A stretch of 64,000 nucleotides of DNA from Lentisphaerota bacterium (GTDB lineage Bacteria > Verrucomicrobiota > Lentisphaeria > Victivallales > Victivallaceae), in the NCBI GenBank assembly GCA_015061625.1, contig SUWG01000003.1:108489-172488 (forward strand). Reading direction: 5' to 3'. Shown here in pieces: positions 1 to 64,000 of this stretch; positions within the stretch are counted from its first letter, which is position 1, and each line of letters opens with the position of its first letter. The notes below the pieces were generated by a model, which saw nothing but the letters and a program-made list of their open reading frames with translations, ran no database searches and was not told where the DNA came from. Both the position numbers and the translations under genes were made by a program.

Positions 1-1437
1 CTCGCCACTTCCCGCTTCCGTCAGCATCCGCTGGATTATCTGGAATCCATGACCAAAGTCGTCCGGGAGGTTTTGGCCGGTCAGAACCCCGCCGCCGTCA
101 GAGGTATCGGCATTGATACCACCGGTTCCACCCCCTGTGCCGTCGACTGCAATGGTGTGCCTCTGGCTCTCAATGAGCGTTTTACAGATGATCCCGATGC
201 CATGTTCGTCTTATGGAAAGATCACACCGCTTTGCCTGAAGCCGAAGAAATTTTGCAGAAAGCCAAATCATCTTCCGTCGATTACACCCGTTACGAGGGC
301 GGCAGTTACTCCCCGGAATGGTTCTGGGCCAAATATCTGCATATCCTGCGGCATAATCCCGCTGTGCGTGAGGCTTGCGCCGGATTTGTTGAACATTGCG
401 ACTGGATCCCCGCCGAATTGACCGCCTCTCCGGTGAGAACCGGTCGTTGCGCCGCCGGACACAAGGCCATGTGGCACCCCGATTGGAATGGTTATCCGCC
501 GGAATCTTTCTTCACTTCGATCGACCCGCTTTTCCGCGGCCGGGTCGATACTTTGGATAAGGAAACTTTCACTCCGGATAATCCGGTCGGCAAACTTTCT
601 GCCAAATGGGCCGGAATTTTCGGTTTGAGTACCGATGTCGTGGTCGCCGGTGGTATTTTGGATTGTCACAGCGGTGCCGTCGGAGCGGGTATACGCCCCG
701 GACAACTGGTCAAAGTTGTCGGCACTTCCACCTGCGAAATCGTGGTCGCTCCGGAAGTTGACCGCTGCATCCCCGGTATTTGCGGTCAGGTCGATGGCTC
801 CGTGCTGCCCGGCATGACCGGTTTGGAAGCCGGACAATCGGCTTTCGGCGACATCTATTCGTGGTTCATCCGTTTTCTTTCTTATGCCGGAGAAGTCGAT
901 TTTCAAAAACTTGAAGCCGATGCCGCCCGGCAATCGCCCGGCTGTGTGCTGGCTTTGGATTGGCACAATGCCCGCCGTACTCCCTTTGCCAATCCTTTTT
1001 TGACCGGAGCGATCGGCAATTTGACTCTGGGAACCACTGTCCCCATGGTTTACCGGGGCCTGATCGAAGCCACGGCATTCGGCGCAAAGCGCATCGTGGA
1101 ACATTTCATCCAAGAAGGTTTCCCGGTCGATTCCATTCTGGCAGTCGGCGGCATCCCCAAAAAATCACCGCTGGTAATGCAGATTTGTGCCGATGTTTTG
1201 AATATGAATATTCAGATCGTCGATACCGATGAGTGTTGTGCTTTGGGTGGTGCGATCTTTGCCGCCGTTGCTTCCGGAGTATTTCCCGATGTGGCAAAAG
1301 CCTCTGCCGTTATGGCGGCAAAAACCGGCAACTCCTACACCCCGGATGCTGATATGAGCAAAATATATGCCGGTTTGTACCGGAAATATCTGGCCTGCGC
1401 CGATGCAGTGGAATCCCTCATCTCGGCCGGAATGTGA
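1..1437 (+). CDS. araB: Ribulokinase, 5'-truncated by window edge
   Basis: FGGY-family kinase that phosphorylates L-ribulose to L-ribulose 5-phosphate in arabinose breakdown. The reading frame is open from base 1; the 16 codons before the first ATG (FRQHPLDYLESM) are typical AraB sequence, so the ATG at 49 is internal and the gene starts outside the window. Visible family motifs are GIGIDTTGSTP, LWKDHTA, the GTSTCEI stretch in the middle and the C-terminal VGGIPKKSPLVMQI of the ATP-binding half. About 478 residues are visible, against roughly 550-570 in the family. The gene converges on the SGNH hydrolase and ends before a bidirectional terminator. Confidence 0.93.
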   Translation, partial: LATSRFRQHPLDYLESMTKVVREVLAGQNPAAVRGIGIDTTGSTPCAVDCNGVPLALNERFTDDPDAMFVLWKDHTALPEAEEILQKAKSSSVDYTRYEGGSYSPEWFWAKYLHILRHNPAVREACAGFVEHCDWIPAELTASPVRTGRCAAGHKAMWHPDWNGYPPESFFTSIDPLFRGRVDTLDKETFTPDNPVGKLSAKWAGIFGLSTDVVVAGGILDCHSGAVGAGIRPGQLVKVVGTSTCEIVVAPEVDRCIPGICGQVDGSVLPGMTGLEAGQSAFGDIYSWFIRFLSYAGEVDFQKLEADAARQSPGCVLALDWHNARRTPFANPFLTGAIGNLTLGTTVPMVYRGLIEATAFGAKRIVEHFIQEGFPVDSILAVGGIPKKSPLVMQICADVLNMNIQIVDTDECCALGGAIFAAVASGVFPDVAKASAVMAAKTGNSYTPDADMSKIYAGLYRKYLACADAVESLISAGM

Positions 1438-1477
1438 ATGACTCTCCGGCTGTTTTGATTCTTACTCCACAAAAAAT

Positions 1478-1520
1478 GGATGCGGCAGAATCTGAAAACT
1501 CTGCCGCATCCCATGTTTTT
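1478..1520. terminator. Bidirectional intrinsic terminator
   Basis: A 12-bp perfect stem (ggatgcggcaga / tctgccgcatcc) with a 10-nt loop lies between convergent genes. It has T5 after it on the + strand and A6 before it, which is T6 on the - strand. It could therefore stop both araB and the SGNH hydrolase transcripts. Confidence 0.8.
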
Positions 1521-1531
1521 GGCGGGGAAGA

Positions 1532-2614
1532 TTACTTCAATGCCTCTTTGAGTACCGGCAGTACACACTTATACATACGGTAGAAGCCCAGATCGTTGGG
1601 GTGGCAGCCGTCAACGGTGCAGCAGTCGCGCAGATCAGTGCCGAAAAGTTTTTCGCCATCCACGAAATAGACATTTTTATCCCCGGCATCGAGCGCATTC
1701 TGATAAGTCTGCCGGATGATTTCCCGGCGGCGGGCATGGACATCTATCGAGGGTTGATCGATATAAGCGAAATCGCATTTTGACAGCATGATGACCGGCA
1801 GATCGGGTTGTTTTTCCCGGATGATTTTGAAAAATGGTTCATGGGTCGCCTGCAAATGGGCCTCATCCGGAGCGTTGTGATCGTAATCAAGTACCAAGGC
1901 GGATAATTTTAACGAAGCGATCGCTTCGGCCATGGCTTTTTCACCTTTGGCAGAACCGGAAAATCCGAGATTGATCTGTTCGGCATCAATGGCGCGGCAG
2001 AGCATGGATGAATAGGCATTGCCGGGGCGTGAGGCACATCCGCCCTGGGTGATGGATGAGCCGTAGAAAAGCACCGGATGCGGTACTTTGTGCGCCTTGG
2101 GCGGGGCGATACGACTGCCGGCTTGCAGACCGATTTCCACGGAATCAACACCGCCGTAGAGGGGAAAGTTGATTACCCATTCGGCGAATTTCCGATCCGG
2201 ATTGTTCCCGGCGATCTCGGAAATTTCCACCTGGCCGGGGGAGGGCTTTACCGTGCAGTTGTAGAGCAGTTTTCTGCCGGGCATTTTACAAAACGTATCA
2301 AAACCGGCACTGCCGGCTCTGGGCATATGGTTCATATCGCAACTGTTGGAAAGTTTTGCCCGGATCATGATTTGTTTGGAATCCGAGCGAAAGCGCACGC
2401 ATACTCCGGAAGTGTGGAAACTCAACGCCAAAACACCTTCGTTGACATCGCTGACGGTCATCGTTTTGGGCAGGCGGTAATAAGCACCATCATTTTCCTT
2501 ATACCACGGCAGACCTTCCAATGCGAAAGGGGGATTTTTGACATCGCAGAAAATGAAACCGTTTTCATCAGCGGTACAGGCGGAAAAATTTTTGTCGATT
2601 CTGGTAATATCCAT
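1532..2614 (-). CDS. SGNH/GDSL-type hydrolase
   Basis: A 360-residue protein with the SGNH catalytic blocks: GSSITQGG at about 185-192 (serine nucleophile), NLGFSG as a block II-like segment, and DGCHPNDLG at about 335-343 carrying the Asp-His pair. The first ~170 residues look like a beta-rich domain, as in carbohydrate esterases that have an N-terminal accessory domain. Substrate cannot be read from sequence; an acyl or acetyl ester on a sugar is likely. No signal peptide is visible. It converges on the ribulokinase gene, which fits a carbohydrate-use setting but does not prove it. Confidence 0.8.
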   Translation of the reverse strand: MDITRIDKNFSACTADENGFIFCDVKNPPFALEGLPWYKENDGAYYRLPKTMTVSDVNEGVLALSFHTSGVCVRFRSDSKQIMIRAKLSNSCDMNHMPRAGSAGFDTFCKMPGRKLLYNCTVKPSPGQVEISEIAGNNPDRKFAEWVINFPLYGGVDSVEIGLQAGSRIAPPKAHKVPHPVLFYGSSITQGGCASRPGNAYSSMLCRAIDAEQINLGFSGSAKGEKAMAEAIASLKLSALVLDYDHNAPDEAHLQATHEPFFKIIREKQPDLPVIMLSKCDFAYIDQPSIDVHARRREIIRQTYQNALDAGDKNVYFVDGEKLFGTDLRDCCTVDGCHPNDLGFYRMYKCVLPVLKEALK

Positions 2615-2707
2615 GACTTGATCCTCTTATGTTTTAACGTGAAGTCAAAGGCATACTATAATTGCGAAAGGGAAAAAGTCAAATGCGGAATGCAGAAAAA
2701 ACGGCAA

Positions 2708-4075
2708 TCAATGCTTTTGCAACTGCCGCTCCAACTGAATGATGGTGCGGCGCAGAGAATCATCATTCTCGCAACGCTCCGGAATGGTTTTGGCAGCGTG
2801 CAGCACGTTGGCGTGAGTCCGGCCGAAAATATCCCCGATCTCATTGCTGGAAAGCCGGGTGAGTTTCCGGCAGAGGAACATCGCCACCATGCGTGGATCG
2901 GCGACATGACGGGCGCGGCATTTGCCGATGATATCCGCCACCGAGATACCGAAGTGGTTGGCTACTGTCTGCTGGATGGCTTCCGGGCGGATATCTTTGG
3001 CCAGACTCTCCTCGGCCAACTGGGCGTGGAGTTGATTTTCGGCTTCAGCGATGGAAAGGTCTTCCGTGCCGCTCATTTCCGCATAGGCAGACAGGCGCAG
3101 GAAACAACCCTTGAGCCGCCGGACGGAACTGGTGATGTTTTCAGCAAGAAATTCCAGAATGGAATCCGGCAATGCAGGATTGGTCAGATGAGCCTGCCGC
3201 CACATCCGCAAAATGACCAGACGCTGTTCATATTCCGGCATACCGACCTGACAGGTCATTCCCTGTTCAAAGCGGCTGCTTATGCGCCGGTCGATACCGG
3301 ATAATTCACATGGCTGGCGGTCACTGGTCAGCACGATTTGCTTGCCCTGCTGATAGAGGATGTTGAAAACGTTGAAAAATTCCTCCTGCAAAGCGGTCTT
3401 TTTTTCCAGACGGTGGATGTCGTCGATCAGCAGTACATCGGCGTTGAGGAATGAAGCCCGGAAGTCAGCGGCATTGCGATGGCGGGTCAGTGATTCATAA
3501 AAATCATTGAGCATCTCATCGCAAGTGACACTGCGGACGGTCATTTCGGGTCTTTCGGCAGAAATTTTACCGGCGATAGCCTGAAGCAGGTGGGTTTTAC
3601 CGATACCGTTGGTTCCGTAAATGAAAAGCGGATTGTAGCACTCACCGGGGGCTTCGGCGGCGGAACGCGCCATGGCGAAAGCGTGCCGGTTGCTGTTGCC
3701 GCAGATAAAGTTATCGAATGAATAAAGTTGATTGCGCCGTTTGGGGATCGCCGGAGTTTGCTCAACTTTCCGGATTTCCGGAACCGCATTCTTTCTGACT
3801 CCGGCGGCGGCTTGCGGGATTACGCCGGGGCGCAACTCGAAACGGTAACTTCTGCCGTGGATATTATCCAGCGCACTTTGAATAAGATCGCTGTAATTAT
3901 CATTGATCATATCCCGGAAAAATTCGTCAGAAACGCCGATGGTCAGCAAATCGCCTTCCAGCGTCAAAGCGGTCATCTGTGAGAACCACTGACGATAGAG
4001 GGATTCACTGCGGCTTTTCAAGATGCTGACGGCGAGATCCCAGATCTCTTCAGCTCTGAATGCTCCTGACTTCAT
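2708..4075 (-). CDS. dnaA: Chromosomal replication initiator protein DnaA
   Basis: AAA+ initiator that binds DnaA boxes and opens oriC. In order: N-terminal domain I (about 1-80), a short variable linker, Walker A GTNGIGKT at about 154-161, Walker B LLIDDIH, and a C-terminal helix-turn-helix domain with DPRMVAMFLCRKLT and the GRTHANVLHA signature. At 455 residues it is of normal length. The start has only a weak Shine-Dalgarno sequence. A good promoter (TTGCAA-17-TATATT) lies about 215 bp upstream, giving a long 5' leader. It is not directly next to dnaN; three genes on two strands separate them. Confidence 0.97.
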   Translation of the reverse strand: MKSGAFRAEEIWDLAVSILKSRSESLYRQWFSQMTALTLEGDLLTIGVSDEFFRDMINDNYSDLIQSALDNIHGRSYRFELRPGVIPQAAAGVRKNAVPEIRKVEQTPAIPKRRNQLYSFDNFICGNSNRHAFAMARSAAEAPGECYNPLFIYGTNGIGKTHLLQAIAGKISAERPEMTVRSVTCDEMLNDFYESLTRHRNAADFRASFLNADVLLIDDIHRLEKKTALQEEFFNVFNILYQQGKQIVLTSDRQPCELSGIDRRISSRFEQGMTCQVGMPEYEQRLVILRMWRQAHLTNPALPDSILEFLAENITSSVRRLKGCFLRLSAYAEMSGTEDLSIAEAENQLHAQLAEESLAKDIRPEAIQQTVANHFGISVADIIGKCRARHVADPRMVAMFLCRKLTRLSSNEIGDIFGRTHANVLHAAKTIPERCENDDSLRRTIIQLERQLQKH

Positions 4076-4714
4076 TTTATACCCGAATCGTTAAACTGTT
4101 ACTCATTGAGGCGGTATCAAAATGTTGATCACGCCTGTATTACTAAACAAAAAAACCTGTCAGCAAACTGCTGCCAATTTGCTGTCAGCTTTCCGTCAAA
4201 CCGGCATCGCGGAACTCATGCAACTTTTCCGGAAATGCCGTTTTTATTAACCGCAGAACTCCTTTTGGACCTCTGCTCTCAACACAATGCATAATATATT
4301 CCGGAATAACCGTTTTTGCAAATGCTCTTTTCCGGAAAAAATCGCAACTCATACCGTTAAAAAAACGTAAGCAGGCGTTATCTCAAATAGTTATGGAAAA
4401 TAAAAATTTTCAGGAATTTTTTTTGAAAAAAAATCTCTTTTTATACAACCAGTTATGAATATTTTTGCAGTCATGCGGCACTTCAAGGGTTTACGAAAAA
4501 TCCGTCTGAAAAAACATCTGAAAAAGTCGAAAATAAGGATTGCCGATCTAATTTTCTGCTAAAAGTTAAGAAATGTTTTTATACGGAAGTGTATTATAAT
4601 TTTATAACTCTGAATAGTGTGGGGAGAAATCATAAATTGCAACAATTTTTTGCGTTTCAGAGAAAAGTTGTTTACAAGTTATTAACAACCTGAAGCAACA
4701 ACGTTATTATTGAT
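4076..4714. other. Candidate origin of replication (AT-rich gap upstream of dnaA)
   Basis: A 639-bp gap with no credible ORF. It is visibly AT-rich from about 4340 to 4710, with runs such as ggaattttttttgaaaaaaa. TTAT-starting motifs recur (ttatacaac, ttatacgga, ttataactc, ttattaaca), resembling but not matching the DnaA box TTATnCACA. Three TTCCGGAA palindromes lie around the dnaA promoter (4227, 4299, 4330). The position next to dnaA and close to dnaN/recF is the best argument. No exact DnaA box cluster is seen. Confidence 0.4.
4293..4321 (-). promoter_or_regulatory. Promoter of dnaA
   Basis: On the minus strand the sequence reads TTGCAA, 17 bp, TATATT (-35 at 4316-4321, -10 at 4293-4298). 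A TTCCGGAA palindrome abuts the -10. Confidence 0.65.
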
Positions 4715-5869
4715 TTATCGGACCGGTTTCAACGCTCCGGAAGTTTTGGCGATGGTTCTGCCGATGACCACGACGGAAACTTTTCCGGCACCGGCATCGA
4801 GCAGTTTTTCTGCGGCGGCAGTCAGAGTCGCCCCGGTGGTCAATACATCGTCGATCAGAATGATATGTTTGCCGGTGATATCCGGATTTTTGACGGTGTA
4901 AAAGGCATTCTGCAACCCCCGGTGCCGGGCTTTGCGGCCGAGGGTGGATTGCTTGCGCAAAGAAAATTTGCGGCGCAGCAGACCGGCGACCGGAATACCG
5001 GTGCGGCCGGAGATCACTCCGGCAAGCAGAGCTGCCTGATTGTAAGAGCGGAATAAATAGCGCAATGGATTCAGCGGCACCGGCACGAGCAGATCGGCAG
5101 TCATTCCGGCTGAACTCATCAGGTCGGCGGCCATTCTGCCCAGCGGCCGGGCAAGTTCCGGATGGTTGCGGAATTTGAACCGGTGGATAAGTTCCCGGCC
5201 GAGTCCCCGGTAGGCAAAGAGAGCCAGAGCCTGCTGCCACGGCCGTTTTTCTTCGGCCAGACAGCGGTCGCAGAATTCGAGCAGACCGTGATTTTCCCCG
5301 CCGCACCCGTTACAGCGGTAACGGGCATCGAAAAAGTAGAGTTTTTCCATGCATGACGGACAAAACGGCGTATGTTGCGGATTGGGAGCGTAACAGTTGA
5401 AACAGTTGTTGAATAACAGGCGGTCGGTAAGCCGGGTGGTGACCGGTTCCGGCGGCTCGGCTGCGGGCAGCTCCAGCGGCGGCAGATCCGGCAGATAGCC
5501 GTGATGGATGCGGATCTCCGGCATGGTAAAAGCGGAATGGATGGTGACTTCGATCAGGTCAAAGCGGGATAGCCTTCCAGTGATGTCAAAGGTTTTCAAA
5601 TAGAGTTTGGCGGCGTTGAAGTTGCGTTTGCGCTGACGGTATGAGAGATTTATCATCGGCGGAAAACCCGGCTTGAAGCGGCGGGTTTTTACTTCGGCAA
5701 AGACGATGGTTTCGCCGTCAAGGGCGATGATATCCAGTTCCCCGGCTTTGGTTTTCCAGTTGCGGCCGAGGATGATCAAACCGTTGGCCTCCAGGTGTCG
5801 GCAGGCGGCATTTTCGCCGAACCGGCCGACGGCGGCACTTTTCCGGCGCAATATGGCGGTGCTTTTCAT
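4715..5869 (-). CDS. YraN (UPF0102)-ComF fusion protein
   Basis: Two families in one 384-residue frame. Residues about 10-115 are YraN/UPF0102, a restriction-endonuclease-like fold with GELDIIA and the EVKTRR active-site-type motif. Residues about 150-384 are ComF-like: a cysteine-rich zinc-finger region (CFNC, CPSC, CNGC, CDRC) followed by a phosphoribosyltransferase fold with the PRPP loop IILIDDVLTTGAT. ComF is a competence protein involved in handling single-stranded DNA; the role of YraN is unclear. The start overlaps the end of prmC by 4 bp, so the two genes form one operon. No frameshift or stop separates the parts, so the fusion looks real. Confidence 0.85.
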   Translation of the reverse strand: MKSTAILRRKSAAVGRFGENAACRHLEANGLIILGRNWKTKAGELDIIALDGETIVFAEVKTRRFKPGFPPMINLSYRQRKRNFNAAKLYLKTFDITGRLSRFDLIEVTIHSAFTMPEIRIHHGYLPDLPPLELPAAEPPEPVTTRLTDRLLFNNCFNCYAPNPQHTPFCPSCMEKLYFFDARYRCNGCGGENHGLLEFCDRCLAEEKRPWQQALALFAYRGLGRELIHRFKFRNHPELARPLGRMAADLMSSAGMTADLLVPVPLNPLRYLFRSYNQAALLAGVISGRTGIPVAGLLRRKFSLRKQSTLGRKARHRGLQNAFYTVKNPDITGKHIILIDDVLTTGATLTAAAEKLLDAGAGKVSVVVIGRTIAKTSGALKPVR

Positions 5870-6639
5870 GGCAGTTGTCCGGCGACGAAGCGGTCACGGT
5901 CGCAGAGATCACGGATGATGGCGGCGGTCAACCCGGCGGATTCGAGTGCGGCGGCAGTCGGGGAAGCCTGTTCCGGGGAAAGTTCAAAGATCGCTCCGCC
6001 GTGAGGGTTGAGATGTTCAGCAAGAGCGTCGATGGTTTTCAGGATCAACTGCAAACCGTCATCCGGAGCGGTAAGGGCCAGTTTCGGTTCAAAATCTCTG
6101 ACTTCTCCGGGCAAGGTAAGATATTCTTCTTCAGTAACGTAGGGTAAATTGGCTCCGATAAGATCGAATTTGCCATTTCCCACTCCGGAAAAGAGATCAC
6201 TTTGAATGAAGCGGATATTTTCCGCATTATTGGCTCCGGCATTTTCCTGCGCCAGTTGCAGGGCATCGGCAGAAATATCCACGGCGGTCACATTCAGATC
6301 ACGCCTTTCAGTGGCAACGGCGATGGCGATCGCTCCGCTGCCGCAACCGATATCCAGCACCGAACCGTTTGGCGGGGCGTGGTCGATGAGCCATTGGGCG
6401 AGCAATTCGGTTTCCGGGCGGGGAATGAGTACCCGGCGGTCAACTTTGAGCATCAGATTCCGGAAAGGGGCAGTGCCGAGCAGATATTGCAAAGGTTCAC
6501 CGGCAACCCGGCGGCGGGCGATCTCGCGGGCGTGGTCGATAGAAGATGACTCCTCAACTATCCAGCGGGCTTCCTGATAAAAATTTTCCACATTTCCGCG
6601 TTGCAGAATATCACGGACGATCCGGATGGCGTCATTCAT
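5866..6639 (-). CDS. prmC: Peptide chain release factor N5-glutamine methyltransferase
   Basis: SAM-dependent enzyme that methylates the GGQ glutamine of release factors. The ORF opens at 6702, but the ATG at 6639 (MNDAIRIV) has a Shine-Dalgarno (gagg) at the right distance and gives the usual N-terminal domain, so it is preferred (257 residues). The SAM-binding loop VLDIGCGSGAIAI is intact. The catalytic motif reads NLPY rather than the common NPPY. It is first in a two-gene operon with yraN-comF, behind a strong TTGCAC-17-TATATT promoter. No prfA is adjacent. Confidence 0.9.
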   Translation of the reverse strand: MNDAIRIVRDILQRGNVENFYQEARWIVEESSSIDHAREIARRRVAGEPLQYLLGTAPFRNLMLKVDRRVLIPRPETELLAQWLIDHAPPNGSVLDIGCGSGAIAIAVATERRDLNVTAVDISADALQLAQENAGANNAENIRFIQSDLFSGVGNGKFDLIGANLPYVTEEEYLTLPGEVRDFEPKLALTAPDDGLQLILKTIDALAEHLNPHGGAIFELSPEQASPTAAALESAGLTAAIIRDLCDRDRFVAGQLP

Positions 6640-6673
6640 AAAAAAAATACCTCGTGCTGTATATATAATAGGT

Positions 6674-6702
6674 AATATAGCACGAATTGTGTTATAGTGC
6701 AA
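6674..6702 (-). promoter_or_regulatory. Promoter of prmC operon
   Basis: Minus strand TTGCAC (6697-6702), 17 bp, TATATT (6674-6679), about 30 bp before the prmC start codon. Confidence 0.7.
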
Positions 6703-6722
6703 TAAAAATTTGGTGTGGGCTA

Positions 6723-6750
6723 TTGAAAAATTGCGTGCTTATGTTATATT
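6723..6750 (+). promoter_or_regulatory. Promoter of the ATP-cone-like gene
   Basis: TTGAAA (6723-6728), 16 bp, TATATT (6745-6750), about 35 bp before the start codon at 6785. It is divergent from the prmC promoter. Confidence 0.65.
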
Positions 6751-6784
6751 GTCTGAAAGTCAAAATACCGGAGTAAGTTGAATT

Positions 6785-7726
6785 ATGGTTCAAACAGTGG
6801 CAAAACAGATTTTTTTGCGTGATGCAGACGGCGGGATCACGCCTTTCGACACGGGTGAATTGCAGACCCGGTTGATCGGCAGTTTTCTGGCGACCGGGTT
6901 GCGTGAAGAAAGTTTCATGTCAGAGGAGATCGTGCTGGCATTGGAATATACATTGTTGAATTCCCCCCGTCAGGAGCCGGTATTCTGCAAAAGCGAGATC
7001 GATGCGGCGGTCATCCGGCTGCTGGAAGGTATCGGTTTCCCGGAAGTTGCCCACGTTTTCCGGCGCAACGGCCATGAACAGATCGTGCGGATCGCCGCTG
7101 ATGAAGTGACGGTCGCCGGATTGCTGGTGTCGCATCTGGGATGTTCGGCGGAGCGGGCGGCGCATATAGCGCAACTGGTAGCCGGAGCGATGAAACAGTT
7201 GCATATCGAAAGTGCTTCACCGCATCTGCTGTTGGAAATGGCCCGCCATTATGAAAGAGATCTGGCGGAAGAGGATTTTCTTGCCGACAATACTCTGCTG
7301 CCCGGAGTGCCGCAGCAGACCCTTACCCGCAAGGATATTTATGAGATATTACCGGAAGCCCCCCGCAAACTGGTGGATGCCGGAGTGTTGCGGATCAACG
7401 GCATAACCACCCTGTTTCCCAGTGTGCGTTTCTTTTTCTTTATGAAAGAGTTTGCCCGGTCGGAAAAGTTGTCGTTCCCCGTGACGGAATTGGAGATCGA
7501 GCCATTGCTTTACAATGCCGGCAAGGCCCTGGAAGAGGCACGGTGCGCGATCAAAAAAGCGTTGCATCATCCGGAAGAATTGCCCTGCTGTCTGGCATTG
7601 CCGGATATCTTTGACTTTCTGGAATCATGTGCCGGCAGTGCACCGGATCAGCGTCTGGCCGCTGAATTGGCATCGGTGTTGACTGCGGCACTGGATTGTG
7701 AACTTTACCATTTGGCCTTCGATTGA
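6785..7726 (+). CDS. ATP-cone-like domain protein, function unknown
   Basis: A 313-residue soluble protein. The first ~100 residues (IFLRDADGGITPFDTGELQ... ending HVFRRN) have the pattern of an ATP-cone, the nucleotide-sensing domain found in ribonucleotide reductases and NrdR. No reductase or zinc-ribbon part follows. The remaining ~200 residues are helical-looking and unfamiliar. It sits between the prmC operon (divergent) and dnaN. Its own promoter and a Shine-Dalgarno (ggagtaag) precede the ATG. A role as a nucleotide sensor near replication genes is only a guess. Confidence 0.6.
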   Translation: MVQTVAKQIFLRDADGGITPFDTGELQTRLIGSFLATGLREESFMSEEIVLALEYTLLNSPRQEPVFCKSEIDAAVIRLLEGIGFPEVAHVFRRNGHEQIVRIAADEVTVAGLLVSHLGCSAERAAHIAQLVAGAMKQLHIESASPHLLLEMARHYERDLAEEDFLADNTLLPGVPQQTLTRKDIYEILPEAPRKLVDAGVLRINGITTLFPSVRFFFFMKEFARSEKLSFPVTELEIEPLLYNAGKALEEARCAIKKALHHPEELPCCLALPDIFDFLESCAGSAPDQRLAAELASVLTAALDCELYHLAFD

Positions 7727-7829
7727 AATATTTTCCGGATTTTTGTTCCGGGCGACTGGAAAACCGGAAGAAAACGGGTTATATTAACTTACGATTTTAT
7801 GTTTGTATGACAGATAAGGAGAGAGTATC

Positions 7830-8924
7830 ATGAAATTTACGGTAGACCGGCTGAAATTGCAGAAAGCGTTGCAAAAAGTAAGCAATATCATTGGTTCACG
7901 TTCCATGCTTCCGTTGCTGGGCAATGTGTTGATCAAAGCCACGGAAGAGGGTTTGGAGTTGAGTACCACCGATCTGGAACTGCGTCTGGTGACCACGGTC
8001 GAAGCGGAAGTCAGCGAAGTCGGCACGACCACTTTGCCGGCGAAAAAACTTGCTTCACTGATCGGCAGTTTTTCGGCGGAAAAGGTGGATTTTGTCATCG
8101 ACGACAAAGATTTTGCCCGGATCACCTGCGGCACGGCGAAATTTACATTGCTGGGTCTTTCAGCGGCGGATTTCCCCGAAGCACTGGCATTTGAAGCGGT
8201 GCATACGATCAAGATCAAAGAGAGTCTTTTCAAACGGATGATCGGTTCGATCGCCTATGCGGTCAGCGTGGATGATTCCCGCAAAGTGCTGACCGGTGTG
8301 CTGTTGAGTTTGCGTGAAACCGCCATGACGCTGGTGGCGACCGACGGTAAACGTATGGCGATGCAGGAATCCAGTCCGGAAAGCATCATCGGCGGCGACG
8401 GCGATGCGATCATTCCTCTGAAAGCGATGTCCGAGATCCGCCGTCAGCTTGATGGCGACGAATTGCTGACCATCGAAGTCGGCGAAAAACTTTGCCGTTT
8501 CACCTGCGCCGGAGTGACCCTGACCAGCAAATTGATCGAGGGAGCCTATCCCAACTACCGTCAGGTGGTGCCGGGTAAATTTGCCAGCGAAGTGGAATTG
8601 CCGGTTCAGGCGTTGCTGGCGAAAATCGAAACGGTGGCGTTGATGATCGCCGGCGCGAATAGTTCCATTATTCTGCGTTTTGCCGACAATCAGCTGCAGT
8701 TGCAGGCCTCCAGTGCGGAAGTCGGCGAAGGCAGCGACCTTTTGGAAACCACCTTTGAGGGCGAAACGTTTGAAGTTTCCTTCAATCCGGTGTTTCTGGC
8801 CGATCCGTTGCGCAACACTGATGCGGATATGGTGAGATTCAAATTGAATGATCCTTTGAGTCCGGTGGCGATCGAAGCCGGTGAGGGATTCATCTATATC
8901 ATCATGCCGATCCGCAAAAAGTAA
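7830..8924 (+). CDS. dnaN: DNA polymerase III sliding clamp (beta subunit)
   Basis: The ring-shaped processivity clamp of the replicase. At 364 residues it has normal length and shows the three-domain DnaN pattern, including LLPLGNV-type start MLPLLGNVLIKA, the ATDGKRMA segment in domain 2 and the C-terminal IYIIMPIRK, which matches the family's conserved MP(M/I)R ending. A strong Shine-Dalgarno (aaggagag) lies before the ATG and a TATATT -10 element at about 7780. recF starts 2 bp after the stop, so the genes are co-transcribed. Confidence 0.97.
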   Translation: MKFTVDRLKLQKALQKVSNIIGSRSMLPLLGNVLIKATEEGLELSTTDLELRLVTTVEAEVSEVGTTTLPAKKLASLIGSFSAEKVDFVIDDKDFARITCGTAKFTLLGLSAADFPEALAFEAVHTIKIKESLFKRMIGSIAYAVSVDDSRKVLTGVLLSLRETAMTLVATDGKRMAMQESSPESIIGGDGDAIIPLKAMSEIRRQLDGDELLTIEVGEKLCRFTCAGVTLTSKLIEGAYPNYRQVVPGKFASEVELPVQALLAKIETVALMIAGANSSIILRFADNQLQLQASSAEVGEGSDLLETTFEGETFEVSFNPVFLADPLRNTDADMVRFKLNDPLSPVAIEAGEGFIYIIMPIRKK

Positions 8925-8926
8925 AA

Positions 8927-9967
8927 GTGGTTATCCGATCCATAGCATTGACCAATTTCCGCAACTTTGAGTCGCGGGAATTGGTTTTTTGCAATCGCAA
9001 CATATTTTTTGAAGGGCCCAATGGTTCCGGCAAGAGCAATTTGCTGGAAAGTATCGGGTTTGCCAGTTTGTTGCGTTCATTCCGTGGTGCGCCGCCGCGG
9101 GAAATGATCCGGATCGGGGCGCGGGAATTTCAAATCAGAATGGCGTTGCAGGGGCGTATCGCCCCGGAAATTCTGGAGATCAGTGAAAACGTTTCCGGCA
9201 ATCGCAAACTGGCGATCAATGGTTCGCCGGTTCGCCGGAGCAGTGATTTCATCCGGGAGTTTCACACGGTGGTTTTTGCTCCGGAAGACCGGGAGATCGT
9301 ATCCGGGCCGTCGGGGAACCGCCGGAGATTTTTTGACATACTTATTTCGGAGATCGAGCCGGAATATCTTTTGCGCTTGTCCCGGTATATCCGGGCGTTG
9401 CTCCAACGCAACCGGGCATTGAAATTTGCGCCGCATACTGCCGGGGCATTTGAGGATGAGTTAGCGGAAAATGCGCCATTTATTGCCGCCAAACGGCGGT
9501 TTTACGCTCAAAAAATTGCGGAAAAAGTGGCTTTACTGCTGGGGGATAGAGGCGGCTTTGAGGTGATATACCGCACTGATGCCGGGGAAGATTTCCGGAT
9601 GCACAAGGCATTGATCCGGGCGAAAAAGGAGAGCGAATTGCGCCGCCAATGCACCGCTTGCGGAGTGCAGTTGGATGATTTTGAATTTATTTTCAACGGC
9701 AAACTTTTGCGCACTTACGGCTCGACCGGACAGGTGAGATTGATCGCATTGCTGCTGAAACTGGCGCAATTTCAGGTGGTTCAGAGTAATTCCGATGCGC
9801 CGCTGGCGGTACTGGCCGACGATGTTACCGGCGAATTGGATGAAAATAATCTGTCACTTTTCCTCGATACCATTGCCGAAGCCGGGCAGTCATTTTTCAC
9901 CTTTGCCGAACCGCCCCGCTTCTCATTGCCCGACAGTGCGACCATACCTGTTGGAAATAATGGCTGA
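8927..9967 (+). CDS. recF: DNA replication/repair protein RecF
   Basis: SMC/ABC-type ATPase that helps load RecA at gaps. It has Walker A GPNGSGKSN at about 30-38, the signature region YGSTGQVRLIALLLKLAQ and Walker B AVLADDVTGELD near the C-terminus. It is 346 residues long and begins with GTG. It follows dnaN by 2 bp, the classical order. The stop lies 7 bp from the stop of the convergent secreted-protein gene, with no terminator between them. Confidence 0.96.
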   Translation: MVIRSIALTNFRNFESRELVFCNRNIFFEGPNGSGKSNLLESIGFASLLRSFRGAPPREMIRIGAREFQIRMALQGRIAPEILEISENVSGNRKLAINGSPVRRSSDFIREFHTVVFAPEDREIVSGPSGNRRRFFDILISEIEPEYLLRLSRYIRALLQRNRALKFAPHTAGAFEDELAENAPFIAAKRRFYAQKIAEKVALLLGDRGGFEVIYRTDAGEDFRMHKALIRAKKESELRRQCTACGVQLDDFEFIFNGKLLRTYGSTGQVRLIALLLKLAQFQVVQSNSDAPLAVLADDVTGELDENNLSLFLDTIAEAGQSFFTFAEPPRFSLPDSATIPVGNNG

Positions 9968-9974
9968 AGATAAT

Positions 9975-10877
9975 TCAGAATGGTGACGGCGGAGTATAAC
10001 TTTTCCTTAATAAATGACCGCCATACGGCGCTGATGAGATGTCGTTACAAAACATTATTGTCCAATTGGCAATTTCTTCTTCAGTAAAATTATATCTCAA
10101 AGCCATTTCCCGGAGTTCTTTCAAGCGGCCGCGGACTGCCAAAAAGGCGGCAAGTTCAACAAATTTACGTTCTCTTATCTGTTGCCAATCCGTGCTTTGA
10201 GGGGGAGTATCGCTAAATATTTTTTCACCAGATAGATTGGAATAATGTATTTCCTTCTCCCAGCCGGTGGTGTCGAAGCCCATGGTGACATTCAGATACA
10301 CCGCGCCAACCGCACCGGCGTAATATATTTCGTCGGTCCATTTGAACCACAAACCCTTTTGCGGGTGACGGCAGCCGCAAATATTATTAGTGGGGTCAAA
10401 AAGTCCAATCGCACTGAATGAAACGACTTCTCTCCAGCAATTGCCGGAAATATCAAAAATCGTGGTTTGGGTGTATCCGGCATCTGCTCCTGAACCGAAA
10501 TTGTGAGCGGAAACTATCAGGTAGCGGCAAAGACCACTGTTATCGGCAGCGCATAAGAGGGAATCAATATCAAGAACTTCATCTTCCGGATTGGGATCAC
10601 CGGGAACAAATGGATCAGATTGGGCAGCGCGGATCCATTCACATTTATTTATGCCATGACTGATTTTACTGAAATAAATGTATCGCCCTTCGGTAGAAAA
10701 AAGAATAGTATTACCTTTTTTGATTTGTACTGTTGCATTATATCCGTATGATACATACACCCGTATTTTTTCGCTGTCACCGGCAGTGGGTGCTGTTTGC
10801 GGCTCGTTTTCTGCCGCAAAGGCGACTGTAACGGCGGCAAAGACCGCGGTAAAAATTGAAGTGAAAATCTTTCTCAT
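9975..10877 (-). CDS. Secreted protein of unknown function
   Basis: A 300-residue protein with a clear Sec signal peptide: MRKIF, a hydrophobic core, then AFAAEN as likely cleavage site near residue 22. The mature part is rich in aromatic residues and cysteines (for example NICGCRH) with a helical C-terminal ~80 residues (LAAFLAVRGRLKELREMA). I do not recognise the family. A Shine-Dalgarno (ggaag) precedes the ATG. The promoter carries a TGGAC-N7-GTCCA palindrome centred on its -35 position, shared with the Sel1 locus far to the right. Confidence 0.7.
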   Translation of the reverse strand: MRKIFTSIFTAVFAAVTVAFAAENEPQTAPTAGDSEKIRVYVSYGYNATVQIKKGNTILFSTEGRYIYFSKISHGINKCEWIRAAQSDPFVPGDPNPEDEVLDIDSLLCAADNSGLCRYLIVSAHNFGSGADAGYTQTTIFDISGNCWREVVSFSAIGLFDPTNNICGCRHPQKGLWFKWTDEIYYAGAVGAVYLNVTMGFDTTGWEKEIHYSNLSGEKIFSDTPPQSTDWQQIRERKFVELAAFLAVRGRLKELREMALRYNFTEEEIANWTIMFCNDISSAPYGGHLLRKSYTPPSPF

Positions 10878-11200
10878 TTTTTGTACTTCCTTTTTTTTAT
10901 TCTCTTAAACTGCATTTTTACCATCTGCCATGTAATATATCACTGATGATTGGACATTTTCAGTCCATGTAAATAAAAAAACGTAAAATTTTTCCGGCAT
11001 CACGTTGTCAGAAAAGGGCCGTGACAATAGTCTAATAAAGCAGACAGATTCGCAAATATCACAAAGCAAGACCAACAGAAAAAAGGAGAGATATTATGAG
11101 ATATATCCCAAATTGACGCAGTAGTTAAAATTTTGTCACTCTTGTATTATGAATTAAACTTGAAAAAATAATTATAAATCAAAAAAAAGGAAAAATAATA
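10878..11200. other. Intergenic gap (323 bp) with operator and mini-ORF
   Basis: AT-rich gap between divergent genes. It contains the operator-like promoter at 10934-10967. It also has a well-formed Shine-Dalgarno (aaaaaaggagag) before a 6-codon ORF at 11096-11116 (MRYIPN, stop). This could be a leader peptide or a relic of a lost gene. Nothing else is recognised. Confidence 0.45.
10934..10967 (-). promoter_or_regulatory. Promoter with palindromic operator-like site
   Basis: On the minus strand TGGACTGAAAATGTCCA (10951-10967) is followed by TATATT (10934-10939). The palindrome TGGAC-N7-GTCCA is centred where the -35 hexamer should be. It is nearly identical (16 of 17) to the sites at 22968 and 24545. 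Confidence 0.6.
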
Positions 11201-11482
11201 ATGAGTTACGGTCTGGATTCAAAAAATTACCCGCCCAAAAGTCGTTTTACATTTATTTTGCTGTCGTTGTTTTTTAACAGTTTGGGGTTACATTTATTCT
11301 ATATCGGCTATGCAGGTGGCGGGGTGTTCACTTTGCTTTGGAATGCCGCTACGGTGTATTTTGCACTTCAAGGTGAGCAGATGGTGGAAACGGTGCTGTG
11401 GATGTATGGAATTCATTGGGTTGTCACTTTGATCGGGATCATTTCAGCCGACACAGATGCGAGAAATATGCCTTTGCAATAA
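11201..11482 (+). CDS. TM2-like small membrane protein
   Basis: A 93-residue protein with two or three hydrophobic segments. The stretch SLGLHLFYIGYAGGGVFTLLWN has the TM2-domain pattern (G-x-H-x-FY-x-G with a following Gly-rich helix). TM2 proteins are small membrane proteins of generally unknown role. A Shine-Dalgarno (aaaagg) lies 8 bp before the ATG. It begins a run of co-oriented genes for small membrane or secreted proteins. Confidence 0.65.
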   Translation: MSYGLDSKNYPPKSRFTFILLSLFFNSLGLHLFYIGYAGGGVFTLLWNAATVYFALQGEQMVETVLWMYGIHWVVTLIGIISADTDARNMPLQ

Positions 11483-11506
11483 ATAACTGTCAGGAGATAT
11501 GAAATT

Positions 11507-12214
11507 ATGATCATGAAAAAAATGTTGTTTTCTGCCGCCATTATTTTGGGATGCAATTCTTTTTCAGCCGGTGCTTTTGAATATTTACCGCTGCCGCCTC
11601 CGCCTCCGCCGCAAAGTGCTTATGACGGACGGGATAATGCCTGGCGCAACGGCAATTATCAAAGTGCGCTGGATTATCAGTTGAGAATAGCAAATATGGA
11701 TAATTCAATTGAAATAAGTGCTGCCAGTGATTGTTTTGTTCTTGCTATGTGCTATTGGAATGTCGGCAACCGGTCGCAGGCGATTGCCTGTGTGGAGCGC
11801 GGGATCAGTTGTTTGAGAAATGGCCGGTATACTGCCGGTTCCGGATGCGAACGAGCGGCCGTGGAATTTTTACAGAAAATGCGCAATGGCGATCTGCCTG
11901 ATAAGTTCAACTATTATGATACTCACTCATTCGGTGTTCTGGGTTATATAATGGCGGTGCCGGAGGCTGTCTGGTATCATAAAATGGGACAGCACAATGC
12001 CAGACTGGATGCCATAATAAGGTATTGTGATTCCATGATTCAAAGTTATCAAAGACGGCAGGATGAGATCGAAAGGGAAGCAAAAAGATATGCCCGGCTG
12101 GAATATTTGAATGGTACCGGCTGTGAATTTTCCATAGATCATCCTCCGGCTTACGGAACTGAACTGCGCAACAAATGGGATGCGTGCCGGCGGGTATATG
12201 ATATATTCCGGTGA
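11507..12214 (+). CDS. Secreted protein, unknown (TPR-like helices possible)
   Basis: A 235-residue protein with a signal peptide (MIMKKMLFSAAIILGCNSFSAGAF) followed by a short poly-proline stretch (LPLPPPPPPQ). The middle (NAWRNGNYQSALDYQLRIA ... AMCYWNVGNRSQAIACVERGI) reads like two tetratricopeptide-type helix pairs. The C-terminal part is charged and helical. The ATG at 11507 suits the Shine-Dalgarno (caggag) better than the second ATG at 11513. The gene follows the TM2-like gene by 24 bp and so probably shares its transcript. Family not recognised. Confidence 0.65.
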   Translation: MIMKKMLFSAAIILGCNSFSAGAFEYLPLPPPPPPQSAYDGRDNAWRNGNYQSALDYQLRIANMDNSIEISAASDCFVLAMCYWNVGNRSQAIACVERGISCLRNGRYTAGSGCERAAVEFLQKMRNGDLPDKFNYYDTHSFGVLGYIMAVPEAVWYHKMGQHNARLDAIIRYCDSMIQSYQRRQDEIEREAKRYARLEYLNGTGCEFSIDHPPAYGTELRNKWDACRRVYDIFR

Positions 12215-12256
12215 ATGGCATTGTAAAGTCAACAAAATATTAAAAGGAAATGTTAT

Positions 12257-12742
12257 ATGGATAGCGAAAGATTGATACTCACTTCTTTTGAGTGGGAAAA
12301 TAAGGAAAATTTCAAGTTCCTGCCGGAAGAAAAAAAGTTGCAGTTTTTTGCCTGTCAGAAAGTTGAAGGTAAATCCAGTTACAAAGTGCAAGTATTGGTA
12401 ACTGATGAAAGAGTCGTACTTTTGCGGCGGTTCAATCTGCTTCCGTTGCTGCTTCTTGCATTGGGCTTGGGGGGCGGGTGTATTGTCATCGGCTGTATTT
12501 TCGGTGCGGGATTGGCGATAAAAATGTTAGCATTGGCTCCTTACATACTGGCAGGCGCGCAGTATGCAAGGCAAAGTAATCCGGAGTGTTACCGTTTTAT
12601 CCAGTCCATTCCGCATAAAGCGATCACGGAAGTGGATTTTTCCGATGAAAAGTTGGTAAAAATAAATATCAGTGACAGTGAACCGCTGATGCTTCAAATG
12701 GGGCGTTCTGCCCGGAAAAAATTTGAAGAAAACGTCGGATGA
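12257..12742 (+). CDS. Membrane protein with PH-like halves, unknown
   Basis: A 161-residue protein. A strongly hydrophobic centre (about 60-105, two membrane segments with a Gly-rich turn LGLGGGCIVIGCIFGAG) sits between a beta-like N-terminal part (VLVTDERVVLLRRF) and a C-terminal part (ITEVDFSDEKLVKINISD). The N-terminal VTDERVVLLRR segment resembles bacterial PH domains. Function unknown. A Shine-Dalgarno (aaaagga) is present, and a strong terminator follows. Confidence 0.6.
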   Translation: MDSERLILTSFEWENKENFKFLPEEKKLQFFACQKVEGKSSYKVQVLVTDERVVLLRRFNLLPLLLLALGLGGGCIVIGCIFGAGLAIKMLALAPYILAGAQYARQSNPECYRFIQSIPHKAITEVDFSDEKLVKINISDSEPLMLQMGRSARKKFEENVG

Positions 12743-12757
12743 GCCGCCATTGAATAT

Positions 12758-12818
12758 CGAAAGGCTGTGGTCAAATTGTCTGATAAAAAGCAATTTTGCC
12801 GCAGCCTCGATTTTTTTT
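12758..12818 (+). terminator. Intrinsic terminator
   Basis: A long imperfect stem (cga-aaggctgtggtcaaattg with caattttgccgcagcctcg) is followed by T8. It ends the 11201-12742 gene run. Confidence 0.8.
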
Positions 12819-13148
12819 CCGCAGTTCCCATCCGCCTTATTAAAAGGTGATACTTCTTTAACCTTTTTATATGTTGTAAAAAATGGTAAATTTTACAAAT
12901 ATATTGTCAGAAATATGCACTTGCAATAACCTAATTAAATAAAGAAATATCATCAAAGATTGAGGAAAATATTGCTTTTAATAAGAATCTTTTAGATAAA
13001 ATATCAATAAATATCGTATTTGTGTTGTAAATATTAAAATGAAGTGTTAAATTATGAGGTGTTGTTGAATTTTATATTAAATATCGTTTGCTGAAATTTG
13101 GATTGTCGGTTGCAGGAGTTGGAATGAAAAAGCAAGAGGAATTTGAAA
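12819..13148. other. AT-rich intergenic gap
   Basis: About 330 bp, strongly AT-rich, with no convincing gene apart from a 16-codon ORF at 13124-13174 (MKKQEEFENEYNLSEV). That ORF has a Shine-Dalgarno (caggag) and overlaps the next gene's start in another frame. It may be a leader peptide or chance. Confidence 0.4.
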
Positions 13149-13994
13149 ATGAATATAATTTGTCCGAAGTGTAAAACAAATCATAAAATAAAATATTTTG
13201 ATGGTAAGTCAATGAAATTTTGCCCTGAATGCGGTGAAAAATTTTCAGAATCAGGTGCAGTGGAATCAATTTCAAAAGAGAAAATCCAAAAGGTTGAAAA
13301 AGGTCAGCCGTCAAATGACTCCCGGTGCAAATCACAGGCTTTTGAATTGTTGAAACAGGGGAAGCCGAGAGCAGCTTTGTTGACCGCCGTTCAATGTGAT
13401 GATTTTGAGGATGGGGATTTGCAATACATTTTCGGCCGTTGTTATGAACATGAATTTGTGTTTAATGATAATGAGTTGAAATATACTAAATTTTTGAAAA
13501 AAGGAGGTTTTCGGGTGATTGACGACAGATGGGAGTGTAATTCTGCTTTTTATGTGTCAATGTTCTGTTTCAAAGAGTCATTTTTGGAAGCAGTCAAATT
13601 TTATTCCGAGGCATTGTATCTGGAACCTGCCAAACATATTGTATCGGATATATATCGCCGGGTGAAACAGCATTCGTTACGTTGTCTTTTGCACATTATC
13701 TGCTGGCCGTTGTATTGTTTTAAGGCAATGGGCAGAGAGTATGATGGATTAATGGGATACAAAGACAATCGTTTTTCTGTCTGGTTTTTGAGTTGTTTGT
13801 TTTTTTCGCTGCTGCCTTATGGGATTTTGGGGAGCGAAATGGGGTGGTCAAATCTGCTGGCCATCGGTTGTTCTTTTTTGATCGGCTATGTTAGTACCGG
13901 GATAATACTTGCGATAATGGCAAAAGTACATTTAAATAAAATGTTGAAACATCGTTTCACTTTTTGCTCTATGGAAAACTGTGATTGGCTTTGA
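13149..13994 (+). CDS. Zinc-ribbon membrane protein, unknown
   Basis: A 281-residue protein. It opens with a zinc ribbon (CPKC at about 5-8, CPEC at about 28-31), has a middle region with TPR- or Sel1-like phrases (AFELLKQGKPRAALLTA, LQYIFGRCYEHEF), and ends with two hydrophobic segments (WFLSCLFFSLLPYGILG and LLAIGCSFLIGYVSTGIILAIMA). The ORF track starts at a TTG at 13143; the ATG at 13149 has better spacing to gagg. Codon use is more AT-rich than in the housekeeping genes. Possible zinc-dependent membrane adaptor, but function is unknown. Confidence 0.6.
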   Translation: MNIICPKCKTNHKIKYFDGKSMKFCPECGEKFSESGAVESISKEKIQKVEKGQPSNDSRCKSQAFELLKQGKPRAALLTAVQCDDFEDGDLQYIFGRCYEHEFVFNDNELKYTKFLKKGGFRVIDDRWECNSAFYVSMFCFKESFLEAVKFYSEALYLEPAKHIVSDIYRRVKQHSLRCLLHIICWPLYCFKAMGREYDGLMGYKDNRFSVWFLSCLFFSLLPYGILGSEMGWSNLLAIGCSFLIGYVSTGIILAIMAKVHLNKMLKHRFTFCSMENCDWL

Positions 13995-14010
13995 TAAGGA
14001 ATAAACTGTT

Positions 14011-15072
14011 ATGAATTTGAAAAAAACAGGTGCAGAGGTTGAACTTTGCTTGAAATGGCTGTGTTCATCAGATCAGAATGTGGTGATTGATAAAGAAATT
14101 AATGATATTTTATCGCTTTTGACCGATGAACATTGCGTTTGGCCGGCCGGAGTAAACGTTGACCGGTTGAAAACAGTTTTTGTTGAACCGCCGCCGCGGG
14201 TTATGAACCCGTTGGGTACATGGACAACATATTCAAACCGGAGACGTGAAAAAGTTGTTTCATATTGTGAAATGCTGTTGAATGACGGTCATGAAAAAGA
14301 ATTTCTGGATTTCATTATTGATCTGTTTGAATGTGTGAAAAATGATTTTATTACTGTCGGTGTTATTTCTCCGGCAGACCGGGCTTGCAATACTGATAAT
14401 GAGATCGATTTTAATCCATCGGGTATAATCCAGGCACTTTTAAGTGCAACAACGTTGGGATTTTTTATCCGGCAGTCGGTGGCAAACAGTAAAATCACCA
14501 GCGATAAAACATTGGCGGTCTTAAGCCGTATCGTTGCTGTACTCGGACATTATTGCTTCAGAATTCTGGAACCGTGCAAAAATATTCCGCCGACCGGATA
14601 TTTCAATGATATGAAAGATTTTGCTTCCGGGGAGTTGTCACAACTTGCCGCAGCAATGAAACAAACATCATTGAGTTTTGAGGAGGTCGGGAAAATATAC
14701 AAATCAGCACTTGCTGTCCGTCACCCTGATTGGTATAACGTTCAGAAGGCCTGCCACCCTGATCACGCGAAAGAAAGTACTGTTTATAATAGCAACGATT
14801 TGCTGGAATGTCCGGTTTGCGGAAAACATACAGACAGTCTGAAGCGTTGTAATTTTACCGGTGTGGGATTTTATCTGATATTCTTTTCTATTTACAGCCA
14901 TGACATTACCGCTTGTCCGGAGTGTATGCGTAAGTGTATAAAGATATTGATGAAAAAATATATTTTCAGGGCAAATATTTTATATCCTTTTGTTCTTCTC
15001 GGTGCCTGGATAAATTTCTGTAAAATCAGGAAACGCGGACATTCCGGAAATCTTTTTAAAAAAGGATGGTAA
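14011..15072 (+). CDS. Large cysteine-motif protein, unknown
   Basis: A 353-residue protein of no recognised family. The first ~260 residues look helical and soluble. The C-terminal ~90 residues carry two cysteine pairs, CPVCGKH and CPECMRKC, which could bind zinc, and a hydrophobic stretch (ILYPFVLLGAWINF) that may anchor it to the membrane. It lies 16 bp after the zinc-ribbon membrane gene, in the same direction and with the same AT-rich codon use, so they are likely one operon and may act together. Confidence 0.6.
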   Translation: MNLKKTGAEVELCLKWLCSSDQNVVIDKEINDILSLLTDEHCVWPAGVNVDRLKTVFVEPPPRVMNPLGTWTTYSNRRREKVVSYCEMLLNDGHEKEFLDFIIDLFECVKNDFITVGVISPADRACNTDNEIDFNPSGIIQALLSATTLGFFIRQSVANSKITSDKTLAVLSRIVAVLGHYCFRILEPCKNIPPTGYFNDMKDFASGELSQLAAAMKQTSLSFEEVGKIYKSALAVRHPDWYNVQKACHPDHAKESTVYNSNDLLECPVCGKHTDSLKRCNFTGVGFYLIFFSIYSHDITACPECMRKCIKILMKKYIFRANILYPFVLLGAWINFCKIRKRGHSGNLFKKGW

Positions 15073-15215
15073 TTGTAAAAAATATGGATATTCATGAGTT
15101 CTATCGCGGTGACTTATGCGTTGAATAAAATTACAAGGTGAAATTACGCTGAAACCGGAGTTGCCGTATCGGCTGCAGATGAAAATATAAATGTATAAAA
15201 TAATGGAGTTGAAAA

Positions 15216-15728
15216 ATGAATCATATCGAAACTTGTTTCAAAAAGTATTGGGATTTTTCCGGTCGTGCCAGTCGCAGTGAATTTTGGAGTTTCTGGCTGT
15301 TTTGTATTGTAATCAATATCATTATCGGTTTGGCAGGTCTGTTTGTTGATTTGCTGCTGACTTCGGATAAAAATCCTTTGGTTCCCGGTAGTGGCATAAG
15401 TTGGCCGGGCATCGTTTTTTACTTATTGGTATTCATGCCCCAGTTGGCAGTTGTTTCCAGAAGGCTTCATGATTTGGATAGAGGCGCAGTGGATTTCAGT
15501 TTGTATATGATATTTCTGTGGCTGCCCGCAACATTTTTGGATTCCGTTTTTTGTATTATGCCATGGGGGAATTTCATCAGCGATCTTATCGGTGATGAAA
15601 ATATGGTTGCTGTTGTATTTATTTGCTTTTTGCTGTGCTTTGTTTCCGGTCTCATATTTTTGATCAACTTCTGCCGCCGGGGAACAGTGGGAGATAACTG
15701 TTTCGGTAAAGATCCGCTTGCCGAATAA
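15216..15728 (+). CDS. DUF805 family membrane protein
   Basis: A 170-residue inner-membrane protein with the DUF805 signatures: YWDFSGRASRSEFW at the N-terminus, RRLHDLD in the middle and GTVGDNCFGKDPLA at the end. Four hydrophobic segments are visible. DUF805 proteins are widespread and of unknown function. A Shine-Dalgarno (ggagttg) lies 7 bp before the ATG. It closes the accessory run of small membrane genes and precedes the exporter operon. Confidence 0.85.
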   Translation: MNHIETCFKKYWDFSGRASRSEFWSFWLFCIVINIIIGLAGLFVDLLLTSDKNPLVPGSGISWPGIVFYLLVFMPQLAVVSRRLHDLDRGAVDFSLYMIFLWLPATFLDSVFCIMPWGNFISDLIGDENMVAVVFICFLLCFVSGLIFLINFCRRGTVGDNCFGKDPLAE

Positions 15729-15771
15729 GTTTTTTTCCTGAATTTTTTCACCGATAAAATTTTTCCGGCCG

Positions 15772-15799
15772 TTGGAAAATGCGGCAAATGCCTTATAGT
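15772..15799 (+). promoter_or_regulatory. Promoter of exporter operon
   Basis: TTGGAA (15772-15777), 16 bp, TATAGT (15794-15799), about 45 bp before the HlyD-type gene. Confidence 0.5.
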
Positions 15800-15845
15800 T
15801 GTAAAATGCAGAAGAAAATATTTTGCAACGGTAAGGAGAATGGCT

Positions 15846-16913
15846 GTGATAAAAAAGGTGATAATTATTCTGGCGGTGTTGTCCTGTGTGCTTCTGGCGG
15901 TGAATTTTTACCTGAATTACCGCAAAAATGCCATCTACCGCAATCCGGCATTCGCTTACGGTAATGGCCGTCTGGAAGCCACGGAAATAAGCATTTCCAC
16001 CAAATTGCCCGGCCGCATCGAGGCGATCTATGTCAATGACGGCGATTTCGTCACCAAAGGACAACTTCTGGCTCTGATGCAGACCGATGTGCTTGAGGCT
16101 GAACTCGCCCAGGCGCAGGCCCGCAAAGAACAATCCGAAGCCACACTTACTGCCGCCCAAGCCGCCGTTTCCCTGCGCCAGAGTGAATATGAATCCGCTC
16201 TGGCAGTCGTCCGGCAGAAAGAAAGTGCTTGTGACGGAGCCAAAAAACGGTATGACCGGGCGGTGATCTTGCGTCAGGATGCGGCAATGTCGCAGCAGGA
16301 TTTTGAGGTCGATGAAACCTATTATCAAACCTGTACCGCTGAATTATCTGCCGCCCGGGCCGCCGCCCGCAAAGCCCAGGCCGCCATTGCCGCCGCTCAA
16401 GCCGAAGTTTCCGGAGCGCAGGCGGCGATCACTGCCGCCGGGGCGGATATTGCCCGTATTCAGGCGGATTTATCCGATTGCCGCCTGACCGCCCCGGTCG
16501 ATGGGCGCATCCAATACCGCATCGCTCAAACCGGTGAAGTGCTTGCCGCCGGTGGCAAAGTGCTTAATCTCGTCGATCTTTCCGATGTTTACATGACCTT
16601 TTTTCTTTCCGAAGCCAGTGCGGGCAAAGTGAAAATCGGTTCCCCGGTGCGTCTGGTGCTGGATGCCGCACCGGAGAGACCCATTCCGGCGACGGTTTAT
16701 TTTGTTTCCAGCGTGGCGCAATTCACCCCCAAAACGGTGGAAACGGCCGAGGAACGGCAAAAACTCATGTTCCGGGTCAAAGCCCGGATCGATCCGGAAC
16801 TTCTGCGCCGTCACCTTGCCGCCGTCAAAACCGGTCTGCCCGGCGTGGCATGGGTGAAACTTGATGAAAATGAGCCGTGGCCGCAATTTCTCCGGGCGGA
16901 GAGTGAAAAATGA
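15846..16913 (+). CDS. HlyD-family periplasmic adaptor of ABC exporter
   Basis: Membrane-fusion protein that links an inner-membrane ABC exporter to the envelope. It has an N-terminal membrane anchor (VIIILAVLSCVLLAVNF), a split biotinyl-lipoyl hairpin (TKLPGRIEAIYVNDGDFVTKGQ and LTAPVDGRIQYR), and between them about 130 residues of Ala/Gln-rich coiled coil. An ATG at 15840 sits too close to aaggag; the in-frame GTG at 15846 has ideal spacing, so I prefer it (355 residues). It overlaps the next gene by 4 bp. It resembles YhiI/YbhG-type adaptors. Confidence 0.85.
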   Translation: MIKKVIIILAVLSCVLLAVNFYLNYRKNAIYRNPAFAYGNGRLEATEISISTKLPGRIEAIYVNDGDFVTKGQLLALMQTDVLEAELAQAQARKEQSEATLTAAQAAVSLRQSEYESALAVVRQKESACDGAKKRYDRAVILRQDAAMSQQDFEVDETYYQTCTAELSAARAAARKAQAAIAAAQAEVSGAQAAITAAGADIARIQADLSDCRLTAPVDGRIQYRIAQTGEVLAAGGKVLNLVDLSDVYMTFFLSEASAGKVKIGSPVRLVLDAAPERPIPATVYFVSSVAQFTPKTVETAEERQKLMFRVKARIDPELLRRHLAAVKTGLPGVAWVKLDENEPWPQFLRAESEK

Positions 16914-19600
16914 CTCCTCTGGTTCAGGCGGAAAATCTGGAGTTCCGCTTTAAGAAAACTCTTGCTTTGAACCGGGTTTCGCTGTCGGTCTATCCCGGAG
17001 GATTATACGGTTTGATCGGCCCGGATGGGGTGGGCAAATCCACTTTGCTTTCGCTGATTTCCGGGGCAAGGCGTATGCAGAAAGGAAAACTTTTCTGTTT
17101 GAATGGCGATATGCGTGATCCCCGTCACCGGGAAAAGTGCTGTCCGCAAATCGCCTATATGCCGCAGGGCTTGGGCAAAAATCTTTATTTCACTTTGACC
17201 GTGGAGGAAAATCTGCAATATTTCGCCCGTCTTTTCGGGCATGATCCGGCAGAACGCCGCCGCCGCATCGACTTGTTGACCGCCAGTACCGGGTTGAAAG
17301 ATTTTCTGGATCGTCCGGCGGGGAAACTTTCCGGCGGCATGAAACAGAAACTCGGCTTATGCTGTGCCTTGATCCACGATCCGGAACTTCTGATCCTGGA
17401 TGAACCGACCACCGGCGTCGATCCGCTGGCCCGGCGGCAATTCTGGGAACTTATCGACCGTATCCGGGAACAGAATCCGGCGATGGGAGTGATCGCCGCC
17501 ACTGCTTACATGGATGAAGCCGCCCGCTTTGACCGGCTGCTGGCGATGGATGAGGGAAAGATCCTTTTTGACGGTACTCCCGCTGATTTGTTGAAAAACA
17601 GCGGCAAACGTGACCTTGACGGCGCATTCATCCAATTACTGCCGCCGGAAAAACGTGCCGGTCACCGTGAACCATTACTTACTCCCTTGCCGCCGGATGA
17701 TGATATTGCCATTTCCGCTCATGATCTTTCCAAAAAATTCGGTTCATTTACTGCGGTGGATAAGGTTTCATTCACCATCCGCCGGGGGGAAATATTCGGC
17801 TTTCTGGGGTCGAATGGGTGCGGCAAAACCACGACGATGCGGATGCTTACCGGTTTATTGGAACCCAGCGGCGGCACAGCTTGTCTTTTCGGGCATCCGG
17901 TATCGGGAAACACCATGGAGATCCGTAAAACTCTGGGGTATATGACCCAGAGTTTTTCGCTTTACAATGAATTGACGGTCAAAGCCAATTTGATGCTTTA
18001 CGCCCGTTTGTGCCAACTGCCGGAAAAAATCGTTGCCGGGCGTTGCAGTCAGATGCTCGACCGTTTCGGATTGCAGGAGTATGCCGGGGAATTTCCCGCC
18101 GCTTTGCCTCTGGGCATCAAACAACGGCTTTCGCTGGCGGCGGCAGTTATCCATCGGCCGCAAATCTTGATTCTGGATGAACCGACTTCCGGTGTCGATC
18201 CGGTGGCGCGCGACAACTTCTGGGAATTGATAATCGAATTATCCCGCCGGGATAAAGTGACCATATTCATCACCACTCATTTTATGAATGAAGCCATGCG
18301 TTGTGACCGCATTTCATTGATGCATTCCGGCAGATCGCTGGCGTGTGACACTCCGGCAAATGTGATAAAAGCCAGCGGAAAAAATGACCTTGAAGCGGCA
18401 TTCATCCATCTGCTTGAATCGGCTTCCCCGCCGGTGGAACTGCCGGATTTGCCGGAAATAAAAACTGCCCGGCAGGAAAAAACATCCCGCTTCAGCATCC
18501 GGCGGCTGATGGCCTGTGCGTGGAAGGAAAATCTGGAATTGCTCCGGGATCCCATTCGCGCCGCCCTTGCGCTTTTCGGCGCATTGCTCCTGATGACCGT
18601 CATGGGGTACGGGATCAGCATGGATGTCGAAGAACTGCCCTTTGCCGTGCTTGACCGGGATAATTCCACGATAAGCACTGATTATGCTTTGAATATTTCC
18701 GGCAGCCGTTATTTCGTGGAAAAATCCCCGGTGAAAAATTATGCCGACCTTGACCGCCGGATGAAAAACGGCGAATTGAGCATGGTCGTGGAGTTGCCGC
18801 CGCAATTCGGCAAAGATCTGGAATCCGGCAAATCCCCGGAGGTCGCCGTCTGGGTCGATGGGGCAATGCCCATGCGTTCGGAAACGATCAATGCCTATAT
18901 CAATGCCATGCACAAGCAGTGGCTGGCTTCCCGTCCGGAAAATTTCTCTGTCAAGCCGCTGGATATCGAGATCCGTTACCGTTATAATCCGGATGTCCGC
19001 AGTCTGCCATCCATGGTGCCGGGGGTGATCCCGGTGCTGTTGATCATGCTTCCGGCGACTCTGGCGGCTCTGGCGGTCGTCCGGGAAAAAGAGATGGGGT
19101 CGATCATCAATTTTTATGTCACTCCGCTGACCCGGCTGGAATTCCTGCTCGGCAAACAGATACCTTACGTTTTTTTCGCTTATTTAAGTGCATTGCTGAT
19201 GGTCGTTATGGCGGTAACGGCATTTGACGTGCCGGTGAAAGGCAGTTGGATTTTGCTTCTGACCTCACTGTTTTTGTATTGCATTACTTCTACGGGCATG
19301 GGGTTGCTCGCTTCTTCCGTGACCCGCAGTCAGATCGCCGTGATTTTTCTCACCATGCTGGCGACCATGCTTCCGGCGACCCAGTTATGCGGCCTGATCA
19401 ATCCGGTTTCCACCCAGCAAGGTCTGGCGAAACTCATCGGCACGATCTATCCGACGACTTATATGTTGCTCATCAGTCGCGGAGTTTTCAATAAAGCATT
19501 GGGATTCAAAGAACTGTCCGGCACATTTTTTGTGTTGCTCATCAGCGTGCCGATCGTTATTTTACTTGGCGCATCATGCCAGAGGAAACAGGAAAAATGA
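16910..19600 (+). CDS. Dual ABC-ATPase / ABC-2 permease fusion (RbbA-like)
   Basis: An 896-residue exporter subunit with two ATPase domains followed by an ABC-2-type membrane domain. Domain 1 has Walker A GPDGVGKS, signature LSGGMKQK and Walker B LLILDEPTTGVD. Domain 2 has Walker A GSNGCGKTTT and Walker B ILILDEPTSGVD, but a degenerate signature (LPLGIKQR in place of LSGGQ). The permease part starts near residue 540 and has about six membrane segments with a large periplasmic loop. The architecture matches RbbA/YhiH. It overlaps both neighbours by 4 bp, so the three genes are translationally coupled. Substrate unknown; drugs or lipids are common. Confidence 0.9.
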   Translation: MTPLVQAENLEFRFKKTLALNRVSLSVYPGGLYGLIGPDGVGKSTLLSLISGARRMQKGKLFCLNGDMRDPRHREKCCPQIAYMPQGLGKNLYFTLTVEENLQYFARLFGHDPAERRRRIDLLTASTGLKDFLDRPAGKLSGGMKQKLGLCCALIHDPELLILDEPTTGVDPLARRQFWELIDRIREQNPAMGVIAATAYMDEAARFDRLLAMDEGKILFDGTPADLLKNSGKRDLDGAFIQLLPPEKRAGHREPLLTPLPPDDDIAISAHDLSKKFGSFTAVDKVSFTIRRGEIFGFLGSNGCGKTTTMRMLTGLLEPSGGTACLFGHPVSGNTMEIRKTLGYMTQSFSLYNELTVKANLMLYARLCQLPEKIVAGRCSQMLDRFGLQEYAGEFPAALPLGIKQRLSLAAAVIHRPQILILDEPTSGVDPVARDNFWELIIELSRRDKVTIFITTHFMNEAMRCDRISLMHSGRSLACDTPANVIKASGKNDLEAAFIHLLESASPPVELPDLPEIKTARQEKTSRFSIRRLMACAWKENLELLRDPIRAALALFGALLLMTVMGYGISMDVEELPFAVLDRDNSTISTDYALNISGSRYFVEKSPVKNYADLDRRMKNGELSMVVELPPQFGKDLESGKSPEVAVWVDGAMPMRSETINAYINAMHKQWLASRPENFSVKPLDIEIRYRYNPDVRSLPSMVPGVIPVLLIMLPATLAALAVVREKEMGSIINFYVTPLTRLEFLLGKQIPYVFFAYLSALLMVVMAVTAFDVPVKGSWILLLTSLFLYCITSTGMGLLASSVTRSQIAVIFLTMLATMLPATQLCGLINPVSTQQGLAKLIGTIYPTTYMLLISRGVFNKALGFKELSGTFFVLLISVPIVILLGASCQRKQEK

Positions 19601-20715
19601 AACAGCATTTACGCAATATCTACCGTCTGGGAATCAAGGAATTAAGCGGATTATACCGGGATAAACTCATGCTTATTCTGATAATTTATTCCTTTTCACT
19701 GGGAATATATATTTCCGCCAAAGCCGCGCCGGAATCGATCACCAATGCGGCGATCGCAGTGGTCGATGAAGACCATTCGACGCTCTCCCGGCGCATAACC
19801 GATGCTTTTACGCCGCCGATGTTCAGTAAGGTCAAATATATCCGGCTGAATCAGATCGATCCGGGGATGGATAAGGGGGAATATACTTTTGTAATGGTCA
19901 TTCCGCCGGATTTTCAGAAAGATCTGCTGGCTGGACTGGATCCGGCATTGCAGTTGAATGTGGATGCCACGCGCATGAGTCAGGCCTTTACCGGGGCCGG
20001 ATATATCCAGCAGATAACCAATCTGGAAGCAGAGCGTTTTCTGACAGATGGTAAAAATCCTGTTCCGGCATCCCGTCTGGTCATGCGCAACCGTTTCAAC
20101 CCCAATCTGACCCGTTCATGGTTCAGTTCAGTGGTGCAGTTGATCAACAACGTTTCGCTTCTGGCGGTCATTCTGACCGGGGCGGCACTGATCCGGGAAA
20201 GGGAAAACGGCACTCTGGAACACTTACTCGTTCTGCCGCTTACTCCGCTGGAGATCATGCTGTCCAAAATCTGGGCGATGTCGCTGGTCGTGCTGATCGC
20301 CGCCGGAGCATCGTTGATTTTTCTCATTCAGGGGATATTGAAAATGCCGGTCGTCGGTTCCCGGTGGCTGTTTATGCTGGGGATGCTGATCAACCTTTTT
20401 GCCGTGACTTCTCTGGGGATTTTTCTCTCATGTATCGCCAGAAATCTGCCGCAACTGGGAATTTTGCTGATTCTGGTGCTGATGCCGATGGATATGCTTT
20501 CCGGCGGCATGACTCCGCAGGAAAGTATGCCGCAGGCGGTTCGTTTTATCATGCAGGCGGCTCCGGCGACGCACTTTGTCAGTTTGAGTCAGGCGATACT
20601 TTACCGCGGGGCGGGGATCGAAGTGGTGTGGAAACAGTTTCTGGCATTAACTGTTATCGGCGGTATTCTTTTTTACTTTTCACTTTGGCGATTCAAAAAG
20701 AGCATTGCATCCTGA
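19597..20715 (+). CDS. ABC-2 type transporter permease (YhhJ-like)
   Basis: A 372-residue membrane protein. It has one N-terminal membrane segment, a large periplasmic loop, then about five C-terminal segments, as in the ABC2_membrane_3/YhhJ family. The motif ERENGTLEHLLVLPLTPLEI is the conserved cytoplasmic loop. The track's start at 19576 lies inside the previous gene; the ATG at 19597 overlaps the upstream stop as ATGA and has a Shine-Dalgarno (agga), so it is preferred. It likely pairs with the half-permease in the preceding fusion protein. Confidence 0.88.
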   Translation: MKQHLRNIYRLGIKELSGLYRDKLMLILIIYSFSLGIYISAKAAPESITNAAIAVVDEDHSTLSRRITDAFTPPMFSKVKYIRLNQIDPGMDKGEYTFVMVIPPDFQKDLLAGLDPALQLNVDATRMSQAFTGAGYIQQITNLEAERFLTDGKNPVPASRLVMRNRFNPNLTRSWFSSVVQLINNVSLLAVILTGAALIRERENGTLEHLLVLPLTPLEIMLSKIWAMSLVVLIAAGASLIFLIQGILKMPVVGSRWLFMLGMLINLFAVTSLGIFLSCIARNLPQLGILLILVLMPMDMLSGGMTPQESMPQAVRFIMQAAPATHFVSLSQAILYRGAGIEVVWKQFLALTVIGGILFYFSLWRFKKSIAS

Positions 20716-20865
20716 AAAATCTGTTTTACTGCAGTTTTGACTTTTCACCCTGACCGTGGGGGGCAAAAAATACTGTTTTTGCCCGTTGCAATACTTGTAT
20801 TTCATTGTGCAGGATGTTATCTTATATCCGAATATTATACTGCACAAAATAAAAGGATACAGGTT

Positions 20866-22098
20866 ATGAAAATCTCCCATTTTGAAAAGGTAATTTCTCC
20901 GGAAATCGGAGTCACTCTCGCCGGTTACGGCGCAAAAGATGTCGCCAAACGCCTGCATGATGATTTGAAGTTGTCCGTTCTGCTGATGGATGACGGTAAA
21001 ACAAAAGGTGCTGTTTTGAGTTTTGACCTGATCGGTCTGGATGAGGAATATATCATCAAAATCAGTCAGGATGCCGCCGCTGTCATCGGTTGCGAAGCGG
21101 AAAATGTCATTGTCACTTGCACTCATACCCATTCCGGGCCGCATACCCGCACGGCATACACTTACGGTGCCAATCTTGAATATATGGAAAAACTTTTCCA
21201 ATGGGTCAGAGAAGCCGTCACCGCCGCCATGGATAAGTGGCAGGAAGCCGATACCTATTTCTACAGTTGCCAGTGTGATGAAAATTACAACCGCCGTTAC
21301 ACCGACGGAGCAAATAACGGCAAATATCTGCCCATGAACCGCAGTTTTGAACCGCTGGCCACCGGATTCAAAGATCAGGAACTCGGTTTGCTCATCTTTA
21401 CGGAAGTCGGCAGTTGGGAACCGCTGGGCGTAATGGTCAACTTTGCCGCTCATCCGCTGGCTTCTCACTCCATGGGATTGGGCAGCCACCAGATTTCAGC
21501 TGATTTTCCCGGTGTGTTGCGCGATGTGCTGGCGGATAACAGTTGCTGGAGCGTTTTTCTGCAGGGTGCCGCCGGTGATCAATTCCCCAAAGATGCCGAA
21601 TGCGGTTTTGAAGCCGCCCGCCGCTGTGCCAACGGCGTGGCTATCGAAGTTATGCGCGGCCTGTGCGATGCTCCCCGCAACCCCGAACTTTATAAAATCG
21701 AAAATCCTGAAATTCGCACTTCCATCGTCAAAGTACCGGTCGCCATCCGTCACGATAAGGCCTCGGTCGGTCGTCAATACCCATATCTGGCGGGCAGGGA
21801 CGAGGTTGAATTGCGCTTGCACCTTTTCGCCATCGGCGATGTCTGTCTGGTCGGTGTTCCCGGTGAACTCTTTGGCGAACTCGGTCAGGAAATCAAATGG
21901 CACAGCCCCTTCCGCAGAACTTTTATTCTTTATAACTCCACAGCTTACATAAGTTATATATGCCATGCCAACGCTTTTATTTCCGGCGGTTACGAAACCG
22001 GAAGTTCCCAGTTGCAACCCTATGAAGGACTGAAACTGGTCGTTGCCGCCGTCGAAGGTATGCGCAAAATACACGCCCCATTCCCCTTTGAGTTGTAA
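20866..22098 (+). CDS. Neutral/alkaline ceramidase-like hydrolase
   Basis: A 410-residue protein related to the N-terminal catalytic domain of neutral ceramidases (zinc amidases). It has CTHTHSGPHT at about 85-94, a zinc-ligand motif, and a second His segment (FAAHPLASHSM). GAAGDQFPK also matches the family. True ceramidases are longer and have a C-terminal Ig-like domain, which is missing here. No signal peptide follows the preferred ATG at 20866 (Shine-Dalgarno aagga). The track's longer frame from 20737 adds an unlikely leader. Substrate uncertain; family members in these bacteria may act on other amides. Confidence 0.75.
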   Translation: MKISHFEKVISPEIGVTLAGYGAKDVAKRLHDDLKLSVLLMDDGKTKGAVLSFDLIGLDEEYIIKISQDAAAVIGCEAENVIVTCTHTHSGPHTRTAYTYGANLEYMEKLFQWVREAVTAAMDKWQEADTYFYSCQCDENYNRRYTDGANNGKYLPMNRSFEPLATGFKDQELGLLIFTEVGSWEPLGVMVNFAAHPLASHSMGLGSHQISADFPGVLRDVLADNSCWSVFLQGAAGDQFPKDAECGFEAARRCANGVAIEVMRGLCDAPRNPELYKIENPEIRTSIVKVPVAIRHDKASVGRQYPYLAGRDEVELRLHLFAIGDVCLVGVPGELFGELGQEIKWHSPFRRTFILYNSTAYISYICHANAFISGGYETGSSQLQPYEGLKLVVAAVEGMRKIHAPFPFEL

Positions 22099-22736
22099 TT
22101 TGCTTTGTGTTATGGGCAATCTCACGCCTTGTTTGTCGTTGGCTCGGTCGAGTACGGCAGTACACTCCCTCGCCGCCTCCGGCACAAAACGTGACCTTGC
22201 CGCATACTCCAAAGCAAATTGCCGAACATGATTCCCCGGTAGAATTCGCACTCTGCCGGGGTTGTTTTGTATCTGCCAGCCGCAAGAGGTCGTCTTTGTC
22301 ACGGGAAACCGCGCAGACCGCAGTCGAATGCACTTTTGCGGAGCAAAAGCCGCCGCAACAATAGTTGCAAGGATGAGCAAGCGGGCGAGCAATAGCCGGC
22401 ATGTGCAGTGGAAAGGCCGCCCAGGCAAGCCGTAAGGCGAAGCCGCTTGACGACCGGCAAAGCCGGTCTGGCGGCCGCCCCACGGAATCGACGGCGTTAC
22501 TTCCGTGGGGAAATCACGCCCGGAGCAACTCTTTATCACGGGAAATCTCCGGCAAAAGGTGGGGAGTTTGAGGGGAGGAAAAGGCGTTAGCGTTTGCCTT
22601 CCCTCAAGCGGACAAAAGCATATAAACGCTCCACAGGGTGATTAACGGCAACAATATGTGGCTTGTTTACGCTTGATATCCCACCCCTTCGTCCCCTTGC
22701 AAAAATTTTAAAAAAATAAAATTTGCATCTTGACAA
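22099..22736. other. GC-rich non-coding stretch, probable repeat element
   Basis: About 640 bp without a credible gene, richer in GC than its surroundings. It holds an 11-bp inverted repeat aatttgctttg/caaagcaaatt (22097-22107 and 22210-22220) and several hairpins: ccccggtaga/tctgccgggg (22234-22261), gaccggcaaagccggtc near 22452, and cccacgga/tccgtggg near 22480-22509. A similar ccccggtaga hairpin lies at 62684. The look is that of a dispersed intergenic repeat or a structured RNA rather than a decayed gene. Confidence 0.45.
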
Positions 22737-22907
22737 ATGCTTTTATCCGCACAGGGCGATGCCGATGGTCAATATGCGTTGGGATTGTGTTATGAAAAGG
22801 GGGTGGGCGTCACCAAAGATCAAACCGAGGCCGTTAAATATTATCGTTTGTCTGCTGCTCAAGGATTTCAGTTGGCAGTTGATGCATTGAGGCGATTGGG
22901 GCTGTAA
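22737..22907 (+). pseudogene. Truncated Sel1-repeat gene remnant
   Basis: A frame of 56 codons that matches the last ~50 codons of the intact Sel1 gene (GDADGQYALGLCYEKGVGVTK ... VDALRRLGL, stop). An in-frame stop lies just upstream (tga), so only the C-terminal end survives. It is followed by the same 3' flanking sequence as the intact gene. It is best explained as the tail of a lost tandem copy. Confidence 0.8.
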
Positions 22908-23014
22908 AAGCGTGTCTGGGACATTGATGAAACAACATTGAAAAATTGTTAATAACTTTTTGTTGCTTGGACTAAAAATGTCCAAGTGTCGGTGTTATAT
23001 TATCGGCCTGTCAA
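22878..23014 (+). repeat. 137-bp direct repeat, copy A
   Basis: Matches 24455-24591 (offset 1577 bp) with a single difference (t at 22995, c at 24572). It contains the end of the Sel1 frame, the intergenic sequence, the palindrome cttggactaaaaatgtccaag and a -10 element. Confidence 0.92.
22966..23001 (+). promoter_or_regulatory. Sel1 gene promoter with palindromic operator-like site
   Basis: CTTGGAC-taaaaat-GTCCAAG (22966-22986) is followed by TATATT (22996-23001). The palindrome centre coincides with the -35 position. The start codon follows 40 bp later. Copy 3 of the same element lies at 24543-24578. Confidence 0.65.
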
Positions 23015-23041
23015 TTCTAAAACGGGGAAAGGAAACATTTA

Positions 23042-24484
23042 ATGGCGGGAAAAGTTTTTTGGTCGGTTGCGGTAGTGGTGATGGTTCAATTTTTCCTTTA
23101 TGCTCAAGCAGATATTGCTGTTTTGCGTACTGCCGCAGAAAACGGCGATGTCAATGCTCAAAACGAGTTGGGATTATGTTATTATAGAGGAAACGGAGTT
23201 GAACAGGATCACGCCGAAGCCTTCCGGCTTTTCCGCCTTTCTGCCGAAAAAGGCAATGCCGAAGGTCAATGTTGGCTTGGAGTGTGTTACTATAAAGGTC
23301 ATGGTGTGGAACAGAATTACGCCGAAGCCGTTCGTTACATTCGCCTTTCTGCCGAACAGGGCAACGCCGATGGTCAGGTTAGGCTTGGAGTGTGTTACTA
23401 TAAAGGTCATGGTGTGGAACAGAATTACGCCGAAGCAGTAAAATACTTCCGTCTCTCTGCCGATCAAGGCAATGCTCTTGGTCAATGTTGGCTTGGAGTG
23501 TGTTACTATAATGGACATGGCGTGGAACAGGATTATGCCGAAGCCGTCCGATTGGTCTGTTTGGCTGTCGAACAGGGCAATTCCAATGGGCAGGTTTGTC
23601 TTGGGGTATGTTATTTCGAAGGCAAAGGCGTGGAACAGAATTACGCCGAAGCCTTCCGTTTGTTCTATTTGGCTACCGATCAGGGGGATGCTGAAGGTCA
23701 GGTTTGGCTTGGAGTGTGTTACTATTATGGTTGTGGCGTGGAACAGTATTATGCCGAAGCCTTCCGTTTGTTCCGTCTCTCTGCCGATCAAGGCAATGCT
23801 TTTGGGCAAACTTTGCTTGGTCGTTGTTATTTTGAAGGCAAAGGCGTAGAACCAAATTATACCGAAGCTGTTCGTTTATTTCGCCTTGCTGCCGATCAGG
23901 GGGATGCTGAAGGTCAGATTTTGCTTGGATGGTGTTACTATAATGGTCATGGCGTGGAACGAAATTACACTGAAGCCGTCCGATGGTTCCGTCTCCTTGC
24001 CGATCAGGGCAATGCTCTTGGGCAAACTTGGCTTGGCCGCTGTTATTTTGAAGGCAAAGGCGTGGAACGAAATTACGCCGAAGCTGTTCGTTTATTTCGC
24101 CTTGCTGCCGATCAGGGGGATGCTGAAGGTCAGATTTTGCTTGGATGGTGTTACTATAATGGTCATGGCGTGGAACGAAATTACACTGAAGCCGTCCGAT
24201 GGTTCCGTCTCCTTGCCGATCAGGGCAATGCTCTTGGTCAATGTTGGCTTGGAGTGTGTTACTATAATGGACATGGTGTGGAACAGGATTATGCCGAAGC
24301 CGTGAAGTATTTTCGCCTCTCTGCCTATCAGGGGGATGCCGAAAGTCAATATTTGCTTGGACTTTGTTATGAAAAGGGGTTGGGAGTCACCAAAAATCAA
24401 AACGAAGCCGTTAGATATTATCGCCTTGCAGCAGTTCAAAATTTTCAAAATGCGGTTGATGCATTGAGGCGATTGGGGCTGTAA
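23042..24484 (+). CDS. Secreted Sel1-repeat protein (12 repeats)
   Basis: A 480-residue protein with a signal peptide (hydrophobic stretch FWSVAVVVMVQFFLYAQA) followed by twelve 36-residue Sel1-like repeats of the form RL-A-QGNA-GQ-LG-CYY-G-GVE-NYAEAV-F, then a short tail VDALRRLGL. Sel1 repeats form alpha-alpha superhelices that bind proteins; exported ones often act in envelope or host interactions. Repeats 8 and 10 are identical in protein sequence, and a 160-bp segment is perfectly duplicated at a 216-bp offset, so the array has expanded recently. The Shine-Dalgarno (ggaaagg) is good. It is the survivor of a tandem gene pair or array. Confidence 0.88.
   Translation: MAGKVFWSVAVVVMVQFFLYAQADIAVLRTAAENGDVNAQNELGLCYYRGNGVEQDHAEAFRLFRLSAEKGNAEGQCWLGVCYYKGHGVEQNYAEAVRYIRLSAEQGNADGQVRLGVCYYKGHGVEQNYAEAVKYFRLSADQGNALGQCWLGVCYYNGHGVEQDYAEAVRLVCLAVEQGNSNGQVCLGVCYFEGKGVEQNYAEAFRLFYLATDQGDAEGQVWLGVCYYYGCGVEQYYAEAFRLFRLSADQGNAFGQTLLGRCYFEGKGVEPNYTEAVRLFRLAADQGDAEGQILLGWCYYNGHGVERNYTEAVRWFRLLADQGNALGQTWLGRCYFEGKGVERNYAEAVRLFRLAADQGDAEGQILLGWCYYNGHGVERNYTEAVRWFRLLADQGNALGQCWLGVCYYNGHGVEQDYAEAVKYFRLSAYQGDAESQYLLGLCYEKGLGVTKNQNEAVRYYRLAAVQNFQNAVDALRRLGL
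23862..24237 (+). repeat. Internal tandem duplication in Sel1 gene
   Basis: Bases 23862-24021 and 24078-24237 read identically by eye (160 bp) with an offset of 216 bp, exactly two Sel1 units of 108 bp. The frame is kept. Confidence 0.9.
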
Positions 24485-24591
24485 AAGCGTGTCTGGGACA
24501 TTGATGAAACAACATTGAAAAATTGTTAATAACTTTTTGTTGCTTGGACTAAAAATGTCCAAGTGTCGGTGCTATATTATCGGCCTGTCAA
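24455..24591 (+). repeat. 137-bp direct repeat, copy B
   Basis: Second copy of the repeat at 22878-23014. After 'ggaaagga' the two sequences part: copy A leads into the Sel1 start codon, while copy B leads into unrelated sequence, so its promoter has lost its original gene. Confidence 0.92.
24543..24578 (+). promoter_or_regulatory. Third copy of palindrome promoter
   Basis: CTTGGAC-taaaaat-GTCCAAG at 24543-24563 with TATATT at 24573-24578. It lies about 195 bp before the CreD-like gene and may now drive it. Confidence 0.5.
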
Positions 24592-24773
24592 CTCTAACAC
24601 AGGAAAGGATTATTCCCTCCGGGAATGTGTTATTTGATGGGCATCGGCCGCAATGAAAGGCAATGATAATGCGGCACGGTCCTTGTTGATTTTGGGAGAT
24701 TAAGAGTTTGAAACAACTGCACTCAAGGTGGGGGCAGAAAAAATAATTTTATAAACAGAAAGGAAAAGACGAA

Positions 24774-26024
24774 ATGGCGGAAAGTGAACAAAATCAAAAT
24801 CTGAACAATGAAGAAAGCATCAATGAAAATCCAGTACTGCATCCGGAAAAAATTTATCCCGGTAATGTTTGTCCGGCATCACCCGAAAATATGAAGAAAA
24901 AACACGGTCTCAAGCCGGTGACCAAGACGGAAAAACTCATCGTCAAACTGGTGACGATCGCCGCTATTCTTGCTGCATTGCATATACCTTTGCATATGGT
25001 CAAATATCAAAATAGAGAGAGAGCCGGAAGATTGAGAGGGGTTCAGAGTGAGATCGCCGCCTCCTGGGGCGGTGAGCAGACCGTCTCGTTTAATGTCGTT
25101 CCGCAGAATTTGACCATCGAGGCTGATGTCACTTCCGAAATCCGCTCCCGCGGTATCTATCAGGTGCCGGTTTACTCTGCGGCGATTAAGATGGATATGC
25201 AATTTGCCGAAGGGGTGACTGAAGTAAAAATCTACATCTCCGATGATATCGGTTTGCGCAGTGCCACCGCCGAAGTCGATGGTCATCCGGTCGAGTGTAA
25301 ATCCGGTACAAAATATATCCTTATTGCAGATAATGGGCGGGAAATCAGTTCATGCCGGATCAGTCTGCAGTTGCGCGGCAGCGGCAAACTGTTGTTTGAA
25401 ACCAACAGATGTAACAGCAAAATAAAAATTCGCGGCAATTGCAGCGATCCCGGTTTTATCGGCACTACATTGCCCGATTCCCGCTCCGTCGAAGAAGACG
25501 GGTTTTCCGCCACCTGGAATTTGAGCAATGTGGCAAACCAGCATCAGATCGGAGTCAACTTCCTGGTCGCCGCCAGCAACTATCAGCGGGTGGAAAGAAC
25601 GATGACTTATGCCACATTTTTCCTGATCGTCTTTTTCATTACCATCTTTGTCGGGGAAATGCTGACCTCCTGGCAGATCCATCCTCTGCAGTATGCTGTT
25701 GCCGCCGGTGGTCCGGTGCTTTTCTATCTTATGCTGCTGGCTCTTTCTGAACACATCAATTTTGCGGCTTCTTATTTTATCAGTGCGGCGATGATCGTGC
25801 TGATGGTGACTGCCTATGCTAAAATGTTCATGAGAAGATATGTTCCGGCCTTGATCATGGGAGGGGTTTTCATTGCCAGTTATGTGGTCAACTACATTGT
25901 CCTGCAGTTGGAAGATTTCGCCTTGCTCGCCGGAACTCTGGTGCTGGCGGTGATCCTCGGCGCATTGATGCTGATCACCGGTAAGGTCAATCAGCAGGAG
26001 TCTGAAAAGAAAGATAACGCCTGA
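24774..26024 (+). CDS. CreD-like inner membrane protein
   Basis: A 416-residue protein of the CreD (Cet) family. It has a hydrophilic N-terminus, one membrane segment (about 55-75), a large periplasmic region opening with EIAASWGGEQT and containing RGIYQVPVYSA, then about five or six C-terminal segments including the family motif IHPLQYAVAAGGPVLFYLMLLALSEH. In E. coli CreD belongs to the CreBC regulon and its loss changes envelope and colicin traits; the biochemical role is unknown. No creBC two-component genes are adjacent. The Shine-Dalgarno (gaaagg) is good. Confidence 0.85.
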   Translation: MAESEQNQNLNNEESINENPVLHPEKIYPGNVCPASPENMKKKHGLKPVTKTEKLIVKLVTIAAILAALHIPLHMVKYQNRERAGRLRGVQSEIAASWGGEQTVSFNVVPQNLTIEADVTSEIRSRGIYQVPVYSAAIKMDMQFAEGVTEVKIYISDDIGLRSATAEVDGHPVECKSGTKYILIADNGREISSCRISLQLRGSGKLLFETNRCNSKIKIRGNCSDPGFIGTTLPDSRSVEEDGFSATWNLSNVANQHQIGVNFLVAASNYQRVERTMTYATFFLIVFFITIFVGEMLTSWQIHPLQYAVAAGGPVLFYLMLLALSEHINFAASYFISAAMIVLMVTAYAKMFMRRYVPALIMGGVFIASYVVNYIVLQLEDFALLAGTLVLAVILGALMLITGKVNQQESEKKDNA

Positions 26025-26038
26025 TAATTAACTTTTAC

Positions 26039-26091
26039 CGAAAGGGGTTTGCCAGATCTTGAAATCAACGGCAACGCCCCTTTCGTTTTTT
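26039..26091. terminator. Terminator between convergent genes
   Basis: Stem cgaaagggg/cccctttcg with an inner ttgcc/ggcaa extension, followed by T6 on the + strand. It ends the CreD-like transcript and may also serve the convergent GH2 gene. Confidence 0.75.
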
Positions 26092-26101
26092 ATGTTTGAG
26101 A

Positions 26102-28903
26102 TTAACCATCGACCGGGCGGCCGCCCGCATCGACCTTTTTGCCGTTCTTATCCATGATTCCGGCGATAGCCAAACCGGAAATCAACTTATCTTCCGGCCA
26201 TTCGGGGGCAGGGGCGAAGTCGTTGCCATTGAGATATTCGACCAGAACCCGGAGCATATATTTTGCCCCCGGATCGTCGGCATCGAAACGCCAGCCGCTG
26301 ACCAGCAACCGCCCTTTGCCGACGGTGAATTCGGAAAGCATGGATTTATGTTTGACCATTTTGAATGAGGGGATCAATTCAAAAATCGGGGCAAATTCCG
26401 GCATATCGCCACTGTATATCAACGATTTACTGTTGGTCATCATCGGGAAAAACTGCCAATCCAAAAAGCCGTTATGAGGGAATTTTTCCCAGATCGGGTG
26501 CGCATTGAGCAATGCTCCGCCGTGACCGAGGGAACGGCCGGAAGTAAAGGAGCGGAAGCGTTCTCCGGAGGCCAGCGCAGGGAAGTTGCCGGTCAACAGC
26601 ACTCTGCCGCCGCCGCTGATGAATCTGATCAGGTTTTCATCCAGTTTATCCACGATTTTTACCTGATCATCAAGGGTGAAATCCCCGGCGGGAAAGATCC
26701 AGAAATTCCAGCGGTTTTCCCACGACTTTTCTCCGGTACTCAAGGTGACTTTGAGCGTGGCACTCACCCCTTTTTCGCATGACGGCAGAGTAAAATTGAC
26801 TGCTCCGGCCGGCACGACTTTACCGGGGGCAAAGGTGTCGCAGAGATGTTTGCCAGCCGCAATCACCTGACCGTCGGCGGTGTCAAACGACCATTGCAAA
26901 ACTGCTCCGGATAAGGGTTGTTCCTCAAAGCAGGAAAATTCAATGGTTTCAGAGAATGCGGTTCCGGCGGGGCGGTTTCTCTGATTCCCGGCGGAACAAA
27001 GCAGGATGCTTTCACCGCAGTAACGGCGCACATCGGCAACAGTTTCGCCATATTTTTCCTCATAAAATTCATTGAAAACCCCGCAGGGATAGCCGATCAG
27101 ATGCCAGTGAGTGTCGATGCCGCCCAGATAATCGAAGCCGGAAACGTTGCGCATGGAACGGATATTTTCGATCAGTTGTTTGCGGCATTCCGTGATAAAG
27201 AGTGTATTTTTTTCGTAGTAGATCCGGGCTTTTTCATAAACTCCGTGTTTGGTCATGTGTTCTCTGGCCGCCCGGAAAAGGTCGGTGCCGATAAAGGTAT
27301 TTTCGTAACGGGATTCCAGCGAAAAATCCAGATAGCCGCCGAGAATGCCCGCTTCATGGCAGAGGCATGGCCGCTGATAGACGGCGTTGCGCGCTTCCAT
27401 AAGTTCCCTGCCGGGATATTCATCATGACCGTAACTGAATTCTCCGGCGAGATTGCCGAAGCAATCGGAAATTTCCCGCACCCGGTCGAGCCTTTGAGCA
27501 TCATACTCCATCGGGTAGTGGGTGATTTCCCGCCCGGCATCAAAATCATATTCGATCCCGCGCATGGCTGATTGCGGATTGAAGAGCATTCCGGGGGCCA
27601 TCTGCCGGAGCATGGCGGCAAGTTTTTCCAAACGGATAATGGCCGTTTCGTCGATCTTTTTTTCGTTGCCTTCGCATAATATCACTGCGGATGGATGACG
27701 GCGGATCTGCCGGATGATGTCGGCGGCTTCATCGAAACTCCAGACCGAGGGCAATTCCGTTTCCACCAGCAAACCCAGTTGGTCGCAGGCCTCGTAGAAG
27801 GCTTCCGGCGGACACCAGGTGTGACAGCGCACGAAGTTGAATCCGGCCCGTTGTAAAACGCCCAATTCACGCAGATATTTTTCCCGGTCGCAATGCGGAT
27901 TGGTGGTGTCGGCAAAGTAACAGTGTTCGGTCACGCCCCGGAAAAAGGTGGGAATACCGTTGATCTCTATACTCATCCCGTTGACGGTCAACTGTCTTGC
28001 GCCCCACCGGAATTTGACGGCATCGGTGATTTGCCCATCGGCATCGAGGGTCAGTTCGATATCGCACAATTCCGGGTGGCGGTCGCTCCACAAGGCGGGG
28101 GGACATTGGGAAGTGAATTCAACTCTGCCATCGATGGGGAGCGTGCCGGAATCAAATTTTTCCCCTTTGTACGATATCGACCAGTGCAACATGGCTTTGC
28201 CGCCGCGATTTTCAACGTGCCACACCGGCACACCGTTGGCGAAGGTGATATAGTAATCGCTCAAGGTGGATTGCGGAGTAAGTTTCAAAGCGACTCCGCC
28301 ATTGATGCCGCCTCTTTCCGACTGATATCCCTGGGCGGCAAGTCCCCGGTGCTGACCGGGGCGGGTGCCGAAAGGTATGCCGTCATGACTTTTATCCAGC
28401 CGGTGATAGGCTCCGCCGTCATCGTGGAAATTGCAGACGGCGATGATGAGTTCATTTTCGCCGGGTTTGAGCAGTTTTTCCAGTTGATAAGTGCTGGCGG
28501 TGGAATATCCGGTGGTACTTCCGGCAAAACAGCCGTTGCAGTAAACACTGCAACCCCACATTGCCGGGCCCACGGTCAAAGTGGCACAGCAGAAATCCTG
28601 ATCGACCGTGAAGCGTTTGCGGTAGAATCCGGTGCCGATAAGAAAACTGCTGGCGGCATGAGGCAGCAAAGTGCGCCCCATGGGGAAGTGCGGTTTGCGG
28701 TAATCGGGGTTGAATCTGGCGGTCAGACCGAAGAAATCTTCTTCGTCAAAAAGTTCATAGTGGTCATCCCAGTAGCCGGGCGTGACCATCTGACCGGAAA
28801 ATTCCTCCGGTGCGGGCAGCGGAGAAAGCAGATTGTTGAATGGTTGGGGAGAATAGAAAAAGTCCCATCTGCCGTCAAGGGAAACTGTATTGAAAGCACT
28901 CAT
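26102..28903 (-). CDS. Glycoside hydrolase family 2-type beta-glycosidase
   Basis: A 933-residue enzyme in beta-galactosidase/beta-glucuronidase style. It has an N-terminal jelly-roll sugar-binding domain (FYRKRFTV ... WGCSVYCNGCFAG), an Ig-like domain, then a TIM barrel. The acid/base Glu is in CEGNEKK (the family's GNE), and the nucleophile is likely the Glu of CHEAG. The C-terminal ~250 residues include a ThuA/GATase-like phrase (ISGGGRVLLTG). The track opens at a TTG at 28933; the ATG at 28903 (MSAFNTVSLDGRW) is preferred. No signal peptide, so it is probably cytoplasmic. Substrate unknown. Confidence 0.85.
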   Translation of the reverse strand: MSAFNTVSLDGRWDFFYSPQPFNNLLSPLPAPEEFSGQMVTPGYWDDHYELFDEEDFFGLTARFNPDYRKPHFPMGRTLLPHAASSFLIGTGFYRKRFTVDQDFCCATLTVGPAMWGCSVYCNGCFAGSTTGYSTASTYQLEKLLKPGENELIIAVCNFHDDGGAYHRLDKSHDGIPFGTRPGQHRGLAAQGYQSERGGINGGVALKLTPQSTLSDYYITFANGVPVWHVENRGGKAMLHWSISYKGEKFDSGTLPIDGRVEFTSQCPPALWSDRHPELCDIELTLDADGQITDAVKFRWGARQLTVNGMSIEINGIPTFFRGVTEHCYFADTTNPHCDREKYLRELGVLQRAGFNFVRCHTWCPPEAFYEACDQLGLLVETELPSVWSFDEAADIIRQIRRHPSAVILCEGNEKKIDETAIIRLEKLAAMLRQMAPGMLFNPQSAMRGIEYDFDAGREITHYPMEYDAQRLDRVREISDCFGNLAGEFSYGHDEYPGRELMEARNAVYQRPCLCHEAGILGGYLDFSLESRYENTFIGTDLFRAAREHMTKHGVYEKARIYYEKNTLFITECRKQLIENIRSMRNVSGFDYLGGIDTHWHLIGYPCGVFNEFYEEKYGETVADVRRYCGESILLCSAGNQRNRPAGTAFSETIEFSCFEEQPLSGAVLQWSFDTADGQVIAAGKHLCDTFAPGKVVPAGAVNFTLPSCEKGVSATLKVTLSTGEKSWENRWNFWIFPAGDFTLDDQVKIVDKLDENLIRFISGGGRVLLTGNFPALASGERFRSFTSGRSLGHGGALLNAHPIWEKFPHNGFLDWQFFPMMTNSKSLIYSGDMPEFAPIFELIPSFKMVKHKSMLSEFTVGKGRLLVSGWRFDADDPGAKYMLRVLVEYLNGNDFAPAPEWPEDKLISGLAIAGIMDKNGKKVDAGGRPVDG

Positions 28904-28941
28904 GATCTTGTTTTGATTTCGGTTGATATTCAATTTTACAT

Positions 28942-28970
28942 ACTATAACTTCACGGATGACAATTTGCAA
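28942..28970 (-). promoter_or_regulatory. Promoter of GH2 gene
   Basis: Minus strand TTGCAA (28965-28970), 17 bp, TATAGT (28942-28947), about 39 bp before the ATG at 28903. Confidence 0.65.
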
Positions 28971-29022
28971 ACCGGATTTGTTCCGGGATCGGGTAAAAAA
29001 GCGGGATTTACCGGTGTTTTTC

Positions 29023-29051
29023 TTGACAAAACGGCAAAACGATGCTTTATT
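29023..29051 (+). promoter_or_regulatory. Promoter of pyrophosphatase operon
   Basis: TTGACA (29023-29028), 17 bp, TTTATT (29046-29051); the start codon at 29079 follows 27 bp later. The consensus -35 places the start downstream of the ORF track's 28923. Confidence 0.65.
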
Positions 29052-29078
29052 TATGTGGAATACATCACAGGTGATTTT

Positions 29079-30779
29079 ATGAACAGACGAAAAGTACATC
29101 AGCATCATACTTTGCAAACCTTTATCAGCGGTCACCGCAATCCGGATATCGATTCGCTGGCGGCCGCCGCCGGATTGGCCGTTTTACGCGGCCGTCACGG
29201 AGAAGGTGAATTCATTCCGTTGTGTCCGGGGGTGTTGCCCGACCGGGCGAAATATCTCTTTGACCGCTTTCAAATCCCTTATCCGGTCAGCCGCAACGAT
29301 GTGTATATCAAAATCGCCGATCTGATGAGCGATGTGCCGCTGGTCGGCGGCGATATGCCGCTGTTTTCCGCAGTGGAAAAGTTGCGGGAGACCCGGTTGG
29401 CAAGATTGCCGGTGACGGATGAAAACGGCCGTTATCTGGGAATGTTGAGCGGCCTGGCACTTTTGAGCAAACTTTTGAGTGTCGGCGGTGATGGTGACGG
29501 CGGCGACGGTCTGACCGGGCGCAAAGTTTATTCTTCGGCGGCATTGATCAAAGAGGTGCTGGAAGCGGAATTGCTCACCGGGGAAAATCTGGCTGCCGGT
29601 CAGGATTTTGAAGTTTATGTGGCCGCCATGAGTGCGGCGACATTTAAAAAACATCTGCCGTCATGCAGTGAAAAACTGGCGGTGATCGTCGGCGACCGGC
29701 CGGATATCCAGCAGTTGGTCGTTGAACGCAATATCCGGTTGATGATCGTTACCGGCAACCGCCCGGTAAGTGACGAAGTTCTGGCCAAAGCCAGAGAAAA
29801 CAAGGTGGTTTTACTGCTTACCGGCCTGGATTCGGCCGCGGCGATACGCCGGTTGAAATTCAGTGTGCCGGTGAAATTTGCGGTGAAACGTGACGATGAA
29901 GAATTGATCGTTTCGCCCGCTGACCGTTTGCGGGATGTCAAGCGGAAGATACTTGACCATTATGAAGATGTGATCCCGGCAGTGGATAATGACGGCATTT
30001 TGAAAGGGGTGATCCTCAAACACACCTTGCATCAGCAGCCGCCTTACCGGATGATCCTGGTCGATCACAATGAGATCGATCAGAGTCCGCCGGGAGTGGA
30101 GGAAATCCCGGTGGTCGAGGTGGTCGATCACCACCGGATCGGCATGATGCCGACGGCGGTGCCGATACGTTTTACCGGCGATGTGGTCGGCAGCAGTTGT
30201 ACACTGGTGGCGATGATGTACCGCAGTGCCGGCGAGAGATTGACTCCGGAAATGGCCGGATTGCTTTTAGGCGGCATAATTTCCGATACTCTGCTGTTGA
30301 AATCCCCGACCACTGCCGATCTTGACCGGCGGATGTGTGACTGGCTGGAAAAACTTTCCGGGGTGGGGCGCAAAGAATTGATGGATGAATTGTTGCAGAT
30401 CGACTCACCGCTGGCGGTCAAACCGGCACTGGAAGTTATCAATGGCGACCGCAAAGATTACACCGACCGGAATATCCGTTTCGCCCTGTCGCAGGTCGAG
30501 GAGAGCAATCTGGAATTGCTCCATCAGCGCAGAAGTGAATTGACTGAAGCGATGTACAAAATCATGGAAACGGAAAAACTGGACTTTTTCGGCTTGCTGG
30601 TGACCGATGCGGTGCGGGGCAATTCTGAATTGCTGGCACTGGGTGACCGGGCCATGCGGCGCAGTCTGCCGTACCGCAGTGACGATGATGAAATTTTCCT
30701 GCTGCCGGGGGTGTTGAGCCGCAAAAAACAGTTGTTGCCGCAGATGTTGTCGATCACATCTACCTTACAGGATAAATAG
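29079..30779 (+). CDS. ppaC: Manganese-dependent family II inorganic pyrophosphatase with CBS/DRTGG domains
   Basis: Hydrolyses pyrophosphate to drive biosynthesis. From the ATG at 29079 (Shine-Dalgarno aggtga; the promoter lies inside the track's longer frame) it has 566 residues. The DHH part has SGHRNPDIDS at 17-26, DHNE and the VVDHHR motif; the C-terminal DHHA2 part ends ILPGVLSRKKQLLP-like (LLPGVLSRKKQLLP). Between residues about 75 and 310 lies an inserted regulatory region with CBS-like (RLARLPVTDENGRYLGML) and DRTGG-like segments, as in nucleotide-regulated PPases. A small lipoprotein and a DNA methyltransferase follow closely. Confidence 0.9.
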   Translation: MNRRKVHQHHTLQTFISGHRNPDIDSLAAAAGLAVLRGRHGEGEFIPLCPGVLPDRAKYLFDRFQIPYPVSRNDVYIKIADLMSDVPLVGGDMPLFSAVEKLRETRLARLPVTDENGRYLGMLSGLALLSKLLSVGGDGDGGDGLTGRKVYSSAALIKEVLEAELLTGENLAAGQDFEVYVAAMSAATFKKHLPSCSEKLAVIVGDRPDIQQLVVERNIRLMIVTGNRPVSDEVLAKARENKVVLLLTGLDSAAAIRRLKFSVPVKFAVKRDDEELIVSPADRLRDVKRKILDHYEDVIPAVDNDGILKGVILKHTLHQQPPYRMILVDHNEIDQSPPGVEEIPVVEVVDHHRIGMMPTAVPIRFTGDVVGSSCTLVAMMYRSAGERLTPEMAGLLLGGIISDTLLLKSPTTADLDRRMCDWLEKLSGVGRKELMDELLQIDSPLAVKPALEVINGDRKDYTDRNIRFALSQVEESNLELLHQRRSELTEAMYKIMETEKLDFFGLLVTDAVRGNSELLALGDRAMRRSLPYRSDDDEIFLLPGVLSRKKQLLPQMLSITSTLQDK

Positions 30780-30795
30780 GTACAGAGAGGGAGAA

Positions 30796-31101
30796 ATGAA
30801 AAAGATTCTGTTTCAGATGGTGTTTATGATGTTGTGCGCTCTGGTGCTTTGCGGTTGCGTTTGTGACCATACCCATGTGCCGGGCAGGGTGATCAACCAT
30901 CCGGCGGAGCCGGATAGTACCGATGCATTTTTCTGTATTTTGGATTATATGCTTTTCACTCCGGATGGTCAATGGCGGGAAAGCGATCAGCGTGATGCCC
31001 AGATCCAGCGTGAACAGCAGGAACGGGAGGCACGGGAAGCACGGGAGCAGGAACAGGAACGGGAGCGTTTGCGTCAAACCCGTCCCCGCCGTCAGAGATG
31101 A
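30796..31101 (+). CDS. Small lipoprotein, unknown
   Basis: A 101-residue protein with a lipoprotein signal peptide (MKKILFQMVFMMLCALVLCGC, lipobox LCGC with the lipidated Cys near 21). The C-terminal ~40 residues are a highly charged Glu/Arg/Gln run (QREQQEREAREAREQEQERE), probably a coil. Shine-Dalgarno gagaggg. It starts 16 bp after the pyrophosphatase gene, so it is likely co-transcribed. Family unknown. Confidence 0.7.
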   Translation: MKKILFQMVFMMLCALVLCGCVCDHTHVPGRVINHPAEPDSTDAFFCILDYMLFTPDGQWRESDQRDAQIQREQQEREAREAREQEQERERLRQTRPRRQR

Positions 31102-31117
31102 ACGGAGTAAGGCGGAT

Positions 31118-32071
31118 ATGAGTATGGTAAAGTGTCGTGCGCCGCGCAACCGGACATTGCAACTGACTGCGGATGAATCGGATGAGTTGTTGAAACACAC
31201 GGTTTTTCCTGCCGGAAGCCGGTTGACTTTACCGGAAGTGGAAAACCGGATCATTTGCGGTGACATCTTTGCTGTTGCTCCGCTTCTGCCCCGGAATTTT
31301 GCCGATCTTATTATTGTCGATCCGCCGTATAACCTGACCAAAAATTTCAATGGCAGAGTATTCAAAAGTACCAATATAGCGGAGTATGAAGATTATACCC
31401 GCAGTTGGCTGTCATTGATCGCTCCGTTGCTCAAGACGGCGGGTTCGATCTATGTCTGCTGTGACTGGATAAGTTCTCCGGTGATCGGTCGGGTGCTGGG
31501 TGAATTTTTCGTCTTGCGCAACCGGATAACCTGGCAGCGGGAAAAGGGGCGCGGGGCGGCGGGAAACTGGAAAAATTCTTCCGAAGATATCTATTTTGCC
31601 ACGGCCGGAAAATCTTATACATTCAACCTTGAAGCGGTGAAAATGCGGCGGCGGGTGATTGCTCCCTACCGTTGTGACGGCAAGCCGAAAGACTGGGTGG
31701 CAAGTGACAGCGGCAATTACCGGGATAGTTGTCCGGGGAATTTCTGGGATGATATAACGGTGCCATTCTGGTCGATGCCGGAAAATACCGATCATCCCAC
31801 GCAGAAGCCGGAAAAACTTTTAGCCAAACTGATTCTGGCTTCCAGCAACGAAAATATGGTGGTTTTCGACCCATTCGGCGGCAGTGGTTCGACGGCGGTG
31901 ACGGCGAAAAAACTCCGCCGGCGTTACTGTTCGGTGGAAATCGACCGTAACTATTGTGCCTGGGCGGAAAAGCGGCTTCAGATCGCGGAAAATGATAAAA
32001 GTATCCAGGGCTTTGACGGTAAAGTTTTCTATGAACGCAACACTGTGCCGCCAACGGGGAAAAAAGGTTGA
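31118..32071 (+). CDS. Site-specific DNA methyltransferase (adenine-N6/cytosine-N4, class beta order)
   Basis: A 317-residue MTase of the N6_N4_Mtase family. The catalytic motif DPPYNLTK comes first (about 68-75) and the SAM-binding FDPFGGSGSTAVTAKKL comes last (about 250), which is the class beta order. The track starts at 30923 inside the lipoprotein gene; the ATG at 31118 follows a good Shine-Dalgarno (ggag, aagg). No restriction endonuclease gene is adjacent, so it looks like an orphan MTase, possibly with regulatory methylation. Recognition sequence unknown. Its stop lies 1 bp from the stop of the convergent ClC gene. Confidence 0.88.
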   Translation: MSMVKCRAPRNRTLQLTADESDELLKHTVFPAGSRLTLPEVENRIICGDIFAVAPLLPRNFADLIIVDPPYNLTKNFNGRVFKSTNIAEYEDYTRSWLSLIAPLLKTAGSIYVCCDWISSPVIGRVLGEFFVLRNRITWQREKGRGAAGNWKNSSEDIYFATAGKSYTFNLEAVKMRRRVIAPYRCDGKPKDWVASDSGNYRDSCPGNFWDDITVPFWSMPENTDHPTQKPEKLLAKLILASSNENMVVFDPFGGSGSTAVTAKKLRRRYCSVEIDRNYCAWAEKRLQIAENDKSIQGFDGKVFYERNTVPPTGKKG

Positions 32072-32072
32072 T

Positions 32073-33875
32073 TCAGTAAGAGTCGGCTTCCCGGATCAGT
32101 CCCCGGTAAAGTTTGAAAATATCCACCGCAGAAACAAAACCCATGAATTTGCCGTCTTTATTTTTTACCGGCAGATGCTCAAGGCGGCTTTTTTCCAGCA
32201 TATTCATCGCTCTGGATAAGTCATCATCCTCATTGAGTATCCACTTCGGGGCTTCCATAAGGTCGAAAACCAGCATACTGCCCGCCAGACGGGGATCAAG
32301 AAGAATGGGTGTGATCTGCTCCAGATGGAGGATGCCTTCCAATTCACCGGAGTCATTGAGTACCGGGAAAAGATCGCTTTTGGGGGAATCTTCAATGATC
32401 CGGCTCAACTGTGAAACATTGAGTTCCGGGGCAAGCCGGGTATATTCCGGAGTGATACAGACCCGCACAGAAAGGGTGCGGAGCAGGGCCTGATCCCGGT
32501 CATCGGTCAGCAGATCGGCTTCCGCAAGGGCTTTGCGGTAGATCGAATGCGGCTCAAAGAAACGTGCCACGGCATGAGCCACGCTGGAAACGATCATCAG
32601 CGGCACCAGCAGAATATAACTGTAAGTGACTTCCGCAATAAGGAATATTCCGGTCAATGGCGCCCGCAGAACTGCGGAAAACACTCCGCACATACCGATA
32701 ACGATGAAGTTGGCTTCATGCAATTCGGCCATGCCGGAAAGGTTGATCATCCGGGCAAAGGCGAAGCCGGAAAAGGCCCCGATGAACATTGCCGGAGCGA
32801 AAATGCCGCCGTCACCGCCGGAATTTACTGTCAATTCTGAAACGGCCGCTTTCAGTAATATCGCCGCCGCCACGACCACTGCCAATGCTGCCGGCAGCGG
32901 CAGACCGGCAAGTACCGGGCAATACTCTTGCAAAACTTCCAACTCCCCATGAAACAGCCGGGAAATGAAGTAGTATCCCTGACCGCGCAAGACCGGGAAA
33001 AAGGCCAGGATCGTTCCCATAATGATCCCCCCGGCGAGCAACCGCCGTCCGGGAGCCGGCAGTGTTTTTTTCAGCAATCCGGAAATGTAATAGACGCTTT
33101 TGATGACGAAAACCCCGATGAGCGCACAGAAAATGCCGCAGAGAAAATAGTAGGGTATGGCATCCAGACGCCATTGGGGATTGATGACAAACAGCGGCGG
33201 TTCATGATAAAAGAGCGCGCGGGAAACCACCATCGCCACTGCGCTGGATATCAGCATCGGGATCAGTGCCGCCACGCTGAATTGCGGCAGCAGAACTTCA
33301 ATGGCAAACAAAACTCCGCCGATCGGACTTTGGAATATGGCGGAAATGGCGGCGGCGGCACCGCAACCGATCATCAGCATCTTCTGCCGCCGGTCAATGC
33401 CGAAAAATCCGGCGGTATTCGCTCCGATCGCCGCTCCGGTCAGCACGCTCGGAGCTTCCAACCCCGCCGAGCCTCCGCAGCCGACCGACAGCGCACTGGA
33501 AATAACATGGTTGAAGGTCTCTTTCAGGGGAATGCCGGTACGTCTGCGGTTGAGAGACAAAATCAGCGGACTTAAACTTTTGGCATAACGGTTGCCGCCG
33601 ATGAGCCGCTGGGAAAAGTATGAAAGCGTGATACCGGTCACCGGCATCAGGAAAAACAGGGCCGTTGCCCAGTAAGAACCGTTGTTCCGGAGCAGTTGGC
33701 CGCAATGTTCCAGACCGGCGACCAATTCATGCAGAATTGCCGCGGCCACGGCGGCAGTTACCCCGATGAGCATGGCGATCGGCACCGCCCGGTAACGCGA
33801 ACCGAACCGGGTTTCCCACAGGCGGCGCAGGCGCAAAACTGATTTGCGGCGCAATTTGATCAAAAATCTGCTCAT
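32073..33875 (-). CDS. ClC-type chloride channel/antiporter with C-terminal CBS pair
   Basis: A 600-residue membrane protein. The voltage-gated chloride channel domain (about 30-440) has the selectivity and gating motifs GCGGSAGLEAPS (the gating Glu is present, though the usual GREGP reads GLEAP), SPIGGVLFAIE and NSGGDGGIFAPAMFIGA. Residues about 465-595 form two CBS domains that commonly bind nucleotides. In bacteria such proteins exchange Cl- for H+ or conduct anions. It has its own promoter. It converges tail-to-tail with the methyltransferase gene. Confidence 0.92.
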   Translation of the reverse strand: MSRFLIKLRRKSVLRLRRLWETRFGSRYRAVPIAMLIGVTAAVAAAILHELVAGLEHCGQLLRNNGSYWATALFFLMPVTGITLSYFSQRLIGGNRYAKSLSPLILSLNRRRTGIPLKETFNHVISSALSVGCGGSAGLEAPSVLTGAAIGANTAGFFGIDRRQKMLMIGCGAAAAISAIFQSPIGGVLFAIEVLLPQFSVAALIPMLISSAVAMVVSRALFYHEPPLFVINPQWRLDAIPYYFLCGIFCALIGVFVIKSVYYISGLLKKTLPAPGRRLLAGGIIMGTILAFFPVLRGQGYYFISRLFHGELEVLQEYCPVLAGLPLPAALAVVVAAAILLKAAVSELTVNSGGDGGIFAPAMFIGAFSGFAFARMINLSGMAELHEANFIVIGMCGVFSAVLRAPLTGIFLIAEVTYSYILLVPLMIVSSVAHAVARFFEPHSIYRKALAEADLLTDDRDQALLRTLSVRVCITPEYTRLAPELNVSQLSRIIEDSPKSDLFPVLNDSGELEGILHLEQITPILLDPRLAGSMLVFDLMEAPKWILNEDDDLSRAMNMLEKSRLEHLPVKNKDGKFMGFVSAVDIFKLYRGLIREADSY

Positions 33876-33918
33876 TTTACCGGGTGATATCCTGTAAACA
33901 TTTGATAGACAACTCTAT

Positions 33919-33947
33919 AATATAGCACAGTTTGATCTCTTTTACAA
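33919..33947 (-). promoter_or_regulatory. Promoter of ClC gene
   Basis: Minus strand TTGTAA (33942-33947), 17 bp, TATATT (33919-33924), about 44 bp before the start codon at 33875. Confidence 0.65.
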
Positions 33948-33967
33948 GATTTCATCCGGTGATAACT

Positions 33968-34594
33968 TCAAATAAAAGCGCGGGAAAGTTTCCGGGCGAT
34001 CTCCGTGCCGGTGACTGTTTCGCCGGGCAGTTTCAATATTTTTACCCAGTCATTTTCTTCTGAAAGGGTGATCAGACCGGCATGAGCCGCCAAATTACCG
34101 ATCAGGGAACCGGCGGGAAATTCCAGGGCTTTGGCGCAGAGGATGAAGTCGCAGTCGATATCCAGAATATAGGGGATAGAGGGGAAATTTTCCGGCAGAA
34201 GCGGAGCAAGAAAACGGTCACTTAAAACGGTTTCCAGCACCGGCCGGGCGTCATCCGGAGCATTGAGAATGGTTGGCAAATCCGGGATATCCGGGTGGTT
34301 GCGCACATCCAGAAGCGGATGCTCCGGCGGTATGGCGCAGGGGGATAAGGCGATTATCACCGCCTGACTGATGATACCGCTTCTCAACGCCCAGTCAAAG
34401 TGTTCGTCATGGTGAAGCTCTTTGACTGCCGCAGCGGCATCGCCGGGCAGGGGGATGTTGCGCCGTTGGCAATTCAGCGTGTCGGTGTGGAAATCCAGCG
34501 ACAACACCTGCGGGGCAACGGCACACTCTTTCCGGAATTTTTCCCACGCTTCCAGCACTTCATGGTGCAATGAAACGGTTACACACTTATTCAT
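33968..34594 (-). CDS. UPF0489-like protein
   Basis: About 208 residues. LSLDFHTDTLN, HHDEHFDWALRSGII and DIDCDFIL are the D/H motifs of the UPF0489 family, which is distantly arginase-like and may bind metal. Function unknown. The start is uncertain: the ATG at 34594 and a TTG at 34603 both lie directly after the T-tract of a terminator, and no good Shine-Dalgarno is visible. Expression would then depend on read-through of the terminator or an unseen start. Confidence 0.6.
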   Translation of the reverse strand: MNKCVTVSLHHEVLEAWEKFRKECAVAPQVLSLDFHTDTLNCQRRNIPLPGDAAAAVKELHHDEHFDWALRSGIISQAVIIALSPCAIPPEHPLLDVRNHPDIPDLPTILNAPDDARPVLETVLSDRFLAPLLPENFPSIPYILDIDCDFILCAKALEFPAGSLIGNLAAHAGLITLSEENDWVKILKLPGETVTGTEIARKLSRAFI

Positions 34595-34600
34595 GAAAAC

Positions 34601-34629
34601 CAAAAAAAGCCGGTCGTTTCCAACCGGCT
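34601..34629 (-). terminator. Intrinsic terminator after NifU-like gene
   Basis: On the minus strand AGCCGGT-8 nt-ACCGGCT followed by T7. It lies between the NifU-like gene and the UPF0489-like gene, whose start codon comes a few bases later. Confidence 0.8.
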
Positions 34630-34651
34630 CATGCTGATTCGTGTTACCGGA

Positions 34652-34882
34652 TCACATCACTCTTTCGAGGGTGATTTCCGGGTCGAGTTCTTCCCGCAAA
34701 ATGCGTTCCAGACCCTCTTTGATGGTCATCGTGGCGTGAGGACAGCTGCCGCAGGCCCCGCGCAGACGCAATTTTACCAGTTTTCCTTCGATGGAAACAA
34801 CTTCCAGATCGCCGCCGTCGGCTTGCAGACAACTGCGCAATTCATTCAGACGGGCGGAAATTTTTGCCGCAAGATCATCCAT
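34652..34882 (-). CDS. NifU-like Fe-S scaffold domain protein
   Basis: A 76-residue protein from the ATG at 34882 (Shine-Dalgarno aggaga at good spacing; the track's 34927 start has none). It is the stand-alone C-terminal NifU domain: LQADGGDLEVVSIEG and the cluster-binding CGSCPHATMTIKEGLE. It likely assembles or transfers Fe-S clusters. No other isc/suf gene is adjacent. A TTGTTT-17-TATATT promoter lies upstream and a terminator downstream, so it is a single-gene unit. Confidence 0.9.
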   Translation of the reverse strand: MDDLAAKISARLNELRSCLQADGGDLEVVSIEGKLVKLRLRGACGSCPHATMTIKEGLERILREELDPEITLERVM

Positions 34883-34945
34883 GATTATTTTCTCCTGAAT
34901 TAAGTTTTTTTTCATCATTCCGGTCAACCGGAAGCAACACTGTCA

Positions 34946-34974
34946 AATATAGCCCGTTTTTGTAATAAAAACAA
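34946..34974 (-). promoter_or_regulatory. Promoter of NifU-like gene
   Basis: Minus strand TTGTTT (34969-34974), 17 bp, TATATT (34946-34951), about 64 bp before the ATG. Confidence 0.6.
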
Positions 34975-35100
34975 GTCATCCGCTGAAAAAAAACGTGATT
35001 TGCTTATCGGGGGCAACTTGAAAAAAGAGTTTGGCGGTGGTAAATTATATAATTAGGTATTTAGAATTATATCAAAGTTGATTATACGAAAGGGATGATT

Positions 35101-35703
35101 ATGGCAGAGGAACTTCAAAGCCTGCTTGAGAAGATCAATCAGGATGGCATCAAGAAAGCCGAGGCGCAAAAGGCGGCAATCGTTGCGGCGGCCGAAGCCG
35201 AGGCGGCAGAGATCATCGCCAATGCACAGAAAGAGGCCGCAAAGATCATTTCCGCGGCGCAGCAGGAAGCGGAATCCACCGCCCAGCGCACCGCCGGAGC
35301 ATTGGAACAATCCCGCCGGGATATCCTTTTGCAGTTGCGGGAGGAATTGGCTGACCGTCTGCATGAGGCGATCCAGGATGCCGGAAGTGCGGCACTTTCT
35401 CCGGAATTCATGGCCGCTTTGGTGCGGGAGCTGGCTCTGGCTTTCAGCGTTGCGCCCGATACTCCGGTCACCGTCCGCAGTGCGGTGAAAGATGCCGCCA
35501 AACTGGATGCCGCATTGCGCAGTGCGCTGGCAGATTCTTTTGTGAAAGAGCCGAAAGTTTTTACCGGCAAAGAGATCGCTCATGGTATGGAAGTTTCCTT
35601 TGACGGCGGCAGATGCTTCTACGATTTCACGCTCGATGCGGTTTCCGATCTGCTCAATGAGTATGTCGGGGAGAAATTGAGCAGTATATTCAAGGCGAAG
35701 TAA
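35101..35703 (+). CDS. atpE: V/A-type ATP synthase subunit E
   Basis: Peripheral-stalk subunit, 200 residues. The N-terminal ~100 residues are an Ala/Glu-rich coiled coil (AAAEAEAAEIIANAQKEAAK), followed by a compact C-terminal domain ending EKLSSIFKAK, the typical subunit E design. The ATG at 35101 is chosen because aaggg is 6 bp away; the upstream in-frame ATG at 35095 abuts that site. It leads the operon E-DUF2764-A-B-D, with spacings of a few bp or overlaps. A TTGAAA/TAAATT promoter is possible upstream (about 35017). Confidence 0.88.
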   Translation: MAEELQSLLEKINQDGIKKAEAQKAAIVAAAEAEAAEIIANAQKEAAKIISAAQQEAESTAQRTAGALEQSRRDILLQLREELADRLHEAIQDAGSAALSPEFMAALVRELALAFSVAPDTPVTVRSAVKDAAKLDAALRSALADSFVKEPKVFTGKEIAHGMEVSFDGGRCFYDFTLDAVSDLLNEYVGEKLSSIFKAK

Positions 35704-35705
35704 AA

Positions 35706-36233
35706 ATGATCTATCCCTTTTTCAGTGCCATTTTGCCGGTGCTTCTTCCGGGAGCCATTCCGGAGTTGAGCGTGGCGGAATTTGATGCCATGGCACAGGA
35801 GGCCCTTTCAGAAAAGGCTTTTGCCCGGTTGCTTTCCATGGATGATCCGCAGGCCGCTGAAAAGATCCCGGTCTGCGCCGCCATGCGGCAATTCCGGGAG
35901 TGCCTGAATTACCGCATTGCCCTGATCCGCGCCGAAAGGTTGAAAGTCAGCGACCGCTTTGAGGTGCCGGATGAACTTTTCGGCGAAATAGATTTCGCCT
36001 TGAATTCAGCGATCACCGCATCACCGCTGGAGCGGGAAAAATTGATCGATGCGGCGCTGTGGCGCAAACTTGACGATCTGGAAACCGGTCACGGGATGGA
36101 TTTTGAATATCTCTGTATCTACCGGATGCGTTTGCAGATACTGGAAAAATATTGCGGCCGCAGTGAAGAAGACGGCCGGGGAAATTTTGAAGCGGCTCTG
36201 GAAAAACTGGCCGGAAAATTCAATGAACCGTAA
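35706..36233 (+). CDS. DUF2764-like V-ATPase operon protein
   Basis: A 175-residue soluble protein that sits between subunits E and A, the place held by a DUF2764 protein in chlamydial V-ATPase operons. The sequence starts MIYPFFSAILPVLLPG and contains FRECLNYRIALIRAERL and a helical C-terminal region. A role like subunit C (linking stalk and membrane parts) has been suggested for such genes from position only. The assignment rests mainly on context; the motif evidence is weak. Confidence 0.7.
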   Translation: MIYPFFSAILPVLLPGAIPELSVAEFDAMAQEALSEKAFARLLSMDDPQAAEKIPVCAAMRQFRECLNYRIALIRAERLKVSDRFEVPDELFGEIDFALNSAITASPLEREKLIDAALWRKLDDLETGHGMDFEYLCIYRMRLQILEKYCGRSEEDGRGNFEAALEKLAGKFNEP

Positions 36234-36260
36234 TCTCTTTTGCAAGGAGTTGTTTTTGTT

Positions 36261-38003
36261 ATGGAGCAGGAGAAATTTTTAGAACCTATCGTCGGGGTGA
36301 ATGGCAACATGATCACCGTGGAATACTCCGGCAGGATCATGCAGAATGAAGTGGCGTATGCCGCAGTCGGCGATGCCCGGATCAAATGCGAAGTTATCCG
36401 TGTCCGCGGTAAATATGCCGATCTGCAGGTCTTTGAGAGTACCAACGGTCTCAAAGTCGGTGACATGGTGGAATTCACCGGGGAATTGCTCAGCGTGGAA
36501 CTCGGCCCCGGCCTTTTGACCCAGGTCTATGACGGTTTGCAGAATCCTCTGCCGCTTCTGGCGGAGAAGTCCGGCTTTTTTCTTCAGCGCGGCATCTATC
36601 TGCGTGCGCTCGACCGGGAACGTATCTGGCACTTTACCCCGCTGGCCAAAGCCGGGGATAAAGTTCTGCCCGGCGACCGGATCGGTTTCGTTATGGAAGG
36701 GGTCGTGAAGCACTATATCATGGTTCCGATGCGCTGGCAGGGCGAATATGTTCTGGAAAGTGTCACTGCCGGGGGGGATTACACCATTGACGATACGATG
36801 GCAGTTGCCAAAGATGAAGCGGGCGATACATTCAAAATCACCATGACCCAGCACTGGCCGGTGAAAATTCCGATCTCCGATTATGCTGAAAAACTGTTGC
36901 CGGAAACTCCGCTGATCACCTGTCAGCGCACGATCGACACCTTTTTCCCGGTGGCCACCGGCGGCACATTCTGCACCCCCGGCCCATTCGGGGCGGGCAA
37001 GACGGTGCTTCAGCACGCCATCAGCCAGAATGCCGAAGCCGACGTGGTGGTGATCGCCGCCTGCGGTGAGCGGGCCGGTGAGGTGGTGGAAATTTTGCGG
37101 GAATACCCGGATCTTACCGACCCGCGTACCGGCAGATCGCTGATGGATCGCTCGATAATCATCTGCAATACCAGCAGTATGCCGGTCTCCGCCCGTGAAG
37201 CAAGTGTGTACACGGCGGTGACTCTGGCAGAATATTACCGGCAGATGGGGTTGAATACCTTACTGCTTGCCGACTCCACCAGCCGCTGGGCGCAGGCATT
37301 GCGTGAGATGTCCGGCCGTCTGGAAGAGATCCCCGGTGAAGAGGCATTCCCTGCTTACCTCGAATCTCTGATCGCCAGTTTCTATGAACGTGCCGGTCTG
37401 GTGAAACTGCGCAGCGGCGAAACCGGTTCGATCACCATCGGCGGATCGGTTTCACCCGCCGGAGGAAACTTTGAGGAACCGGTGACCCAGGCGACCCTTA
37501 AAGTGGTCGGTGCATTTCTGGGGCTTTCCCGTGAACGCTCCGATGCCCGCCGCTATCCGGCGATCCATCCGCTGGATAGCTGGAGCAAATATCCCAGTAT
37601 CGTGGATAAGCAGTTGTTGGCCTTTGCCAGAGGCATTCTGCACCGCGGTTCGGAAGTCAACCAGATGATGAAGGTCATCGGCGAGGAAGGTACGGCGATG
37701 GAGGATTTCATCGTCTATCTGAAAAGCGAATTCCTTGACTATACCTATTTACAGCAGAATACCTTTGATCAGATCGACGGTGCGACCCCGGCGGAGCGTC
37801 AGCGGATCATGTTCGACGATGTGTCACGGGTGTTGAAAACGGCATTTGACTTTGACGACAAGGAAACGGCCCGTAAATTCTTCCTCGAATTGCGTCAGCT
37901 TTTCACCGACCGCAACTACATGGCTCTGGATAGTGACGAATACCGTGAGCAGAGTGCTTTGATCGAAAAATTAATCTCCACAGGGAGCAGAAAAGATGCG
38001 TAA
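36261..38003 (+). CDS. atpA: V/A-type ATP synthase catalytic subunit A
   Basis: Catalytic subunit, 580 residues. Walker A GPFGAGKT is at about 240-247, followed by the ACGERAGEV loop, [10 protein letters not shown] and [19 protein letters not shown], all diagnostic for V-type A subunits; the 'non-homologous' bulge insertion (about 115-190) is present. The ORF track opens at a TTG at 36240, but the ATG at 36261 follows aaggag and starts with the family's usual MEQE-like N-terminus. The stop overlaps subunit B by 8 bp. Confidence 0.97.
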
Positions 38004-39294
38004 GGTTTATCACAAGATCATCAAAATTTCCGGCAACGTCATCACCGTCGAAGCCGAAGGTGCCGCTTACAATGAACTTGCGGAAGTGACTTCCGCCAGA
38101 GGTGTTTCTCTGGCCCAGGTCATCCGGCTCGACGGCAATCAGGTTTCTTTGCAGGTCTTTGCCGGAGCCAGAGGGATCAGCACCGGGGATCAGATCCGTT
38201 TTCTGGGCCGGGAAATGACTGTTTCCGGTTCCGAAGCGTTGCTGGGCCGGGTTTTCAACGGTCGCGGTCTGCCCCGTGACAACCGTCCGGAAGTCAGTGA
38301 TGAACCGACCGCCATCGGTGCGCCGTCGGTCAATCCTGCCAAACGTATCATCCCCCGGAATATGATCCGTACCAATATTCCGATGATCGACGTTTTCAAT
38401 ACTCTGGTCGAATCCCAGAAACTGCCGATCTTTTCCGTGGCCGGTGAACCTTACAATGAACTTCTCGCCCGTATCGCATTGCAGGCGGAAGTCGATGTGA
38501 TCATTCTCGGCGGCATGGGGTTGAAGTATGACGATTATCTGATTTTCAAACGCACGCTGGATGAGCATGGCGCATTGGGACGCACGGTGATGTTCATCCA
38601 CACGGCCGCCGATCCGGTGGTGGAGTGCCTGATGGTGCCGGATATGTCACTGGCAGTGGCGGAGTCTTACGCACTCAAAGGCAAACGGGTGCTGGTGCTG
38701 CTGACCGATATGACCAACTTCGCCGATGCACTCAAAGAGATCGCTGTCACCATGGAGCAGATCCCCGCCACCCGCGGTTATCCGGGCGACCTTTACAGTC
38801 AGTTGGCCGGCCGTTATGAAAAGGCAGTGGACTTTGACAGTGCCGGATCGATCACCATTCTGGCGGTGACGACCATGCCCGGCGATGATGTCACCCACCC
38901 GGTGCCGGATAATACCGGATATATTACGGAGGGCCAGTTCTATCTCAAAGGCGGACGCATCGAACCATTCGGTTCGCTTTCCCGGCTCAAACAGCAGGTC
39001 AACGGCCGCACCCGCAGTGACCACCGGGCGATCATGGATGCGATGATCCGGCTGTTTTCCGACTACCGCAGCACTCTGGAAAAGCAATCCATGGGCTTCC
39101 GGATGTCGGCCTGGGATGAAAAGTTGCTCAAATACGGCAAACGTTTTGAAAATGAGATGATGGATCTTTCGGTCAATATCCCGCTGGAAGCCGCACTGGA
39201 TCTGGGCTGGGAGATTCTGGCTGATTGTTTTGACCGCAACGAGGTCGGTATCAAAACCGACCTGATCGAAGAATACTGGCCGGAAAAAGCATAA
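37996..39294 (+). CDS. atpB: V/A-type ATP synthase subunit B
   Basis: Non-catalytic nucleotide-binding subunit, 432 residues. It has [15 protein letters not shown], the degenerate P-loop region ([15 protein letters not shown] instead of a Walker A), [14 protein letters not shown] and [18 protein letters not shown], all typical of subunit B. It overlaps subunit A by 8 bp and subunit D by 1 bp (taATGg). Shine-Dalgarno aggga. Confidence 0.97.
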
Positions 39295-39899
39295 TGGCAA
39301 AGATCAAATATACCAAAACCGAGCAGAAGCATCAGCAGGATGCGTTGAAGCAGTTCAACCGCTTCCTGCCGACTCTGCAACTCAAGAAACAGCAGCTTCA
39401 GCAGGAGGTGCGTTTGAGCGTGGAAAAACTTACCGCCAACCGCATCGCCCGCAAAGAGGCTCTGGATAAACTTGCCGGTTTACTGTTGTTTTTCAGTTCA
39501 CCGCAGGAAGCGGAAAAATTCACTGCATTGGTGGAAGTTGTCACCATTGATACTTCCACGGTCAATATCGCCGGAATCACCATCCCGGTTTTTGACAAGG
39601 TGGAATTTGCCGATATCCACTGGGATCTGCTGAATACTCCGTGGCATACTGACGAGTGTGTTGCCGCTCTTAAAGATTCACTGTCGTTGCGTGCCGAGGG
39701 CAAAGTGCTGGAAAAACAGTATCAACTGCTGCTGGCGGAATTGACCACCACCACCCAGCGGGTGAACCTCTTTGAAAAGGTGAAGATTCCCGAATGTAAA
39801 GAGAATATCCGCCGGATCAAGATCCAGTTGGGTGATATGGAAACCAGTGCCGTCGCCCGGAGCAAGATCGCCAAAAGCAAATCGCAGAAACTGTTATAA
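39294..39899 (+). CDS. atpD: V/A-type ATP synthase subunit D
   Basis: Central rotor-shaft subunit, 201 residues. Two long helical arms (start KQFNRFLPTLQLKKQQLQQEVR, end RVNLFEKVKIPECKENIRRIKIQLGDMETSAVARSKIAKSK) match the family, and the NLFEKVKIP motif is diagnostic. It is the last V-ATPase gene here. The membrane subunits I and K, expected next in the chlamydial order, do not follow. The next gene is a LeuA-type synthase with its own promoter. Confidence 0.93.
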   Translation: MAKIKYTKTEQKHQQDALKQFNRFLPTLQLKKQQLQQEVRLSVEKLTANRIARKEALDKLAGLLLFFSSPQEAEKFTALVEVVTIDTSTVNIAGITIPVFDKVEFADIHWDLLNTPWHTDECVAALKDSLSLRAEGKVLEKQYQLLLAELTTTTQRVNLFEKVKIPECKENIRRIKIQLGDMETSAVARSKIAKSKSQKLL

Positions 39900-39933
39900 G
39901 ACGCATTAGTTGATGGGGATGCCGTTGACACTG

Positions 39934-39962
39934 TTGAAAAACGGTGATCGGCGGCGTATATT
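39934..39962 (+). promoter_or_regulatory. Promoter overlapping start of LeuA-type gene
   Basis: TTGAAA (39934-39939), 17 bp, TATATT (39957-39962). The -10 directly abuts ATG at 39963; the usual start of transcription would fall at or near the next in-frame ATG at 39969. Confidence 0.6.
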
Positions 39963-41504
39963 ATGAGCATGAACAGCAAAGTTAAACATCCGTACATCGA
40001 AATTCTCGACACCACCTTGCGTGATGGCGAGCAGACACCGGGAGTCAGTTTTTCCCCACAGGAAAAACTGGAGATCTCCCGTCTGCTGCTTTCCAGAGTC
40101 AAGGTAGACCGTCTGGAATTGGCCAGTGCCGGAGTTTCCGAAGGCGAAGCGCAGGCGGTGAAAGAGATCATCCGCTGGGCGGAGCCGCATGGATTTCTGC
40201 ATCAACTGGAAATCCTCGGTTTTATCGATAACGGCAAATCGACCGCATGGATTTCCGGAGTCGGCGGCAAAGTGGTCAATCTGGTGGCCAAAGGTTCGGT
40301 GGAGCATTGCCGGTTGCAGTTGCGCAAAACCCCGACCCGGCACATCGACGATGTCGTGCGGGAGATCAAACGTGCCGCCGATGCCGGTCTGGAAATAAAT
40401 CTGTACCTTGAAGCGTGGTCGGAAGGGATGAAAAAGGATTATCCATTCATCTGCGAATTGATCCATGCGGTCGGCGAATTGCCGGTCAAAAGGGTGATGC
40501 TGGCCGATACGCTGGGGTTGCTTTCGCCGGATGAAGCGGGGCGTTATGCTCAATGGATGGTGGCGGCTTTCCCCGAAAAACATTTTGAATTTCACGGTCA
40601 CAACGATTACGGTCTGGTCAATGCCAATTCACTGGCGGCGGTCAATGCCGGATTTGCCGGAGTGCATACCACCATCAACGGTCTCGGTGAAAGAGCCGGT
40701 AATCTGCCGTTGGCACAATTTGTAGTGGCCCTGCATGATTTTACCGCCCGGCGCACGAAGATCGTGGAAAAGGAGTTGCATCACGCCTCCCAGCTTATCC
40801 AGTCATTTTCCGGCAAACGCTGTCCGTGGAATATGCCGGTCGTCGGCAGTGATGTTTACACCCACACTTGCGGGGTACACGCCGACGGCGATCAGAAAGG
40901 CGGACTTTACGGCAACAAACTGCGTCCGGAGCGTTTCGGCAGACAGCGGGATATCGCATTGGGAAAACTGGCGGGCAAAGCCTCGATCGAAACGATTCTG
41001 GAAGATACCGCATGGAATACCGTTCTTTCTCCGGAACAAAAGGAGCATCTGCTTTCGGAGATCATCCGTCTGGGAGATAAGAAAAAGACCGTATCGGTCG
41101 CCGACCTGCCGTATATTGTTGCGGGGGTGAAAAAGACTCCGCTCAATAAAGTTTTCCGGATCACGGCGGCGGATTTTACTTCCAAACTCCACGGTTTGGC
41201 CAGTTCTCATGTGGCAGTGGAATTCAACGGCCGTCAGGCCGAAGCATCGGCCAAAGGCGACGGCGGTTACGATGCCTTTGTCAAGGCGTTGAAAAAGTGT
41301 TTGAAAGAATTCAATATCACCATGCCGAAACTGGTGGATTACGAAGAACGTATCCCGCCCGGCGGTCGGACTGATGCCATCGTGGAAACCACGATCACCT
41401 GGAGTTACGGCGGCCGGACTCATATAACTACCGGGGTCGATTCCGACCAGGTGCTTTCTGCGGTGGCGGCGACGGAAAAGATGATCAACTTCATGGTGCA
41501 GTAA
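39963..41504 (+). CDS. 2-isopropylmalate synthase / citramalate synthase family protein
   Basis: A 513-residue enzyme of the DRE-TIM family that condenses acetyl-CoA with a 2-oxo acid (leucine or isoleucine pathway). DTTLRDGEQTPGV is the catalytic HMGL-like start; FHGHNDYGL and NGLGERAGN carry metal and active-site residues; GVHADGDQKGG begins the linker. The C-terminal ~120 residues (SSHVAVEFNGRQAEASAKGDGGYDAF) form the LeuA-type allosteric domain. LeuA and CimA cannot be told apart safely. The start is 39963 or, if the mRNA is leaderless, 39969. No Shine-Dalgarno is visible. No leuBCD neighbours. Confidence 0.85.
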   Translation: MSMNSKVKHPYIEILDTTLRDGEQTPGVSFSPQEKLEISRLLLSRVKVDRLELASAGVSEGEAQAVKEIIRWAEPHGFLHQLEILGFIDNGKSTAWISGVGGKVVNLVAKGSVEHCRLQLRKTPTRHIDDVVREIKRAADAGLEINLYLEAWSEGMKKDYPFICELIHAVGELPVKRVMLADTLGLLSPDEAGRYAQWMVAAFPEKHFEFHGHNDYGLVNANSLAAVNAGFAGVHTTINGLGERAGNLPLAQFVVALHDFTARRTKIVEKELHHASQLIQSFSGKRCPWNMPVVGSDVYTHTCGVHADGDQKGGLYGNKLRPERFGRQRDIALGKLAGKASIETILEDTAWNTVLSPEQKEHLLSEIIRLGDKKKTVSVADLPYIVAGVKKTPLNKVFRITAADFTSKLHGLASSHVAVEFNGRQAEASAKGDGGYDAFVKALKKCLKEFNITMPKLVDYEERIPPGGRTDAIVETTITWSYGGRTHITTGVDSDQVLSAVAATEKMINFMVQ

Positions 41505-41505
41505 G

Positions 41506-42576
41506 ATGGGAAAACTTTATCTGATATCCGGCGACGATGACTTTGCCCGTAAACAGCGGGCAAGGGAAACTGTTATCATGCTTGCCGGGGGAGGGGAACC
41601 GGAAAATGCCGATGATGTGGAAATCATTCAGGGTGATCTGCCGGAGTTGAAAAATGAGGTGATCGCCGACCGTTTTCTGGAGTCGTTGCGCACTCCGCCG
41701 TTTCTGGCTCCGCAAAAGATCGTCTGGATGCGTCATCATCCGGATCTGGATTCATTGACTTCTGATTCCGCTCCGGCAGTGGTAAAGGAACTGGCGGCAT
41801 TTCTGTCGGCGGCTCTGCCGGAGGAGTTGTCAGTGGTCATCGACGGCCCCGGTCTGGATAAACGCAAAACTCTCTGGAAAACGCTGACCAAAGCCGGAGC
41901 AGTTATCGAATTATCCAATATCACCCGTGCCACTGACCGTAATTTTGCGGAAACCCGCCGCAATATCCTCAATAATTTTGCCAAAACCACCGGTAAACGT
42001 CTGCGGCCGGATGCCATGCAGTATCTTACCGAGGTCATCGGCGGAGATTCCGGCATATTGGCCAATGAACTGGATAAACTTGCCAGTTACACCGGCAATG
42101 CTCCGGAAATAACCTTGAATGACTGCCGGGCGATCGTCAGCCGCACTCCGGAAGCGGTCATCTGGGAGTATACCGAGGCGATCCAGAATGGCCGCAAAGA
42201 GTTGGCATTGCATTCACTTGCTCTGCTGGGCAGACAGAATGAACAGGGATTTGAATTGAAACTTATCGCCTTGCTTTCCAATTCATTTCAAAAAACACTG
42301 AACTGCCGTCAGGCGATGCAGGAGTTGGGCATCCGCCATCCGTCGCCGGGAGCGTTTGAAAATATTTCCGATGAGATCAAAGCCAAATATCCGGATAATC
42401 CGCTGATAAAACTGCATCCTTACCGGGCATTCAAAATGTGTGAAGCTGCAGTGAAACTTGATGGAGCATCTATTGCCCGCAAATTGACTTTGATCCGCAA
42501 TGCCAACCGCGCTCTGGTTTCCGGCGGCGGCGATCCCCGGATGACATTGGAACAACTTACTATCAATCTTTGTTGA
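41506..42576 (+). CDS. holA: DNA polymerase III delta subunit
   Basis: Clamp-loader subunit that opens the beta ring, 356 residues. The N-terminal LYLISGDDDFARKQRA, PFLAPQKIVWMRH and DKRKTLWKTL, together with the C-terminal collar helices (NELDKLASYTGNAPEITLNDCRAIVS, PEAVIWEYTEAIQNG), match HolA. It starts 1 bp after the LeuA-type stop and ends 2 bp before plsC, so these genes form one operon. Confidence 0.88.
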   Translation: MGKLYLISGDDDFARKQRARETVIMLAGGGEPENADDVEIIQGDLPELKNEVIADRFLESLRTPPFLAPQKIVWMRHHPDLDSLTSDSAPAVVKELAAFLSAALPEELSVVIDGPGLDKRKTLWKTLTKAGAVIELSNITRATDRNFAETRRNILNNFAKTTGKRLRPDAMQYLTEVIGGDSGILANELDKLASYTGNAPEITLNDCRAIVSRTPEAVIWEYTEAIQNGRKELALHSLALLGRQNEQGFELKLIALLSNSFQKTLNCRQAMQELGIRHPSPGAFENISDEIKAKYPDNPLIKLHPYRAFKMCEAAVKLDGASIARKLTLIRNANRALVSGGGDPRMTLEQLTINLC

Positions 42577-42578
42577 TC

Positions 42579-43334
42579 ATGAAGATTTTGCGCTGTACCG
42601 TAAAAATCATACTGCTCATTTTGTGGGGCTTGCTGCTGATGCTTCCGGCGGTGCTGTCATATATCGGATTATCCCGGTGGCAGCGGGTGCGCCGGGGGGC
42701 ATTCTGGGCGCAATTCTGGGCGCGTGGTGCGGCGAAGATCGCCGGAGTTAAAACGGTGGTTCACGGTGAGATACCGCAGGGGACGGGGGCGTTGCTGGTT
42801 TCCAACCACCTCGGCTATCTGGATATACTGGCTCATGCGTGTAATTTCCGCATCCGTTTCACGCCCAATAACGGTATAAAACATTGGCCTTTTATCGGTC
42901 AGTTGGTGGCGTTGAGTGTGCCGGTGTGGATCGATCGCAAGCACCCGCGCAAAGCGGCCGGTTATGCGGAAGTTTTTCAGCAGACGATGGATAACGGGGT
43001 GTCGCTTCTGGTCTATCCGGAAGGAACGAGTACCGATGGCAAACATGGTATGCTGCCATTCAAATCGACGGTGTTTGCGGCGGTGCATCCGGGAACTCCG
43101 ATCGTGCCGATGGTGTTGTTTTACCATGAGACACCGGCAAATTCTGCTCCGGCGGCGTGGTTCGATGATACCGGTTTTGCCGCTCATGCGATCGGAGTGC
43201 TGGGATTGAAAAAAGTGGTGATAGACCTTTATATTATGCCGGAAATGTACGCAAAAGAGGGCGAAGAACGCAAGGTTTTGGCCCGCCGGGTGCGGGAGGC
43301 AATGCTTGAGGAGTATAATAAATATGCACAATGA
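42579..43334 (+). CDS. plsC: 1-acyl-sn-glycerol-3-phosphate acyltransferase
   Basis: Membrane-bound acyltransferase that makes phosphatidic acid. It has an N-terminal membrane segment (IILLILWGLLLMLPAVLSYIGL), the catalytic NHLGYLD (HX4D), the glycerol-phosphate-binding VYPEGTSTDGK and IVPMVLFYH. From the ATG at 42579 it has 251 residues; the track's start at 42570 is a TTG inside the holA end. The gene overlaps the next one (start 43324). Confidence 0.9.
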   Translation: MKILRCTVKIILLILWGLLLMLPAVLSYIGLSRWQRVRRGAFWAQFWARGAAKIAGVKTVVHGEIPQGTGALLVSNHLGYLDILAHACNFRIRFTPNNGIKHWPFIGQLVALSVPVWIDRKHPRKAAGYAEVFQQTMDNGVSLLVYPEGTSTDGKHGMLPFKSTVFAAVHPGTPIVPMVLFYHETPANSAPAAWFDDTGFAAHAIGVLGLKKVVIDLYIMPEMYAKEGEERKVLARRVREAMLEEYNKYAQ

Positions 43335-44043
43335 ATTGATCGGGGTTTCCGGAGCGTTGTGCCGGGTGTGGCAGAGATTTTTCAATTTACCGCTTACCGG
43401 CAGATGGAAAAAAGTTGCGGAGGATAACGGCCGCCAATATGAAGCAGCCGCCATTGCCGGGGCGTGCTGGCTGACCGGAGTGTCGATCGCATTGATTGGA
43501 GTGCTGTTGTCGGTGCTGTTCAACCGTTTTGTTGGTGCGGCAGTATTTGTTCTGCTGGCATACGGTGCGCTTTTGAAACATGACCGGGGCAGCGGCGACG
43601 GCATGATCGCTCAAATCATCGCATCCAAACTGCCCGGAGAATACATTCCCTTTGATTTGATCATTCCGATATTGACGGTGCTGGTGAAACTCTTTTTGCT
43701 GGCGGTGATATTTTTCTATGGTTCGCCGTGGTTTCTCGGCTGTGTTTTTGCCGGTGGAGCGGCGATGGAGGTTTATCTGGCGGGGGAAATGCAAGTTTCC
43801 CCGCCGTTGATCGACGCTTCCGGAACTTCCCGGAAAAGATTCTGGGTGGTGCTGGGTGCGGTTTTTATCATCTCATTTTTTATTTCTGCGCTGGCGGCCA
43901 GTTGCGGGGTTCTGGCATTTGTGCTGTTGTGGAAATATGCCGCCGGACAGACGGCGGCAAGGGGGATCACCCTGCAGGGGATCCGCGGTTACGGAGCGAT
44001 TTGTGTCTGGTTGATGCTGATTGCCGGAGTGTTGACGATTTGA
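43324..44043 (+). CDS. Polytopic membrane protein, unknown (weak CobS-like pattern)
   Basis: A 239-residue protein with about six hydrophobic segments. The ATG at 43324 has an excellent Shine-Dalgarno (gaggag) and overlaps the plsC end by 11 bp. The acidic stretch KHDRGSGDGM followed by a charged loop, and an end like GITLQGIRGYGAICVW, loosely recall cobalamin-synthase CobS (membrane, Asp-rich Mg site), but the canonical GGLHLDGLADT motif is absent. Best left as unknown membrane protein; no cobalamin genes are near. Confidence 0.6.
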   Translation: MHNELIGVSGALCRVWQRFFNLPLTGRWKKVAEDNGRQYEAAAIAGACWLTGVSIALIGVLLSVLFNRFVGAAVFVLLAYGALLKHDRGSGDGMIAQIIASKLPGEYIPFDLIIPILTVLVKLFLLAVIFFYGSPWFLGCVFAGGAAMEVYLAGEMQVSPPLIDASGTSRKRFWVVLGAVFIISFFISALAASCGVLAFVLLWKYAAGQTAARGITLQGIRGYGAICVWLMLIAGVLTI

Positions 44044-44068
44044 AAAAATATCCATTTGAAGTTATATT
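44040..44068 (+). promoter_or_regulatory. Promoter of DUF1015 gene
   Basis: TTGAAA (44040-44045), 17 bp, TATATT (44063-44068), 37 bp before the ATG. Confidence 0.65.
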
Positions 44069-44104
44069 ATAGAATTTACCAAAAAACAGAAAAGAGGTGC
44101 AGTT

Positions 44105-45337
44105 ATGGCGACGTTACAGCCGTTTCACGGATTGGTGCCGACCCCGGATAAGGCGGCGATGGTTTCAGCAGTTCCCTACGATGTGGTCAACAGTGAAGAA
44201 GCGGCAGTGCTTGCCGCCGGAAATCCTTTGAGTTTTCTGCACGTTTCCCGCCCGGAAATCGATCTTGAGCCGGGTATCGATCTGCACGATGACAAAGTTT
44301 ATGCCCAGGCCAAAGCGGCTTTTGACCGGATCATTGCCGAAGCTCCGCTGACGCTCGATGCCGGTGAACATCTTTATATTTACCGGTTGATCATGAATGG
44401 CCGCAGTCAGACCGGGGTCATCGGTGCCGCCAGTGCCGCAGAATACAATGCCGGGATCATCAAAAAACATGAAAAGACCCGCAAAGATAAAGAAGATGAC
44501 CGTACCCGTCATGTGATGACATTGCGTTCCCATACCGGTCCGGCGTTTTTCACTTACCGTGCCGTGGATAAGATCAATGCTCTGATCAAAGCGGAAACGG
44601 CGGCGGTGCCGACCTTTGATTTTACTGCTCCGGATGGTATTCAGCATACGGTCTGGCGCATGGATGAAGCCAAAAGTGCCGAATTGTCTGCCTTGTTTGC
44701 CGCCGAAGTGCCGGTTTTCTATATTGCCGACGGTCACCACCGCAGTGCGGCGGCCGCCCGTACTGCCGCCGAATGTGCGCCGAATAATCCGGCTCATACC
44801 GGCAAAGAGGATTACAACTTTTTCCTGACCGTGGCATTCCCCGACAGCGAATTGGCGATCATGCCCTACAACCGGGCGGTCAAAACGCTCAACGGATTGG
44901 ATGAAGCCGGTTTTATTGCCGCTTTGGAAAAGGAATTTACCGTGAGCGATGCCGCTGACGGTGTGGTTGCCAAGCCGGGCGAATTCAAATTCTATATGAA
45001 TGGGGCATGGCGTTTGGCGGTGCCGAAATTTGATATCAGCAAATTTGACGAGATCGGCCGTCTGGATGCCAGTTGGCTTCAGGATCGGGTGCTGGCTCCG
45101 ATACTGGGTATCGATGATCCGCGCACGAGTACGGGTATCGACTTCATCGGCGGTATCCGCGGCACGGCGGAATTGGAAAAACTGGTCAATACCGGAAGCC
45201 ATGCGGTGACGATCTCACTTCACGCGGTGACTCTGGATCAGTTGATGGCGATTGCGGATGCGGGCAAGATCATGCCGCCGAAATCGACCTGGTTTGAGCC
45301 GAAATTGCGCGACGGATTGGTTTCTCACAACTTTTAA
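44105..45337 (+). CDS. DUF1015 family protein
   Basis: A 410-residue protein with the DUF1015 hallmarks: an N-terminal proline-rich start with SAVPYDVV, then NPLSFLHVSRPEID, YIYRL with KKHEKTRKDKEDDRTRH and IADGHHRSAAA, a His-rich motif. The family is widespread in anaerobes, often near serine or amino-acid metabolism, but its activity is not established. It is monocistronic here, with its own promoter and Shine-Dalgarno (agaggtg), and rpmA with a separate promoter follows. Confidence 0.88.
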   Translation: MATLQPFHGLVPTPDKAAMVSAVPYDVVNSEEAAVLAAGNPLSFLHVSRPEIDLEPGIDLHDDKVYAQAKAAFDRIIAEAPLTLDAGEHLYIYRLIMNGRSQTGVIGAASAAEYNAGIIKKHEKTRKDKEDDRTRHVMTLRSHTGPAFFTYRAVDKINALIKAETAAVPTFDFTAPDGIQHTVWRMDEAKSAELSALFAAEVPVFYIADGHHRSAAAARTAAECAPNNPAHTGKEDYNFFLTVAFPDSELAIMPYNRAVKTLNGLDEAGFIAALEKEFTVSDAADGVVAKPGEFKFYMNGAWRLAVPKFDISKFDEIGRLDASWLQDRVLAPILGIDDPRTSTGIDFIGGIRGTAELEKLVNTGSHAVTISLHAVTLDQLMAIADAGKIMPPKSTWFEPKLRDGLVSHNF

Positions 45338-45359
45338 TGATAAAAATGCCATTTGCAAC

Positions 45360-45387
45360 TTGCAATTTTGAAAAAGTGGTGTATTTT
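45360..45387 (+). promoter_or_regulatory. Promoter of rpmA
   Basis: TTGCAA (45360-45365), 16 bp, TATTTT (45382-45387). Confidence 0.55.
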
Positions 45388-45438
45388 ATCTGAATGTCAA
45401 GTGCAATATTTGTAAATTTTTAATAAGGAGACTCAATC

Positions 45439-45687
45439 ATGGCACATAAAAAAGGACAGTCCAGCAGCCGTAACGGCCGCGACAGCAATCCGAAGTTCCT
45501 CGGTGTCAAAGCTTACAGCAGTGAATTTGTGACTGCCGGTTCGATCATCGTCCGTCAGCGCGGTACCCGTTTCCGTCCCGGCAACAATGTCGGTTGCGGT
45601 CGTGACTTCACTCTTTTCGCTCTTTGCGACGGAACTGTTGAGTTCGTTCGTGAGCAGCGCAAAGTCAACGTCATTCCTGCGCAGTAA
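45439..45687 (+). CDS. rpmA: 50S ribosomal protein L27
   Basis: An 82-residue ribosomal protein near the peptidyl-transferase centre. [24 protein letters not shown] is the canonical N-terminus, and [24 protein letters not shown] follows. No Firmicutes-type cleaved leader is present. rplU (L21), usually upstream, is absent here. A terminator separates rpmA from obg, although the order rpmA-obg is the common one. Shine-Dalgarno aaggag. Confidence 0.96.
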
Positions 45688-45721
45688 TCTGCTGTGCCGG
45701 AAAGGGCAAAATTTGACGTAT

Positions 45722-45756
45722 ATCCCCGGTTCGGTTGCTGAATCCGGGGATTTTTT
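45722..45756 (+). terminator. Intrinsic terminator between rpmA and obg
   Basis: Stem atccccgg/ccggggat with an inner ttc/gaa extension, followed by T6. A probable obg promoter (TTGCTG at 45735-45740, TATATA at 45758-45763) overlaps it. Confidence 0.8.
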
Positions 45757-45790
45757 GTATATATTCTGTATAGGAAAGGTGCGGTAAATA

Positions 45791-46816
45791 ATGTTTGTTG
45801 ACAGAACTCAAATCACGGTGAAAAGCGGTGATGGCGGCAATGGCTGTTGCAGTTTCCGCCGGGAAAAATTCATCCCCAAGGGCGGGCCTGACGGCGGAGA
45901 CGGCGGAAATGGCGGCGATGTGATTCTGGAAAGCACCACCAGCGAGCAGAATCTTAATTCTCTGGTCTACCGCCGGCGTTACTGTGCCGCCAACGGTCCC
46001 GGCGGGCAAGGTTCGGATATGCATGGCAGAAATGCCGATGCCATCGTGGTCAAAGTGCCGGTCGGCACGGTCATCCGGGATGCGGCGACCGGCGAGGTAC
46101 TGGCTGATCTGGATACTCCCGGAGCGCAGGTGGTCGTGGCCAAAGGCGGCCGGGGCGGCCGGGGCAATGCCCGTTTTGCCACCAGCACCAACCGTGCGCC
46201 CAGACGGCGGGAACTGGGATTTCCCGGTGAGGAAAAAATGCTTGATCTGGAGTTGAAGTTGATCGCCGATGCCGGTCTGGTCGGTTATCCCAATGCCGGA
46301 AAATCCACGTTGCTCACCCGTATTTCCGGAGCGCGGCCCAAAGTGGCGGCGTATCCGTTTACCACCTTGCATCCGGTGATCGGAGTGGCAGAGTATTTTG
46401 ACTATGCCAGAGTGAATGTGGCGGATATCCCCGGTCTGATCGACGGGGCCCATGCCAACGTCGGTCTGGGGCATGAATTTCTGCGGCATATCGAAAGAAC
46501 CAAAGTGCTGGTTTATGTGCTGGATATGGGCGGAGTTGACGGCCGTGATCCGCTGGATGATTACGAGAATCTCAAAAAAGAACTTGAACTTTACAAAGAT
46601 GGACTTGCCGGTCGTCCGTCTCTGATCGTGGCGAATAAGATGGATGTAGCTGGTGCGGCGGAAAATCTGACCCGGCTTCAGGAAAAACTGGGCAGGAATG
46701 CTCCGGCTCTTTTTGCCTTGCAGCCTGACGGTGATTGTTCAGAATTCCTCGATGCATTGCGCGCTCTGGTCAAGGCTAATTCCAGTGAAGAGGAAGCCGC
46801 GTTGCGCCGGTTGTAA
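45791..46816 (+). CDS. obg: GTPase Obg/CgtA
   Basis: Essential ribosome-associated GTPase (50S maturation, stress). It has a Gly-rich Obg domain (about 1-158, with GPDGGDGGNGGDV and PNRAPRRRELGFPGE), then a G domain with G1 GYPNAGKST, G3 DIPGLIDGA and G4 NKMD. At 341 residues it lacks the extra C-terminal (OCT) domain of some species. Shine-Dalgarno aaggtg. Confidence 0.95.
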   Translation: MFVDRTQITVKSGDGGNGCCSFRREKFIPKGGPDGGDGGNGGDVILESTTSEQNLNSLVYRRRYCAANGPGGQGSDMHGRNADAIVVKVPVGTVIRDAATGEVLADLDTPGAQVVVAKGGRGGRGNARFATSTNRAPRRRELGFPGEEKMLDLELKLIADAGLVGYPNAGKSTLLTRISGARPKVAAYPFTTLHPVIGVAEYFDYARVNVADIPGLIDGAHANVGLGHEFLRHIERTKVLVYVLDMGGVDGRDPLDDYENLKKELELYKDGLAGRPSLIVANKMDVAGAAENLTRLQEKLGRNAPALFALQPDGDCSEFLDALRALVKANSSEEEAALRRL

Positions 46817-46831
46817 ACGCTTGCAGATGTA

Positions 46832-46876
46832 AAAAACGGCATTTTTTTCAAAAAAAGTGAAAAAAATGCCGTTTTT
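46832..46876 (+). terminator. Intrinsic terminator after obg
   Basis: A 19-bp perfect stem (aaaaacggcatttttttca/tgaaaaaaatgccgttttt) with a 7-nt loop; the right arm itself ends in T5. The A-rich left arm may make it work on the minus strand as well. Confidence 0.85.
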
Positions 46877-46888
46877 GGTGGAAAAAAT

Positions 46889-46917
46889 TTGCATAATTGC
46901 GCTTTGACAAGTATATT
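46889..46917 (+). promoter_or_regulatory. Promoter of rpsP operon
   Basis: TTGCAT, 17 bp, TATATT, just after the obg terminator. It leaves an untranslated leader of roughly 185 nt before rpsP. Confidence 0.6.
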
Positions 46918-46924
46918 ATAAGAC

Positions 46925-47075
46925 TTTTACAGATGCAATAAGCATGGATCTATGGCCGAAATCCTCTGGGCCTGTCGGTTCGTCGCATCCGCAAAGCAGG
47001 TGAAACTGTGGGAAAAACGGTTTCTGTAACGTAGCTGTACTGCCTGCGGCAAGTGTGAACAGGAAAAGTGAAAAC
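46925..47075 (+). ncRNA. Candidate structured leader RNA upstream of rpsP
   Basis: The long leader can fold into several helices seen by eye: atgc/gcat (46933/46942), GGAT/ATCC (46946/46987) enclosing GCCGA/TCGGT (46955/46975), and GCAGG/CCTGC (46996/47043) enclosing GAAAC-GT/AC-GTTTC (47002/47017-47024). It does not match 6S, SRP, tmRNA or a known riboswitch that I can name. It may be a ribosomal-protein leader or a separate small RNA. Confidence 0.3.
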
Positions 47076-47113
47076 GTGAAGAAACGAATTTTAAAAAGAG
47101 GTAAAAATTTCTT

Positions 47114-47494
47114 ATGGTCAGAATCAGATTGAAACGTACCGGTACCCGTAATGCGGTTTGCTTCCGTATCGTTGTTATGGATCAGCGTTCCAGCCGCGAC
47201 GGCAAAGCTATCGAAGAAGTCGGTTTCTACAATCCCCGCAGCAAAGAAGAGAAGATCAATCTCGATCGCGTGGCTTACTGGACCGGCGTCGGTGCTGTTG
47301 TTTCCGAGACGGTTAAAGACATCGTTGAGCGTGCCAAAGGCGGAATCGTGTTGAAAGACCGTGTCCGTCCGGCGAATATCTCCAAAAAAGCCAAAGCCAA
47401 AGCCGCCGCTGAAGCTGAAGCCAAAGCCGCCGCCGAAGCCGAGGCCAAGGCCGCTGCCGAAGCTGCCGCCGCTGAAGCTCCTGCCGAGGCATAA
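47114..47494 (+). CDS. rpsP: 30S ribosomal protein S16
   Basis: Small-subunit protein. The first ~85 residues are standard S16 (MVRIRLKRTGTRNAVCFRIVVMD, GKAIEEVGFYNPR). The last ~40 residues are a low-complexity tail of Lys/Ala/Glu repeats (KAKAAAEAEAKAAAEAEAK) not found in typical S16 of about 80-90 residues. Shine-Dalgarno aagaggt. First gene of the operon rpsP-khpA-trmD-rplS-rnhB. Confidence 0.95.
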   Translation: MVRIRLKRTGTRNAVCFRIVVMDQRSSRDGKAIEEVGFYNPRSKEEKINLDRVAYWTGVGAVVSETVKDIVERAKGGIVLKDRVRPANISKKAKAKAAAEAEAKAAAEAEAKAAAEAAAAEAPAEA

Positions 47495-47514
47495 TTAATC
47501 TGGAGTGGATTCCG

Positions 47515-47835
47515 ATGTTTAAGAAGTTGTTCGGCTTCCTTTTTGGCAGCAATAAAGAGCAGGCAGTGGCGGATAAACGCAATGCCGGTACCTTGAGGGA
47601 GCTGGAGTCATTCGTCGATTATGTGGTTAAATCTCTGGTCGACAAGCCGGATGAAGTCAAACTTTCCACGGTCGAAACCGATGAAGGTGCGACGATCCAG
47701 ATCCGCTGCAGCAAGGAAGATATCGGAAAAATTGTCGGAAAACGTGGCAAGACCATCATGGCTATCCGTTCATTGGTCAGCGGAGCCGCCGGCAGACAGC
47801 GCAAACGCGTTTCTGTCGATGTGATGGATGAGTGA
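47515..47835 (+). CDS. khpA: KH-domain RNA-binding protein KhpA
   Basis: A 106-residue protein with a single KH domain: SKEDIGKIVGKRGKTIMAIRSLV holds the GxxG loop (GKRG). Its place between rpsP and trmD is that of KhpA/YlqC, which binds RNA and affects cell-wall growth and cell length in other bacteria. The N-terminal ~25 residues (MFKKLFGFLFGSNKEQ) are an extension with a hydrophobic start. rimM, often between khpA and trmD, is missing here. Confidence 0.9.
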   Translation: MFKKLFGFLFGSNKEQAVADKRNAGTLRELESFVDYVVKSLVDKPDEVKLSTVETDEGATIQIRCSKEDIGKIVGKRGKTIMAIRSLVSGAAGRQRKRVSVDVMDE

Positions 47836-47864
47836 CGTTTGAATTTTTTTCAGCGGGTTAATCC

Positions 47865-48572
47865 ATGCGGATCGACATATTGACACTCTTTCCGGAGTTG
47901 TTCCCCGGCCCCCTCGGTGGCAGTATCATCGGGCGGGCCGCCAGAAAGGGACTTTTTTCGGTAAATGCGGTCGATGTGAGAAGTTTCGCTGAAGATTCCC
48001 GTGGTACGGTGGATGAGAAGCCCTATGGCGGCGGGCCGGGTATGCTGATGATGCCCGATGTGCTGACCAGAGCGGTCGAATCCGTCAAAAGCGAGCGAAG
48101 CACCGTGATCCTTACTTCACCGAGAGGTGAGGTGATGAATCAGCAGTTGGCTTCCGAACTGGCAAAAGAGGAGCATCTGATCCTCGTTGCCGGTCATTAT
48201 GAAGGCGTGGATCAAAGGTTTATCGATCTGGTCGTTGACCGGGAGATATCGATCGGAGATTTCGTTCTTTCCAGCGGCAATATCGCCGCAATGGCGATCG
48301 CCGATGCAGTTATCAGATTGCTGCCGGGAGTGCTGGGGGATGACGAATCTGCCGTTGAGGAATCTCATTCGATGGGATTGCTTGAATACCCGCAATACAC
48401 GCGGCCTCCGGTTTTCCGGGGGATGAAGGTGCCGGATTGCCTTGTCAGCGGCGATCATGGCAAAGTAGCTGAGTTCCGGAGAGTTGAAGCGGAAAAAGTG
48501 ACCCGCGAGAGACGACCGGATTTATGGGAAAAGTATCTGATTTCAGAACTTAATAAAGAGGTAAGAAAATGA
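47865..48572 (+). CDS. trmD: tRNA (guanine37-N1)-methyltransferase
   Basis: SPOUT-class methyltransferase that makes m1G37 and prevents frameshifting. The knot motifs are present: [47 protein letters not shown] and IRLLPGVLG. At 235 residues it has the usual length. It overlaps rplS by 4 bp (ATGA). Confidence 0.96.
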
Positions 48573-48913
48573 CTATAGTTGACAACATCCGTAATGCAGA
48601 GGCCAAAGCCGATTATCAGTTCAGCATTGGTGACACCATCAAAATCGCGGTGAAGATCGTCGAAGGTGACACCGAGCGTATTCAGTATTTCCAGGGTACG
48701 GTCATTGCCCGTCGCGGCAGCGGCATCGAGGAAACTTTCACCGTCCGCCGTGTGCAGGCCGGTCAGGGTGTGGAACGTGTGTTCCCGATCAACAGCCCCC
48801 GCATCGCCGGTATCGAGGTTATCCGTCGCGGTTCTGTCCGTCGCGCCAAACTCTACTACCTCCGCGACAAAGTCGGCAAAGCCGCCCGTGTCAAAGAACT
48901 TCGCACGAAGTAA
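48569..48913 (+). CDS. rplS: 50S ribosomal protein L19
   Basis: 114 residues with the family pattern: [51 protein letters not shown] and [10 protein letters not shown]19 lies at the subunit interface. It overlaps trmD by 4 bp, and its Shine-Dalgarno (agaggt) lies inside trmD. Confidence 0.96.
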
Positions 48914-48936
48914 TTTTTCTGCTGTGGCACAATAAG

Positions 48937-49605
48937 ATGGCACGGCAAAATGCTGTCCTGAGACAGGACGATCAACTCCTCCTCTCGGAGCGACAGCTTC
49001 GGGCGGAGGGTTTTTCTTGGGTCGCCGGGGTCGATGAGGCCGGGCGCGGCCCATTGGCAGGTTCGGTGGTGGCAGCGGCAGTGGTGCTGCCCTGCGATCA
49101 GCCGGAGTTGCCGGGAGTTTTTGACTCCAAACAACTTACGGAAGCGGAGCGTGAGGAACTTTTTGAGGAACTTTATGCTCTGCCGGGTATCCGGATCTCC
49201 GTGGCATCGGCTTCGGTGGCGGAGATCGATAAATTGAATATTCTGCGGGCCACCCATCTGGCGATGCGCCGGGCGGTCAGCGGCATAAAGGAAGCAGATT
49301 TTGTTCTGGTTGATGGATTGCCGGTGCAATTTACTTTGCCCTCGCGCAATATCATCAAAGGCGATGCGAAGTGTGCCAGTATTGCGGCCGCCAGCATTAT
49401 CGCCAAAGTGACCAGAGACCGGGAAATGATGCAGTTGGATGAAATTTATCCGGAATATGGTTTTGCCAGACATAAAGGTTATGGTACGGCGGAGCATCTT
49501 GAAGCTCTGAAAAAATTCGGTCCGTCAGCGGTACACCGGAAAAGTTTCCGGCCGGTGTATGAACTTTTGCCGGATTCTCCGGTGCAGGGAACATTGGATT
49601 TTTGA
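48937..49605 (+). CDS. rnhB: Ribonuclease HII
   Basis: Removes ribonucleotides from DNA and RNA primers. It has AGVDEAGRGPLAGSVVAAAV (first catalytic Asp-Glu), VDGLPVQF, IIKGDAKCASIAAASIIAKVTRD and the final Asp region (HKGYGTAEH). Length 222 residues, with a short N-terminal extension (MARQNAVLRQDDQLLLSERQ). It lies 23 bp after rplS, a common neighbour, and its Shine-Dalgarno is weak. A GC hairpin (cccacgc/gcgtggg) lies 44 bp after its stop. Confidence 0.94.
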   Translation: MARQNAVLRQDDQLLLSERQLRAEGFSWVAGVDEAGRGPLAGSVVAAAVVLPCDQPELPGVFDSKQLTEAEREELFEELYALPGIRISVASASVAEIDKLNILRATHLAMRRAVSGIKEADFVLVDGLPVQFTLPSRNIIKGDAKCASIAAASIIAKVTRDREMMQLDEIYPEYGFARHKGYGTAEHLEALKKFGPSAVHRKSFRPVYELLPDSPVQGTLDF

Positions 49606-49761
49606 TGATGAGAAAACAGAACTTGCAGTGCAGAAAAGGAGGTATCCCCCACGCTACCGGCGTGGGTGCGACCGGCAGATGATCCATTTACAGGAGAAAT
49701 GTATCTGTGTTTTTTTGTGTTTAAGTTTTATATATGATTATAGTTTTGGAGTGCAATTATT

Positions 49762-51489
49762 ATGAGCAAGTTTGATTTGGAAACCATCCGTCACAGTGCG
49801 GCTCACGTTATGGCCGCGGCCGTGAAACAACTTTATCCCGATGCCCGTTTCGATATCGGGCCGGCTACTGATAACGGATTTTATTATGACTTTGATATGG
49901 AGCACCGTCTGGTCGCTGAAGATCTCAAAGAGATCGAAAAGGTCATGAAAAAGATCATCGGGCGCAAACTTCCCTTTGAAAGATTTGAAACCTCCCGTGA
50001 AGAGGCCAAAGAGTTGCTTGCCGGTCAGAATTATAAACTTGAGCGTCTGGCGGATATTGAAGATGGGGCTCCCATCAGTTTCTACCGCACCGGCGATTAT
50101 CTGGATCTCTGCCGCGGCCCTCATGTGGATAATTCCGGCGACATCGGTGCGGTCAAATTGACCGGTATTGCCGGCAGTTACTTCCGCGGTGATGAAAACA
50201 ATCCCATGCTGCAGCGTATCTACGGCACGGCTTTCGCCACGCAGGAAGAGCTGCAGACCTATCTCAAGCAGTTGGAAGAAGCCGCCAAACGCGATCACCG
50301 CAAACTCGGCACGGAACTGGATCTTTTCGGTTTCTCCGATTGTGTCGGTCCCGGTCTGGTTTTGTGGCATCCCAAAGGTGCGCTGGTGCGTCATCTGATG
50401 GAAACTTTCTGGAAAGATGAGCATTACAAAAACGGTTATGAATTGCTTTACACCCCCCACATCGGTCAGAGCAACCTCTGGGAGACCAGCGGACACTTGA
50501 ATTTCTACCGTGAGGGTATGTATTCGGCCATGGAGATCGACGAAAAAGATTACTATGTCAAGCCGATGAATTGCCCGTTCCACATTGAAGTTTACCGTTC
50601 AAAATTGCGCAGTTACCGGGAATTGCCGCTGCGCTGGGCGGAATTGGGAACGGTCTACCGTTATGAAAAATCCGGTTCACTTCACGGTTTGATGCGGGTG
50701 CGCGGATTCACCCAGGATGACTCTCACATCATCTGTACTCCGGAATCCATCGAAGACGAGATCGCTGAAGTTCTCCGTTTCAGTCTGGCGATCAACCGGG
50801 CATTCGGCTTTACCGATATCAAGGCTTACCTTTCCACCCGGCCGGAAAAGGCGGTCGGCGAACCGGAACGCTGGGATAAGGCGATCGATTCTCTGCGCAA
50901 AGCCGTGGCGAAGTGTGAATTGGAGTGCGATGTCGATGAGGGCGGTGGTGCTTTCTACGGGCCGAAAATCGACCTGAAACTGCGCGATGCCATCGGCCGT
51001 GAATGGCAGACGACGACCATTCAGTTTGACTTCAATCTGCCGGAAAGATTCGATATGACCTATATCGGAGAAGATGGCAAAAAGCACCGTCCTTTCATGG
51101 TTCACCGTGCATTGCTCGGTTCGTTGGAGCGTTTCTTCGGTATTCTGGTCGAGCATTATGCCGGCAAGTTCCCGATGTGGCTGGCTCCGGAACAGGCGAG
51201 GATTTTGCCGGTTTCCGACAAGCAGCTTGATCTGGCCAAAGAATTCCAGCAGGAGTTGCGGGCCAAAGGTTTCCGGGTCGGCATCGATACGCAGGCCGCC
51301 GGTCTCGGAGCGAAGATCCGGGCTGCCCGTTCCGAGCGCATTCCCTATTTGCTGGTGCTGGGTGAAAGAGAGCAGGAAAACCGTACATTGTCCGTCCGCA
51401 ACCGCAATGAAGGCGAGATCGGTGAGATGACCATCGACAAACTTGCAGAAAAAATGCGTGCAGAAGTTGACAATAAGGTAATTTGGTAA
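49762..51489 (+). CDS. thrS: Threonyl-tRNA synthetase lacking TGS domain
   Basis: 575 residues. It starts directly with the editing (N2/TAA) domain motif HSAAHVMAAAV and continues with the SAD region, class II catalytic motifs (MNCPFHIEVYRSKLRSYRELPLR, RYEKSGSLHGLMRVRGFTQDDSHI, VHRALLGSLERFFGILVEHY) and a normal anticodon-binding domain. The N-terminal TGS domain (about 60 residues) found in typical ThrRS is absent; upstream sequence in this frame does not supply it. Short forms exist in other bacteria and can be functional. Shine-Dalgarno ttggag. Confidence 0.93.
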   Translation: MSKFDLETIRHSAAHVMAAAVKQLYPDARFDIGPATDNGFYYDFDMEHRLVAEDLKEIEKVMKKIIGRKLPFERFETSREEAKELLAGQNYKLERLADIEDGAPISFYRTGDYLDLCRGPHVDNSGDIGAVKLTGIAGSYFRGDENNPMLQRIYGTAFATQEELQTYLKQLEEAAKRDHRKLGTELDLFGFSDCVGPGLVLWHPKGALVRHLMETFWKDEHYKNGYELLYTPHIGQSNLWETSGHLNFYREGMYSAMEIDEKDYYVKPMNCPFHIEVYRSKLRSYRELPLRWAELGTVYRYEKSGSLHGLMRVRGFTQDDSHIICTPESIEDEIAEVLRFSLAINRAFGFTDIKAYLSTRPEKAVGEPERWDKAIDSLRKAVAKCELECDVDEGGGAFYGPKIDLKLRDAIGREWQTTTIQFDFNLPERFDMTYIGEDGKKHRPFMVHRALLGSLERFFGILVEHYAGKFPMWLAPEQARILPVSDKQLDLAKEFQQELRAKGFRVGIDTQAAGLGAKIRAARSERIPYLLVLGEREQENRTLSVRNRNEGEIGEMTIDKLAEKMRAEVDNKVIW

Positions 51490-51507
51490 TATATTATATG
51501 AAGTGAC

Positions 51508-51534
51508 ACCCTCTGCTGTCGTGGCAGAGGGGGT
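51508..51534 (+). terminator. Hairpin between thrS and infC
   Basis: ccctctgc/gcagaggg stem with a 7-nt loop, followed by only a few T's (gtcttt). It could be a weak terminator or an attenuator ahead of infC-rpmI-rplT. Confidence 0.5.
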
Positions 51535-51622
51535 CTTTAAGTATGGAAAACTTTGATCACAGTGACAAGGTTTTCTGAAATTGGTGAGAATTAAAGTACC
51601 GTTTTGAGAGGAGGGTGTTCTT

Positions 51623-52135
51623 ATCGCCAAGTTGTTGAAACCCAATGATCGCAGCGTCCAGCTCGATCAGGTGCGCCTGATTGGTTCAGATGGAAGTCAG
51701 CTGGGGGTGGTTCCTTATGTCCGCGCCAAGGAGTTGGCATTAGAGGCAGGGGAGGATCTCGTATTGGTTTCCGATACGTCGAATCCGCCGGTGGTCAGGA
51801 TCATGAATTTCGGCAAACTGTGCTATGAGCAGAAAAAGAATCTCAAAGCACAGCGCAAGAACACCGCCGCGCAAAAGGTCAAAGAGATCAAGTTTCATAT
51901 CAATATCGACCAGCACGATTATGAAACCAAGATCAATAAAGCGATCGACTTCCTTGATAAGAAGTTCCGCGTGAAGATCACTTTGGCAATGCGCGGCCGT
52001 GAGATGGCTCATCAGGATATGGCCTTTGAACTTATGGATAAGGTCACTGAAGCCCTGACTCCCTACGCAGATGCTGACGGCAAAGCCAAGTTGCTCGGCC
52101 GTAATATCTCGGTGAATTTCGCACCTAAAAATTAA
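51623..52135 (+). CDS. infC: Translation initiation factor IF-3, probable AUC start
   Basis: IF-3, 170 residues. VRLIGSDGSQLGVV and PPVVRIMNFGKLCYEQKK mark the N domain; VKEIKFHINIDQHDYETKINKAIDFL and KVTLAMRGREMAHQDM-like sequence mark the C domain. No ATG or GTG precedes the conserved part. The ORF track uses TTG at 51632, 16 bp after the Shine-Dalgarno. In frame at 51623 is ATC, exactly 7 bp after the strong gaggagg (AUC-GCC-AAG-TTG...). AUC fits the known use of rare start codons (AUU in E. coli) for IF-3 autoregulation. rpmI and rplT follow. Confidence 0.88.
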   Translation: MAKLLKPNDRSVQLDQVRLIGSDGSQLGVVPYVRAKELALEAGEDLVLVSDTSNPPVVRIMNFGKLCYEQKKNLKAQRKNTAAQKVKEIKFHINIDQHDYETKINKAIDFLDKKFRVKITLAMRGREMAHQDMAFELMDKVTEALTPYADADGKAKLLGRNISVNFAPKN

Positions 52136-52250
52136 TGGAAGTGCCCTGCATTTGCAGGATTTAGTATGGCAGCCGCAAGAGTGCCGCACCGGAAAGGGTA
52201 AAGCATTGACCCTGCCGGTGGAAAAACATCAAAAATAAAGGATGTAAACA

Positions 52251-52451
52251 ATGCCGAAACTCAAAACCAGAAAATGTGCCGCCAAACGTCTGAAACAGAC
52301 CGGCACCGGTAAGTTCCGCCACAACAAGGCGGGCGCACGTCACCTCATGAGCAGCAAAAACGCCAAACGCCGTCGTCGTCTCCGTCAGGATGGTGCCGTT
52401 TCTCACGCCGAGAAACGCCGTATCCAGGTCGCGTTGCCGTATGGTCTGTAA
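52251..52451 (+). CDS. rpmI: 50S ribosomal protein L35
   Basis: 66 residues: MPKLKTRKCAAKRLKQTGTGKF and the HLMSSKNAKRRRRLRQDG stretch are typical. Shine-Dalgarno aaagga. It lies 115 bp after infC and 26 bp before rplT, in the classical infC-rpmI-rplT order. In several bacteria L20 represses this operon through a leader RNA; no such leader is proven here. Confidence 0.95.
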   Translation: MPKLKTRKCAAKRLKQTGTGKFRHNKAGARHLMSSKNAKRRRRLRQDGAVSHAEKRRIQVALPYGL

Positions 52452-52477
52452 TTTTTGAATAGAAGGAGACTGCGAAT

Positions 52478-52828
52478 ATGTCCAGAACTACTTGTGCTGT
52501 TCCGTCACGCAAACGCCGCAAAATGGTGCTTGCCCGTGCTAAAGGTTTTTACGGTAACTCCAGTCGCAATATCCGTACTGCTTATGATGCCGTGGATAAA
52601 GCGTTGGTTCACTCTTACAAGGGCCGCAAACAGAAGAAACAGCAGTACCGTCAGCTGTGGATCGTCCGTATCAACGCCGCTTGCCGCGCGCTGAACGTCA
52701 ACTACAGTACCTTTATGAACGGTCTGAAAAAAGCTAACATCGGTCTCAACCGCAAAGTCCTCGCGGATCTCGCTGTGACTGCGCCGGCCGAGTTTAAGGC
52801 TCTGGTGGAGAAAGTCACCCAGGCCTGA
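52478..52828 (+). CDS. rplT: 50S ribosomal protein L20
   Basis: 116 residues: [23 protein letters not shown] and [40 protein letters not shown] match L20. Shine-Dalgarno aaggaga. The terminator at 52849 ends the operon. Confidence 0.96.
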
Positions 52829-52848
52829 GGTTGGTTTAACAAGATCAC

Positions 52849-52901
52849 AACAGCTTGGAAATGGTGACTTTTTTCACCACTTTCAAGCTGTTTTTTGTTT
52901 T
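52849..52901 (+). terminator. Intrinsic terminator after rplT
   Basis: A 19-bp stem with one wobble pair and one mismatch (aacagcttggaaatggtga/tcaccactttcaagctgtt) followed by a long T-rich tract. Confidence 0.85.
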
Positions 52902-52951
52902 TTTGCCGGAAAAGAGTCGTTTTTCCGGCGGGGATTTCAGAGGAAAAGAAA

Positions 52952-53971
52952 ATGAACGAAATTATCGAAGCGGTAAATCGCGCCGCAGTTGATGCCGAAA
53001 CCAAAGCCGCCGCCGCAGTCGATGCCGCCGCTTTGGAAGCGTTGCGCATCGAGTATTTCGGCCGCAACGGACTCTTTCAGGAGTTGTCCAAAAAGATGGG
53101 GAGCATCCCCAAAGAGGAGAAAAAAGATACCGGAATGGCATTCAATTCCGGAAGAAACCGGATCCAGGCGGCTCTGGATGCTGCCAATGCCCGTATCGGC
53201 ACGGCCGGTAAATGTGATCAGGATGCTATTGATCTGACTCTGCCCGGCAGACGTACTGCTCCGGGGCACCGGCATCCGATCACCCAGTTGGCTGATGAAT
53301 GTGTTTCCGTATTCCGCCGCATGGGATTTGTTGCGGTCGATGGTCCGGAAATCGAGGATATTTATCACAACTTTGATGCGCTCAATACACCTGACGATCA
53401 CCCCTCGCGTGATCCCAAGGATACCTTTTATTTCCCGGATGGCAGGATTTTGCGTTCCCAGACCAGTCCGGTTCAGATCCGGGTCATGGAAACTCATGAA
53501 CCGCCGGTGCGTATCGTTGCGCCGGGCCGGGTGTTCCGCCGGGATACTCCCGATGCCACTCACGGCATGAATTTCCACCAGATCGAGGGATTGTATATTG
53601 ACAAAAATGTGTCGATGGCCGATCTTAAAAGTGTGTTGCAGACCTTTGCCTGGGAGATGTTCGGCAAGGATGTGAAGATCCGTTTGCGGCCGCACTTTTT
53701 CCCCTTTACCGAACCGAGCGTGGAGTATGACTTCAGTTGCGTGGTTTGCGGCGGCAAGGGGTGCAATGTCTGTAAAAATTCCGGTTATATTGAAATCGCC
53801 GGTGCGGGCATGGTCGATCCCAATGTGTTGAAAAATGTCGGATACGATCCGGAGATCTGGAGCGGTTATGCTTTCGGTCTCGGTCTGGAGCGTCTGGCAA
53901 TGTTGCGTTACCGGATCCCGGATCTGCGTTTCCTCTACGATAACGATGTCCGTTTTCTGGAACAATTTTGA
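52952..53971 (+). CDS. pheS: Phenylalanyl-tRNA synthetase alpha subunit
   Basis: 339 residues from the ATG at 52952 (Shine-Dalgarno agagga); the track's start at 52895 lies in the terminator's T-tract. N-terminal coiled coil, then the class II core with GHRHPITQ, FHQIEGLYID (motif 2) and GYAFGLGLERLAMLRYRIPDLR (motif 3). It pairs with PheT, 10 bp downstream. The CVVCGGKGCNVCKNSGY stretch is a zinc-ribbon-like insert seen in many PheS. Confidence 0.96.
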   Translation: MNEIIEAVNRAAVDAETKAAAAVDAAALEALRIEYFGRNGLFQELSKKMGSIPKEEKKDTGMAFNSGRNRIQAALDAANARIGTAGKCDQDAIDLTLPGRRTAPGHRHPITQLADECVSVFRRMGFVAVDGPEIEDIYHNFDALNTPDDHPSRDPKDTFYFPDGRILRSQTSPVQIRVMETHEPPVRIVAPGRVFRRDTPDATHGMNFHQIEGLYIDKNVSMADLKSVLQTFAWEMFGKDVKIRLRPHFFPFTEPSVEYDFSCVVCGGKGCNVCKNSGYIEIAGAGMVDPNVLKNVGYDPEIWSGYAFGLGLERLAMLRYRIPDLRFLYDNDVRFLEQF

Positions 53972-53981
53972 GGTGCGTTAA

Positions 53982-56387
53982 ATGGATATTTCAAGAAAAT
54001 GGTTGAGTGACTACGTCAAACTTGATTGTGATGACGCATATCTCTGTGATAAACTGACCATGGCGGGTATCGAGGTGGAGAAGATCGAAAAGAATTCCAC
54101 CATTCCCGAAGGCGTGGTCACGGCAAAAATCCTTTCCCGTGATGCTCATCCGGGGAGCGATCACCTTTCGGTATGCAAAGTTACCGATGGCTGTGAGGAG
54201 TTGCAGATCGTCTGCGGTGCTCCAAACTGCGATGCCGGATGTATTGTGCCGCTGGCGAAAATCGGAACGGTTTTTCACACTGACGAAGGGGATTTCAAGA
54301 TCAAACGTTCCAAATTGCGCGGCGTGGAATCCTGCGGCATGATGTGCAGTGAAAAAGAGTTGGGCATTTCTGAAAACAATGACGGCCTGATGATTTTTCC
54401 GGCGGATACCGCTTTGGGCGTGCCGCTTACCCAACTTTATCCGGGAGATACCCGCATTGAATTGGAGATCACCCCCAACCGTCCGGATTGTCTTTCCATG
54501 TGGGGTGTGGCGCGGGATGTTTCCTGTCTGCTTTCCACCCCGGCGGAACTGCCGGAAATTTCCATTCCCGGTTGCGATACGGAAGTCCCCGGCCTGGTCA
54601 CGGTGGAAAATCAGGAACTTTGCCCCCGTTACATCGGCCGGGTGATCAAAAATGTGAAGATCGGGCCGTCTCCGGATTGGCTGAAAGAACGTTTGGAAAG
54701 TGTTGGTTTGCGTGCCATCAACAATGTCGTAGACGTCACCAACTTTGTCATGCTGGAACTCGGTCAGCCGCTTCATGCTTTTGACCGTGACACGCTGGCT
54801 GGCAACCGGGTCGTTGCCCGCAACGCCAGAGCCGGAGAAAAAATCACTCTGCTGGATGGCAAAGTCGTTGAACTCAACGAAAACCATTTCGTGATCGCCG
54901 ATGCGGAAAAGCCGATGGCTCTGGCCGGTATCATGGGCGGGGAAAATTCCGGAGTTACGGAAAAGACCACCGAAATTCTGCTGGAAAGTGCCGTATTCAA
55001 ATCATCCCACATCCGCAGTGAAAGCCGCAGTCTGGGGATTTCCACTGATGCCAGTTACCGTTACGAGCGCGGAGTTGATTTTGATATGGCGGAATTGGCG
55101 TCGATCCGCGCCTGCCAGTTGATTCTGGCGACTGCCGGCGGCGAATTGGCAAGCAAAGCGATGGAAGTGACTGCTGCCCGTCCGGCGGAACCGGTGATCA
55201 ACTGCCGTTTTGATAAGATCCGGGCCTTGATCGGTACGACGGTCACCAATGAGCGGATCGTGGATATTTTGCAGAAACTTCATTTGAAAGTGGAAAATAT
55301 TACCGATGAATCCTGTGTGGTTACAGCTCCGCTTTTCCGCCTTGACCTTACCCGGGAAGCCGATTTGGCCGAGGAGGTCGCCCGGATCGACGGTTTGGAT
55401 AAGATCCCGATGATCCCGGTTGCCGGTAAAGTCTGCCATCCGGATAGTGAAGATGCTTATGCGCCTTTGCGCAATTTGCGTGATCTGGTGATCGGCATGG
55501 GCTTTGATGAGTGTGTGCATTACAGCATCGTCGGATCGGCTTCCGCGCTGGTTGACAGCCGTTTTGAGAAAAGCGATCTGATCGAATTATCCAATCCGCT
55601 TTCGCCGGATAACGGCTGGATGCGTCCGGGATTGCTGGGTGAGATGCTCGGCACCGTCGGCCGCAATATTGCCCGCGGCAACCGTGATCTGCGGTTGTTT
55701 GAGTTGGATAAAGCTTTCTGCAAGAATCCGGAAAAGTTCCCGGAAGAACGCAATGAATTGCTGATCCTGATGACCGGCAAACGTCATCCGGAATTGTTCT
55801 CTGCCGAGGGTGATGCGCTGGTGGATTTCTACGATATCAAAGGTGTGGTGGAAACTCTGCTGGAAAAACTTTCCGTCACCAATTACCGCTTTGTTGCTCC
55901 GGCAGAGGCCGACAGCCGTTTCCGCACCGGTCATGCTCTGGTGTTGATGCTGGAAGGCAAAGTTGCCGGTATGTTCGGTGAACTCAATGGCAAACACGCC
56001 TCATCCTGGCGCAGTTCCGCCCCGGTATTTTTCGCCCAGTTGGAAGTTGCCGCTCTGATCAATGCGGCCGGCCGGGTGAAAAAGAGTTGCAAGCCTCTGG
56101 CCCAATTCCCCGGCACGACCCGTGACATTGCCTTTGTCGCTCCGGAAACGCTCACCCACGGTGAGGTGATCGACTTCATCCGCAAGTGCAAAGCCCCCAA
56201 TTTTGAATCGGTTCGTCTTTTCGATATTTTCGTCGGCGATGATTTGAAAAAACAACAGAAAAAGAGTATGGCTTACAGTTTGAGCTTCCGCAACCGGGAG
56301 CGGACATTGACCGATAACGAAGTCAATGCCGCCATGGATAAGATCCGCGCCCGGCTGGCCGCTGAATTGAAAGTCGAATTGCGATAA
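53982..56387 (+). CDS. pheT: Phenylalanyl-tRNA synthetase beta subunit
   Basis: 801 residues, full-length. In order: N-terminal tRNA-binding (EMAP/Myf) domain with HPGSDHLSVCKV, B1/B3-B4 editing domain, B5 domain, catalytic-like core and the C-terminal ferredoxin-fold anticodon-binding domain (FPGTTRDIAFVAPETLTHGEV). It forms an alpha2-beta2 enzyme with PheS. Shine-Dalgarno gaggtg. Confidence 0.96.
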   Translation: MDISRKWLSDYVKLDCDDAYLCDKLTMAGIEVEKIEKNSTIPEGVVTAKILSRDAHPGSDHLSVCKVTDGCEELQIVCGAPNCDAGCIVPLAKIGTVFHTDEGDFKIKRSKLRGVESCGMMCSEKELGISENNDGLMIFPADTALGVPLTQLYPGDTRIELEITPNRPDCLSMWGVARDVSCLLSTPAELPEISIPGCDTEVPGLVTVENQELCPRYIGRVIKNVKIGPSPDWLKERLESVGLRAINNVVDVTNFVMLELGQPLHAFDRDTLAGNRVVARNARAGEKITLLDGKVVELNENHFVIADAEKPMALAGIMGGENSGVTEKTTEILLESAVFKSSHIRSESRSLGISTDASYRYERGVDFDMAELASIRACQLILATAGGELASKAMEVTAARPAEPVINCRFDKIRALIGTTVTNERIVDILQKLHLKVENITDESCVVTAPLFRLDLTREADLAEEVARIDGLDKIPMIPVAGKVCHPDSEDAYAPLRNLRDLVIGMGFDECVHYSIVGSASALVDSRFEKSDLIELSNPLSPDNGWMRPGLLGEMLGTVGRNIARGNRDLRLFELDKAFCKNPEKFPEERNELLILMTGKRHPELFSAEGDALVDFYDIKGVVETLLEKLSVTNYRFVAPAEADSRFRTGHALVLMLEGKVAGMFGELNGKHASSWRSSAPVFFAQLEVAALINAAGRVKKSCKPLAQFPGTTRDIAFVAPETLTHGEVIDFIRKCKAPNFESVRLFDIFVGDDLKKQQKKSMAYSLSFRNRERTLTDNEVNAAMDKIRARLAAELKVELR

Positions 56388-56414
56388 CTTCCGTAAAGAG
56401 GAAAGGATTTCACA

Positions 56415-56900
56415 ATGGATAAGAATGCAGGCAGGATCTTTGAAGGCAATCTCGATGCCAAAGGGATCAAAATCGGTATCGTTTGCGCCCGTTTCAATGA
56501 TTTTCTGGTCAGCCGTCTGCTCTCCGGGGCGATGGATGCCATTGTCCGTCACGGCGGCGATGCCGCCAATGTTTCCGTGGCCTATGTGCCGGGATCTTAT
56601 GAGATACCTTTTGCAGTGAAAAAGATGCTTGACCGCAAAGAATTTGATGCGATCGTGGCTCTGGGAGTGGTCATTCAGGGTGATACTCCGCACGCATCTT
56701 ACATCAATTCCGAAGTGGCAAAAGGTCTGGCGCAACTCGGCATGGAATCCGGTATCCCGGTGACCTATGGCATGATCACCGCTGACAATCTGGAGCAGGC
56801 GATCAACCGCAGCGGCGTTAAAGCCGGTAATAAAGGTGTCGATGCCGCCATTGCGGCGATCGAAATGGTCAATTTGTCACGGGCGATAAAAAATGCGTAA
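56415..56900 (+). CDS. ribH: 6,7-dimethyl-8-ribityllumazine synthase
   Basis: 161 residues; the penultimate step of riboflavin synthesis. It has FNDFLVSRLLSGAMDAI, PGSYEIPFAVKKML and ALGVVIQGDTPHASYI (the His in the catalytic region). Shine-Dalgarno aaagagg/aaagg. It overlaps nusB by 8 bp. The usual ribBA gene is not in the window and no FMN riboswitch is seen upstream. Confidence 0.95.
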   Translation: MDKNAGRIFEGNLDAKGIKIGIVCARFNDFLVSRLLSGAMDAIVRHGGDAANVSVAYVPGSYEIPFAVKKMLDRKEFDAIVALGVVIQGDTPHASYINSEVAKGLAQLGMESGIPVTYGMITADNLEQAINRSGVKAGNKGVDAAIAAIEMVNLSRAIKNA

Positions 56901-57375
56901 TCCGGCGGCAGATGAAATGGCTCCGACGCACTCCAAGCGTCTGGGCAGAGAGTTGGCAATGGAGTTCCTTTTTGCCTGCGAAAGCAAAAAGGAACTCCCC
57001 GGAGCCGCCGGATTTGATCTGTTTCTGGAATCGGTCAAAGAGGAATTTGCTCTTGATGACAACCGTACCACCCGGCGGGGCAGAGATTATGCGGTGCGCC
57101 TTTATGAGTCGGTTGCCTGTGACCGGGAAAAGATCGATGGCATTATTGCGGCGCATTGCCGCAACTGGGATATGGATCGTATTTCCGCCGTGGAACGCAA
57201 TATCATGCGGGTGGCAGTAGCGGAAATGCTCTTTTTTGACGATGTTCCGGCAGTGGTAAGTATTGATGAAGCTGTGGGCATTGCCAGAGATTTTTCCGGT
57301 ATTGAGGCGGGAAATTTTATTAACGGTGTGCTGAATTCCGTAAAGGATTCAGAATGCCCCAATGACGGCAGATAA
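56893..57375 (+). CDS. nusB: Transcription antitermination factor NusB
   Basis: 160 residues. GRELAMEFLFACESK is the N-terminal helix, and WDMDRISAVERNIMRVAVAEMLF and DEAVGIARDFSGIEAGNFINGVLNSV are the diagnostic C-terminal motifs. NusB binds boxA RNA with S10 for rRNA antitermination. ribH-nusB is a common pair. It overlaps both neighbours. Confidence 0.93.
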   Translation: MRNPAADEMAPTHSKRLGRELAMEFLFACESKKELPGAAGFDLFLESVKEEFALDDNRTTRRGRDYAVRLYESVACDREKIDGIIAAHCRNWDMDRISAVERNIMRVAVAEMLFFDDVPAVVSIDEAVGIARDFSGIEAGNFINGVLNSVKDSECPNDGR

Positions 57376-58303
57376 TATGTCGATATTTTCAATATTCAAA
57401 CGTGGACTGGAAAAAAGCGCGACCAAACTCGCACGGGTGGTCAGCGGAGTGTTTTCCGGTGTAAAAAGCCATGGCACCGCCAGTTTTGATGATTTGGAAG
57501 CGATGTTGATCGCCGCCGATTTCGGGGTGGCGGCTGCTAAAAAAGTGGTGGATGAGATCCGTGACCGGTATGAACGCGGCAAGATCGCCACTGATGCGGA
57601 TCTGATCGCCGTTGCCAAAGAGGAAGTTTGCAACATCCTCAAACGTGGCGCACGGGAGATCACGACTGCTCCGGCGGGTGAACCGCTGGTGATTCTGATG
57701 GTCGGGGTCAATGGCAGCGGTAAAACCACCACGATCGGTAAATTGGCTGCCAGGTGGAAAAACGAGGGTAAGAAAGTTATTCTCGGTGCCTGTGATACAT
57801 TCCGGGCCGCGGCGGTGGAGCAGTTGCAGTTGTGGGGTGAACGCACCGGCTGTCAGGTCGTGGCGGCCAAGCATGGTGCAGACCCCGCCAGTGTGGCTTT
57901 TGATGCGACGATGGCGGCGAAATCCCGCGATGCGGATATTCTGCTTATCGACACTGCCGGCCGTCAGCAGAATCAGCAGGATCTGATGGCGGAATTGAGC
58001 AAGATACGCCGTTCCATCGGCAAAGTTTTGCCCGGTGCGCCGCATGAAGTATGGTTGACAGTGGATAGTTCTCTGGGGTCAAATGTGATCAATCAGGCAC
58101 GGGAATTCGGCAAAACTGCCGGAGTTACCGGTCTGGTGCTGACCAAACTTGACGGCACCGGCCGTGGTGGTATGGCGGTGGCTTTGCATGAAGAATTTGA
58201 TCTGCCGACCTTCTTTGCCGGTTTCGGTGAAGCTCCGGAAGATTTGCAGGATTTCGATCCGGAATTTTATGCCGAAGCCCTTTTCAGTGTGGAGAAGGCA
58301 TGA
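57362..58303 (+). CDS. ftsY: Signal recognition particle receptor FtsY
   Basis: 313 residues, mostly the NG domain, so the acidic A domain of E. coli FtsY is absent. N domain (about 5-95), then G1 GVNGSGKTTTIGKLA, ACDTFRAAAVEQL, G3 DTAGRQQNQ, G4 TKLDGTGRGG and the C-terminal FAGFGEAPEDLQDFDP. It targets ribosome-nascent chains to the membrane with Ffh. The start at 57362 overlaps the end of nusB; the next ATG at 57377 (MSIFSIFKRG) is equally possible. It overlaps ribD by 4 bp. Confidence 0.94.
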   Translation: MTADNMSIFSIFKRGLEKSATKLARVVSGVFSGVKSHGTASFDDLEAMLIAADFGVAAAKKVVDEIRDRYERGKIATDADLIAVAKEEVCNILKRGAREITTAPAGEPLVILMVGVNGSGKTTTIGKLAARWKNEGKKVILGACDTFRAAAVEQLQLWGERTGCQVVAAKHGADPASVAFDATMAAKSRDADILLIDTAGRQQNQQDLMAELSKIRRSIGKVLPGAPHEVWLTVDSSLGSNVINQAREFGKTAGVTGLVLTKLDGTGRGGMAVALHEEFDLPTFFAGFGEAPEDLQDFDPEFYAEALFSVEKA

Positions 58304-59331
58304 ATACTGATTCAGAATTCATGCTTGAGGCTCTGGCGTTGGCGCGCATGGGGTGGGGATTGACCAATCCCAATCCCATGGTCGGTGCTGTCATTGTCAA
58401 AGATGGCGTTATCATCGGCCGGGGATTTCATCGCAAGGCCGGTGAGGCTCACGCGGAGATCAATGCTTTGCACGATGCTGAAAGGCACGGACACAGTGTC
58501 ACCGGAGCGACGATCTATGTAACTTTGGAACCGTGTTCGAGTTACGGTCGCACTCCGCCGTGTACTGAAGCGATCATTGCTTCCGGCATCAGCCGGGTGG
58601 TGATCGGTTCGCTTGATCCCAACCCCAAACACGCCGGCAGAGCGCAGGATATTCTGACTGCACAAGGTATTCAGGTCGATTGCGGCGTGGAAAATGCTGC
58701 CTGCTGGGATTTGAACAAGCACTTTTTCCGGTGGATAACCAGCGGGAAACCTTTTGTTATTCTGAAAATGGCGATGACTCTTGACGGCAAAACTGCCTGT
58801 GCCAACGGCCATTCCCGCTGGGTCACCGGGCCGGAAGCCCGGCGCCGGGTGCAAAAATTGCGCCGCTTATCCGATGCGATCATGGTCGGCGGCAATACGT
58901 TGCGCATGGATCACCCGCAACTGACGGTGCGTGAACCGGAGAATTTGGAACGTCAACCCCGGCGGATCATTGTTTCCAATTCGGTTACAGACGACGAACT
59001 TATGGAATATTTCCCTGACGGCAGGGCGGAAGTTGTTTCCCTGCCGGATGCCGGGGCGTGGCATGATTATCTGCTGAAACTCGGTCAAAGCGGGGTAACG
59101 GTTTTGCTTATTGAGGGCGGCAGTGAATTGGCCGCTTCTGCCATTGCCGCAGATGCGGTGGATTTCGTGGAGTTTCACATTGCGCCCAAACTGCTGGGCG
59201 GGCGGGATGCAGTGCCGGTTCTGGGCGGCGAATCGCCTTTGAGCATGGAAGACGCATTGGATCTTCACCGGGTGAAAACTTTTTTCTGCGGCAGTGATAT
59301 GGTGGTCAACGGATTTTTACGGGAGATTTGA
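58300..59331 (+). CDS. ribD: Bifunctional riboflavin deaminase/reductase RibD
   Basis: 343 residues. The N-terminal deaminase has the zinc site HAEINAL and PCSSYGRTPPCTEA; the C-terminal reductase has MTLDGKTACANGHSRWVTGPEAR and LLIEGGSELAASAI. It converts the GTP-derived pyrimidine to the ribityl precursor for RibH. Shine-Dalgarno ggagaagg. It overlaps ftsY by 4 bp and is 1 bp from ribE. Confidence 0.95.
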   Translation: MNTDSEFMLEALALARMGWGLTNPNPMVGAVIVKDGVIIGRGFHRKAGEAHAEINALHDAERHGHSVTGATIYVTLEPCSSYGRTPPCTEAIIASGISRVVIGSLDPNPKHAGRAQDILTAQGIQVDCGVENAACWDLNKHFFRWITSGKPFVILKMAMTLDGKTACANGHSRWVTGPEARRRVQKLRRLSDAIMVGGNTLRMDHPQLTVREPENLERQPRRIIVSNSVTDDELMEYFPDGRAEVVSLPDAGAWHDYLLKLGQSGVTVLLIEGGSELAASAIAADAVDFVEFHIAPKLLGGRDAVPVLGGESPLSMEDALDLHRVKTFFCGSDMVVNGFLREI

Positions 59332-59332
59332 T

Positions 59333-59974
59333 ATGTTTACCGGATTGGTTCAAGGTATGGGCAAAATCGTTGCCCGCTCCAACGGCAAATTGGTCATCAA
59401 ACCGGAATTTACAGTGGATGCTCCGGTCTATGGTGAAAGCATCGCCGTCAATGGTTGCTGTCTTACTCTCGAATCTGCCGGTAACGGCGAATTGGTTTTC
59501 CACACTCTTGAGGAAAGTTTGCGCCGCACCAACCTCGGTTTGCTGCCGGTCAATGCAAAAGTCAATCTGGAACGGGCCTTGAGGGTAGGTGACCGGCTGG
59601 GCGGGCATATCGTTCAGGGCCACGTCGATACCGCCGCCGAAGTTCTTGAGTGCCGTCAGACCTCTGACGGCGACTTCAAACTTGCCATTGCTCTGGAGCG
59701 TCAATATGCCGATCTGGTGGTGGAAAAAGGCGGTATCGCTGTCGATGGTGTTTCGCTTACGGTGGTTGAAGCGGCGGAAGATTTTTTTGCCGTCCGCCTG
59801 ATCCCGGTTACTTTGCATGATACCGCATTATCCCAACGCTCTGCCGGTACTCCGGTCAATCTTGAATTTGATGTAGTCGGGCGTTATATCTTGCGTATGA
59901 TGGAGTTGCGTGATAATAAAAAAACATCATCTCCGATTACGATGGAAACTTTGCTGGAGGCCGGATTCCTGTGA
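59333..59974 (+). CDS. ribE: Riboflavin synthase alpha chain
   Basis: 213 residues from the ATG at 59333; the track's longer start adds ribD-overlapping codons. Two lumazine-binding repeats start MFTGLVQGMGKI and GGHIVQGHVDTAAEV; NGCCLTL and DGVSLTVVEA are paired motifs. It makes riboflavin from the RibH product. Shine-Dalgarno gggag. The stop overlaps the next gene's GTG. Confidence 0.94.
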   Translation: MFTGLVQGMGKIVARSNGKLVIKPEFTVDAPVYGESIAVNGCCLTLESAGNGELVFHTLEESLRRTNLGLLPVNAKVNLERALRVGDRLGGHIVQGHVDTAAEVLECRQTSDGDFKLAIALERQYADLVVEKGGIAVDGVSLTVVEAAEDFFAVRLIPVTLHDTALSQRSAGTPVNLEFDVVGRYILRMMELRDNKKTSSPITMETLLEAGFL

Positions 59975-60708
59975 AACTGCATATCGGTATTTCCATTGCC
60001 ACTGCCGGACAACTTGCTGAATTGCCGGAACTGAAAAAGGTTGACTTTCTGGAACTTCCTTTCAGTTTGTGCGGTCAGCCGGAATTTACTCTGCCGAAAA
60101 GTTGGAAAAACCGTCTGCACCGGATCAGCGGCCGCAGTGAAAGCCGCACTTTGAATTCTCTCATCGATACCGGCAATGTTATGCGCCGGGAATTTTACCG
60201 GCTCTTTTCCCGGAATTGTGCCGTTGCTTCATCCTTGAAAGCCGGTGAGGTCACTCTGGCGATCGACTGGGAATATGCTTTTGACAATGCCGGATATGCC
60301 GCTGAATTGCGGGAAATTTTGCGTTGCTGTTACGGTATTGCATTTAAATTTTCCCTGACTCCGGTGATCGAATTGCGTATTCCCGGTTCGGCCGTCCTCA
60401 AACCGGCGGATTTCATCCGTTTGCGCAATTCGTGGATGATTCCGGTGCGTACTTTGATCGATCTGCACCCCCACGAACCCGGCTCATTGGAAATGTTGGA
60501 AAATTTCTTTGCCGCCAACCGCTTTGAATGCAACAAATTCCGTATAAGTTATGATGCTGCCGGCGGCAATTATCTTACGGTCAAATTGCTTGACCGGATC
60601 AAAAACTGCATCTGTCCGGTCGGTTCAGAGATCCCTGAATTATGTTTTTATCCCGGCCGCAATGCTGACCGGGAAGCGTTTCAAGCCATTTTGCCGGTGA
60701 TCGCATGA
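59971..60708 (+). CDS. Hypothetical protein, possibly TIM-barrel
   Basis: A 245-residue protein, GTG start, overlapping ribE by 4 bp and murJ by 4 bp. Alternating strand/helix phrases such as HIGISIATAG, VDFLELPF, TLAIDWEY and IPVRTLIDLHPHEP hint at a TIM-barrel like sugar-phosphate isomerases, but I see no catalytic signature and do not recognise the family. Its tight coupling to ribE and murJ suggests co-expression with riboflavin or envelope genes. Confidence 0.65.
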   Translation: MKLHIGISIATAGQLAELPELKKVDFLELPFSLCGQPEFTLPKSWKNRLHRISGRSESRTLNSLIDTGNVMRREFYRLFSRNCAVASSLKAGEVTLAIDWEYAFDNAGYAAELREILRCCYGIAFKFSLTPVIELRIPGSAVLKPADFIRLRNSWMIPVRTLIDLHPHEPGSLEMLENFFAANRFECNKFRISYDAAGGNYLTVKLLDRIKNCICPVGSEIPELCFYPGRNADREAFQAILPVIA

Positions 60709-62303
60709 GTAACAGCAACAATGAAGGCAAAATTCTGAAAAACTCGGTCGGTGTTTCGCTGGCTACTTTGGCAAGCCGTTTCCTCGGTCTGCTCCGGGTG
60801 CGCCTTGAAGCACTCACGCTCGGCGGCGGTACGATCGCCAGTATCTGGTTCCTGACCCTGATGATCCCGAATCTGCTCCGCCGTCTGCTTGGTGAAGGTG
60901 CCCTCGGCACCGCATTGACCCCGATCATTGCCGAAACGGAACGCGCCGAAAGCATCTCTCAAGCCCGCAAACATCTGGCGCAGATTTTCGCCATGCTCGG
61001 TGCTTTGCTTGCACTTATTGTTGTGATCGTTTCTCTTGCCGCATGGTTCTGGGGCAGACACGGAATTTTGTACGGTTACGGAATCATGCAAAGCGACCGG
61101 GTGATCGGAACTTGCCAACTGCTCCCGCTGATCATGCCTTACGCATTTTTTATCTGTCTTACCGGCGTTATCGGAGCGGTATTGAACTACTCCGGCATCT
61201 TTGTCCGCCCCGCTCTGACCGCCTTGTTTTTCAACCTTTGCATGATCCTCGGCCTTTGTGCCGGAGTTTTCTTTCATCTGCCTCCGCAATCTTTGCTTAC
61301 TTTACTGGCTTTGCTTACTCCGGCCGCCGGAGCGATCCAATTTCTGCTTATGCTCTGGCTGCTTTTTTCCTGCGGCAGATTTCCCATCTTTGACCGGGAA
61401 ACTTTCAAAAGTTTTGCCGTTACCGGCAGACTTATCAAACTTGCCACCCCCGGTCTGATCGGTTACGGTGTACTGCAATTAAGTTTTCTCATCGATCGGA
61501 CTCTGGCTCTTTATCTCAACGATCAGGCCGTGCCGGCACTCACTTATGTTGACCGCATCATCGATCTGCCGATCGGACTTTTTGCCGTTTCCCTCGGCTC
61601 CGTGCTGATGGCGGCGATGACTCATGCCGCCGCCGAAAAGGATTGGGATGCCATGCGCCGTCAACTCAACTTCTCTCTCCGCCATGTCTGGTTCGTCGGC
61701 GCACCCATGGCCGCCGGTGTGATCTTCTTTCACGTTGAAATTCTCCGGGTCCTCTGTCTCGGCGGCAGATACACTCAAGCCGACCTTGATGCCACCCGGT
61801 TGGTTGCTATCTTTTACGGTATGGGAATACCGTTTTTCTGCACCCTTAAAGTTCTGCTTCCGGCTTTCTACTCCCGGCAGGATATGAAACGCCCCTTTTA
61901 CGTTTCGCTTGCCGCCATTTCGCTCAATATCATTCTCAATCTGATCCTGATGTTCCCTCTGAAACAAGGCGGACTTGCTCTGGCGACCGTCATCGCTTCG
62001 ATCACCAATAATACTGTTTTGCTTTTTCTGCTTCACCGTGACGGTTTCCCGCTGGAAAAATCCACCATCCTTTCCTGTTGTCGTTCCGGAGCCATCGCTT
62101 TTGCTTCCGGTGCCGCCGTCTGGTTCATCATGCCCTTTATCCGTTGCCGTTTTTCTGCCTCATTCGGCAATGATTGCCTTTTACTCCTGATCTGCGCCAT
62201 TGCCTTTGCCATCACCTTTTTCGTCCTTGCCATCCTCTGCCGCACCCCGGAACTTAAAGAATTTTTCAACATTTTGCGCCGTAAAAAGAAAAATTCAGAT
62301 TGA
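60705..62303 (+). CDS. murJ: Lipid II flippase MurJ
   Basis: MATE-like (MVF) flippase that moves lipid II across the inner membrane for peptidoglycan synthesis. 532 residues with about 14 hydrophobic segments. The N-terminal LATLASRFLGLLRVRLEAL and PNLLRRLLGEGALGTALTPII are the family motifs, and DRTLALYL and LPIGLFAVSLGSVLM follow. The charged tail (RRKKKNSD) is cytoplasmic. It ends a long rightward operon; the tRNA-Leu promoter begins 5 bp later. Confidence 0.95.
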   Translation: MSNSNNEGKILKNSVGVSLATLASRFLGLLRVRLEALTLGGGTIASIWFLTLMIPNLLRRLLGEGALGTALTPIIAETERAESISQARKHLAQIFAMLGALLALIVVIVSLAAWFWGRHGILYGYGIMQSDRVIGTCQLLPLIMPYAFFICLTGVIGAVLNYSGIFVRPALTALFFNLCMILGLCAGVFFHLPPQSLLTLLALLTPAAGAIQFLLMLWLLFSCGRFPIFDRETFKSFAVTGRLIKLATPGLIGYGVLQLSFLIDRTLALYLNDQAVPALTYVDRIIDLPIGLFAVSLGSVLMAAMTHAAAEKDWDAMRRQLNFSLRHVWFVGAPMAAGVIFFHVEILRVLCLGGRYTQADLDATRLVAIFYGMGIPFFCTLKVLLPAFYSRQDMKRPFYVSLAAISLNIILNLILMFPLKQGGLALATVIASITNNTVLLFLLHRDGFPLEKSTILSCCRSGAIAFASGAAVWFIMPFIRCRFSASFGNDCLLLLICAIAFAITFFVLAILCRTPELKEFFNILRRKKKNSD

Positions 62304-62307
62304 CACA

Positions 62308-62336
62308 TTGATTTTATTTATAATGTGATATATATT
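62308..62336 (+). promoter_or_regulatory. Promoter of tRNA-Leu
   Basis: TTGATT (62308-62313), 17 bp, TATATT (62331-62336), 11 bp before the mature tRNA start. Confidence 0.65.
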
Positions 62337-62347
62337 ATATATCTGGC

Positions 62348-62431
62348 GTCCGGGTGGTGGAATGGCAGACACAGCAGACTTAAAATCTGCTTCCTTCGGG
62401 AGTGCGGGTTCGATCCCCGCTCCGGATACCA
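62348..62431 (+). tRNA. tRNA-Leu (anticodon UAA), CCA encoded
   Basis: A full cloverleaf can be built: acceptor gtccggg/tccggat, anticodon stem gcaga/tctgc with loop cttaaaa (anticodon taa), a long variable arm (ttccttcggga) as in class II tRNAs, T arm gcgggttcgatccccgc, discriminator A and encoded CCA. It reads UUA/UUG leucine codons. Confidence 0.93.
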
Positions 62432-62780
62432 GTTACTTTTCTTTTCCCGTGAAAAGAAAAGTAACCAAAAGAAAAGCGGGATGTCGCGCCGTTGCGTTGC
62501 AACGGCTTGATCGACGCTTTTTGAAAAAAAGCTTGGCAAAAACTCAGTGGAGTAACACCCGCTGGGTTTTTCTTTTTACGGAAAAAGAAAAGTAACCAAA
62601 AGAAAAACGGGATATCGCGGCACTCCATTGTCGTGCCTTGATCGGACGGCCTGACGGCCTTGACAGGGGCTTCGCCCCCGTACCCCCGGTAGATTTTGCA
62701 GTCTGCCGGGGTTTACTTTTTACGGAAAAAGAAAAGTAACCAAAAGTGCGGCACTCCGTTGTCGTGCCTTGACCGGTCTT
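62432..62780. repeat. Three-copy hairpin repeat block after tRNA-Leu
   Basis: 349 bp without a credible gene. The unit '(t)ttactttt..aaaagaaaagtaaccaaaag' occurs three times (around 62432-62475, 62567-62610, 62712-62750). The first is a perfect 15-bp hairpin gttacttttcttttc-ccgt-gaaaagaaaagtaac whose left arm begins at the base after CCA. Copies 2 and 3 share 'cggcactccrttgtcgtgccttga' downstream. A ccccggtaga/tctgccgggg hairpin lies at 62684-62711. Short ORFs in the track here are repeat artefacts. Confidence 0.75.
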
Positions 62781-63176
62781 TTACGGGCCGTCAAAATATG
62801 TGGATATTTTTTGTGAAACGGCAATATCGTTGTGGTCAAATACCACTTCGTAATAATCCCAGCCGCCGGGAATGGCAAATGCACGTTCCGTTCTGAATCC
62901 GCCTATTGCACGGGCAGTTTGTATGCGTTGATCGGCGAGGGCTTCTCCGGCAGAAGTGAAGTATAAATATCCGTTGCAATTTAATGATTTATCGGAACTT
63001 ACGAGCAGACAGATCCTTTCATCATCAGGATTGGCGGCCGCAAGTATCCTGACGACTTCTTCACGGTTTTTACCGACAAAGTTTATTTCCGGCAATCTGG
63101 AAAATCCGGCACATCCGGATAAAAATGCGATCAGAAAAACGGAGATGGTAAGTATTCGTAACTTGCTTTCTGCCAT
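62781..63176 (-). CDS. Lipoprotein, unknown
   Basis: 131 residues from the ATG at 63176, with a strong Shine-Dalgarno (aaggaga) and a lipoprotein signal (ILTISVFLIAFLSGC, lipobox LSGC). Earlier in-frame starts lack such a site. The mature part includes GKNREEVVRILAAANPDDERICLLVSS, reminiscent of small SmpA/OmlA-like outer-membrane lipoproteins that start with a G-x-T/N-x-x-x-V helix; this is only a loose similarity. The gene ends next to the repeat block. Confidence 0.65.
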   Translation of the reverse strand: MAESKLRILTISVFLIAFLSGCAGFSRLPEINFVGKNREEVVRILAAANPDDERICLLVSSDKSLNCNGYLYFTSAGEALADQRIQTARAIGGFRTERAFAIPGGWDYYEVVFDHNDIAVSQKISTYFDGP

Positions 63177-63237
63177 AATGTAATAATCTCCTTTGAAACT
63201 CATTTATGCAGAAATTCACAACTGCCGTTGATTTGTT

Positions 63238-63813
63238 TCATTCGTTGATATTGTGTCGCTCCATAAAAAGATTCAAATTTTTACGGACTGCATCTACCTG
63301 TTCCATGGAGGCTGATCCGGCAGTAAAGGCGGCTTCTTCAAAAGATAAAATCTGCCGGTACCGCCGATATATTTCCATGACAAGATGGTTACGCATTGCA
63401 TCCGGCAGTTCTCTGGCATACAACATCCTGCGCATTATTTGTATTTCCAGATCAAGAATCGGCGGCAGTCCGATAATTCCCGCCTCATATTCCTTTTGAG
63501 ATGTATCTAATTTTACGAGGTATGCCTGAATCATTTGCGGATAGGTTTTATATTCAGAATCTTCCTGTACTTCCGGAAAATTTTTCGCATACTGCCAATA
63601 ATTTTCAGCATGGATTCTTGTCAAAAAATTGTGCATAAGAGAATCTTCGTAACTTCCATTGTCGATTTTCCCGTCTGCATCGATACGTTCCCCGATTATC
63701 GTTATGGATTCGGTTTCATAACTGGATGGGATGCACCCGCTGAATAAAATCAGCGATAAATATAAAACGCTGATAATGATTTTATTTATTCGCAGAATCA
63801 TGATTGGCACCAT
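63238..63813 (-). CDS. Lipoprotein, unknown
   Basis: About 191 residues with a lipoprotein signal (KIIISVLYLSLILFSGC). The start is uncertain: ATGs at 63813 and 63801 both precede the signal, and the track's 63870 has no support. The mature part is helical and charged (NFLTRIHAENYWQYAKNFPEVQ, IYRRYRQILSFEEAAF). No family recognised. It lies 61 bp upstream of the other lipoprotein gene on the same strand; the two may be one transcript. Confidence 0.6.
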   Translation of the reverse strand: MVPIMILRINKIIISVLYLSLILFSGCIPSSYETESITIIGERIDADGKIDNGSYEDSLMHNFLTRIHAENYWQYAKNFPEVQEDSEYKTYPQMIQAYLVKLDTSQKEYEAGIIGLPPILDLEIQIMRRMLYARELPDAMRNHLVMEIYRRYRQILSFEEAAFTAGSASMEQVDAVRKNLNLFMERHNINE

Positions 63814-63884
63814 TGCGTAATCAACTTCAGGACATAACATATCATTGTAAAAGAAAAAATCAAGCCCCATGCGATAAAAATTTC

Positions 63885-63927
63885 AGTTCCCGGCAGGAGA
63901 TATATTTGAAACATCCTGCCGGGAACT
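63885..63927. terminator. Intrinsic terminator-like hairpin
   Basis: A 14-bp perfect stem agttcccggcagga/tcctgccgggaact with a 15-nt loop. On the minus strand it is followed by a T-rich tract (gaaattttta), so it probably ends a leftward gene entering from beyond 63930. Confidence 0.7.
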
Positions 63928-63951
63928 GCATATTTGACTTTATATTTTCTG

Positions 63952-64000
63952 TCAATCCTGCTTCGCCGCTTCTGTCCGGTTATTCTGACTGTGTTTATAA
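63952..64000 (-). CDS. Possible 3' end of a leftward gene cut by window edge
   Basis: On the minus strand one frame is open from the window edge to a TGA at 63952-63954 and would encode a hydrophilic tail (YKHSQNNRTEAAKQD). Only the terminator placed just downstream supports it. Too short to assign. Confidence 0.3.
   Translation of the reverse strand, partial: YKHSQNNRTEAAKQD

Follow-up and report, generated by a model that had tools for sequence, protein, structure and literature searches.

In E. coli, infC has an AUU start, and its product, translation initiation factor IF3, limits its own synthesis. The thrS gene lies 5' of infC in that species also, as it does in the window, our term for the whole 64-kb stretch of DNA analysed here. 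B. subtilis infC likewise starts with AUU (PMC1805508, PMC6097659). The E. coli and B. subtilis genes share with the window gene a start lacking a third-position G, a strong Shine-Dalgarno (SD) sequence and the infC-rpmI-rplT cluster. Both have AUU where the window has AUC, however, and autocontrol has been demonstrated only in E. coli. In Streptomyces, infC starts with ATC (PMC5472188), so that gene and codon are the same as in the window, and gene callers usually misannotate it; this is a distant phylum, though, and control there is by a SigR promoter, unlike in the window. In S. aureus, ribosome profiling (Ribo-Ret) revealed an AUA start (PMC13009471). This start too belongs to the AUH class (AUA, AUC or AUU) and has an extended SD like that of the window, but the codon differs. 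Finally, the L20 leader of Firmicutes (Rfam) lies 5' of infC in the same infC-rpmI-rplT operon, whereas the leader in the window has no Rfam match. A search of the openly accessible literature for infC starts in Lentisphaerota or Verrucomicrobia found no direct report.

The infC locus and its start region

The window infC (51623..52135, forward strand; 170 codons plus stop) encodes IF3. Its protein scored 161.4 bits against TIGR00168 (infC; cut-off 60) and matched the PDB IF-3 chains 5lmn and 8jsg. The gene order around it is thrS-infC-rpmI-rplT-pheS-pheT, all features located here being on the forward strand. Its 5' neighbour is thrS (49762..51489; TIGR00418, 713 bits), and on the 3' side follow rpmI (L35; 52251..52451) and rplT (L20; 52478..52828), two ORFs with ATG starts whose family names were taken from their sequence and the gene order.

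Upstream, the infC frame is closed by an in-frame TGA (51605..51607) that is invariant among close relatives (alignment A1). The five codons that follow, GAG GAG GGT GTT CTT, include no ATG, GTG or TTG and lead to an ATC (51623..51625), behind which the frame continues GCC AAG TTG TTG AAA CCC AAT GAT. Ahead of the conserved IF-3 sequence the frame contains neither ATG nor GTG, and its first canonical codons are the TTGs at 51632 and 51635, which lie 17 and 20 nt past AGGAGG. The SD, AGGAGGG (51609..51615), forms a predicted anti-SD duplex of -12.2 kcal/mol. Its AGGAGG (51609-51614) ends 8 nt before the ATC, or 7 nt when counted from GGAGGG. A preliminary description of this DNA had proposed an AUC start on the ground that no ATG, GTG or well-spaced TTG lies ahead of conserved IF-3 sequence. 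We confirmed that ground and the positions given for the ATC and both TTGs; the spacings needed correction, from 7 bp to 8 nt for the ATC and from 16 to 17 for the nearer TTG.

None of the 24 ATG genes of the window that were checked has so strong an SD (-9.3 to -0.9 kcal/mol). Across infC loci, the SD energy of infC was -11.0, compared with -6.1 for rpmI and -9.3 for rplT at the same loci. A search for other AUH starts, which covered the 64-kb window, examined 54 long non-overlapping frames for an ATA, ATC or ATT that has a strong SD, comes before the first ATG, GTG or TTG and is not followed by a well-placed canonical start. The sole clear case was infC.

Conservation in the order, class and phylum

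Among named genomes, the nearest relatives belong to Lentisphaeria/Victivallaceae and come for the most part from animal guts; they include Victivallis vadensis DSM 14823, whose infC also begins with ATC. All 75 genomes surveyed in the window's order had ATA, ATC or ATT at the aligned infC start; in 73 it lay at model position 1, and in the other two an offset of one residue placed it one codon further upstream. An SD was scored in 71 order genomes, of which 54 had it 8 nt before the AUH; the spacing in the others was 5-9 nt. In 27/75 order genomes, the stretch that begins at the upstream stop and extends to codon +10 held no ATG, GTG or TTG at all. The preliminary description had named relatives as a check on its proposal, and the check favours it: relatives have no ATG or GTG at another place in the alignment, and the window's TTG codons (+3 and +4) were not conserved, being CTG, TTA or CTT in many relatives. 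In 35/75 order genomes the frame 5' of the AUH consisted of only 3-5 codons, all of them SD and spacer.

Within the class, 116/127 genomes had an AUH infC start, the exceptions being one GTG clade of 10 genomes and a single TTG. Relatives of the window use AUA in some families, and all three of AUU, AUC and AUA were found within one genus. Outside the class, ATT or ATC with an SD was present in most families sampled from the phylum but not in f28 (GTG) or f35 (TTG). At five infC loci of f28, a verrucomicrobial family, the GTG lies about 15-22 codons 5' of the core and has no recognisable SD. Beyond the phylum, the best SD-supported start was ATA at most of 18 alphaproteobacterial infC loci (Sneathiella, Parvularcula, Marinicauda and others), several of which lacked any in-frame canonical codon.

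A coding isoleucine could likewise vary among ATA, ATC and ATT, so further features were used to distinguish a start from an internal Ile. In the class-wide set the residue at -1 of the AUH was of 12 different kinds. The residue behind it was Ala in 101, Ser in 12, Pro in 2 and Gly in 1 (n = 116), the pattern expected after a start. Across 24 family codes, internal Ile columns reached at most 89% Ile, against 100% AUH at codon 0 with the two rows that are shifted by one codon included; these 116 genomes were picked for their AUH start, but the unselected order (75/75) likewise has AUH throughout. The alignment profile was seeded with sequences beginning at the AUH, which leaves position 1 not wholly independent of it, but it is the full 170-residue protein that produces the match. 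Ile-codon usage did not differ significantly between the start position and internal Ile codons (p = 0.08). Codon choice alone thus cannot tell a start from a coding Ile, and because it was not significant this comparison was not used as evidence.

Probable initiation at AUC and alternative readings

The absence of a usable canonical start, the strong SD, the conservation of AUH in order and class, and the Ala, Ser, Pro or Gly next to it make an AUC start the best reading. The codon, its SD, the lack of a usable alternative and the conservation are all features of the sequences themselves, and from them we infer that initiation takes place at the AUC. We put the probability at about 93% that infC translation begins at the AUC at 51623 with its strong SD, that expression is thereby kept low and that IF3 probably represses itself. 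The initiator fMet-tRNA would decode this AUC, positioned by the very strong SD. IF3 would reject complexes on codons without a third-position G, and AUC would for that reason keep infC expression low. By analogy with AUU in E. coli, abundant IF3 would then probably repress its own synthesis via the AUC. The predicted product is (f)Met-AKLLKPNDRS..., from which the Met ahead of Ala is probably cleaved off.

How strongly the window IF3 discriminates cannot be assumed, because several of the E. coli arginines are replaced. We compared it with an E. coli IF3 sequence that agrees with the aligned 8jsg_A stretch (residues 17-177). The sites of R99, R112, R116 and R147 are His, Asn, Asp and Lys, respectively, and R131, R133, R168, Y75, K79 and K97 are kept. 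Nearly all order genomes have Glu or Asp at the R116 site, and most have His at the R99 site. A literature search on the roles of the IF3 arginines found nothing usable.

Two other positions for the start were weighed. Initiation at the TTG at 51632 or 51635, the earliest canonical codons in the frame, would give an IF3 of 166-167 residues, as a mechanical ORF caller would report. Several points speak against this: the two TTGs are 17 and 20 nt away from the SD, their local pairing is weak (-3.2 and +1.9 kcal/mol), relatives have CTG, TTA or CTT in their place, and 27/75 order genomes have no canonical codon in the region. It would also leave the conserved Ala-Lys untranslated, and we regard it as highly improbable. 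The ATC might instead be an internal Ile behind a start at some other odd codon, GTT at 51617 or CTT at 51620, given that five sense codons separate the stop from the ATC and that the open frame is longer in some relatives. However, only 2 and 5 nt separate GTT and CTT from the SD, the -1 codon is free to vary among relatives (12 residues), and in 35/75 order genomes the 3-5 codons left 5' of the AUH fall within SD and spacer. An upstream start of this kind is hardly credible.

A further alternative accepts the AUC as the start and concerns its purpose: the codon may merely set a low, constant rate of IF3 synthesis, with no IF3 feedback in this lineage. The replaced arginines are consistent with this, and the strong SD may serve to compensate for a weak codon. 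Yet ATG, GTG and TTG are excluded throughout the order even though ATA to ATG is one transition, which suggests selection for a discriminated codon; a merely low rate could also be reached by ATG with a weaker SD. Moreover, IF3 in general rejects codons lacking a third-position G (PMC4611024). We therefore consider the absence of feedback unlikely and favour an AUC start through which IF3 probably acts on its own synthesis.

Predicted promoter and leader of infC

A sigma-70 promoter, TTGACA-17-TATATT (51467..51495; 11/12 matches), was predicted overlapping the thrS stop codon. It was kept in 14 of 15 aligned sequences while the leader behind it diverged, and at least 10/12 matches were found in 34/56 relatives' loci. 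With a conserved predicted promoter at that place, infC is probably transcribed separately, its leader measuring about 120 nt. Among close relatives, the part of the leader that runs from promoter to SD was hypervariable in sequence and length, with TTTGARAGGAGGGTRTTCTTATH as a conserved island of SD, spacer and AUH, a contrast that favours the AUH start. A strong hairpin was predicted near the 5' end of the leader (51505..51535; fold of 51501-51660, z = -2.3). It is terminator-like but has a poor T run, and few relatives have it. As the leader is hypervariable among relatives, we ruled out this hairpin as a conserved control element. An Rfam search of the infC leader and operon gave no matches at the gathering threshold or at E <= 1, and the L20 leader covariance model matched nothing in the infC leader at either threshold.

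Evolution of the start codon and a GTG clade

On an IF3 tree of the 127 class genomes, the start codon changed at least 17 times, about 15 times among AUH codons and twice between AUH and canonical codons. Within the order, ATA, ATC and ATT replaced one another at least 11 times, and no change led to a canonical codon. The tree was a quick one made from a single short protein and has many weak forks, so these counts are minimal and rough. Class genomes with a canonical start had a mean SD of -6.3 kcal/mol, compared with -9.9 kcal/mol in AUH genomes outside the order. In the 10 genomes of the GTG clade, which belong to family f11, the SD was weak or not found. Tyr75 of IF3 (E. coli numbering) was Phe in 8/10 of them and Tyr in all 14 other f11 genomes.

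These observations led us to a tentative proposal, to which we give slightly less than even odds. AUH would be the ancestral infC start of the class, and probably of much of Verrucomicrobiota, from which the f11 clade of 10 escaped to GTG with weaker SDs and, in 8/10, a Tyr75-to-Phe change. If true, this clade would represent a natural loss of IF3 autocontrol that was compensated in SD strength.

Significance

An AUH start of infC is not new as a principle; what appears to be new is the lineage in which a known phenomenon is found. The preliminary description had seen in the AUC the logic of E. coli carried out with another codon. The AUC finding itself is borne out, and so is its interpretation to the extent that sequences can tell. 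The comparison with E. coli stands, although AUC already has a precedent in the ATC of Streptomyces (PMC5472188). The extension to Lentisphaeria and Verrucomicrobiota, together with a clade that lost the AUH start, appears to be new.

The AUC reading corrects the start of an essential gene, which gene callers probably misplace in this lineage. It also reveals an AUH infC start retained across a whole order despite drift of the codon itself. The picture of IF3 autocontrol is thereby added to rather than changed. One clade of the class manages without an AUH start, indicating that AUH control is not indispensable, and this GTG clade offers a natural comparison for the outcome when such control is lost.
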